DNA of 30,597 bases. Origin: a virus. The notes under the pieces are model-generated. The model was not told the DNA's origin and searched no databases. It was given only the letters and a program-made list of their open reading frames with translations. This document shows, piece by piece, positions 1 to 30,597 of this stretch. The translations under genes and the position numbers were made by a program. The first letter of the stretch is position 1. The number at the start of each line of letters is the position of its first letter. The stretch covers positions 1-30,597 of IMG/VR virus record IMGVR_UViG_3300043411_001027. One strand, written 5' to 3'.

Positions 1-96
1 AATGTAGCTTGGTGCATAACGTAAATGACTCTCTGGGTCTGCTTCTGTGCCGAACCCGTGCATACTGCTATATACGCCATCGTTTAATTCAATCAT
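1..96 (-). CDS. 5' end of an unidentified phage structural gene (partial)
   Basis: An open frame starts with ATG at 96 and runs off the left edge of the window after 32 codons. It begins MIELNDGVYSSMHGFGTEAD. An AGGTG-like ribosome site lies about 7 nt upstream. The gene follows the small-terminase-like gene and a terminator hairpin on the same strand, which is where portal or head genes often lie, so a portal or head protein is possible by position only. No motif in the visible residues identifies it. Confidence 0.6.
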   Translation of the reverse strand, partial: MIELNDGVYSSMHGFGTEADPESHLRYAPSYI

Positions 97-110
97 TTTG
101 ACACCTAGAA

Positions 111-145
111 ACGAGAAAAGCCCCAGATAATTAAATCTGAGGCTT
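111..145 (-). terminator. Intrinsic terminator before the leftmost gene
   Basis: Read on the minus strand, 145-135 and 128-118 form an 11-bp stem (one G-U pair) with a 6-nt loop. It is followed by a short, interrupted T-run (TTTTCTC). It would end the transcript that crosses the structured region 146-420, just before the gene that starts at 96, so that RNA would be separate from the downstream message or subject to read-through control. Confidence 0.65.
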
Positions 146-412
146 AATAAAATAAATATATAATGCGGCATAAATAGAGAGAGCCATTTACAATTAAGTA
201 AACAGCTCATGTTTTTATCATCTTTGTGATCGGTCGCCAAACTTTCTACAAAGACGAATTTGAAATACCCACAAGGTTAAAACTCATGTTTTTATCATCT
301 TTGTGACATCCGCCAAGATTAAGCACAAAGACGAATTTTACAGCCTAACAAGGTTAAATGTCGGTAGCGCAAAACAATTGTAATTTATACAAGTGTTTCT
401 AGCATGACGAAT
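146..412 (-). ncRNA. Candidate structured RNA with two tandem 77-nt hairpin units
   Basis: This 270-nt gene-free stretch holds two near-copies of one unit (206-280 and 283-357 on the plus strand; period 77). Each contains CATCTTTGT(G), an 18-20-nt variable loop with the conserved core CGCCAA, then (C)ACAAAGACG, giving a 9-10-bp stem (219-227 with 248-256; 296-305 with 324-333). A shared ACAAGGTTAA follows each unit. The stems and the loop core are conserved while the other loop bases differ, so the RNA shape seems selected. A minus-strand promoter (435-440 TTGACG, 412-417 TTAACA, spacer 17) lies upstream and a terminator (111-145) downstream. I do not recognise it as a known family. It could be a small RNA, a packaging-linked RNA or a protein-binding leader. 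Confidence 0.5.
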
Positions 413-440
413 GTTAACATATTTTGGTAAAATGCGTCAA
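412..440 (-). promoter_or_regulatory. Sigma70-like promoter for the structured RNA
   Basis: On the minus strand TTGACG (440-435) is followed after 17 nt by TTAACA (417-412). The -35 is good and the -10 is poor. It lies just past the stop of the upstream gene at 446, as expected for a separate start of the hairpin RNA. Confidence 0.4.
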
Positions 441-445
441 GCTAT

Positions 446-967
446 TTAAGATAAATATTTTAAAAACTCTGCGTCGATAAGTATCACCTCAATTTTGGCG
501 GCAATATCAGATTTTAAAACTTCTAATCTGCTGCGTATTTTACGGCATTTATTGTTTGCACTATCATACCCAATATTAAATCTTTTAGCAATCTCAGCCA
601 ATGGCGTAGCTTTATTTTTTCGATACCCCTCAGCGACAACCTCAATAAGCTCTTTACTCTCACCAGTCAATATTGATAACCCGATCTGCAACTGGGGCAA
701 ATACTGTTTGAGCGCCCCATAATAGTAAAGAAAAAACAAGGCCTCCATTTGCTGTAATTCACCATAACACTGTGACAATATATTCCTAGCCAGAGTAATA
801 TGCTCACTTGGAATACGTGAGTTATCATAATACTCAGTTCGGCGAATAGAGCGGCAATCAACTTTGCCATTCTCAGAAAAAAATATAGATTTAATACCTT
901 GTGGGCTTTTTGCAGCAAGATTAAACAAATCATCTAGGGCTTTATCTACTGAATCACGCATTAGCAC
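446..967 (-). CDS. Unknown protein with a C-terminal helix-turn-helix-like segment
   Basis: A 173-aa protein that I cannot name. The segment around residues 120-150 (PLAEIAKRFNIGYDSANNKC) reads like a helix-turn-helix of the sigma/antiterminator type, followed by basic residues. The start at 967 overlaps the 3' end of the small-terminase-like gene by 7 nt, so the two are probably translationally coupled. It is the last gene before the structured RNA at 146-412. A regulator of late transcription or a DNA-binding packaging accessory would suit the position. That is inference. Confidence 0.65.
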   Translation of the reverse strand: MLMRDSVDKALDDLFNLAAKSPQGIKSIFFSENGKVDCRSIRRTEYYDNSRIPSEHITLARNILSQCYGELQQMEALFFLYYYGALKQYLPQLQIGLSILTGESKELIEVVAEGYRKNKATPLAEIAKRFNIGYDSANNKCRKIRSRLEVLKSDIAAKIEVILIDAEFLKYLS

Positions 968-1581
968 ATCTCCTCTAATTGACTAATTATGTCATTTTCA
1001 TCGTCCGAACTTAATACCCTCCGGACAATATCCTCAAGATTAGCATCAGCTACTGCATTTGCGTTGTTTTGAATATTTACTTGCGTTTGTGGTTCTTTAC
1101 CGATACCCAAAATTGCATTAGCCGCATTCATCGCTGGTATTAGGTCTTTCACAAATTCAGTATTGCGCCCAAAAGTGCTGCCATTTTCACCTTGTGACTT
1201 AACATGTAAACCGTTTGGGTTTTCTTGTAGTATTTGTTTTACTTGTTTAGTGGCTAAAGCTAATACTTCAAACATATCTTCTTGTGATTGTTTAGCAAGA
1301 TTTCTTACATTAGCTAAATTTAATATCTCATCATTTATCGTACGGATTTCGGTATCTGTGCGATTTTGTGCGATTTTGTGCGAAGTTTCATGTATGATAT
1401 TGAGTGCATTAGCATTTTCAATAATTTCTTGTGCGATTTCACCCTGTTGCCAATTCTCTTTTTTAACTCTTGATTGCAGTGTGCTTTTAGGCGTATTAAA
1501 GCGTTTTGCTATCTCAGTTACCCCATGCCCACATTCATACAGCGCTTTAACTTCTAACCATTGTTTGTCTGTTAATTTCAT
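961..1581 (-). CDS. Small terminase subunit-like protein
   Basis: A 206-aa protein with an N-terminal helix-turn-helix of the terminase-small-subunit type (residues 1-40, WLEVKALYECGHGVTEIAKR then a TLQSRVKKENW-like recognition helix). A long helical middle follows, then a Gln/Asn-rich linker and an acidic tail (SSDDENDIISQLEEM). This layout fits small terminase subunits, which bind the packaging site and recruit the large subunit. The large subunit is far away at 22063-23568, but the two may be closer on a circular map. Its start overlaps the upstream nuclease gene by 4 nt (ATGA). Repeats inside the gene at 1357-1439 may be its binding site. Confidence 0.65.
   Translation of the reverse strand: MKLTDKQWLEVKALYECGHGVTEIAKRFNTPKSTLQSRVKKENWQQGEIAQEIIENANALNIIHETSHKIAQNRTDTEIRTINDEILNLANVRNLAKQSQEDMFEVLALATKQVKQILQENPNGLHVKSQGENGSTFGRNTEFVKDLIPAMNAANAILGIGKEPQTQVNIQNNANAVADANLEDIVRRVLSSDDENDIISQLEEMC
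1357..1439. repeat. Four copies of a 10-bp direct repeat inside the small-terminase-like gene
   Basis: TGTGCGATTT occurs at 1357-1366 and 1367-1376, followed by an imperfect third copy at 1377-1386 (TGTGCGAAGT), and again intact at 1430-1439. The 10-bp period is one helical turn and is not a multiple of three, so the coding frame does not explain it. Pac sites of P22-like and SPP1-like phages lie inside or beside the small terminase gene, which makes these repeats a candidate terminase-binding site. Confidence 0.5.
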
Positions 1582-1814
1582 ACTTTAATTCTCACAAATT
1601 TACATTGCAATTGTTCTTCAATGAACTTTTGGCGCAATACATCATGTTGTGAATGCTTTTTACTATTATGTTGCTCCTCATCTATCTCATAAGCAACTTT
1701 ATTGTCAGCGTCATAACCATCAATACGAAATCCACCAACTTGAAATTGTCTAATTAACTTAATTCCTAGTAGCTGTTCAATAGTATCAAGCGAAATATCT
1801 TTATCAATTGCCAT
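1578..1814 (-). CDS. Small PD-(D/E)XK-like (Vsr/EDxHD-type) endonuclease
   Basis: A 78-aa protein made of a single compact nuclease-like core. The string FRIDGYDADNKVAYEIDEEQ and the following H, then a conserved amphipathic stretch (HDVLRQKFIEEQ) and a terminal strand CKFVRIKV, match the D...E-x-D...QH pattern of Vsr-like and EDxHD homing endonucleases. It sits between a small HNH gene (11-nt overlap upstream) and the small-terminase-like gene (4-nt overlap downstream). Small free-standing nucleases of this type are often selfish homing genes in phages. Function is by pattern only; a profile search would settle it. Confidence 0.6.
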   Translation of the reverse strand: MAIDKDISLDTIEQLLGIKLIRQFQVGGFRIDGYDADNKVAYEIDEEQHNSKKHSQHDVLRQKFIEEQLQCKFVRIKV

Positions 1815-2049
1815 TTCTTAAGCTCGCTATTACTTTTAATTTCTCATTAAACTCTTTACTGCTATGCGCCATGCGGTGACAATCTCTATCTAATGCAATC
1901 AAGTTTGAATAATCATCAGTGCCACCATGTGATCTAAATACGATATGATGAATATCAACCGCTATTTTACTGCCGCAGCACTCACACGCAACCATGTCCG
2001 ATGGAGCTAAATTGCGTGCTTTCATGTAGTTCTTGATATACTTTTGCAT
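1804..2049 (-). CDS. Small HNH endonuclease
   Basis: An 81-aa HNH protein. A CxxC (CECCG) near residue 23 is followed by the histidine pair in VDIHHIVFRSHGG, then the N of SNLIALDRDCHRMAH and the closing histidines, which is the complete HNH beta-beta-alpha metal order. It resembles the 84-aa protein at 4043-4297 from end to end, including the opening MQK...K, so the two are paralogues. It is 1 nt from a GapR-like gene, and the 4043-4297 copy is likewise next to a GapR-like gene. It may be a homing nuclease or a packaging-associated HNH. Confidence 0.8.
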   Translation of the reverse strand: MQKYIKNYMKARNLAPSDMVACECCGSKIAVDIHHIVFRSHGGTDDYSNLIALDRDCHRMAHSSKEFNEKLKVIASLRNGN

Positions 2050-2050
2050 T

Positions 2051-2314
2051 TTAAACGCTGATTAAATTATCATTAATTACTTCAAGATAAGCCATTGTAT
2101 TTAGCGTAGCTTCGCTATTAACATAATCTTTAACTATTTTATTAAATTCATTAGGCTTTAAACCCAACACTTTAGCGTTGGCAAGTATGTCCTCAATGTC
2201 AGATGAATAACTTGCTATATGTGCTTCAATTTCTATTTTGCGCTTGATTAAGTTACACAAGTCTTCTTTAGTTTTTGTGTTACCAAATATATTATTTAAC
2301 GATTCTAAATTCAT
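2051..2314 (-). CDS. GapR-like (DUF2312-like) DNA-binding protein, copy 1
   Basis: An 87-aa helical protein. The segment LIKRKIEIEAHIASYSSDIE (residues 23-42) followed by ILANAKVLGLKPNEFNKIVK has the two-helix pattern of GapR/DUF2312 proteins: a basic-acidic helix, a DI-x-AKxxG turn, then a second helix. GapR proteins are small nucleoid-associated factors that clamp overtwisted DNA. The 84-aa protein at 3778-4032 is a paralogue with the same spacing. It lies directly upstream of the small HNH gene. Assignment is by eye and moderate. Confidence 0.6.
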   Translation of the reverse strand: MNLESLNNIFGNTKTKEDLCNLIKRKIEIEAHIASYSSDIEDILANAKVLGLKPNEFNKIVKDYVNSEATLNTMAYLEVINDNLISV

Positions 2315-2392
2315 AATTACCTCTCTGGATTAAATTTAATTTTAAACATTTGAACACTATGATTTACGTCAAGTGATTTGAGCAACACTTGC

Positions 2393-2578
2393 TTAATCAC
2401 AACGCGAATCGCGATAATCAATGCTACGATTTTCACGCATAAACCTTTCTATCTCTTGTTTTGACTCTTCAACCTTAAAACTTGTCGCATGTGGTGATTT
2501 TTTAGGTTGAGATTTACTAATAAATTTAAACCAATAATCGCCCAATTGGGCAAAACTGGTAAACTTAACCTCAGTCAT
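2393..2578 (-). CDS. Unknown 61-aa protein
   Basis: A small basic protein starting MTEVKFTSFAQLGDYWFKFI and ending in an acidic-basic helix (EESKQEIERFMRENR). I recognise no family. It lies 12 nt downstream of the repeat-containing HNH gene on the same strand, in a dense operon, with coding-like spacing. The following 78 nt to the next gene at 2314 hold nothing I can identify. Confidence 0.55.
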   Translation of the reverse strand: MTEVKFTSFAQLGDYWFKFISKSQPKKSPHATSFKVEESKQEIERFMRENRSIDYRDSRCD

Positions 2579-2590
2579 TTTATATCCTTC

Positions 2591-3343
2591 TTAAATTAAC
2601 ATTCCATATCGCTGTGCAAAAAGCTCAGGTAGTTTATTATGTTTGCTTAAATTACAATGGCTACAAAGCAGCTGAATATTAGATATATCATTGCTGCCGC
2701 CTTTACTTAATGGCATTATATGATCCGCATGGAATCCGTTATTACCAGATTTATTTAACTTGGTTTTACAATAAACGCAAACTCCTTTTTGTTTATCAAA
2801 TAACTCCAAGACTTGTTTACCTGTATGAAAACCTTGTGCATTTCTCACCAACGCTCTGCGGTTTTGCCTGCCAGCTTTTGCTACTGCTTTACCTTCTGGG
2901 GTTTGGAAATATTGTTTAGTTTGCTCGAGTATATGCTCTTTGTTATTTTGGTAATATTGATTGTTGTATTCTTTATTAGCTTCACGCCACTTTTTGCTAT
3001 ACTTAAGCACGAGCTCTTTATTCTCTTCACGCCATTGCTGCACGCTTTCAGCGTGATGCTCTTTGTTATTTTGGTAATATTGCTTCTTTTTCTCAAGAAT
3101 GCACTCTTTATTCTCTTCACGCCATTTTTTTGCTCTTTTAGCTATTTTTTCTTTATTGTTTTGACTATACTGCTTCTGATATTCAAATATTTGCTCCTTG
3201 TTAGTCTCATAGTACCGCTTACCATTCTTAGCTTGACATGCTTTGCAACAAGATCTCATGCCATCTTTGCTGGCTTTTCGCTTAGTAAACTCAGACAACT
3301 CTTTTTTAATATGACAAGTTGTGCAGATTTTAGTTGATATCAT
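2591..3343 (-). CDS. HNH endonuclease with N-terminal zinc finger and NKE repeats
   Basis: A 250-aa protein. An N-terminal Cys4 finger (CTTC near residue 7 and a second CxxC about 25 residues on) is followed by roughly seven 12-15-aa repeats of the form W/Y-x-x-x-NKE (residues 45-165), and a C-terminal HNH domain (CVYC, HADHIMPLSKGGSNDISNIQ, then LLCSHCN). The HNH cuts DNA; the basic repeat rod probably contacts it. The start at 3343 (MISTKICTTC) is preferred over an upstream ATG that would overlap the previous gene, because its ATG follows the previous stop by one base (TAATATG). A paralogue lies at 5662-6262/8006-8092, where it is disrupted. Confidence 0.85.
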   Translation of the reverse strand: MISTKICTTCHIKKELSEFTKRKASKDGMRSCCKACQAKNGKRYYETNKEQIFEYQKQYSQNNKEKIAKRAKKWREENKECILEKKKQYYQNNKEHHAESVQQWREENKELVLKYSKKWREANKEYNNQYYQNNKEHILEQTKQYFQTPEGKAVAKAGRQNRRALVRNAQGFHTGKQVLELFDKQKGVCVYCKTKLNKSGNNGFHADHIMPLSKGGSNDISNIQLLCSHCNLSKHNKLPELFAQRYGMLI

Positions 3344-3344
3344 A

Positions 3345-3785
3345 TTAATCACCCAGAAATTTATTAACTGCGGCAACTACAACTTCACTACCGAAGTCTT
3401 TCTTGGCTCCATCTAACCATTCAACAATCAAGTCAACTGCTTGCAATTTTTGGCGGTCAATCTCAGCTCTTAATTCTTCAATGCTATAACTGCTTAAATC
3501 TCTCACTATTTTATTTTCCTGCTCTTGGGTAACCTCAGCTACCACCTCTGCAATCTGATTTGATTCTACAGTGTTCACCGCTTCACTATCAGCGGCATTA
3601 CCTCCAAAGTTACGCTCTAGTAACTCAGAAACTTTAACTGCTCGATGATTGCCATTTACAAGCTTAACTGTTACTTTACCGTCTGGCGAGTGTTGCAACA
3701 ACTTACCTGACGCCGATTTAACATCACCTGAAATATTAATCATCCAGCTATCAGCACAGCCCGCTAATTGTTTAAAGTTACTCAT
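3345..3785 (-). CDS. NUMOD-like domain protein, probably derived from a homing endonuclease
   Basis: A 146-aa protein. Residues 14-60 (WMINISGDVKSASGKLLQ ... VTVKLVNGNHRAVKVSELLE) follow the NUMOD4/homing-endonuclease N-terminal pattern: an IS-x-x-G-V-x-S-x-x-G-K-x-L strand pair, then a V-x-L-x-N-G strand and a V-x-x-L...F helix. The rest is an acidic linker and a helical tail without HNH or GIY-YIG residues. It might be a DNA-recognition half that works with the neighbouring HNH gene, 1 nt downstream, or a decayed homing nuclease. Its start overlaps the GapR-like gene by 8 nt. Confidence 0.55.
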   Translation of the reverse strand: MSNFKQLAGCADSWMINISGDVKSASGKLLQHSPDGKVTVKLVNGNHRAVKVSELLERNFGGNAADSEAVNTVESNQIAEVVAEVTQEQENKIVRDLSSYSIEELRAEIDRQKLQAVDLIVEWLDGAKKDFGSEVVVAAVNKFLGD

Positions 3786-4032
3786 TAATTTCTCCTAAAT
3801 TATCAACAATCATTTCTATTGCAGCTAATTCATTTAGCGCAGCTTCTTGATTAACAATGTGTTTAACAATACGGTTGAACTCAGTAATTTTCAATCCCAA
3901 ACCCTCGGCTTCTTTTTTGATGTCCGCTAAATCATCTGCATAGCTGTTTATACTCTGCTCAATTTCAATTTTACGCTTAATTAAAGCCAGTAAATCGTCC
4001 TTGAGTTTTGGGTCTGAAAATATGTTTGTCAA
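3778..4032 (-). CDS. GapR-like (DUF2312-like) DNA-binding protein, copy 2
   Basis: An 84-aa paralogue of the protein at 2051-2314. It shares LIKRKIEIEQSINSYADDLA, the AEGLGLKI-x-EFNRIVK turn-helix and the C-terminal N-x-EAALNELA helix. The pattern suggests a GapR-type nucleoid protein that recognises DNA shape rather than a sequence. It sits 10 nt after the HNH gene at 4043-4297. In this copy the HNH gene comes first and the GapR-like gene second; in the other copy the order is reversed, so a simple tandem duplication does not explain both. Confidence 0.6.
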   Translation of the reverse strand: MTNIFSDPKLKDDLLALIKRKIEIEQSINSYADDLADIKKEAEGLGLKITEFNRIVKHIVNQEAALNELAAIEMIVDNLGEINE

Positions 4033-4042
4033 TTGCGTTAAA

Positions 4043-4297
4043 TTAATGATAATCTCCTAAAATATCAGCTTGTAGCTTAGTTAATAAATCTCGGTGTTCT
4101 GGGGTGTTGAATTGATGAGCGGCTAGATGGTGAAGTCGGCATAAGGCGATTATGTTATCAGGATTATCGCTACCGCCTTGGCTTTTAAATTGGATGTGGT
4201 GCAAATCTACTGCCAAAACACCGCACTGGGCACAAAATATCTCACCAGCTTCAGTTAGATTAAGCCGTTTTAGATAATTCTTGGTATGTTTTTGCAT
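4043..4297 (-). CDS. Small HNH endonuclease, paralogue
   Basis: An 84-aa HNH protein: CAQCG near residue 23, VDLHHIQFKSQGGSDNPDNI with the HH and N, and the closing LCRLHHLAAH. The complete HNH order is intact. It is similar along its length to the 81-aa protein at 1804-2049. It is the first coding gene after the tRNA cluster, about 60 nt downstream of the Met-like tRNA, so it may be transcribed with the tRNAs. A homing role is likely from its small free-standing form, but HNH packaging proteins can also be this short. Confidence 0.8.
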   Translation of the reverse strand: MQKHTKNYLKRLNLTEAGEIFCAQCGVLAVDLHHIQFKSQGGSDNPDNIIALCRLHHLAAHQFNTPEHRDLLTKLQADILGDYH

Positions 4298-4356
4298 TTA
4301 GTCTACCTTATTTGGGAGATACGCTACTAGGTGGTAAAGCACCGTTCGCATATCAT

Positions 4357-4432
4357 TGGATGAGGTGGGTTGGAGTTGCACCAACGACCTTCTAGTTATG
4401 AGCCATACGAGCTACTACTGCTCCACCCCGCA
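4357..4432 (-). tRNA. Initiator-Met-like tRNA (CAT), degenerate
   Basis: On the minus strand the 5' two thirds follow bacterial tRNA-fMet closely: GCGGGGTGGAGCAG, TAGCTCG, the loop CTCATAA and AGAAGGTCGT. The T-arm can form GTTGG/CCAAC, but its loop reads TGCAACT rather than TTCRANY. The acceptor 3' side (CCACCTC) mispairs at several positions with TGCGGGG, and the anticodon stem (TATGG/CTAGA) has a mismatch. CCA is present at the end but with an extra base. It is probably a decayed or chimeric initiator tRNA gene. Length is 76 nt. Confidence 0.5.
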
Positions 4433-4457
4433 TTGTTTTAATTTTAAAAAGAACTAC

Positions 4458-4531
4458 TGGCGAGTGGACAAGGAGTCGAACCTCAACTAACGGGTTTGGA
4501 GTCCGTTGCACTACCGTTATACTACCCACCC
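4458..4531 (-). tRNA. tRNA-Trp (CCA)
   Basis: On the minus strand a full cloverleaf can be drawn: acceptor GGGTGGG/TCCACTC (all seven pairs allowing G-U), T8-A9, a D-arm GTAT/GTGC, the anticodon loop CTCCAAA, T-arm TGAGG/CCTTG with loop TTCGACT, discriminator G73 and an encoded CCA (4460-4458). The only flaw is an A-C mismatch at the closing pair of the anticodon stem. Total 74 nt. A phage-borne tRNA-Trp may supplement the host supply. Confidence 0.85.
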
Positions 4532-4537
4532 CGCATT

Positions 4538-4647
4538 TGGTGCTAAAACAAAGAGATTCGAACTCTTGAAAGCTGAGGTATTGCGACACTCCGCGCCCCA
4601 CCCTTTTATTCGTGTTTCACCATTCAACCACTCTGGCATATTTTAGC
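4538..4647 (-). tRNA. tRNA-like gene with long middle arm, unclassified
   Basis: On the minus strand GCTAAAATA (4647-4639) pairs over 9 bp with TGTTTTAGC (4550-4542), followed by A and an encoded CCA. A canonical T-arm (AAGAG TTCGAAT CTCTT) lies directly before the 3' acceptor. The 5' part has a Leu/Ser-like D-arm (AGAGTGGTTGAATGGTG). Between them I find no anticodon loop with U33. Instead there is a long GC-rich hairpin with arms GGGTG and TACCT. The total is about 110 nt, longer than class II tRNAs. It may be a rearranged class II tRNA, a tRNA with an insert, or a tRNA-like RNA. Confidence 0.35.
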
Positions 4648-4715
4648 ATTGGCGAACCGTTAGATTTACAAGTCACGGTACAACTACTTGCTGCGCTAAT
4701 TTCGTTTAGCCAGAA
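4631..4715 (-). other. Structured tRNA-like segment at the start of the tRNA transcript
   Basis: On the minus strand TTCTGGC (4715-4709) pairs over 7 bp with GCCAGAG (4637-4631), giving an 85-nt closed domain. Inside it TTAGC pairs with GCTAA, and ACCGT-GA pairs with TC-TA-ACGGT around a loop CTTGTAAA. The acceptor-like stem and size recall a tRNA, but no proper T-arm or CCA is present. It overlaps the next tRNA-like element by 17 nt, so only one of the two folds can form at a time. A TATAAT at 4725-4720 puts the transcript start at its first base. Confidence 0.35.
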
Positions 4716-4719
4716 CATA

Positions 4720-4725
4720 ATTATA
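4720..4725 (-). promoter_or_regulatory. -10 box for the tRNA cluster
   Basis: A perfect TATAAT on the minus strand lies just before the antirepressor stop codon and about 7 nt from the first paired base of the tRNA-like cluster. I see no convincing -35. Confidence 0.45.
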
Positions 4726-4728
4726 CTA

Positions 4729-5388
4729 TTAAATGTCTAATATGTCAAATACTTCATGCAGTATTTCTTCAGGATATGCACCGATTTTACCAAACTTTGT
4801 ACTTCCACAGTCACCAATCTTGATACCACGCTCACGACACAATTTAGATGCTTTGCGCCCTGCTTTGTTTGCGGTCTTGTCATCAACATTAATTCCATGC
4901 AAATTGGCAAATCCTGTAATAGCGTAGTAATTGTTGCTGCAATCAGTTTGGCTAAGTTTGTGTTCAACTGATTTTAGTTGTTCTGCTTGAAAGTCTAACG
5001 TTGCTTTAATCTCGTTTTGCTGCTCCATTTGAATCAACAGTTGCAATTGTGGCGACATATTAGCGAATTTAGGAGTTAAATCTTTTAGCTGTTTTTCACA
5101 TTCAATAAAATAATTTCTCATTTCATGACTTTTTTGAGTTCTTGCTTGCATACTAATATGTTTGGCAAAATCTAAACTAATCATGTAATCCTTGGTTTCG
5201 TTACCGTTCAACATAATGTTGAACCCCACCCAATCAATATGTTGCAAGAAAAATTCATTTTCTTCTATATTGGATTTTGACCATCTAGCCCATACAGCCA
5301 AGTTTAGTTCAAGAGTAGCGTACAATTCTCTAGCTGACACTGCGTTAATTTCTTGATTGTTGATTTTAGTGTTTGTAATTTGTAACAT
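4729..5388 (-). CDS. AntA-type phage antirepressor
   Basis: A 219-aa protein. Residues 12-100 form an AntA/ANT domain: AVSARELYATLELNLAVWAR, then WVGFNIMLNG, DYMISLDFAKHISMQARTQK and the signature EMRNYFIECEKQL. A coiled-coil-like middle (about 110-155) follows, then a C-terminal domain with TANKAGRKASKLCRERG that resembles the C-termini of other phage antirepressors. Antirepressors inactivate or compete with the CI-like repressor and favour lytic growth. The gene is preceded by kissing-loop leader A and an extended -10 promoter, so its expression is probably controlled at RNA level. Confidence 0.85.
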   Translation of the reverse strand: MLQITNTKINNQEINAVSARELYATLELNLAVWARWSKSNIEENEFFLQHIDWVGFNIMLNGNETKDYMISLDFAKHISMQARTQKSHEMRNYFIECEKQLKDLTPKFANMSPQLQLLIQMEQQNEIKATLDFQAEQLKSVEHKLSQTDCSNNYYAITGFANLHGINVDDKTANKAGRKASKLCRERGIKIGDCGSTKFGKIGAYPEEILHEVFDILDI

Positions 5389-5402
5389 ATTAATTCCTAA
5401 TT

Positions 5403-5507
5403 AAAAAAGCCACATTTAAATTACTCCACGAAAGTAATAAAAATATGGCTCAGTCATAATCGGGTAAACTTTAACAATTCGTGGTTGCGATAGTTTACCC
5501 GACTTAG
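5403..5507 (-). promoter_or_regulatory. Kissing-loop leader A (candidate attenuator)
   Basis: RNA on the minus strand starts near 5507. P1 is a 10-bp stem, 5501-5492 with 5470-5461 (CGGGTAAACT/AGTTTACCCG), with a 21-nt loop. P2 follows: outer AGCCA/TGGCT (5450-5446 with 5412-5408) and inner ATTACT/AGTAAT (5438-5433 with 5425-5420), then a U-run at 5408-5403. The 7-nt apical loop of P2 (plus-strand CCACGAA, 5426-5432) is exactly complementary to TTCGTGG in the P1 loop (5478-5484). The ribosome site TTAGGA and the ATG at 5388 follow. It has the same design as the leaders at 12181 and 13777. Confidence 0.75.
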
Positions 5508-5513
5508 AACATT

Positions 5514-5541
5514 ATTATATCACACCCAAGCATTGTTGCAA
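5514..5541 (-). promoter_or_regulatory. Promoter of the antirepressor gene
   Basis: TTGCAA at 5541-5536 is followed after 16 nt by TGATATAAT (perfect -10 TATAAT at 5519-5514 with a TGn extension). Transcription would begin about 6 nt before the P1 hairpin of leader A. Confidence 0.7.
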
Positions 5542-5661
5542 GATGTAAATCTCATTACTTTGCAAATAAATCTTGATTCTCATTTTACGGGTTTGCATCC
5601 GTTTATTCAACCTCATTTTTTGCTTTCTTAATGGCTTGTTTAGCAGCGGAGCGGAGTTTTG

Positions 5662-6262
5662 CTAAAATAGTTTATCAAATTCTGCTGCAAAAACCTCTGG
5701 AAGCTTCGCTTTTTTGCTCATGTTGCACTTAGCACAAAGCAATTGAATATTGCTAATATCATTAGAACCACCTTTACTAAGCGGTACTATATGATCTACA
5801 TGGTACTTGTTACCTTTGGTTTTATGTAGTTTAGTTTTGCAGTATGGGCATTTTCCACTTTGTTGATCGAATAGAGCTAATATCTGTTTACCCGTATGCG
5901 TGCCGCCATTCTGCAACTTGGCGGCTCTGCGGTTTTGCCTGTGTGCTTTATCTAATGCTTTGCCTTTGGGTGTTTGTAGATATTTCTTATTGTATTCTGC
6001 CATATCGGCTTTATGGGCGTCGCGGTACAACTTAGCGCTGGCAGTAATTTTAGCTTTATTGGATTCATAATATTGCTTAGCTTTGGCTGCAGCCTGCGGT
6101 TTATTTGCATCATAACGCTGCTTGTTGCTAACTGCGTATTCTTCTTTATTATTTTTATAATATTGACGAAAATACACCCTGTTAACGGCATAATCCAGTT
6201 TAACGCAGCTTTTGCAGGTAGATCTAACGCCATATTTACCTAACTTAGCTTTATTAAACTCA
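5662..6262 (-). pseudogene. HNH endonuclease, 5'-truncated by the insertion
   Basis: The frame encodes zinc-finger remnant STCKSC, NKE-type repeats (YYKNNKEEYAVSNKQRYDAN and following) and a full HNH (CPYC, YHVDHIVPLSKGGSNDISNI, LLCAKCN), so it is a paralogue of 2591-3343. Upstream, the frame stays open to the repeat boundary at 6262 but contains no start codon before a GTG at 6177. The original ATG is now 1.8 kb away at 8092. It could still make a protein from GTG at 6177, which would keep the repeats and HNH. The stretch 5536-5661 downstream holds no clear gene. Confidence 0.75.
6054..6262. repeat. 209-bp direct repeat, left copy
   Basis: Positions 6054-6262 match 7836-8045 along their full length except for one extra base in the right copy (AACGCCAT here, AACGGCCAT at 8008-8015). 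Both carry the 5' part of the HNH gene. The repeats flank 6263-7835, which has no counterpart elsewhere in the window. Confidence 0.9.
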
Positions 6263-7394
6263 CCTTATTAATTTTAACATTCAATAACAAACTAGCATCT
6301 TTGTAATCAATGTATCCTTCGGCTAATCGTCTAGCTACCATTTCAGCCAAAACGTGACCGCTGCGATTAATAACACTCGCTATTTGCATATTGCTAGAAC
6401 CTGATTTTGGTGCTTGCTCATCCCGAGCTTTATACTGATTGCGAATATCTTGAAACTCTTGCTCATTTATTTTGTTATTTATTAGTGCAACTACCGCCAC
6501 AACAACGTGGCTTACTTTAAATTTATCGCCAATAGTTTTTATTTGAGACAATGGATCCATGCCATCTTTCCATAGCTTTAGAAACTCACCTTGCGGCACC
6601 AGAAATTCACCAGCAATTTTATTGCAGAGTGCTTCTATTTTGCTATCTTTGTTGCGATAACTTTCAGAGATACCAGAAGCATTTAACCACAGATGTGCTA
6701 ATTCATGAATTAAAGTAAAAATTTTAGCCTTACTTTTATCAGCGGTATTGATAAATATCATCGGAACAATTTTATGAGCAACAGAAAACCCAAGAAATTG
6801 ATTAGTATCTAAGTGGCGATGCGTATTATTAATAACGCAAGAATTTTGTATAACTAAAACGCCAGCAGCTTCTGCAGACTTCACCAGATTTCTATAATAA
6901 CCATCAATATCTGTTTGCGTTGTTGGATGAGGCGGGGTTAAGACACGATTCATATCCGCTACAATGTCTTTTACTTTGGCAGAGGTATTAAATTTACCAA
7001 CAAATTTCAACTCATCTACGCCAAGATTATTTCTAGTTTCAATTAGCCAATCTTGTTTATAGATTGCGTCTAAATATATTTTCTTGAAGTTCTCATCTAA
7101 TGGTGTTTTATCATTACGAGTACGTAAATCTGGTATAGATATTTGAACATCCCGTGGTGGTGTATCCAATAATAAAAAACCAACAGATTTATCGGCTTTA
7201 TGGGCGAGAGCTTTGGCTTGAGACTCGGTCAATTCACCACGCAGTATTTTTTGTTGCCCTAGCTCAGTTTTAGATTGAGATTGAGCAAAATCTTCTAGTC
7301 CGCCACAACGCTCTCCAAACCACGCCAATACGGCTGGATTGACTAAAATTGTTTCTCTTGTTTTTTTCATGGTATTACTTCTATTCACTGACAT
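6240..7394 (-). CDS. ImmA/IrrE-family metalloprotease-like protein with XRE-like N-terminus
   Basis: A 384-aa protein. Residues 20-75 look like the XRE/HTH-like N-terminus usual for long ImmA/IrrE proteins. The zinc site HELAH lies at residues 230-234 (H230, E231, H234), with a downstream acidic helix EALCNKIAGEFLVP. Family members cleave or inhibit repressors, or act in toxin-antitoxin pairs. The last eight codons and the stop lie inside the left 209-bp repeat, so the natural C-terminus was cut by the insertion. The start could also be M9 at 7370 (MKKTRETILVNP). A promoter at 7415-7443 suggests independent expression. Confidence 0.85.
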   Translation of the reverse strand: MSVNRSNTMKKTRETILVNPAVLAWFGERCGGLEDFAQSQSKTELGQQKILRGELTESQAKALAHKADKSVGFLLLDTPPRDVQISIPDLRTRNDKTPLDENFKKIYLDAIYKQDWLIETRNNLGVDELKFVGKFNTSAKVKDIVADMNRVLTPPHPTTQTDIDGYYRNLVKSAEAAGVLVIQNSCVINNTHRHLDTNQFLGFSVAHKIVPMIFINTADKSKAKIFTLIHELAHLWLNASGISESYRNKDSKIEALCNKIAGEFLVPQGEFLKLWKDGMDPLSQIKTIGDKFKVSHVVVAVVALINNKINEQEFQDIRNQYKARDEQAPKSGSSNMQIASVINRSGHVLAEMVARRLAEGYIDYKDASLLLNVKINKVSLIKLS

Positions 7395-7414
7395 AGTGCA
7401 TCTCTTGAAACACT

Positions 7415-7468
7415 ATTTTACTATAACTATAATCTACATACAACGCTATCATGCTACAAGGTTTGTAG
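7415..7468 (-). promoter_or_regulatory. Promoter and palindrome upstream of the ImmA/IrrE gene
   Basis: On the minus strand TTGTAT (7443-7438), a 17-nt spacer and TAAAAT (7420-7415) make a plausible sigma70 promoter. Just upstream, 7454-7468 is an inverted repeat (CTACAA, 3-nt loop, TTGTAG) without a T-run, which looks more like an operator than a terminator. Confidence 0.45.
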
Positions 7469-7509
7469 TGGCTTATTTTCAAATTTAGATTTACAAAAAT
7501 TTCAAATTA

Positions 7510-8016
7510 CTATACTTTAAACTTAAAATTATACTTCTGTTGTAGCGCATTAAATACTTTCTCAATTACTTTTTTATTTTGCAAGTTAAGCAAACTCATC
7601 TGTTCACGATAAACGTTCTCATGTGACAAATTATTAATTATTTGAGCATATTCAGGCGTTTGATCGCTATTAAATCCGATTTGCTGTAATACATAAGAGA
7701 ACCCACCGACACCCAGAAATGAACTAATGGCTTCCAATAATTGCCGTAAAATCGCAAAATGATATTGATATAGCTTATCTTGTTCAATTGCATCAGCTAA
7801 TATTTGCAAAATAAATAAATGATATAAAAATACATCTTTATTGGATTCATAATATTGCTTAGCTTTGGCTGCAGCCTGCGGTTTATTTGCATCATAACGC
7901 TGCTTGTTGCTAACTGCGTATTCTTCTTTATTATTTTTATAATATTGACGAAAATACACCCTGTTAACGGCATAATCCAGTTTAACGCAGCTTTTGCAGG
8001 TAGATCTAACGGCCAT
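7510..8016 (-). pseudogene. Chimeric ORF: HNH N-terminal repeats fused to the tail of an AAA ATPase
   Basis: The first 60 or so codons (MAVRSTCKSC to KQYYESNK) are the HNH repeat region and match the left copy. After the repeat boundary at 7836 the protein changes to about 108 aa (ILQILADAIEQDKLYQYHFA ... FLGVGGF ... IINNLSHENVYREQ). That resembles the C-terminus of AAA_13-type ATPases, found in phage defence and anticodon-nuclease systems. The junction happens to be in frame. No Walker motifs remain. The fused frame could be translated from ATG at 8016, created by the extra base in this copy, but a function is doubtful. Confidence 0.7.
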
Positions 8017-8045
8017 ATTTACCTAACTTAGCTTTATTAAACTCA
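7836..8045. repeat. 210-bp direct repeat, right copy
   Basis: Matches 6054-6262 apart from one inserted base. The boundaries are sharp: sequence diverges beyond CTTTATTGGATTC on the left and beyond TATTAAACTCA on the right. Confidence 0.9.
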
Positions 8046-8092
8046 GTTATTGATTTTTCAATGTAACACGTTGTGCATGTTTTTAGTTGCAT
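8006..8092 (-). pseudogene. 5' end of the disrupted HNH gene, frameshifted
   Basis: ATG at 8092 starts MQLKTCTTCYIEKSITEF and continues through NKAKLGKYG, the same N-terminal finger as in the paralogue at 2591-3343. The extra base at 8011/8012 then shifts the frame to R-stop at 8006. Joining this 5' end to the left copy without the extra base restores one continuous HNH gene of about 215 codons. An intact RBS-like GAAGAG lies upstream. Confidence 0.75.
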
Positions 8093-8106
8093 TTTAGTTC
8101 TCTTCT

Positions 8107-8186
8107 AAAATATATCTCATGATAGGATATTGGCAGGCAGTGAGATGCTGCGGTTCGGTAATTACCCTAGCCAATACAGTATTATA
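8107..8186 (-). promoter_or_regulatory. Promoter and structured leader D before the broken HNH gene
   Basis: TGGTATAAT (TATAAT at 8186-8181) inside the end of the RusA gene starts a leader of about 80 nt. TATTGGC/GCCAATA (8176-8170 with 8134-8128) closes a domain that contains a hairpin with GCAG/CTGC arms and a 7-nt loop (plus-strand TGAGATG, 8141-8147). Six loop bases are complementary to ATCTCA at 8114-8119, near the ribosome site. This is a loop-pairing leader related in spirit to A-C, but without a terminator U-run. Confidence 0.45.
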
Positions 8187-8550
8187 CCACAATCTCAGCC
8201 AACACTAATTCAATTCGTGGGTTTAATTTACTGACTTCACCACGTCTAATAACTATCTTATCAATTTGGTTATCATCGCATTGTAATCCATTAAATACAC
8301 CATCTAAAATAGCCTTGCATGAAGCAAGCACATTATCCAAATCATATTTTCTTAAGTCTTTACGGTATATAGTTAAGTCTATTTTTAAGCGTGAATAATC
8401 AGCAAAATAACCTGCATATTCTTTGCTTAGATTATACCCTAAATTCTTGGCAGTGGCTTTAACTTTAGCTTTTGTGTGAAAATGCCGTATAACATTTGGG
8501 TTTAATGTTTTATCTGGGTAAGGCATCTCAATTATAATTTGCTTTGGCAT
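8182..8550 (-). CDS. rusA: RusA-like Holliday-junction resolvase
   Basis: A 122-aa protein of normal RusA length. The family's acidic catalytic pattern is present: KYDLDNVLASCKAILDGVFN (two Asp, then the Lys and DG), followed by the DD of LQCDDNQIDKI. RusA cuts four-way DNA junctions produced in recombination and replication restart, here probably clearing branches before packaging. Its start overlaps the preceding 63-aa gene by 19 nt, and it closes the replication operon that begins at 13762. The leader D promoter lies within its last codons. Confidence 0.85.
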   Translation of the reverse strand: MPKQIIIEMPYPDKTLNPNVIRHFHTKAKVKATAKNLGYNLSKEYAGYFADYSRLKIDLTIYRKDLRKYDLDNVLASCKAILDGVFNGLQCDDNQIDKIVIRRGEVSKLNPRIELVLAEIVV

Positions 8551-8723
8551 TTTTTAACCTCCACCCCATACCCCATAACCTTTTTATTGCCATATTTGGT
8601 AGCGGTGGCGCATACTTTACGTAGTTGTGCAGCCAATGCCTTACCCTGTGCTTTCGTTAGTGCTATGCCGCCGTAAATTGTGTTTAAAATAATACGGTTG
8701 TCTTGCTCTGTTACTTTAATCAT
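8532..8723 (-). CDS. Unknown 63-aa basic protein
   Basis: It starts MIKVTEQDNRIILNTIYGGI and has a basic helical middle (KAQGKALAAQLRKVC). No family recognised. The start overlaps the stop of the upstream Cys-rich gene (ATGATT across 8723-8720), and its own end overlaps rusA, so it belongs to the same translationally coupled operon. Confidence 0.65.
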   Translation of the reverse strand: MIKVTEQDNRIILNTIYGGIALTKAQGKALAAQLRKVCATATKYGNKKVMGYGVEVKKCQSKL

Positions 8724-8887
8724 TTACTATCTCCCCAAAACTCATTGTCGTGATTTTGCCATTCTTTACAACATTCATGAGAATAAACAAAATCCCCACA
8801 TTTATCGCTGGCATCATTAACACAAATTAAATCGCTTATCTCGTTTAACATACCATAATCACAGTTCTGACATTCTTTAACTATCAT
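8720..8887 (-). CDS. Small Cys-rich protein (55 aa)
   Basis: ATG at 8887 opens MIVKECQNCDYGMLNEISDL and ends EFWGDSK. Cysteines at CQNC, LIC, KC and ECC suggest a small metal-binding knuckle. It overlaps both neighbours by 4 nt (ATGA type), which supports it as a real gene despite its size. Similar short Cys-rich proteins occur in phage early operons. I cannot assign a role. Confidence 0.65.
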   Translation of the reverse strand: MIVKECQNCDYGMLNEISDLICVNDASDKCGDFVYSHECCKEWQNHDNEFWGDSK

Positions 8888-8955
8888 TTCCCACCCCTCA
8901 TTAAAAAAGCCCTAACGATTAAATACAGCAAACATAGTACGAATACAGCTAGCAT
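8884..8955 (-). CDS. Tiny membrane peptide (23 aa)
   Basis: ATG at 8955 overlaps the end of the DnaC-like gene (ATGCTAG), and its stop overlaps the next ATG. The product starts MLAVFVLCLLYLIVRAFLM, a single hydrophobic helix, and ends RGGK. Only the coupling of starts and stops supports it. It could be a membrane-targeted regulator or may only couple translation. Confidence 0.45.
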   Translation of the reverse strand: MLAVFVLCLLYLIVRAFLMRGGK

Positions 8956-9773
8956 TGCTTACCTCGCCAACTTTCACCAGTAAATTGAATGGCTTTGCTA
9001 GTGTCGCGCAAACGATCAATTATCCGCTCACCAATAACTGATGCCAGCGTTATCACTTTTTTATCCTCACTTTTTAGTGATAAGTTAGTTATTATTATCG
9101 TGCTTCGCTTCATTTCGTAGCGCCTGTTAATCACTTTGCTAATCGTCTTAATGTCGTACTCGCCCATGTTGGCGATTATCTCATCTATGATAAGTAAATC
9201 GGGCTTTGTGTAATTAAATACCTTTGCTTTTACACTTTGCTTGTCGTTAAACCCCTGCTGCACATCGTCAACCATATCAGACGCTGAGATAAACAATGCA
9301 GAAGCGTGTTTGTTGATAGCTGCTTCAGCGATAGCACACGCTAAATGACTTTTGCCTAGTCCAACCCCTCCAAATAAGATTAAACCACCGCCAAGGCTTA
9401 ACCTAAGGCTAATGTTATTTATAAAATCTCTAATCTTATCTAAGTTGGCTTTATTGTCTGGTGTTTCGATGAAATTATCCAAAGTTTTACCAACAAATCG
9501 AGGTGGGATACCTGACCTATCGAATAGTTTACTTACTAGATTGTTGTGGTATTCAAGTTTACCCCCCTCAATTAAGTTTCTAACTTCAGCTTTTATCCGT
9601 GATTCTTTCAATAACGCTTCACAAGTAGGGCATTTCGTTATCATTTCACGATTGCCTATGACGATTAAATAGGTCCGCTGTTCGTATTCGCCATGTTCTG
9701 CACATGACGAATTTGTAGATTTAATCAGCTTCATCCATTTATCAGTATTGAACGGTTGATTAAAACCATTCAT
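8949..9773 (-). CDS. DnaC-like helicase loader (AAA+ ATPase)
   Basis: A 274-aa protein. An N-terminal region has cysteines at C24, C48 and C51 (CPTC), which may bind zinc. The AAA+ core has Walker A GGVGLGKS at 135-142 and Walker B LLIIDE at 193-198, with a sensor-I-like TIIITNLS. This is the DnaC/IstB loader layout. It would load the replicative helicase at the origin with the O-like initiator at 12336-13070. Its ATG overlaps the methyltransferase stop (TAATG). No replicative DnaB-type helicase is in the window, so the host one is probably used. Confidence 0.88.
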   Translation of the reverse strand: MNGFNQPFNTDKWMKLIKSTNSSCAEHGEYEQRTYLIVIGNREMITKCPTCEALLKESRIKAEVRNLIEGGKLEYHNNLVSKLFDRSGIPPRFVGKTLDNFIETPDNKANLDKIRDFINNISLRLSLGGGLILFGGVGLGKSHLACAIAEAAINKHASALFISASDMVDDVQQGFNDKQSVKAKVFNYTKPDLLIIDEIIANMGEYDIKTISKVINRRYEMKRSTIIITNLSLKSEDKKVITLASVIGERIIDRLRDTSKAIQFTGESWRGKQC

Positions 9774-10786
9774 TAGAATAACGCTTCTTGCATTAGCTCA
9801 TCATTAAACCGCTCATTGGCTAAAGATAAATTAATCGTTGCTTGTTTAAAGTAGCTATCTTTGAGCTCGATTCCAATTGCTTTGCGTCCAAGACTTACAG
9901 GGCTATATACTTCACTTCCTACACCCATGAATGGAGTTAATACAACTTCGTTGGGGTTGCTATATAAGTCAACTAATCTGTCAATAACATCAAGTTGTAA
10001 CGGATGAACGTGTTTCTCATCGTCTTCTTCTTTACTATCTCGAAAAGGCAAAACATTATCAATCCTGATATCATCCCATACGCTTGAAGCATAACGCTGC
10101 CAAATGTAGTGACTTAGTTTATTACTTTTTGGGTCTTTGTGGTCTGCATAAGTATTTTTTAAATAATCCCATAATTGCACTGCATCAAAATTAGTTTCAT
10201 TGGCTCGATTAAATATCCCAACCATGGCAGGCAAAATTGGAGTGTCTCCATAATATTTAGTTAAGCCGCTATTATGAGTTACTGGAACTTCATTGTCACC
10301 ATTTCTCTTAAATATTAAAACATAATCAGGCATCGCAGTAAAGCATTTAGTGCTATCCTCAACAATGAATTTGTGCATTAATGATTGTACCATTGTGCGC
10401 GTTCTTACTCGTAGCGGCTCTTTCCAGATTGTAATGCGATTATAAAGCTTAAAGCCGTTATCCTCGTATAGTTTAATAATCTCATGTGGAAAGTCTGCAA
10501 GCCGTCCATCATGCTGGATCAAATCAGTGCAATGCACGGCATTAATTCTGCCGGGTTTAGTGACTCGTGAAAGCTCTTTAACCAAAAATCCATACTGAGC
10601 TAGAAACTCTTCGTTGGTTGCGCAATTACTCATGTCTCTATGATCTGAGCTATAATTATACAACCCCGAAAATGGAGGTGAATATATAACTAAATCAGCA
10701 ATATTATCAGGCAATGCTGCCACAACCTCAACACAATCACCATTGTAAAGCGTGTAATTAGTTCCGTTAGTTTGGTCTTTAATCAT
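9773..10786 (-). CDS. DNA methyltransferase (N4-cytosine or N6-adenine type)
   Basis: A 337-aa enzyme. The catalytic motif IV is SPPF at residues 36-39 near the N-terminus, and the AdoMet motif I is FMGVGSE near residue 288 followed by AIGIELKDSYF. This order (IV first, I last) is that of beta-class amino methyltransferases. SPPF leans towards N4-cytosine, but N6-adenine is possible. Placed 10 nt after the SNF2-type helicase, with AAAGGA before its start. No cognate restriction gene is visible, so it may protect phage DNA from host restriction. Confidence 0.88.
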   Translation of the reverse strand: MIKDQTNGTNYTLYNGDCVEVVAALPDNIADLVIYSPPFSGLYNYSSDHRDMSNCATNEEFLAQYGFLVKELSRVTKPGRINAVHCTDLIQHDGRLADFPHEIIKLYEDNGFKLYNRITIWKEPLRVRTRTMVQSLMHKFIVEDSTKCFTAMPDYVLIFKRNGDNEVPVTHNSGLTKYYGDTPILPAMVGIFNRANETNFDAVQLWDYLKNTYADHKDPKSNKLSHYIWQRYASSVWDDIRIDNVLPFRDSKEEDDEKHVHPLQLDVIDRLVDLYSNPNEVVLTPFMGVGSEVYSPVSLGRKAIGIELKDSYFKQATINLSLANERFNDELMQEALF

Positions 10787-10796
10787 GATAAATCCT

Positions 10797-12164
10797 TTAG
10801 ATAAAATTAGGTAAAATTAATTCTTTGTTAAATTCTTTGTAATTAATATTAAAATCACTGTTTACATTTTTAGTTAAATTTTCGTATAAATCTTGTGCTT
10901 TTTTAGTTTTTTGCTGCAAGGCTTCAATTACACGCCCCTGACCCTCACTAATCACCAAGTCAATAGTGACTGGCTTTGTTTGTCCAAATCTCCAAAACCG
11001 CCGAATTGATTGGTAATACTGCTCATAACTCCATGTTGGAAAGAACACAGCATGATTGCAATGTTGCCAATTTAAACCCTGCCCAGTCATTTTAGCTTTA
11101 GTAATAATTCGCTTAATATTACCCTCTGCAAAATTGATAAGTATATCCTCTTTTTGCTCAATTGTCATAGCCCCTCTAATTTCAATCGCATCTGGGTCTA
11201 ATTTAGCTAATAAAGATGATTCATTATTTAAGTTACACCAATATACCGATGTTTTATCGCTTGCTAATTCTACAGCTTTTTGGCATCTCGCCTCATAAGT
11301 TGCGACTTGCTCGTTTTTAACCTCTGTCATGGTTTTAGCTTTTTTAGCAAACAGTAACTGTTGACTACCATCAGTCATTAGTTCTTTATTGATAACTATT
11401 TGGTTGTTGGTTATAAGCTCTGGCAGATTATAGCGCTCATCACTAAAGCCTAAATCACTAGGCTTTTTGATCATCATAGCCCATTGATTCACCCAGGCAA
11501 AAAAATCACGTTCTGCATGAGGTTTGAGATACCACCGATCACCAATATTCATATTATTACTGTCCATGTCATTTTGATTATTTTTAAAAAATTTGGACAG
11601 CATATCCATGTAGCCCATATAACCCAATACCTCTGAGCTAGTTCCTAATTCTGTAAAGTCATTGGGGCTTGGAGTGGCACTTGAGATATAGCGATAAGGT
11701 ATTTTTCGCATGAAAGCCGTTAGCTCTGTTTTTATTTTTCCGTTAAAGTTTTTCAATATTGAACTTTCGTCACAAATAACCCCGACAAAATCAGTTGAGT
11801 TAAAATAGTGTAACCGCTCATAATTACAAATTACTATGTTTTTAGTAAACTTACCATCTTTTGAGTATTCAATATCATCAATACCTAGCTTATTAGCTTC
11901 TTTAATAAATTGGAACGCTACAGCTAAAGGCGTTAAGATTATCACCCGTTTATTTGTTTCACGGATAATATTATTTGCAATTGAAATTTGGATTAGCGTC
12001 TTGCCAAGTCCAGTATCGGCAAAAACTGCCATACGCCCCTTAACAATCGCTTTTTCGATTATTGCGGCTTGAAAGTCAAACGCAATATCAGGCACGTAAT
12101 TTGGTATAAACCCAAACTCACCGCTTAAGTGCCTTTTTGAGTTGATAAAATCTTTATATTCCAT
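10797..12164 (-). CDS. SNF2/DEAD-like superfamily 2 helicase
   Basis: A 455-aa protein. Walker A ADTGLGKT lies at residues 49-56, motif Ia-like VIILTPLAVAFQF follows, the Walker B is DESS at 132-135 and the motif III SATP is present. The C-terminal half has TGQGLNWQHCNHAVFF and the arginine-finger motif QSIRRFWRFGQ. The pattern is that of phage SNF2-like helicases found beside methyltransferases. It may remodel DNA or RNA during replication or restart. It is transcribed behind leader B at 12181-12290, with TTAGGT as ribosome site. Confidence 0.88.
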   Translation of the reverse strand: MEYKDFINSKRHLSGEFGFIPNYVPDIAFDFQAAIIEKAIVKGRMAVFADTGLGKTLIQISIANNIIRETNKRVIILTPLAVAFQFIKEANKLGIDDIEYSKDGKFTKNIVICNYERLHYFNSTDFVGVICDESSILKNFNGKIKTELTAFMRKIPYRYISSATPSPNDFTELGTSSEVLGYMGYMDMLSKFFKNNQNDMDSNNMNIGDRWYLKPHAERDFFAWVNQWAMMIKKPSDLGFSDERYNLPELITNNQIVINKELMTDGSQQLLFAKKAKTMTEVKNEQVATYEARCQKAVELASDKTSVYWCNLNNESSLLAKLDPDAIEIRGAMTIEQKEDILINFAEGNIKRIITKAKMTGQGLNWQHCNHAVFFPTWSYEQYYQSIRRFWRFGQTKPVTIDLVISEGQGRVIEALQQKTKKAQDLYENLTKNVNSDFNINYKEFNKELILPNFI

Positions 12165-12180
12165 TTTGTAACCTAAAATA

Positions 12181-12290
12181 AAAAAGCCGCTAAAGTTATG
12201 AACGTGGTAGATTTCATAAAATAACGGCTATTTATTTAGGTGATTGATTATTAACTCTACTACCACATAGAAATAATGAATCACCCAATA
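12181..12290 (-). promoter_or_regulatory. Kissing-loop leader B (candidate attenuator)
   Basis: RNA on the minus strand: P1 pairs 12285-12279 with 12245-12239 (GGTGATT/AATCACC) and extends, after one mismatch, by ATTATT/AATAAT. P2 pairs AGCCG/CGGCT (12229-12225 with 12189-12185) and TTATGAA/TTCATAA (12219-12213 with 12202-12196), and a U-run follows at 12185-12181. The P2 loop holds GTGGTAG (plus strand, 12204-12210), exactly complementary to CTACCAC in the P1 loop (12260-12266). The design matches leaders A and C with unrelated loop sequence. Confidence 0.75.
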
Positions 12291-12295
12291 CCAAT

Positions 12296-12322
12296 ATTAT
12301 ATCACAGCTAAAATAAACTGTG
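12296..12322 (-). promoter_or_regulatory. Extended -10 promoter with flanking inverted repeat
   Basis: TGATATAAT (TATAAT at 12301-12296) starts leader B. No good -35 is present. The inverted repeat CACAG (12303-12307) and CTGTG (12318-12322) lies directly upstream and could be an operator. Confidence 0.6.
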
Positions 12323-12335
12323 TTACTTTTTTTAA

Positions 12336-13070
12336 TTAAAACTCTACTTCACCAGGTATTGCATTAGTGAAGTCGCCCATTGTGTGATAACTAGGCTTTT
12401 GATTAGCAACTAAAGCACAATTAGCCCGCTCAAACTTATCATTAAACTTGGCGCGCTTGAATATTGTTGATAGTGTCACGTATTTATTCTCAATGTACCA
12501 GTTGTCATTAGCAATAAAATCAATTACTTTTTTTATTTCTGCTACTGAATAAGTTTTTAGTAAAAATTCAATATTAGCTAAAACTTCTTTTGTCCCTTTA
12601 GATTTTGAATTAGTTACTTTGTTGAAATGATCGATAACTTCTTTTATATTATTATATGTATTATCTTTTGTATTCTTATTATATGTATTATTACTTATTA
12701 TAATGTCGTTAAGTTTTTTAACGACCAGTGGTTTAATTTCTTTACTACCAGTCGTTAAGTTTTTTAACGACAAGCAGTTAACTAATTCATCTACTTGTAG
12801 CATAAAATATCTACGACAAGGCACACCCTCGCGCTTATCAATAAGAATATTAGAATTAATCAAATTTTCAATTGCTTTGCTTGCTTGATGTTTACTTAAT
12901 GTGGTTATTTCTTCAATTTCTTCATAAGTAAAATAAAACCATCCCTCATTATAATTTTGCTTACTCGCAAAAGCACCCAAAACAATAGACTCGTGCAGTC
13001 CAATTATTTTAATAATTGATTTATTTAGCATAATAAACCCATCTTGGGCTATGAATTGTAAAATATTCAT
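12336..13070 (-). CDS. Phage replication initiator, O-like (DnaD/Phg_2220_C type)
   Basis: A 244-aa protein. Residues 10-90 form a winged-helix region (FYFTYEEIEEITTLSKHQAS then KAIENLINSNIL). A low-complexity Asn/Lys/Thr linker (about 125-145) follows. The C-terminal domain around 145-215 (EVIDHFNKVTNSKSKGTKEV ... WYIENKYVTLSTIFK) matches the conserved phage C-terminal domain found in replication initiators. The DNA coding the linker carries inverted repeats and an AT-rich stretch that look like an origin, as in lambda O. It starts at the stop of the Rha gene (1-nt overlap) and lies upstream of the helicase and DnaC-like loader. Confidence 0.8.
   Translation of the reverse strand: MNILQFIAQDGFIMLNKSIIKIIGLHESIVLGAFASKQNYNEGWFYFTYEEIEEITTLSKHQASKAIENLINSNILIDKREGVPCRRYFMLQVDELVNCLSLKNLTTGSKEIKPLVVKKLNDIIISNNTYNKNTKDNTYNNIKEVIDHFNKVTNSKSKGTKEVLANIEFLLKTYSVAEIKKVIDFIANDNWYIENKYVTLSTIFKRAKFNDKFERANCALVANQKPSYHTMGDFTNAIPGEVEF
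12649..12771. other. Candidate replication origin inside the initiator gene
   Basis: Two identical 21-nt inverted repeats, with arms GTCGTTAA and TTAACGAC and a 5-nt loop, lie at 12705-12725 and 12751-12771 (46 nt apart). Beside them a 16-bp direct repeat TTATTATATGTATTAT occurs at 12649-12664 and 12676-12691, in a nearly pure A/T stretch that could melt easily. The repeats are in the linker part of the gene. The arrangement of initiator sites next to an AT-rich element inside the initiator gene is that of lambda ori. Confidence 0.65.
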
Positions 13071-13762
13071 TATTTAACCCCAAATTCTTTAATTAATTTT
13101 TTACGTAGATATATTTGACCTTTGCCACTAATTAAAGCTTGACCACTTACTTTAGGTAATCCAGTTTTAGGGCATACATAGGTATTTTCAATCCATTTTA
13201 GCCAGCCAGCCTTAATTGCAGCAATACTTGGGCGATTATTACGTGTAGTTAAGTATCCATTATCGCGCAACCAAGCGAATAATCTGTTTTGACCAATATC
13301 ATACCCAGAACTAGCCAATAATCCAGCATAGCCACCAATTGTAATACTATTGCAAGTGCTAGCTACCGCATTGGCAAATTCAACTTGTGGCTTTTGCTCT
13401 TCAAGTAATAAAGTTTGTTGTTCAATTTGTTTAGCTTGCTCTAATGCTAATGTCATTGCTTCAATAAAGTTGGTTGGAACTTTAGGCTGGTTGTTCTCTA
13501 GCTCTTGCCAACGGTCAACGAGTGCGGCGGTAAATTCTGGGCTTAGTCTAGCAACGATAACAAGGCTATCTCTTTTATCCGCAAAATATTCTAAATATTG
13601 CTGTTTATTTTGTGGGTGAACATAATAATTAGGTCTGCTATTTTTTAGCACACCCCCATCAATCAATTGTTCAATAACTGGTACAATATTTCTATGTTCT
13701 TTTTTTGTTAGTTCAGCTATTTCACGACTTGACATTGTTTGATTGTTTTTAATTTGTAACAT
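13070..13762 (-). CDS. Rha/KilAC-type antirepressor
   Basis: A 230-aa protein. The N-terminal 90 residues fit the phage Rha regulator family (MSSREIAELTKKEHRNIVPV ... QYLEYFADKRDSLVIVARLS). A coiled-coil link follows, and the C-terminus is a KilAC/ANT domain (SGYDIGQNRLFAWLRDNGYL, then GKGQIYLRKKL). Rha-KilAC proteins act as lytic-side regulators or antirepressors. It is the first gene of the replication operon and follows leader C, so its RNA may be controlled in the same way as the AntA gene. It is distinct from the AntA protein at 4729-5388, although both begin MLQI. Confidence 0.87.
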   Translation of the reverse strand: MLQIKNNQTMSSREIAELTKKEHRNIVPVIEQLIDGGVLKNSRPNYYVHPQNKQQYLEYFADKRDSLVIVARLSPEFTAALVDRWQELENNQPKVPTNFIEAMTLALEQAKQIEQQTLLLEEQKPQVEFANAVASTCNSITIGGYAGLLASSGYDIGQNRLFAWLRDNGYLTTRNNRPSIAAIKAGWLKWIENTYVCPKTGLPKVSGQALISGKGQIYLRKKLIKEFGVK

Positions 13763-13776
13763 TTTAATTTCCTAAT

Positions 13777-13881
13777 AAAAAAACCCGCTAAAATTTGGTA
13801 GAATCAGTACCAAACAATAACGGGTCATTTTACGAGCACTTACTTTTAATCTCTGATTCAGACAATAAATAAGTGCTCAAT
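13777..13881 (-). promoter_or_regulatory. Kissing-loop leader C (candidate attenuator)
   Basis: RNA on the minus strand: P1 pairs 13878-13870 with 13842-13834 (GAGCACTTA/TAAGTGCTC, 9 bp) around a 27-nt loop. P2 pairs ACCCG/CGGGT (13825-13821 with 13787-13783) and TTTGGTA/TACCAAA (13814-13808 with 13800-13794), then a run of seven U. The 7-nt P2 loop GAATCAG (13801-13807, plus strand) is exactly complementary to CTGATTC in the P1 loop (13853-13859). The ribosome site TTAGGA and ATG at 13762 follow. This is the cleanest of the three leaders. Confidence 0.8.
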
Positions 13882-13887
13882 ACCAGT

Positions 13888-13915
13888 ATTATACCATATT
13901 CGTGACGTCACGCAA
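13888..13915 (-). promoter_or_regulatory. Promoter of the Rha operon with a palindrome in the spacer
   Basis: TTGCGT (13915-13910), 16-nt spacer and TGGTATAAT (TATAAT 13893-13888). The 12-bp perfect palindrome CGTGACGTCACG at 13901-13912 overlaps the -35 and spacer, where a repressor would block polymerase. Confidence 0.7.
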
Positions 13916-13922
13916 ATGGTAT

Positions 13923-14552
13923 TTATTCCAGATACTTTTGATCAATAAATATACGTTCTAACTCAGCCTTAAACCCATCAAATTTTAATAACTTATGCAG
14001 AGATTTATTTTCATTCTCTAAATAAACTCCCATATACAAGCAGCCATTCCACATTGCCGCCGCTCTCTCATGGTTCCTTACATTATCTAGCCAAAATACG
14101 TACATCAGGCTAATAATGGCACTCATGCGCTCAATAGTGGCTGGTTTAGGCTTGTAACTAAAATCAGTGTGAATCCAATATTCAATACCATCATCATCGA
14201 ATTTAACAAACTCTAGTACTTTTGCGAATATGTCATTAATACGATCACGCATCCAGTTGATATTCTCGACTAAAGATGGGTTTAAAATATTGCGCTCACG
14301 TAGTAATTCAACTACCGCATAAGATTCCAAGAAGACCCTTTTGAGCGCGATTAGATGGCAAAAATCCTCATCGCCAATTTTAACTGGTACGGGGCTAATA
14401 CTTTTACCAAGTTCTAATTCTGACATCGTCCAAAATATCTGATTGTAAAATGGCATAAGATTATTTTTGCTTACAATTTCATGGCGAAAATCAATGTATG
14501 GATTAACTACGTGTTTGCGATGATTATATTTCTTAGCTCTTTGTTTACTCAT
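13923..14552 (-). CDS. Unknown 209-aa protein
   Basis: Starts MSKQRAKKYNHRKHVVNPYI, a basic N-terminus, followed by a helical body with aromatic stretches (PFYNQIFWTMSELELG, ISLMYVFWLDNVRNHERAAA). I recognise no family. An in-frame ATG 24 codons further up is rejected, because it lies over the small membrane gene at 14552-14716 and the ATG at 14552 overlaps that gene's stop (TAATG). It ends just before the palindromic promoter of the Rha operon. Confidence 0.7.
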   Translation of the reverse strand: MSKQRAKKYNHRKHVVNPYIDFRHEIVSKNNLMPFYNQIFWTMSELELGKSISPVPVKIGDEDFCHLIALKRVFLESYAVVELLRERNILNPSLVENINWMRDRINDIFAKVLEFVKFDDDGIEYWIHTDFSYKPKPATIERMSAIISLMYVFWLDNVRNHERAAAMWNGCLYMGVYLENENKSLHKLLKFDGFKAELERIFIDQKYLE

Positions 14553-14716
14553 TATTCCCACCCATAAATCATTAAAAATAAAACCGTGGCTGTTATATAG
14601 CCAGTATAGTAGCCACGATCCCAAGCACTAATATGTAAAAACTCAACAACCGCACTAACAATAAGTTGGGTTACAAACATTGCTGATAGTGCACATAAGA
14701 ATTTAGTTAACGTCAT
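14552..14716 (-). CDS. Small two-helix membrane protein (54 aa)
   Basis: ATG at 14716 gives MTLTKFLCALSAMFVTQLIV, then a short loop and a second hydrophobic segment (TGYITATVLFLMIYGWE). Two membrane helices are predicted by eye. Its start overlaps the upstream stop by 4 nt and its stop overlaps the next start, which supports it. Role unknown; early phage membrane proteins of this size often act in exclusion or host modulation. Confidence 0.6.
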   Translation of the reverse strand: MTLTKFLCALSAMFVTQLIVSAVVEFLHISAWDRGYYTGYITATVLFLMIYGWE

Positions 14717-15021
14717 TCCGCAACCTCATAATCTGAATGCTTGATGCAAACGGTGGGTTTGTATATCACCCTACAGTAAAATTCAGACTCTTTATTACCG
14801 CATTCAATAATTGGCCTCATCCAGCAGTTTGTTAATTTAACTGTGTGCTCACACGTTGCACATGTTGGCGGCTTTGGCGGTTGTAGCCGTTTTAAATCTT
14901 TCATGGTATCCCAAATTATATTTGAGCATTTATATAAATCCTCATTTTGCAAAAACCCTAAAGCTTTATCCAAATTTTTAAAAATATCTTGCTTTTTATC
15001 TTCAAACTCTTTATTTGTCAT
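14713..15021 (-). CDS. Cys-rich protein of unknown function (102 aa)
   Basis: The start is placed at 15021 (MTNKEFEDKKQDIFKNLDKA), because GGGAGA lies 6 nt before it. The N-terminal half is helical. The C-terminal half has CATC, NC, EC, FYC and VC, probably a metal site (CATCEHTVKLTNCWMRP). A related Cys pattern is in the 61-aa protein just upstream, so the two may form a pair. Confidence 0.65.
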   Translation of the reverse strand: MTNKEFEDKKQDIFKNLDKALGFLQNEDLYKCSNIIWDTMKDLKRLQPPKPPTCATCEHTVKLTNCWMRPIIECGNKESEFYCRVIYKPTVCIKHSDYEVAE

Positions 15022-15196
15022 TTTTAGTCTCCCAATTTGAATGAAATCTACATCCAACCTGTTTTATCTGGGTTGGATTCATTGAATATAATAGAGCTTT
15101 TACGCTCCAGTTGTTCTCTTTACCGCAGACGTGTATTACACCCTCGCTAACGTGTTGCACGGTTTTGAGGTAGTTGCAAGTTGAGCAGGTGTTCAT
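15011..15196 (-). CDS. Small Cys-rich protein (61 aa)
   Basis: The preferred start is the ATG at 15196 (MNTCSTCNYLKTVQHVSEGV), which overlaps the previous stop (TAATG). CxxC near the start, HVCGKENN in the middle and VGCRFH near the end suggest one zinc site. It overlaps the next gene by 11 nt. No family recognised. Confidence 0.65.
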   Translation of the reverse strand: MNTCSTCNYLKTVQHVSEGVIHVCGKENNWSVKALLYSMNPTQIKQVGCRFHSNWETKNDK

Positions 15197-15414
15197 TACT
15201 TCATCCATTCAAAATTTAATATTAATATCAGTTCATCACTAAGTTCATCACTATCAACAAACCTGCTACTCACTAAGTCAGTAGCAAAGCCCTCAATCTT
15301 AACAAAATTGTTGTTTTGATTAATCGTTGTAGTTAGACCAACCACAACTTCAGTATCCCCTCCGTGCAGAGTTTGCAGCTTTAGCAAATCTAAAATTAAA
15401 TCCTGTAGTTTCAT
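15196..15414 (-). CDS. Unknown 72-aa acidic protein
   Basis: Starts MKLQDLILDLLKLQTLHGGD, followed by a VVVGL strand and a serine/acidic stretch (SSRFVDSDELSDELILILNF). Its ATG overlaps the stop of the ribbon-helix-helix gene. The opening pattern recalls small phage proteins that begin with a leucine-rich helix and a G-D-x-x-V-x-V strand. Function unknown. Confidence 0.65.
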   Translation of the reverse strand: MKLQDLILDLLKLQTLHGGDTEVVVGLTTTINQNNNFVKIEGFATDLVSSRFVDSDELSDELILILNFEWMK

Positions 15415-15578
15415 TTGTTTTGCTCCTTGATTAGTTTGGCATATTTATTAATTTCGTTAATAATATATTCACGCAATAATGTAGTGCGGTTCTTATGCTT
15501 TGATTGAGCTACTACATCGAATAATCGCGCAAGCTCTTTATCTAACGTGAAGTTAATAAGTTTTTCGTTTTGTTTCAA
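15411..15578 (-). CDS. Ribbon-helix-helix (CopG/Arc-type) regulator, TTG start
   Basis: A 55-aa frame from TTG at 15578, with AAAGGAGTG 6 nt upstream and no in-frame ATG. LINFTLDKELARLFDVVAQS forms the strand and first helix, and KNRTTLLREYIINEINKYAK the second helix, a good ribbon-helix-helix. Such proteins bind operators as dimers. As the first gene of the leftward operon, directly at the divergent control region, it probably regulates one or both directions. TTG may keep its level low. Confidence 0.75.
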   Translation of the reverse strand: MKQNEKLINFTLDKELARLFDVVAQSKHKNRTTLLREYIINEINKYAKLIKEQNK

Positions 15579-15606
15579 TTTACACTCCTTTATTTAAGAT
15601 ACCAGC

Positions 15607-15615
15607 ATTATACCA
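15607..15615 (-). promoter_or_regulatory. Leftward extended -10 promoter for the RHH operon
   Basis: TGGTATAAT on the minus strand (TATAAT at 15612-15607), followed by GCTGGTATC as in leaders B and C. About 20 nt of leader separate it from the GGAGTG of the RHH gene. No -35 is evident. Confidence 0.65.
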
Positions 15616-15659
15616 CAATATAAATAATAAGTAAATAATTAAATAAATTTTAAATAAAG

Positions 15660-15689
15660 TTGCACAAAATATTTTAGGTAGGGTATAAT
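15660..15689 (+). promoter_or_regulatory. Rightward promoter of the divergent region
   Basis: TTGCAC (15660-15665), an 18-nt spacer and TATAAT (15684-15689). The first stable hairpin of the following RNA begins at 15697, near the expected start. Confidence 0.7.
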
Positions 15690-15695
15690 AACGTC

Positions 15696-16165
15696 AGCTT
15701 AGAGATAAGCAAGCTCTTTTAACAAATTGGATAACTAACAAAACACAAATATATACGATGGCATGATGGATTGCATGTAGTATATAAAATAGTGTTTAGC
15801 CATTCGCAAGAGTGGCAATACAAAATGCAGTTGTGTGGCTAAATAAGAAGCGCCCATCGTGGAGATGGGTATGGATAAAGAATATATTAATTGGTGAGTG
15901 GTGAAAAAATTACGTAAGTTACGCATTCTGATAGATGTTTGATTTTAAAATAAATAGCCGACTTATACATAATTTAAAATAAATATATCAGTATTTAGGT
16001 TAGATTTAATAAGTAATTAATTAATCTCCATGTGCAAGATGAAATTTCTTGCCATAGCTGCATTTTGTATTTTAACTAAATCAGGCTTTCATTGAGAGCC
16101 ATCAATTAAGCCCATGTTCTTTTTTAACTGCAAATTAAAACGGCTATAAACATCGTGGGCTTAGT
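15696..16165 (+). ncRNA. Candidate large structured RNA or long leader
   Basis: About 480 nt without a convincing gene between the rightward promoter and the first CDS at 16194. Clear hairpins: GCTTA-GAGA-TAAGC (15697-15710), GCCATTC-GCAA-GAGTGGC (15799-15816), CCCATC/GATGGG (15853-15869), GGCTTTC/GAGAGCC around ATT (16084-16100) and a long-range TAAGCCCA/TGGGCTTA (16107-16114 with 16156-16163). Two have GNRA tetraloops. TTTAGCCA (15795-15802) can also pair with TGGCTAAA (15836-15843), and CGATGG with CCATCG, so alternative folds exist. This richness suggests a functional RNA. ROOL and GOLLD are known large phage RNAs, but I cannot confirm either. Confidence 0.5.
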
Positions 16166-16193
16166 TGTTATAATTTTTAAGAAAGACTTTATT

Positions 16194-16370
16194 ATGCAGA
16201 TAGAACTAAGAGATATAATTGATTTAAGGCTACTTGAGAATCATGAGGTTTTAGCGTTGATTAGTGAGTTAGCTTCGGAATTGGGGCGTGATTATGAGTT
16301 ACCGAAAAAAGCCAGTGAACGAGTGCAGGCCGTGATTTATAGTTTCATTGAGGATTTTGAAAGTAAATAA
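16194..16370 (+). CDS. Unknown 58-aa acidic protein
   Basis: The ATG at 16194 (MQIELRDIIDLRLLENHEVL) is chosen because the sequence before it, AGAAAGACTTTATT, recurs before the next gene at 16390. An upstream in-frame ATG would read through the long-range stem of the structured region. The protein is helical and acidic. It is the first gene of the rightward early operon. No family recognised. Confidence 0.65.
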   Translation: MQIELRDIIDLRLLENHEVLALISELASELGRDYELPKKASERVQAVIYSFIEDFESK

Positions 16371-16389
16371 TTTTTTAGAAAGACTTATT

Positions 16390-16488
16390 ATGTGGGACGT
16401 AATTTTACTAGGGTTATGTATTATTGGTGCAGTTTATGGAATTGCGGTTAATATTAATATTTATAGAGAGGAGCACTGGAATGAATAA
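16390..16488 (+). CDS. Tiny membrane protein (32 aa)
   Basis: MWDVILLGLCIIGAVYGIAV then a short basic-acidic tail (YREEHWNE). It is a single membrane helix. The upstream AGAAAGACTTATT repeats the sequence before the previous gene. Its stop overlaps the next start. It is a real gene by context, with unknown role. Confidence 0.55.
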   Translation: MWDVILLGLCIIGAVYGIAVNINIYREEHWNE

Positions 16489-16729
16489 CCAGGCAGTGTT
16501 TTTCAAAACAAAACCCACTATTAAGTGGGCGGATAACTTATTAGCCAAAGTAATCAGCAAAGCTTATAACTTGCGTAAGATTGGAGCCGATATATCTGGC
16601 GTTAAGCTAGTCGGTGAAGTAGCTCTAATCTCGATTAACGGGGTTGAACACACCATTACAAACGTGGGCAAACTAAACCAGATTAATCGGAAGCTAGATG
16701 TGTTAGCTGATGAGCTACAGCCATGTTGA
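16481..16729 (+). CDS. Unknown 82-aa protein
   Basis: The start at 16481 (MNNQAVFFKTKPTIKWADNL) has GAGAGGAG 7-8 nt upstream. Longer in-frame extensions would run over the membrane peptide gene. A basic N-terminal half is followed by strands (VKLVGEVALISINGVEHTIT) that suggest a small beta domain. No family recognised. Confidence 0.65.
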   Translation: MNNQAVFFKTKPTIKWADNLLAKVISKAYNLRKIGADISGVKLVGEVALISINGVEHTITNVGKLNQINRKLDVLADELQPC

Positions 16730-17118
16730 TTACACCATTAACATTTGCTACATTTACAGGTGAGCTTGCAAAGTGGGATAACTTTAGCTGCGTAGTTCAT
16801 GACATTCAAGAGTTTTTAACTAACCCACGGGAAATAATTAAATCACGGTTTGACGGTAAAATTCAGCGAATACCAATTCAGAAGATTGTTAACCTCGAAA
16901 CTAAGCTTAAATTCAACACAGCGCAAGAGTTAGCGGACAAGCTGTGTTGTAAGCGTAGTTCAGTATATACTAAAGTATGTTCTGGTGAAGCGCTGGGTTA
17001 TGTCAATATAGCGACAAAAGAGTTTGTAACACTTGGGTCTAAGCGCGCTAATTTGGCTGAGAAAATTAAACTAATGGAGCGTGGATTTATAGCCGCACAC
17101 TTTGTTAAAGAGGTTTGA
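16723..17118 (+). CDS. Unknown 131-aa protein with HTH-like segment
   Basis: Starts MLITPLTFATFTGELAKWDN. Residues 75-105 (TAQELADKLCCKRSSVYTKV) look like a helix-turn-helix, with A-x-ELADKL and a recognition helix CKRSSVYTKVC. A DNA-binding regulator of the early operon is possible. It overlaps the previous gene by 7 nt. Confidence 0.6.
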   Translation: MLITPLTFATFTGELAKWDNFSCVVHDIQEFLTNPREIIKSRFDGKIQRIPIQKIVNLETKLKFNTAQELADKLCCKRSSVYTKVCSGEALGYVNIATKEFVTLGSKRANLAEKIKLMERGFIAAHFVKEV

Positions 17119-17121
17119 ATA

Positions 17122-17265
17122 ATGGAGTGTGATATTTGTAAAGACGAAATGGAAGAGGGTGCGCCGTTAATTGAGTTAAACGGTCGTTATTTATGTATTA
17201 ATTGTGTAAACTTACTAGCTGATGCGGCTAGTGAGATTGAAACACAGAAACAAGATATGTTTTAA
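17122..17265 (+). CDS. Small zinc-ribbon protein (47 aa)
   Basis: MECDICKDEMEEGAPLIELN followed by GRYLCINCVNLLADA. CDIC and CINC form a Cys4 knuckle, and an acidic helix follows. It lies 3 nt after the previous stop and 16 nt before the ATPase gene, whose ribosome site AGGAG starts inside the gap. A zinc-binding adaptor is likely; the partner is unknown. Confidence 0.65.
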   Translation: MECDICKDEMEEGAPLIELNGRYLCINCVNLLADAASEIETQKQDMF

Positions 17266-17281
17266 TTTTTAGGAGTTTATC

Positions 17282-18199
17282 ATGGGTATTAAAATTACAA
17301 GAGCTAACGAGTCAATCTTAACAGGTAATTTAGTAGTAGTTTTATTCGGTCAGCCAGGAAGCGGCAAATCAAGCCTAGCATTTAGCGCTAGTCGTCCGTT
17401 ATTACTAGATTTTGATTTAGGCGCACAGCGAGCAATAGGGCGTAAAGACGCTGTACGAGTTAATCAATGGGCAGACATTGCGGACTTAACCGCAGGTGAC
17501 TTGGTTGATTACGACACAATCATAGTTGATACAGTAGGACGTTTACTCGATGTATTAGTGCTTGACTTAGCTAAACGTGATTCTAAGGTTCTACGTAAAA
17601 CAGGTGAGATTACATTACAAGGTTACGGTCAATTAGCGAATGCTTACAAAGCATGGGTTAAAAAAATACAATCTTTCGGCAAGGACTTAGTCTTAATCTC
17701 GCATGATAAAGAAGAAAAAAACGGGGATAATACTTATGTGCGGCTAGATATTGCAGGAAGTACAAAGCAAGAGATTTTAAAGTCAGCTGATTTGCTTGGT
17801 TATATGTATATGTCTGGCAATGTCAGAACATTAGATTTTAATCCGACAGAGAGCCATTTAGGCAAAAACACGCCTAATTTTCCAGTGTTATCTATTCCTG
17901 ATTATAGCTCTAATCAATCTTTTCTATCTGACCTTATTCAACAATCTAAGGACATCATGAATGCTAAAAGTGAACTGCAGATTAAATCTGAGCAGGAATT
18001 TAACAGCACATTAGATTTAATTAATATGGCAGAAAATGCAACAATGTTTAATAGTCTAATGAATAACGAAGTGATTAAGAAAAGCGCACCATTAAAACAA
18101 CAGCTTGTTTCAGTAGCTAAAGAGAAAAACATTTTATTCGATAAAGAGCAAAAGTGTTTTATTGATCCAGTTGTAGCCGAGAATGAAAATGTTGAATGA
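17282..18199 (+). CDS. Sak4-like RecA-fold ATPase (single-strand annealing)
   Basis: A 305-aa protein. Walker A GQPGSGKS lies at residues 23-30, followed by the family-typical SLAFSASRPLLLDFDLGAQR. Walker B-like TIIVDTVGRL lies around 78-88 and a sensor-like DLVLISHDKEEK around 140-150. This is the AAA_24/Sak4 pattern of phage recombination ATPases, which stimulate strand annealing with SSB. The next genes, a RecB-like exonuclease and SSB, complete a recombination cassette. The C-terminal 100 residues are a helical extension without a recognised domain. Confidence 0.8.
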   Translation: MGIKITRANESILTGNLVVVLFGQPGSGKSSLAFSASRPLLLDFDLGAQRAIGRKDAVRVNQWADIADLTAGDLVDYDTIIVDTVGRLLDVLVLDLAKRDSKVLRKTGEITLQGYGQLANAYKAWVKKIQSFGKDLVLISHDKEEKNGDNTYVRLDIAGSTKQEILKSADLLGYMYMSGNVRTLDFNPTESHLGKNTPNFPVLSIPDYSSNQSFLSDLIQQSKDIMNAKSELQIKSEQEFNSTLDLINMAENATMFNSLMNNEVIKKSAPLKQQLVSVAKEKNILFDKEQKCFIDPVVAENENVE

Positions 18200-18986
18200 T
18201 TGGACTGTGAAATTTCTTAGCCCATCGAGGGTTGACACGTTTATTCAATTCTTGACAGGCTACGAATATAATTTTGGTGACAACTATAAAGAGTTTACTA
18301 ATGAAGCATTTATTGATAAACTCTTAAAGTTAGAGCCGCAGTCTAATTTTCGAAAGGCTAATGCTGGAACTGCTTGCCATTCATTAATTGAACGAGCTAA
18401 ATTTATGACTTTAGATGGTTGTTATCTGGTTGATAATTGGTTAATTGAAGTACCAGAACATGATATTGAATTGAGCTATCCAGATTGTCGGGAGCAATGG
18501 CTAAGACTAAAGATTGAGGGCATTGAGATACTTGGTAAAGTCGATGGGGTTAATTTAACATCTATTCATGATTTAAAGTTTACGTCTAAGGTAGATTTTG
18601 AGAAATATATCAATAGTTATCAGTGGAAAATGTATCTGCTTGGTTCTGGTTTAGATAAAATGGTTTATGATATTTTCGAGGTTAAAGTGCATGACACGCT
18701 TAATCAAGTTGAAATCAAAGACTATCATAAGCTAGAACTATACCGATACTCAGCGATGGAGCAAGAAGTTATTAATGTGTTGCATGAATATGTTGATTTA
18801 CTTTATGCCTTAGAGCCAGCGATTATTGCCCGTGTGAGCGAATATAATGGAATGATTGATGCAACTATAGCACAACTCAATGCAAGCGGTCTAGTGACGG
18901 CAGAAAGCGAAATAAACGCATTTGTAGCTGTGCTAGAGAAAAAGAAAATTGTTGTGAAAGGGCTAACGGATTCAAACATATTCTAA
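18183..18986 (+). CDS. PD-(D/E)XK exonuclease, RecB/Cas4-like
   Basis: A 267-aa protein with the RecB-nuclease motif set: AGTACHSLIE (H66, E70), GKVDG (D121), SIHDLKFTS (D130, K132) and QWKMY (Q147, Y151). The cysteines of a Cas4 iron-sulphur cluster are not present in the usual arrangement. It probably resects DNA ends to give single strands for the Sak4-like annealing system. The start overlaps the ATPase gene (17 nt), so the two are coupled. Confidence 0.8.
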   Translation: MKMLNDWTVKFLSPSRVDTFIQFLTGYEYNFGDNYKEFTNEAFIDKLLKLEPQSNFRKANAGTACHSLIERAKFMTLDGCYLVDNWLIEVPEHDIELSYPDCREQWLRLKIEGIEILGKVDGVNLTSIHDLKFTSKVDFEKYINSYQWKMYLLGSGLDKMVYDIFEVKVHDTLNQVEIKDYHKLELYRYSAMEQEVINVLHEYVDLLYALEPAIIARVSEYNGMIDATIAQLNASGLVTAESEINAFVAVLEKKKIVVKGLTDSNIF

Positions 18987-18999
18987 TGCTGAATATTAT

Positions 19000-19173
19000 A
19001 TGTACACTCGTATTCGTAGCGCTACGTCCGCTATATTCAACCAAACTGATTTGGCTCAGTATAATGCTTCAGCAACTAAACCAGTGACCATAGATGATAT
19101 GTTTAAACTGGGTTATATCTGCGGCAGTAATTTATCAACTAAACAATCATTTTGGAAATTAATTAATTTATAA
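19000..19173 (+). CDS. Unknown 57-aa protein
   Basis: ATG at 19000 opens MYTRIRSATSAIFNQTDLAQ and runs on through TIDDMFKLGYICGSNLSTKQ to the stop 9 nt before ssb. The amino-acid composition is ordinary and the gap would otherwise be empty. A competing frame from 18987 is short and hydrophobic. No family recognised. Confidence 0.55.
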   Translation: MYTRIRSATSAIFNQTDLAQYNASATKPVTIDDMFKLGYICGSNLSTKQSFWKLINL

Positions 19174-19182
19174 GGAATAATT

Positions 19183-19581
19183 ATGCAGCAGTTAATAATT
19201 AATGGTAATGTAGGTAGAGCACCTGAAGAGCGATTTACGCCAAATAATAAAAAGGTAGTATCATTTAGTTTAGCTGTGTCTAATCAAGATAAAGCTAAGA
19301 CTACAACATGGTATGAATGTGTGTGCTGGAATGAAAAAACACAAGATACTATTATGCAGTGGGTCAACAAAGGCTCTAAGTTGCTAATCACAGGGCGCCC
19401 AGCAGCCACAGCCTACGTTAATAAAGACGGCAATCCTGTGGCAACGCTACAGATGATAATTAACACTATTGAATTTATTGGCAGTAAAGAACGCGGCGAT
19501 GATACACCTGATGTTAGTGATGCACCCCCAGCATTTAATGCACCTAGCCCATCGTTACAATCAGATGACGCGCCCTTTTGA
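19183..19581 (+). CDS. ssb: Single-stranded DNA-binding protein
   Basis: A 132-aa OB-fold SSB. It opens MQQLIINGNVGRAPEERFTP and continues VVSFSLAVSN, TTTWYECVCWNE and WVNKGSKLLITGRP, all typical of bacterial-type SSB. A short Pro/Ser linker leads to the acidic tip DDAPF, the partner-binding tail. The protein coats single strands produced by the exonuclease and at the replication fork, and probably works with the Sak4-like ATPase. Confidence 0.93.
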   Translation: MQQLIINGNVGRAPEERFTPNNKKVVSFSLAVSNQDKAKTTTWYECVCWNEKTQDTIMQWVNKGSKLLITGRPAATAYVNKDGNPVATLQMIINTIEFIGSKERGDDTPDVSDAPPAFNAPSPSLQSDDAPF

Positions 19582-19590
19582 GGTGATTGA

Positions 19591-19710
19591 ATGAAGCTAA
19601 TACGAAAATGCGGCACTTGCAAAGGTTACAAAGACGGCAAGTGTAAATTAACGGGTAAATCAGAGCATCAAAATGGTTGGTGCGCTGATTGGAAAATTAA
19701 ACTAATTTAG
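19591..19710 (+). CDS. Tiny Cys4 protein (39 aa)
   Basis: MKLIRKCGTCKGYKDGKCKL, then TGKSEHQNGWCADWKIKLI. CGTC, KC and WC can form one zinc knuckle, of the type found in many phage early operons. AGGTG lies upstream of the ATG, 9 nt after the ssb stop. Confidence 0.6.
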   Translation: MKLIRKCGTCKGYKDGKCKLTGKSEHQNGWCADWKIKLI

Positions 19711-19719
19711 GAGTTAATA

Positions 19720-19926
19720 ATGAGCTACGAATCAGAATTTAATTTAAACCAAAGGTTATCACCAGAAGAGTTTAAAGAAAAGATTGAGGGTATAATTTTA
19801 AATTTATCACATGATAAAGAATACTGCCATCATTCTACAGATGGTGCAATGGAGAATCTATTAATCGCACTAGGTTATGGTGAAGCTATTCGTTTAATAA
19901 AAACAACAACTCGTTGGTATACTTAA
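19720..19926 (+). CDS. Unknown 68-aa protein
   Basis: MSYESEFNLNQRLSPEEFKE, then IILNLSHDKEYCHHSTDGAM and a helical end. TTTAGGAG precedes the ATG. No family recognised. Confidence 0.6.
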   Translation: MSYESEFNLNQRLSPEEFKEKIEGIILNLSHDKEYCHHSTDGAMENLLIALGYGEAIRLIKTTTRWYT

Positions 19927-19951
19927 TAACTATTTTAAAAGGATAAATAAA

Positions 19952-21043
19952 ATGCAAGAAAAGATAACATTGAAAGTCGGGGATATTTTAGCGAAGACTA
20001 TTGATTATGTTAATCATCCAATTATGACAATAGTGAGATTTGAAGCAGACAAAATTATACTCAATCATGACGGTGGGTGTTGGCGTAGAGATTTAACTCA
20101 ACACGGATATAAATTCTACGTTAATGGTAAACCATACGCAAGTGAGAACATCATTGTGCCAGATTTTAAGAAAGAAAATAAAATGGAATATCAAGAAATT
20201 ACACCAGAAAATATCGCGGAAGTATTAGAATTTAATAAGTCACTAGGTTTAAAAGTTGACAATATTAGAATTGAGGATAATTGTATTTGCTTTAATTTTA
20301 ATGGCTACAAGCAGGAGTTTGAATTTGATGACGATGGTGACACTAAATGGTTGCAACATACTGAAATTGAAACAGGCAAACTTAAACCACTTCCGAAAGC
20401 CAACCCGTTTGATGTAGTTAAGGTAGGGGATTGGGTTAAAAGCAAAAAAACACTTTATCATTATCAATGCCAATTACCATATCGCACTAAAGATAAATGG
20501 TATCAACGTGTCGAACTAAATAATAAAAAATGCTTTGTATGCAATAGCAATGGCTCAGGCTACAGCTCAAGTGATTCACCATGCGATTGGGATCTTACCG
20601 ACATACGGGACTACAACCCTACTGAATGCGTGCTAAAGATTGGGGATGAATTTTTTAGCGGTAGTGGTCCTTTACGATTGATCATGCGTTTTGATTATGT
20701 TAATGAGCGCGTACATTACATGAGTAGTTGGAGTAGTGGCTCTATTAGATTCAACGTCTTCAGCGCGTTAATAGAGCAAATTGAAATCAACGGCAGGAAA
20801 TACGACAAAATAACTATTCCAAAATTTGACTTTGTTAAATGCTTAGTTGATGCTGGGTTTACTCTTAACGGAGATGGAGATTTATATGCGATTGGTTCAT
20901 CGTGGAATGAATCAATAATTTGTCTAGAGAAAAAAGATGATAGACAATGGTTTTTAAATTGTAGTAGTAATTTAACAGAGGCAACACCAGCTAATGCACA
21001 AATCATTGTTAGCATGGCAAACTTAGCGAAAGGGATAAAATAA
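19952..21043 (+). CDS. Large unknown protein of the early operon (363 aa)
   Basis: A 363-aa protein with many short strands and aromatic residues. Internal likeness is visible between the N-terminal VGDILAKTIDYVNHPIMTIV, a middle VKVGDWVKSKKTL and a later LKIGDEFFSGSGPLRLIMRF. Each has a 'GD' turn followed by a strand and an R-F-D/E-x-D end, so it may contain three copies of a small beta domain. The last 70 residues (KCLVDAGFTLNGDGDLYAIG) form another alpha-beta unit. I cannot assign a function. It precedes a strong terminator. Confidence 0.65.
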   Translation: MQEKITLKVGDILAKTIDYVNHPIMTIVRFEADKIILNHDGGCWRRDLTQHGYKFYVNGKPYASENIIVPDFKKENKMEYQEITPENIAEVLEFNKSLGLKVDNIRIEDNCICFNFNGYKQEFEFDDDGDTKWLQHTEIETGKLKPLPKANPFDVVKVGDWVKSKKTLYHYQCQLPYRTKDKWYQRVELNNKKCFVCNSNGSGYSSSDSPCDWDLTDIRDYNPTECVLKIGDEFFSGSGPLRLIMRFDYVNERVHYMSSWSSGSIRFNVFSALIEQIEINGRKYDKITIPKFDFVKCLVDAGFTLNGDGDLYAIGSSWNESIICLEKKDDRQWFLNCSSNLTEATPANAQIIVSMANLAKGIK

Positions 21044-21048
21044 CAAAT

Positions 21049-21077
21049 AACCCCTGTACTTAAGTTTACAGGGGTTT
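21049..21077 (+). terminator. Strong terminator of the rightward operon
   Basis: A 10-bp perfect stem (AACCCCTGTA/TACAGGGGTT) with an 8-nt loop lies right after the 363-aa gene, with a short T-run in the stem end and beyond. Confidence 0.8.
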
Positions 21078-21095
21078 AGTTCTGCTTGATTTTAA

Positions 21096-21263
21096 ATGCC
21101 CAGAACTATAGCATTCGCCAATTTCGCTTGTGATTTAGCAAAACAAAGCGATGTTAAGTATATGTACTTTACTAATCGCAATATTAAACCGAGCTGGACA
21201 AAAGGGTTAGGTTTACATGTAACTAAATATTTTAATTTTTATGAGGTTAATATGAAACGGTGA
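21096..21263 (+). CDS. Unknown 55-aa basic protein
   Basis: MPRTIAFANFACDLAKQSDV, then YMYFTNRNIKPSWTKGLGLH and a short end. It lies between two terminators on the plus strand, which is unusual for a member of the operon. TCTGCTT upstream is no clear ribosome site. It may be expressed by read-through, or only by chance open. Confidence is moderate. Confidence 0.4.
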   Translation: MPRTIAFANFACDLAKQSDVKYMYFTNRNIKPSWTKGLGLHVTKYFNFYEVNMKR

Positions 21264-21288
21264 AAAAAGGGGTAATTCCCATTTTTTA
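21262..21288. terminator. Bidirectional terminator between convergent operons
   Basis: AAAAAAGGGG, TAATT, then CCCATTTTTT forms a symmetric hairpin with A-runs on one side and T-runs on the other. It can stop rightward early and leftward late transcription. The endolysin stop codon lies inside it. Confidence 0.75.
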
Positions 21289-21903
21289 CATTACAAGCTT
21301 TTTGTACTTAGCCAATGCTAATTTTTGTTCTGTTAATCCATTTGTACCGCCGTTAATCGCTTTACAAACACCAACTACGTCATCTTTTCTAGCTGGAATA
21401 CCACAGCCTTTATCCAACCAGTACCACACGGCACTAATTACAGCACCGTTAGGGGTACGCACCCAATCATCAACTGTATCGATAGTTAGATTAAGCTGTT
21501 CACCACGTGAATGCAACCAATTAAGAAAACTCAAATACATACCTTGTCCAGTAAGCTGCGTAAGACCACCACCTCTATATTCATAACCATCATTATCACT
21601 AGTTCCGTCTGTCTCATTACCCATGCGTGTACCATACACTAAATTGGCAATAGCCTGTTGGTCGGCTGGATGGTCTTTTGTCCGCCCAATTTTATTAGCT
21701 AGTTCGGTTGTTACACGTTTTGGGAACATCTTTACTAATGATTCTGCACTATAATTTAAGTTCTCGCTTAATCGCTCAAAGTCGCCTGTTTCAACTGAAA
21801 ATCTAGCTAACATATGCGCTAATTCAAGCTTGTTAGTAATTCCAAATTTACCTGCTAACTCAACTGTTTGTTGAGCGAGGGGTTTTAGTTTTGTTGTATC
21901 CAT
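21286..21903 (-). CDS. Endolysin, GH19 chitinase-like
   Basis: A 205-aa single-domain enzyme. The GH19 signature includes RFSVETGDFERLSENLNYSA with E38 and E47 as the likely catalytic pair, and YRGGGLTQLTGQGMY. There is no signal peptide or cell-wall-binding domain, as is usual for endolysins that cross the membrane through a holin. It cleaves the peptidoglycan glycan chain. It is the last gene of the leftward late operon, after the lipoprotein and large terminase. Confidence 0.9.
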   Translation of the reverse strand: MDTTKLKPLAQQTVELAGKFGITNKLELAHMLARFSVETGDFERLSENLNYSAESLVKMFPKRVTTELANKIGRTKDHPADQQAIANLVYGTRMGNETDGTSDNDGYEYRGGGLTQLTGQGMYLSFLNWLHSRGEQLNLTIDTVDDWVRTPNGAVISAVWYWLDKGCGIPARKDDVVGVCKAINGGTNGLTEQKLALAKYKKLVM

Positions 21904-21906
21904 TTT

Positions 21907-22053
21907 TTAATTCCAATTCATGTTAAAAGTAGTTTGGTTCGGTGACCAATTCACACTAGCAGAGTCAGGCATTAAAGCTTGAGCATTGTAGTGTCCTTGT
22001 TGCGTTGCACAACTGCACAACTGCACAACGCTAATTAATATCAGCTTTTTCAT
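21907..22053 (-). CDS. Small lipoprotein, possible outer-membrane spanin
   Basis: A 48-aa protein: MKKLILISVVQLCSCATQQG, a short signal peptide with lipobox-like LCSC and a Gln/Asn-rich mature part (NWSPNQTTFNMNWN). Rz1-type o-spanins are short lipoproteins located near the endolysin gene, as here, but this one lacks the Pro-rich sequence. Three tandem copies of GCACAACT lie in the signal region on the plus strand. A superinfection-exclusion lipoprotein is an alternative. Confidence 0.6.
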   Translation of the reverse strand: MKKLILISVVQLCSCATQQGHYNAQALMPDSASVNWSPNQTTFNMNWN

Positions 22054-22062
22054 GTTACAATC

Positions 22063-23568
22063 CTAATATAAAGTATCCCAAACGCTGGCTTTACCAGCTA
22101 GTAATTTCTTAATTCCCATAACTGTGTTATCAACCTGATCATCATGTGCATGTGTCATTTCGGCGTTAAAATCCTCATGCTCAGTAATATAATCATTAAG
22201 CCATGGAGCACCATAGAGTAAATATAAATATCCATTCTCGAGATAAGTTAGAATGTCGTTAACTTCGCTAACTTTGTCCCTGCCCTTTGGGTATGCTTTA
22301 ATTGGTATACCGCTGTCTTTTAGCTCCTGAATTAAGCCCGTGCCGCTTACTTTGTCCTCAATATATACATCCCTTACTTGTCCATATGCGGTGATGTTAA
22401 GCTCTTGGCATTTGTTCCAGAATGTTATCATATTACGCTTAAGCTGCGGAGACTCCCATTTGCCACGTAATACATCAATGAGATAAACCTTGTTATCAAC
22501 TCCAAGCCCCCAATGCATAAACACGCTATAATCGTTATGCTCTTTGGTTTTTTGGGCTGTATCGGCTGTTATAATTCGATGTTTAAGTTTTGGCAATTCA
22601 TTGTAATAATTAAACCATTCGGATTTAATCAAATTACCACCACGCATAATTGGCCGCTGCATGTACTGGGATGAGAACAGAAAGTTGTTTCTGTTTTTAA
22701 CGGTTAGAAGTCTTCTAATCGGCTCTTTAACTTCCCAGTAACTAAACTGATCATCAATTTGCTTGCGCTTATCAATATAAGTTTTAACATCCTCAGGTAA
22801 GGTTGCAATATACTCATCATCAATTAATGCTGGAATAGTTACATCGTGCCAATCGGCAGGACATTGATCTATCACATGTTGAGTTGTATCAGCCTTTGAT
22901 AGTCGCTGCATAATCAAAATGACTGGAACAGTATCATCAGCAAGCCGAGTAGTTATGGCGTACTCACTGTTATAATTGGCTGAATTGACGTAAGGTTTAG
23001 AGTTGATTTCAGTTGCTTTAAGAGGGTCATCAATAATCAAGCAACCACTAAAGACAGGCGTATCCAAATATCCAGCACGAAACCCCATGACCTGAGAACC
23101 CGTCGAGCTAAACTTACTCTCGCCGCCCTCATCCGTGTACCAATGCGTTACTGCGCCAGCACCAGACTTAAGCGCACTATCTGGGAATAACTCAAGGTAT
23201 TCAGGCGATTGCATGATATTTCTAATACAGCGTGAATTACGTAGAATCAAATCATCACTTGCCGAAAGCTGTAAGAATCTACATTTTGGATTAAGTGCAA
23301 AGCCGTAAGCAAGTAGCATGATAGATAATTGCTCACTCTTGCCACTGCCAGGCGGCACGTTGATAATCAATCGCTTTAATTCTCCACTGATAACCCTATC
23401 TACCAAGTTAGCGATAATAATGTGATGCCAGTTAAGCTTATATTTATAGCCGTATGACACTTTGAAGAAATAGCGCACAAAATTCATAAAAGACGCAAGA
23501 ACAAATTCTCTTGTTTGATTAATTCGCTTAATTTCTTTGATCTTAAACTCTAGCTCTTCTTGCGTCAT
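22063..23568 (-). CDS. terL: Terminase large subunit
   Basis: A 501-aa protein. Walker A PPGSGKS at 72-78, Walker B LIIDDP at about 177-182, and a coupling region around 220 (LIMQRL). The C-terminal RNase-H-like nuclease has the aspartate set D336 (RIITADTAQ), D405 (VYIEDKVSGT) and D476/D477/D480 (HAHDDQVDN). It matches the phage large terminase with the C-terminal domain of the TIGR01630 type. It pumps and cuts DNA into the head. It lies among late genes, between the holin/spanin candidates and the lysis genes, well away from the small-terminase-like gene. Confidence 0.93.
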   Translation of the reverse strand: MTQEELEFKIKEIKRINQTREFVLASFMNFVRYFFKVSYGYKYKLNWHHIIIANLVDRVISGELKRLIINVPPGSGKSEQLSIMLLAYGFALNPKCRFLQLSASDDLILRNSRCIRNIMQSPEYLELFPDSALKSGAGAVTHWYTDEGGESKFSSTGSQVMGFRAGYLDTPVFSGCLIIDDPLKATEINSKPYVNSANYNSEYAITTRLADDTVPVILIMQRLSKADTTQHVIDQCPADWHDVTIPALIDDEYIATLPEDVKTYIDKRKQIDDQFSYWEVKEPIRRLLTVKNRNNFLFSSQYMQRPIMRGGNLIKSEWFNYYNELPKLKHRIITADTAQKTKEHNDYSVFMHWGLGVDNKVYLIDVLRGKWESPQLKRNMITFWNKCQELNITAYGQVRDVYIEDKVSGTGLIQELKDSGIPIKAYPKGRDKVSEVNDILTYLENGYLYLLYGAPWLNDYITEHEDFNAEMTHAHDDQVDNTVMGIKKLLAGKASVWDTLY

Positions 23569-23583
23569 ATTTATTCCATTAAA

Positions 23584-23793
23584 TCATTTAGCTGACTTGG
23601 CAACTAGCAAATAGCCGTTTGCAAAACTTGCTACAGCTTCATAATATTGTGGCTTGAATAATTTAACATAGATCATCACAACCCCAATTAGAGTAGCTAA
23701 GTTGAAAATTTGATCTTGTAAACAATCCGCGGCATCCTGCTGGAGTTTATTCCACCAAGTCACCCAAATATTTTTATCAAACATTTTCTTCAC
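23584..23793 (-). CDS. Small membrane protein, holin candidate (69 aa)
   Basis: An amphipathic start (MKKMFDKNIWVTWWNKLQQD) is followed by one membrane helix (IFNLATLIGVVMIYVKLF) and a second, weaker hydrophobic stretch (AVASFANGYLLVA). Size and place before the terminase and endolysin fit a holin. It follows a terminator at 23799-23822, so it may be expressed separately. Confidence 0.55.
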   Translation of the reverse strand: MKKMFDKNIWVTWWNKLQQDAADCLQDQIFNLATLIGVVMIYVKLFKPQYYEAVASFANGYLLVAKSAK

Positions 23794-23798
23794 CCATT

Positions 23799-23822
23799 AA
23801 AAAACCACCAATTAAGGCGGCT
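23799..23822 (-). terminator. Intrinsic terminator between the spanin-like and holin-like genes
   Basis: On the minus strand CCGCC, TTAATT, GGTGG then TTTTTT. The stem uses a G-U pair that only the leftward RNA can form, so it acts in that direction. Confidence 0.65.
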
Positions 23823-23823
23823 G

Positions 23824-24087
23824 TTATTTTGATTTTAGTTGTTGTTTTATATCAGTCAAATCAGTCTGAATTGATGATAATTGGACTTGCAACACAGCCC
23901 ATTTGGTATCTTGCTCAGATCTTGAATGTTCTAGAACTTGCATTCTTGAATCTAACTCTTGAATCTGCTTCGTTTGTGCGACATCATTAGTATATATTGA
24001 AAATACTAAAAATAATCCACCACCTAAAGTAAACCAATTCTGTTTAATTACGCTCCATATATTTTTCTCTGTTTCATTCATCGTCAT
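23824..24087 (-). CDS. One-TM coiled-coil protein, inner-membrane spanin or holin-like (87 aa)
   Basis: A short N-terminus, one membrane helix (NWFTLGGGLFLVFSIY, residues 16-31), then a periplasmic coiled coil (QIQELDSRMQVLEHSRSEQD ... QTDLTDIKQQL). This is the topology of an i-spanin, which would pair with the lipoprotein at 21907-22053. A holin-associated XhlA-like role is possible, but XhlA carries its helix at the other end. Confidence 0.55.
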   Translation of the reverse strand: MTMNETEKNIWSVIKQNWFTLGGGLFLVFSIYTNDVAQTKQIQELDSRMQVLEHSRSEQDTKWAVLQVQLSSIQTDLTDIKQQLKSK

Positions 24088-24099
24088 TGATCCCTGAAA

Positions 24100-24115
24100 G
24101 CGGTATTGCTACCGC
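24100..24115 (-). terminator. Weak hairpin between tail-fibre and membrane genes
   Basis: GCGGTA and TACCGC pair around a GCAA tetraloop on the minus strand, followed by only TTTC. It may be a weak terminator or processing site. Confidence 0.4.
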
Positions 24116-24120
24116 CTTGA

Positions 24121-24612
24121 TTATTCCACCACCACCAAATTAGCGGCGATTTTAGTTACTGTATAAACCATACCAGCACGCATATTCACAAACGCGCCAG
24201 CAGTATCAAACATTGGGCTAGAGCCTTTATTTTGAACAGTACCATTGCTGAATGTAATAACTAAATCATTAGTATCACACTCAAATACATGGACTTTACC
24301 GACCGCCGTAATGTCATCAACATCAATAGCCACATCACCATTGAATACTTGATAATCTTTGGCTGGGTCGAACGCAGTACCAGCCGTTGTATTAGCTGAG
24401 TACGACACTGTTGCCGGAGCTGGTACAAGTAATTCAAAATCTGCCAAAGCAGGAGTACCCTTGAAAATTGGCTTAGTCAAACGATGGATTTCACCGCTCG
24501 GCAATTTAAACAGTGTATGTTGTTGGAAGTTTTGCACACCAGTAGTTGGCAATGCTGCAACTACGTTAATCGTCTTTGCCGTACCTAAATCAATACTATC
24601 AAAATTAGACAT
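24121..24612 (-). CDS. Tail-associated protein sharing the fibre's N-terminal domain (163 aa)
   Basis: Residues 1-60 (MSNFDSIDLGTAKTINVVAA, LPTTGVQNFQQHTLFKLPSG, RLTKPIFK, ADFELLVPAP) are a clear paralogue of the first 60 residues of the fibre at 25152-26900. The rest is a beta-rich domain (VFECDTNDLVITFSNGTVQN). The shared part probably attaches to the same tail site. It may be a second small fibre or a trimmed copy of the first. Confidence 0.7.
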   Translation of the reverse strand: MSNFDSIDLGTAKTINVVAALPTTGVQNFQQHTLFKLPSGEIHRLTKPIFKGTPALADFELLVPAPATVSYSANTTAGTAFDPAKDYQVFNGDVAIDVDDITAVGKVHVFECDTNDLVITFSNGTVQNKGSSPMFDTAGAFVNMRAGMVYTVTKIAANLVVVE

Positions 24613-24614
24613 AT

Positions 24615-25148
24615 TTAATCCTTAATATATTCAATAAAATAAACTTTCACAAGTTCACCGTCTTTGACTTTGATATGGCTAAGTTTTTGAGCTTGTGGAA
24701 TAGTTGCTTTAATAGCTTCAATTTCATCAGTACTTATAAATTTAGCCACGTCAATAGTCGCCCTTAATTCATACGATACTTGATCAGGCTTGCCATAGTT
24801 ATATGACAACCAATTAATGCCGCACGAATCAAACTCACCACCCTTGTACTTCTTGATAATTCTGATGGTTCGTGTTCCCTCAGAGTCAAAAAACACACCA
24901 AGCATTTCAATGTCCTGATCTTTGATATTTAAAAAGGCCACCATTTTACTGATAGCCTCTTTATCGTGGAAGAACAAGCCAAGCCGCTTGCCGTCGCCGT
25001 CAACTTCCCAGCCAGTTGCAGATAAACCTAACGCCCGAATATCATCAAAGTATTTGTAACATTGATTATCCACTGGATTTGCATTAGTGTCGCTTACATC
25101 AACCGCTTTAGTTGCAAGCGTATATTCATGAATTTTGTAATTTTGCAT
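24615..25148 (-). CDS. Unknown 177-aa tail-region protein
   Basis: Starts MQNYKIHEYTLATKAVDVSD and contains alternating strands with a KRLGLFFHDKEAISKMVAF and EFDSCGINWLSYNYGKPDQV region. It lies between two proteins with the shared fibre domain, with gaps of 2-3 nt. The position suits a fibre chaperone or cap, but no family is recognised. Confidence 0.6.
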   Translation of the reverse strand: MQNYKIHEYTLATKAVDVSDTNANPVDNQCYKYFDDIRALGLSATGWEVDGDGKRLGLFFHDKEAISKMVAFLNIKDQDIEMLGVFFDSEGTRTIRIIKKYKGGEFDSCGINWLSYNYGKPDQVSYELRATIDVAKFISTDEIEAIKATIPQAQKLSHIKVKDGELVKVYFIEYIKD

Positions 25149-25151
25149 ATT

Positions 25152-26900
25152 CTATCCTATTGAATGTTGTAGAATTCTTATGTTTGCATATAAATTGGTG
25201 TAAGGTGTAGATGATGGAATTTCATAACGTAATTCTACGCCCGCACCACTGTAACCAGATCCATTGTAAACCATTGACAATGTGCCCTTCTGTGTGCCTC
25301 TTTGACGGTCTGCTACAATGAATTCATTTATATCCACGATTCCAGATCCTGCAATCAGATCCATCCTTAAATCTATCTCCATATAAACCTTACGACTCAT
25401 TAATGTAGAGCCGGAACCTGACTCCCAGATATCAATCCATACTGAGTAGCTTTGATAGTTCCCGAGAGCGACATCGAATTCTTTCATCATAGCAGACAAG
25501 TTAGTACCAGACATCCCACTTATTTGCTGGGATAAATCAGGGAAAAACGTAACAGTTTGGAAGCTTGAACCAGTTACTGTACCAAAATAATCAGCTGTGG
25601 ACCTTAAAACTTGACCTGCTGCAGTGGGGAATACTTCTGTAACCGTACCTGCAGAGTTAGTAATAACCCCACCTGGATTTACTGGCTCAGTTCCGCCTCC
25701 GCCACCAGCTGATTGAGCTGTAGTTAAAATCATATTAGCACTAGAAGCTGTACCAGTGTAAGTTACAGTTGAAGTTACTGAATCAGCATCATGTAAAACA
25801 TACCAGCCAGTACCTATTGAAATACTAGAAATCTGGGTATTTTCTAACTTGATATAAGCGAACTCACTAGCACCTAAATCTGGCAGTAAGATGTTGCCAG
25901 TTGAGCCAGTTAAATCTGAGTCACGGATTGTACATGCTTTTTTACCAAATGTGGTTAAACCGTCAGCAGTAGCGTTAAAACATAATATGCCAAACTCGAG
26001 ATAAGTTGCCGCAGTATTTCCAACTACTGACATCCCCTCGAGCAGGTGACTGCCGCCAGAATCAGTAAATTTAATTGCCCTCTGACCTCCCCAAGTAACA
26101 TCACCAGCTATATGTAAATTTCTGAAAGTGATATGCTCGCATAATCCAGTGATTTCTATACCACCATACATCATGCTAGTTTTGCCAGCGCCCTCAAAGG
26201 TGATATAATTCTGGTCTGCCAGTGTCCAGCCGCCTGCATGGTCGTAACCTGACATAATATTTACACGTGAGCCAAAATCTATCCAGCCAGATGTAAAATC
26301 TGCAACAGTCTGATATGGAGCTTCAATTGATTTCCCGTGATTGGCGGGAGAGCCTTTATCACTAGATATCCAATACTCCCCAGAGTACTGGAGAGCAGCT
26401 TCCGCTAAATTTGGGTCGCGAAGTTTCTCGTAATAAGATTCTGTAGGTGATTTGTAAATAAAGTAAAAAACTTCACCAGCGACTAAATTTAATCTTGTAT
26501 TGTAAGTTGTACTACCCCCACCACTAGTTGCAGTCGAAAGATTGTCTAGAGCTCTTCTATTTATAACACGAGTGTTTTGTAAAGTAAGCCTACCGTCAGC
26601 TACACAGATAACCAGCAATTCAGTATTCTCTACCAAACCAGTAGTATCAAAGTCCATGTCACCATTAACTTCGATTATATCGCTTGCTGATAGCGGAGTT
26701 TTTCCAGAAGTAACTAGCAATTCAAAATCAGTAATTAACGGCGTAGCTTTAAATATCGGCTTAGTCAGTCTAAAAACTTGACCGCTAGGTAGTTTGAATA
26801 AAGTACCTTGCTGGAAGTTTTCAACATTAGTAGTTGGCAAATCTGTCACTACTTGAATAGTCGCGGCAGTGCCTAATTCAATTTGGTCTATATTACCCAT
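25152..26900 (-). CDS. Tail fibre/spike protein with parallel beta-helix-like middle
   Basis: A 582-aa protein. Residues 1-75 form the attachment-like domain shared with 24121-24612. The middle (about 170-380) has right-handed beta-helix features: short repeating strands with turns, HAGGWTLADQNYITFEGAGK, TFRNLHIAGDVTW, ACTIRDSDLTGSTGNILLPD. A Gly-rich hinge (SAGGGGGTEP) near 395 leads to a C-terminal beta domain. Such spikes recognise or degrade host surface glycans. It is probably the receptor-binding protein; no enzymatic residues can be assigned by eye. Confidence 0.75.
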   Translation of the reverse strand: MGNIDQIELGTAATIQVVTDLPTTNVENFQQGTLFKLPSGQVFRLTKPIFKATPLITDFELLVTSGKTPLSASDIIEVNGDMDFDTTGLVENTELLVICVADGRLTLQNTRVINRRALDNLSTATSGGGSTTYNTRLNLVAGEVFYFIYKSPTESYYEKLRDPNLAEAALQYSGEYWISSDKGSPANHGKSIEAPYQTVADFTSGWIDFGSRVNIMSGYDHAGGWTLADQNYITFEGAGKTSMMYGGIEITGLCEHITFRNLHIAGDVTWGGQRAIKFTDSGGSHLLEGMSVVGNTAATYLEFGILCFNATADGLTTFGKKACTIRDSDLTGSTGNILLPDLGASEFAYIKLENTQISSISIGTGWYVLHDADSVTSTVTYTGTASSANMILTTAQSAGGGGGTEPVNPGGVITNSAGTVTEVFPTAAGQVLRSTADYFGTVTGSSFQTVTFFPDLSQQISGMSGTNLSAMMKEFDVALGNYQSYSVWIDIWESGSGSTLMSRKVYMEIDLRMDLIAGSGIVDINEFIVADRQRGTQKGTLSMVYNGSGYSGAGVELRYEIPSSTPYTNLYANIRILQHSIG

Positions 26901-27415
26901 CAGTTCACCTCACCATCAATTGCCGAACCATCGGCCGTTTTATAAAATGTTAGTTCGCTACCAGCGCGTAACCCCCACACCATACCGCTTAATAGCGGGC
27001 TTATGCCCAATACTGGCAAATCAAAAGTCACTGTGATATCTGCCGTTGCAATAATTTTATATTTTTTCATTGCTGGTAAATTTGCACTAAGTATAGTCTG
27101 ATCTGTGCCGCATTTTTGCGTTGCGATGGCATTATCAAAATTGCCGTCTACCCCACGATATGAATCCTCAACATCGCCATCACCTTTGATAATCCAGTTT
27201 GATGGACTTGATGCAGGCAATGCACGCAATATATAATCGCGGTCTGTAGCTGTATCATATACAGTTAATCCTGCGTATTGTTCAGCTAAAGGAATTGCAT
27301 AAGCCTGCGTTAAACTAGTGACAACTTTAGTACCGCCCGTAGTAGCACCTCCGCCCCCTGAATTAATAATTTTGTCCCAGTTATAGGCTGGAGCACCTAC
27401 TATTGATTTACCCAT
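26900..27415 (-). CDS. Tail fibre-type protein (171 aa)
   Basis: Begins MGKSIVGAPAYNWDKIINSG, like the start of the collar-type fibre (GHINPLVAVPMYQWGDFLQF): a hydrophobic stretch, then Y-x-W. A Gly-rich hinge (SGGGGATTGG) leads to VTSLTQAYAIPLAEQYAGLT, a segment like those of fibre and trimming proteins. The stop touches the next ATG (TAATG type). Probably a small fibre or adaptor. Confidence 0.6.
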   Translation of the reverse strand: MGKSIVGAPAYNWDKIINSGGGGATTGGTKVVTSLTQAYAIPLAEQYAGLTVYDTATDRDYILRALPASSPSNWIIKGDGDVEDSYRGVDGNFDNAIATQKCGTDQTILSANLPAMKKYKIIATADITVTFDLPVLGISPLLSGMVWGLRAGSELTFYKTADGSAIDGEVN

Positions 27416-27424
27416 AATAAACTC

Positions 27425-28231
27425 CTAAAGTGGTATTCTCATTGTTGCTTTGATTATAAAAACAACGGCCTTATTTTTCATGCGTGTTTCACTAGCGATA
27501 TTCCCCGATTTCATCCCTTGCACATCTACATTAATGCCAGCTGAAACAAAACCTAAATCACCGTTATACATTCCTTTATTACCATTACCATCATATAGAC
27601 CAGGGGTATCACCAACAACCTCAGTATTAGCTATCGAGAAATTCATACTTGTAATTTGTGCGGTTGCATTATGTGCATGATCTTGTACTGCATCAGCTTG
27701 ATAATTACCAATTGCCCGAGCTGCAGTTTTACCACGCACGGTTAAATCTTGCATGTCTGGAATAAAACCAGATGAGTAATTTTCCCAATTTGCGGTTAAC
27801 CAATCATGCAATAAACTATATTTAACAATATCAAAAGCTCTACCGTCCATAACAAAATAGCCAGCAGGTGCGACTTCATCAGTGAATGAGAATATAGTAC
27901 CAAGAGCAACAGTTACGTCAGTTGTATAATCGTTGATTGTTGAATCCCAGAAATACTTGATAAGTGTTTTCTCATCAATGTACTCAGTACCAGGGCGACC
28001 AACCAACGGAAAGTCTGCTCTAGTGTCATATGACTCTGTCATTAATCTAGCAACATATTCCTTTTGCGTAGCATCCCAAAAATACTCAACGTTAGTGCTT
28101 AGATCTATATATGTCGAGCCAGAAACGCCCACGGGTGGGAATCTTGAAGCGTCTGCAAACCTACGGGTGAATTGAAGAAAATCACCCCACTGGTACATTG
28201 GAACCGCAACGAGCGGATTAATATGCCCCAT
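27425..28231 (-). CDS. Tail fibre with collar-like domain (268 aa)
   Basis: After a short N-terminus come two copies of one unit: VGVSGSTYIDLSTNVEYFWD and VGRPGTEYIDEKTLIKYFWD. A phage tail-collar-like domain follows (GTIFSFTDEVAPAGYFVMDG, then IPDMQDLTVRGKTAARAIGN and QDHAHNATAQI). This domain order is common in fibre proteins of tailed phages and binds the distal fibre. The C-terminus ends in a basic beta strand (VVFIIKATMRI). It is the first gene after the baseplate proteins. Confidence 0.85.
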   Translation of the reverse strand: MGHINPLVAVPMYQWGDFLQFTRRFADASRFPPVGVSGSTYIDLSTNVEYFWDATQKEYVARLMTESYDTRADFPLVGRPGTEYIDEKTLIKYFWDSTINDYTTDVTVALGTIFSFTDEVAPAGYFVMDGRAFDIVKYSLLHDWLTANWENYSSGFIPDMQDLTVRGKTAARAIGNYQADAVQDHAHNATAQITSMNFSIANTEVVGDTPGLYDGNGNKGMYNGDLGFVSAGINVDVQGMKSGNIASETRMKNKAVVFIIKATMRIPL

Positions 28232-28251
28232 GTTTATATCCTTTTTAAAAG

Positions 28252-28809
28252 TTACCCAGTTGGGTTATCAATTCCGAGCTGCGAAATATCCAGCTGCCAA
28301 ACATTGGTTGGTGCATTGGTGAATGCATAATTTAATGTAACGCCCGTGCATCGTGGAATAATGTCGTACTTATCCAAAATTTGCCAAGCGATGATTTGCG
28401 GTGCAGATATTCTGACCCTTATTTCTAGTGGCTGTACTTGGGTTAGTTTTATCGCGGTAGTTTTATAGATCAAGCTCAGACACTTGGCTATGTCGTTAAG
28501 ACTGCCATTGCTTTTATGCCTAATCTGCGCTACTTTGATAAATATTCTATATGTCTCATCATCTAAATATAGATCATCAAGATAGCGACTAACGCCAAGA
28601 TTGTTGCCATGCTGCGTTAATAATTCACCAGTTGCCTGCTCTAACAATCGAGTGTAATTTATATACTCAATAGCTTGCCGAAACTCATCGTGGATTTTCT
28701 GAAATTCAGTTAAAAAACGCTCCATAAATGGAGCGCTCTTATATTGCCAGTTACGGCGCCAGAGTACTTCGTCTAGCTCTGTATATTGGTAGTCGGTATT
28801 TCTTTTCAT
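28252..28809 (-). CDS. Baseplate protein, DUF2612/P2 gpI-like
   Basis: A 185-aa protein. GELLTQHGNNLGVSRYLDDL, then TYRIFIKVAQIRHKSNGSLN and IAKCLSLIYKTTAI fit the DUF2612/tail protein I family that follows baseplate J in contractile-tailed phages: a Leu-Gly-x-x-R-x-x-x-D turn, an Y-R-x-x-I-K-x-x-I-x-x-N-x-S helix and a final strand pair. It links the wedge to the fibres. The start overlaps the baseplate-J stop. Confidence 0.75.
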   Translation of the reverse strand: MKRNTDYQYTELDEVLWRRNWQYKSAPFMERFLTEFQKIHDEFRQAIEYINYTRLLEQATGELLTQHGNNLGVSRYLDDLYLDDETYRIFIKVAQIRHKSNGSLNDIAKCLSLIYKTTAIKLTQVQPLEIRVRISAPQIIAWQILDKYDIIPRCTGVTLNYAFTNAPTNVWQLDISQLGIDNPTG

Positions 28810-30023
28810 TATACGAACTCAAAAATAACGTTGCTAGCTAAATTACTTGGATACTCAAGTAAATCTAGTGACAATTTATTAGCCCAAACGCCAGCATTAC
28901 TGGTATGTTCTAAGAAAGTATCAACTACATCGTAGTTATAGCCGAGGTTATTTAGAACCTTATGGCACACAGTCCATGCACTCATTAACGAGCCAGTTCT
29001 AAATGAGGTTAGCACATTGAGATACTCAGATTTAATCCTAGCTTGCTCAACCGTGGTCAATGCAGTACCAATTTGTAGTTGGATTTTCAGATTAATAGCT
29101 CGTGCAGCTGGTCTAATAAAACTTAATGAATGAGTATTGCCTGTGTTATCAGTCCATAGCTTTGTAACCGTGCCAGTTGCATCAACAAATACACTACCGC
29201 CTGAGTCTTCATATAGATAAGTACCACAGCCACCACCGCCATATCGCCCGATAATATCTACAATTTCGTCATCATTGCCACCGCGCACGATAAAAGCCAT
29301 CGAATGCAAAGGCGATTTATATTTAGCTTGCAGGATTATATCCACACCCGTTTTGTTTTCAATCGATTTAACATCAGATACGCCAGACAATTCACGCAAA
29401 TTTGCTTCAATTGACGGAACTGTACCAATTGCGTTAATCTCATTACTTAGAATCAATCTAGCCCGATAATCTTCGTCTGTTTCTGCAACTCTACCGAGCT
29501 GAGAATCTTGCAGATTATTAACGGAGGTCAAGCCAAAAGTTGGCGTAATTATTGTAGTCACAGTATTAGCCAGTGCCAAATACGCACCTGTTTTTTCACT
29601 TTGGCATACCACACTGGCATTGCCGAGCGCGTCAGTTGTGAAATCTGTTTGATTAATCCAGCGATTTGTACCATCACTAAAAATTAATCCAGCGGGGTAT
29701 GCTGTATTTGGAGTTGTGGTAACAACCTCAAGCGTGACATAACTATAGCTATCATCTTTGATTGTTAAGCCATTAATACTTGCGCCAAGCCGTTGCAAGG
29801 CTGCGCCTTGTGCAGTATAAATACTATTCGAGTTATAGCAATCTTGTAATGCCTCATCTAACTCAAACCACAATGCAGCCTGTTGATCTCTTAGTTGCCC
29901 TGTCCAGTCCGCTGTGTCTACTACTAAATTATCACCCCAGACATCTTTCATTAGTTGCCCTGTTCTATCGCGCCACTCGCTTAGTGATTGACCGTGATAG
30001 CCTGTTGCATCAATATAAGGCAT
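28809..30023 (-). CDS. Baseplate J-like wedge protein
   Basis: A 404-aa protein. It starts MPYIDATGYHGQSLSEWRDR and shows QDQQAALWFELDEALQDCYN-like helices, then ETDEDYRARLILSNEINAIG and EANLRELSGVSDVKSIEN, which is the gp47/baseplate J pattern. A C-terminal TTVEQARIKSEYLNVLTSFR segment follows. Baseplate J forms wedges of the contractile-tail baseplate, and its presence indicates a myovirus-like tail. Confidence 0.88.
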   Translation of the reverse strand: MPYIDATGYHGQSLSEWRDRTGQLMKDVWGDNLVVDTADWTGQLRDQQAALWFELDEALQDCYNSNSIYTAQGAALQRLGASINGLTIKDDSYSYVTLEVVTTTPNTAYPAGLIFSDGTNRWINQTDFTTDALGNASVVCQSEKTGAYLALANTVTTIITPTFGLTSVNNLQDSQLGRVAETDEDYRARLILSNEINAIGTVPSIEANLRELSGVSDVKSIENKTGVDIILQAKYKSPLHSMAFIVRGGNDDEIVDIIGRYGGGGCGTYLYEDSGGSVFVDATGTVTKLWTDNTGNTHSLSFIRPAARAINLKIQLQIGTALTTVEQARIKSEYLNVLTSFRTGSLMSAWTVCHKVLNNLGYNYDVVDTFLEHTSNAGVWANKLSLDLLEYPSNLASNVIFEFV

Positions 30024-30031
30024 TTTTATTC

Positions 30032-30595
30032 CTATGCTCTAGTCATGTGCTGACTAGTAACTAAATTTCTACAGTAAACAACTAATTCTAACTCTACAGG
30101 TAAACCATCAGCAGTTAATGAACCATTAATTACTGGTGAATCTGGTGAGAATACTAATAATGCTGTTGATACACCATTACTGTCAATTGCTTCAACAGAC
30201 TCAGTTTGACCATTAATTGACTTAACCCCAATAGCGTTAATCCAGCTAATATCTGATAAGTCTAAATCACCTGGATCACCTAAGACAACTTGATTTAATT
30301 CTTCATTAGTAACTTGGTTTGTGCTGTCAAAATTAGCACCGTCAACATCAACGATTAGTTTGATAGTCTTTTCTTTATACATTCCAGCCAATTCTTTAAC
30401 TTCATCAATTGAACTAGCATTACTAATTTCAACAACTTTAGCTTTGTACTCATCATCTTTAGCCATTTGACTAGTTGCTATAACTGATACCGCAGCCGTC
30501 AACTCTGAGTTACTCATAGTCGCTGATGTATTGTATTTATCATAGACAACTTCTTGGCTATTAGATGTGTTGCGCTTGGCTTGAAGATATGCCAT
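30032..30595 (-). CDS. Unknown tail/baseplate-region protein
   Basis: A 187-aa protein starting MAYLQAKRNTSNSQEVVYDK, with an acidic helical middle (VVEISNASSIDEVKELAGMY) and a beta-rich C-terminal part (VSTALLVFSPDSPVINGSLT). It lies directly upstream of baseplate J. The start codon is 2 nt from the window edge, so a longer N-terminus outside cannot be excluded. It is not the usual DUF2634 that precedes baseplate J, as far as I can tell. Confidence 0.6.
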   Translation of the reverse strand: MAYLQAKRNTSNSQEVVYDKYNTSATMSNSELTAAVSVIATSQMAKDDEYKAKVVEISNASSIDEVKELAGMYKEKTIKLIVDVDGANFDSTNQVTNEELNQVVLGDPGDLDLSDISWINAIGVKSINGQTESVEAIDSNGVSTALLVFSPDSPVINGSLTADGLPVELELVVYCRNLVTSQHMTRA

Positions 30596-30597
30596 AG

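Follow-up and report, generated by a model that had tools for sequence, protein, structure and literature searches.

In phages P1 and P7 one promoter serves both the C4 antisense RNA and the antirepressor gene; C4 blocks ant translation at the a′ and b′ sites, and a loop code decides its specificity. Termination in P4 is Rho-dependent, not an event at an intrinsic terminator that carries the target in its own loop. HK022 put RNA antiterminates by contacting RNA polymerase. The CI RNA of P4, treated together with the IsrK RNA of Gifsy-1, is a leader RNA; by pairing with complementary sites of its own transcript it controls termination there (PMC4825925). The C4 family (RF01695) is listed in PMC2864571. 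In attenuators of the pT181 type, kissing loops are tied to the attenuator choice in replication genes, and flexible internal loops are part of the design (PMC4878617). The leaders described below share something with each of these systems.

Three leaders in one virus record

The window, that is the whole 30.6-kb virus record analysed (30,597 nucleotides), carries three leaders, A, B and C, all on the minus strand. They are built in the same order: an extended −10 promoter, a first hairpin (P1), a short linker, a second, terminator-like hairpin (P2), a run of 6–7 U and a gene, whose start codon lies about 15 nt past the U tract. Their places, the two hairpins of each and the matched 7-mers all agree with a sequence-only reading of the window, the P2 loop of B having 10 nt, 7 of which match P1. 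Leader C begins at the promoter TGGTATAAT (13888–13896), followed by P1 (13833–13879, apical loop GAATCAG at 13853–13859), P2 (13782–13826, apical loop CTGATTC at 13801–13807) and a U7 tract (13777–13783), upstream of a Rha/KilAC (ANT) antirepressor gene (13070–13762). In leader B the promoter TGATATAAT (12296–12304) precedes P1 (12236–12288, with GTGGTAG at 12260–12266), P2 (12185–12229, with CTACCAC at 12204–12210), a U6 tract (12180–12185) and a gene for an SNF2/DEAD-like helicase (10797–12164). Leader A has the same box TGATATAAT (5514–5522), P1 (5458–5504, apical loop CCACGAA at 5478–5484), P2 (5408–5450, with TTCGTGG at 5426–5432) and a U6 tract (5403–5408) in front of the AntA antirepressor gene (4729–5388). 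Two adjacent tRNA genes lie downstream of that gene, at 4361–4531 on the same strand.

P1 and P2 fold with RNAfold as separate hairpins in all three leaders. P1 of A and C has a stem of 12–13 bp followed by a 3 × 3 internal loop and 4 more bp, and its 7-nt apical loop consists of the code and nothing else. The three codes differ from one another and occur nowhere else between genes of the contig. A detector that looked for a terminator with a loop of 6–11 nt and for the complement of a 7-mer inside an upstream hairpin loop, ignoring promoters, found exactly these three sites, where a shuffled window gave 0.475; adding the requirement of an upstream TATAAT left all three and brought the shuffle mean to 0.02 (1000 dinucleotide shuffles). 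That three such loop matches exceed chance, as had been proposed, is therefore borne out.

The surroundings of promoter C deserve a word. Its −35 region holds a 12-bp perfect palindrome, CGTGACGTCACG (13900–13911), possibly an operator; TGACGTCA, within it, occurs only once in the window. Two further extended −10 boxes TGGTATAAT, at 8181–8189 and 15607–15615 on the minus strand, have no kissing leader downstream.

Kissing leaders in other phages

Loci retrieved for homologues of the three genes were scanned together with named phages, and 2667 clustered terminators were tested for a complement of their loop. Among leader terminators at or below −10 kcal/mol (n = 339), 40 had a match of at least 7 nt, against 5.2 by loop swap (maximum 13 in 40 swaps), while the 1170 non-leader terminators gave 15 against 13.8 expected, that is, no excess. 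Three of the 40 (L101 3764, L254 and L261) look accidental and were dropped from later counts. As this list had been chosen by complementarity, two further tests used samples chosen without it. Upstream of helicase genes, 19 of 85 different regions had a strong terminator near the start codon; the loop match reached at least 6 nt in 17 of these 19 and at least 7 nt in 15. A second sample consisted of 60 promoter-proximal leader terminators picked by energy, promoter and gene only: a match of at least 6 nt was present in 43, against 4.2 expected (maximum 9 in 200 loop swaps), and a 7-nt match in 31, against 1.4 (maximum 5). By eye, and outside the score, two of the 17 misses (L038 and L109, minus strand) hold a complement of the P1 loop in a more complex P2.

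Carriers include the Flavobacterium phage hattifnatt9-1, with leaders before the helicase gene gp034, before the endonuclease gene gp041 and a third further on, its snusmum relatives, also Flavobacterium phages, and the Polaribacter phages Freya_1 and Danklef_1. Helicases, replication initiators, antirepressors, one endonuclease and small proteins without assigned function are encoded downstream. The homologues of the helicase behind leader B in Bacteroidota phages have kissing leaders with different codes. Members from Bacteroidota phages have the promoter TAnnTTTG, not TATAAT; since the window phage uses TATAAT promoters and has a terminase closest to Burkholderia and Acinetobacter phage proteins, the design is not confined to Bacteroidota phages. 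No close helicase homologue turned up in 297 Bacteroidota genomes (best 32–35% identity, in four genomes), so prophages of the helicase-bearing group are seldom met with among these genomes. No member was recognised among the loci retrieved from collections of viruses and genomes with the patterns TATAATAYTGGTATTG and TGRTATAATAYTGGTATTG, and leader C gave no blastn match in phages.

The codes change even where the leaders are homologous. A fourth homologous leader, on another virus contig (L010/L109), has the code GTAGGAA/TTCCTAC before an antirepressor gene, with the promoter and stem layout of C and G·U changes that keep P1 paired. The pairs C/L010 (69% identical flanks) and L304/L335 (76%) have alignable flanks but different matched codes. 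Among 36 measured leaders there are 32 distinct 7-mers, of 55% G+C, biased to G in the first position, A in the last but one and G or A in the last. Where one phage has several leaders, their codes differ: the window has its three, hattifnatt9-1 has GCTTCGAC, GTCGTCG and GTGAGA, and the L027 record has ATTGTAG and CGTGAA. Codes are not always different, since GCTTCGAC is common to hattifnatt9-1, L332 and L282. Further homologues with compensatory loop changes thus exist, as the scan and both blind samples bear out.

Other features of the L010/L109 contig may be recorded here. The gene behind the leader, from 3697 on, encodes a protein that resembles AntA at its N-terminus and, over one stretch, is 92% identical to the Rha/KilAC protein of the window; the gene reads as a chimera of the window's two antirepressors. 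Positions 3854–3921 of L109 match the int-alpA RNA of Rfam. GACCAA, near the 5′ end of a second promoter-proximal leader at L109 5100 on the minus strand, may pair with TTGGTC, which lies in the complex P2 of that leader.

Anatomy of the leaders

The class is characterized by its layout, by complementarity that lies largely within the loops, by matched codes that change, by a near-constant spacing and by its restriction to leaders. The loop–loop complementary helix has a mean of 7.6 bp; in 21 of 37 leaders the P2 loop contains all of it, and in the remainder it extends 1–2 nt past that loop. At most 2 nt of the P1 loop lie beside the code in 24 of 36 leaders, so that both loops would pair nearly fully. 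The spacing between the two code segments, K1 in P1 and K2 in P2, is 38–55 nt in 34 of 36 leaders (median 45), K1 having been searched for anywhere in the 110 nt upstream of P2. Linker length shows no clear relation to the slack of the P1 loop or to the P2 arm, and is inversely related to the 3′ arm of P1, as the constant spacing would lead one to expect; a scaling of the linker with stem length, once considered as proof of pairing in cis, was rejected, as there was no clear relation beyond this effect. The linker of leader C has 6 nt, and many linkers look short for a straight stack of P1, kissing helix and P2. A U-turn (YUNR) signature is weak. MAFFT aligned the variable loops of the members poorly.

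Two familiar kinds of attenuation were considered and set aside. RNAfold showed no alternative antiterminator helix competing with P2 in A, B or C, and complementary matches mostly end at the loop edges. As for leader peptides, A and C have open reading frames of 13 and 18 codons, with the ATG in the P1–P2 linker, running into or through P2, but by eye there is none in B, L010 or L027.

A proposed mechanism

The sequence-only reading saw in these loops a regulatory RNA class, and this view is strengthened by a complementarity that is kept while the letters change, by the position in leaders of early genes and by wide recurrence. The reading that we prefer, and hold to be rather probable, is that these early-gene leaders of phages form a self-coded family of kissing-loop attenuators, the loop pair setting the fraction of read-through. 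Termination at P2, pairing of the loops in the cell, the direction of its effect and any action in trans are what we infer from the observed anatomy.

Transcription would start just upstream of P1, which would fold first. About 45 nt after K1 the apical loop of P2, the presumed intrinsic terminator, would emerge and could then pair with its counterpart in P1, the two being part of one nascent RNA; with P1 complete before P2, K1 would already be waiting when that loop appears. A fraction of the transcripts would end at the U tract, giving a leader RNA of about 100 nt, the others continuing into the antirepressor or replication gene, and the loop–loop pair would set the proportion between them. 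Because P2 is predicted to be strong by itself (in many members between −14 and −26 kcal/mol) and no helix competing with it is found, the loop pair is likely the point of control. More tentatively, with confidence short of even, we suggest that pairing in cis hinders P2 from closing completely and thereby favours read-through, while free leader RNA with the same code would act in trans as a competitor that restores termination, a self-specific feedback. The direction of the kissing effect cannot be read from the letters, and this cis read-through version is a guess. P2 alone is already a strong predicted terminator, to which kissing could merely add stability, and short linkers would need bending, opening or pairing in trans in some leaders.

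The fixed spacing favours a role in cis and the fast-changing, private codes favour a role in recognition, and both can be true. A bolder and somewhat unlikely extension is that the private 7-mers let leader RNAs recognise only partners of like kind, both in cis and in trans, forming an RNA-only system of self and non-self for replication and antirepression.

Among the other explanations, the one we take most seriously, unlikely as we judge it, is a role mainly in trans: the terminated leader RNA would bind, through its P1 loop, the P2 loop of other genome copies or of a superinfecting relative, for control of dosage or as RNA immunity, the 7-mer being the immunity code. Codes that nearly all differ, also between homologous leaders and among leaders of one phage, speak in its favour, as do targets that are replication and antirepressor genes, like those of phages P4 and P1. 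The P4 CI RNA, indeed, pairs with seqA/seqC and causes termination ahead of replication genes (PMC4825925), and the internal loops of hairpin P1 fit a design principle reported for kissing antisense attenuators (PMC4878617). Yet pairing in trans would not need a near-constant spacing of 45 nt, the codes of the window are absent from other intergenic positions in the contig, and the lack of close helicase homologues among the 297 Bacteroidota genomes makes immunity of lysogens look unlikely for the helicase group.

That the loop pair merely stabilises the leader or strengthens the terminator, with no regulated step, seems to us quite improbable: full 7/7 pairing would give a compact, nuclease-resistant 5′ end, but the predicted energies of P2 leave weak reason for exact complementarity amid changing letters, and ordinary strong terminators do without it. 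We give still less credit to a put-like element, whose two hairpins would bind RNA polymerase and confer resistance to later terminators; the position directly after an early phage promoter recalls HK022 put, but here P2 itself is U-tailed and terminator-like, and stems and loops vary in sequence, whereas a fixed contact with the polymerase would require conservation. Finally, AT-rich DNA yields many short complementary hairpins, and matches at weak terminators are mostly due to chance; an artefact of chance or of search selection is nevertheless discarded, for the class by the blind samples with their loop-swap controls and for the window by the shuffles, to the point that we hardly consider it.

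If read-through is controlled by the loop pair of the kissing-loop attenuator, an RNA switch for early genes is common to phages from two host groups or more. Motif finders built on a consensus would overlook such a switch, since what defines it is letters that match each other, not letters that are conserved. It would offer nature's own set of orthogonal attenuators, and would tie intramolecular kissing, in a way that can be tested, to intrinsic termination and to interference between phages.

Comparison with known systems

At the gathering threshold, an Rfam cmscan of the window and eight member loci matched no family to any leader, C4 (RF01695) included, and a permissive Rfam scan of leader C did not list C4. 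The open-access literature gave no description of a kissing terminator-leader design, an absence which is no proof of novelty. The opinion that no such class had been described therefore stands as far as Rfam and this literature go, and the kissing terminator leader looks like an undescribed switch. It has the general layout of an attenuator with an intrinsic terminator, namely a promoter-proximal P2 hairpin and a U6–U7 tract before a gene.

C4 acts on ant translation sites, whereas the target in kissing leaders would be a terminator loop. The genetic context is similar for A, C and L010, which lie upstream of antirepressor genes on the same predicted transcript; unlike C4, other members have a helicase or replication gene downstream. 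ColE1 RNAI/RNAII have kissing loops of 7 nt, like the 7-mers here. In systems of the pT181 type the antisense is a separate RNA from the opposite strand, accompanied by a classical, mutually exclusive antiterminator helix, whereas kissing leaders have both hairpins on one transcript; RNAfold found no such helix in A, B and C, where complementarity is largely within loops, and the opposite strand near them has no TG-extended TATAAT, the one promoter type searched for.

The parallel with HK022 put, which the sequence-only reading had drawn, rests on the pair of hairpins that follows an early phage promoter directly, and weakens because P2 is a U-tailed, terminator-like hairpin; nor are the sequences conserved. 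It is a poorer parallel than P4 CI, C4 or pT181 attenuation, which are closer in function. P4 CI and IsrK resemble the kissing leaders, as these are proposed to work, in that pairing within one transcript controls termination upstream of replication or antirepressor genes of phages (PMC4825925); in contrast, CI is processed and acts in trans, and the leaders have no Rfam match. The nearest known systems are thus P4 CI in logic, C4 in gene context and pT181 attenuation in the use of kissing loops. What would set the present leaders apart from all three, to judge by their sequences, is that the partner of the preceding hairpin is the intrinsic terminator's own loop, on the same RNA.
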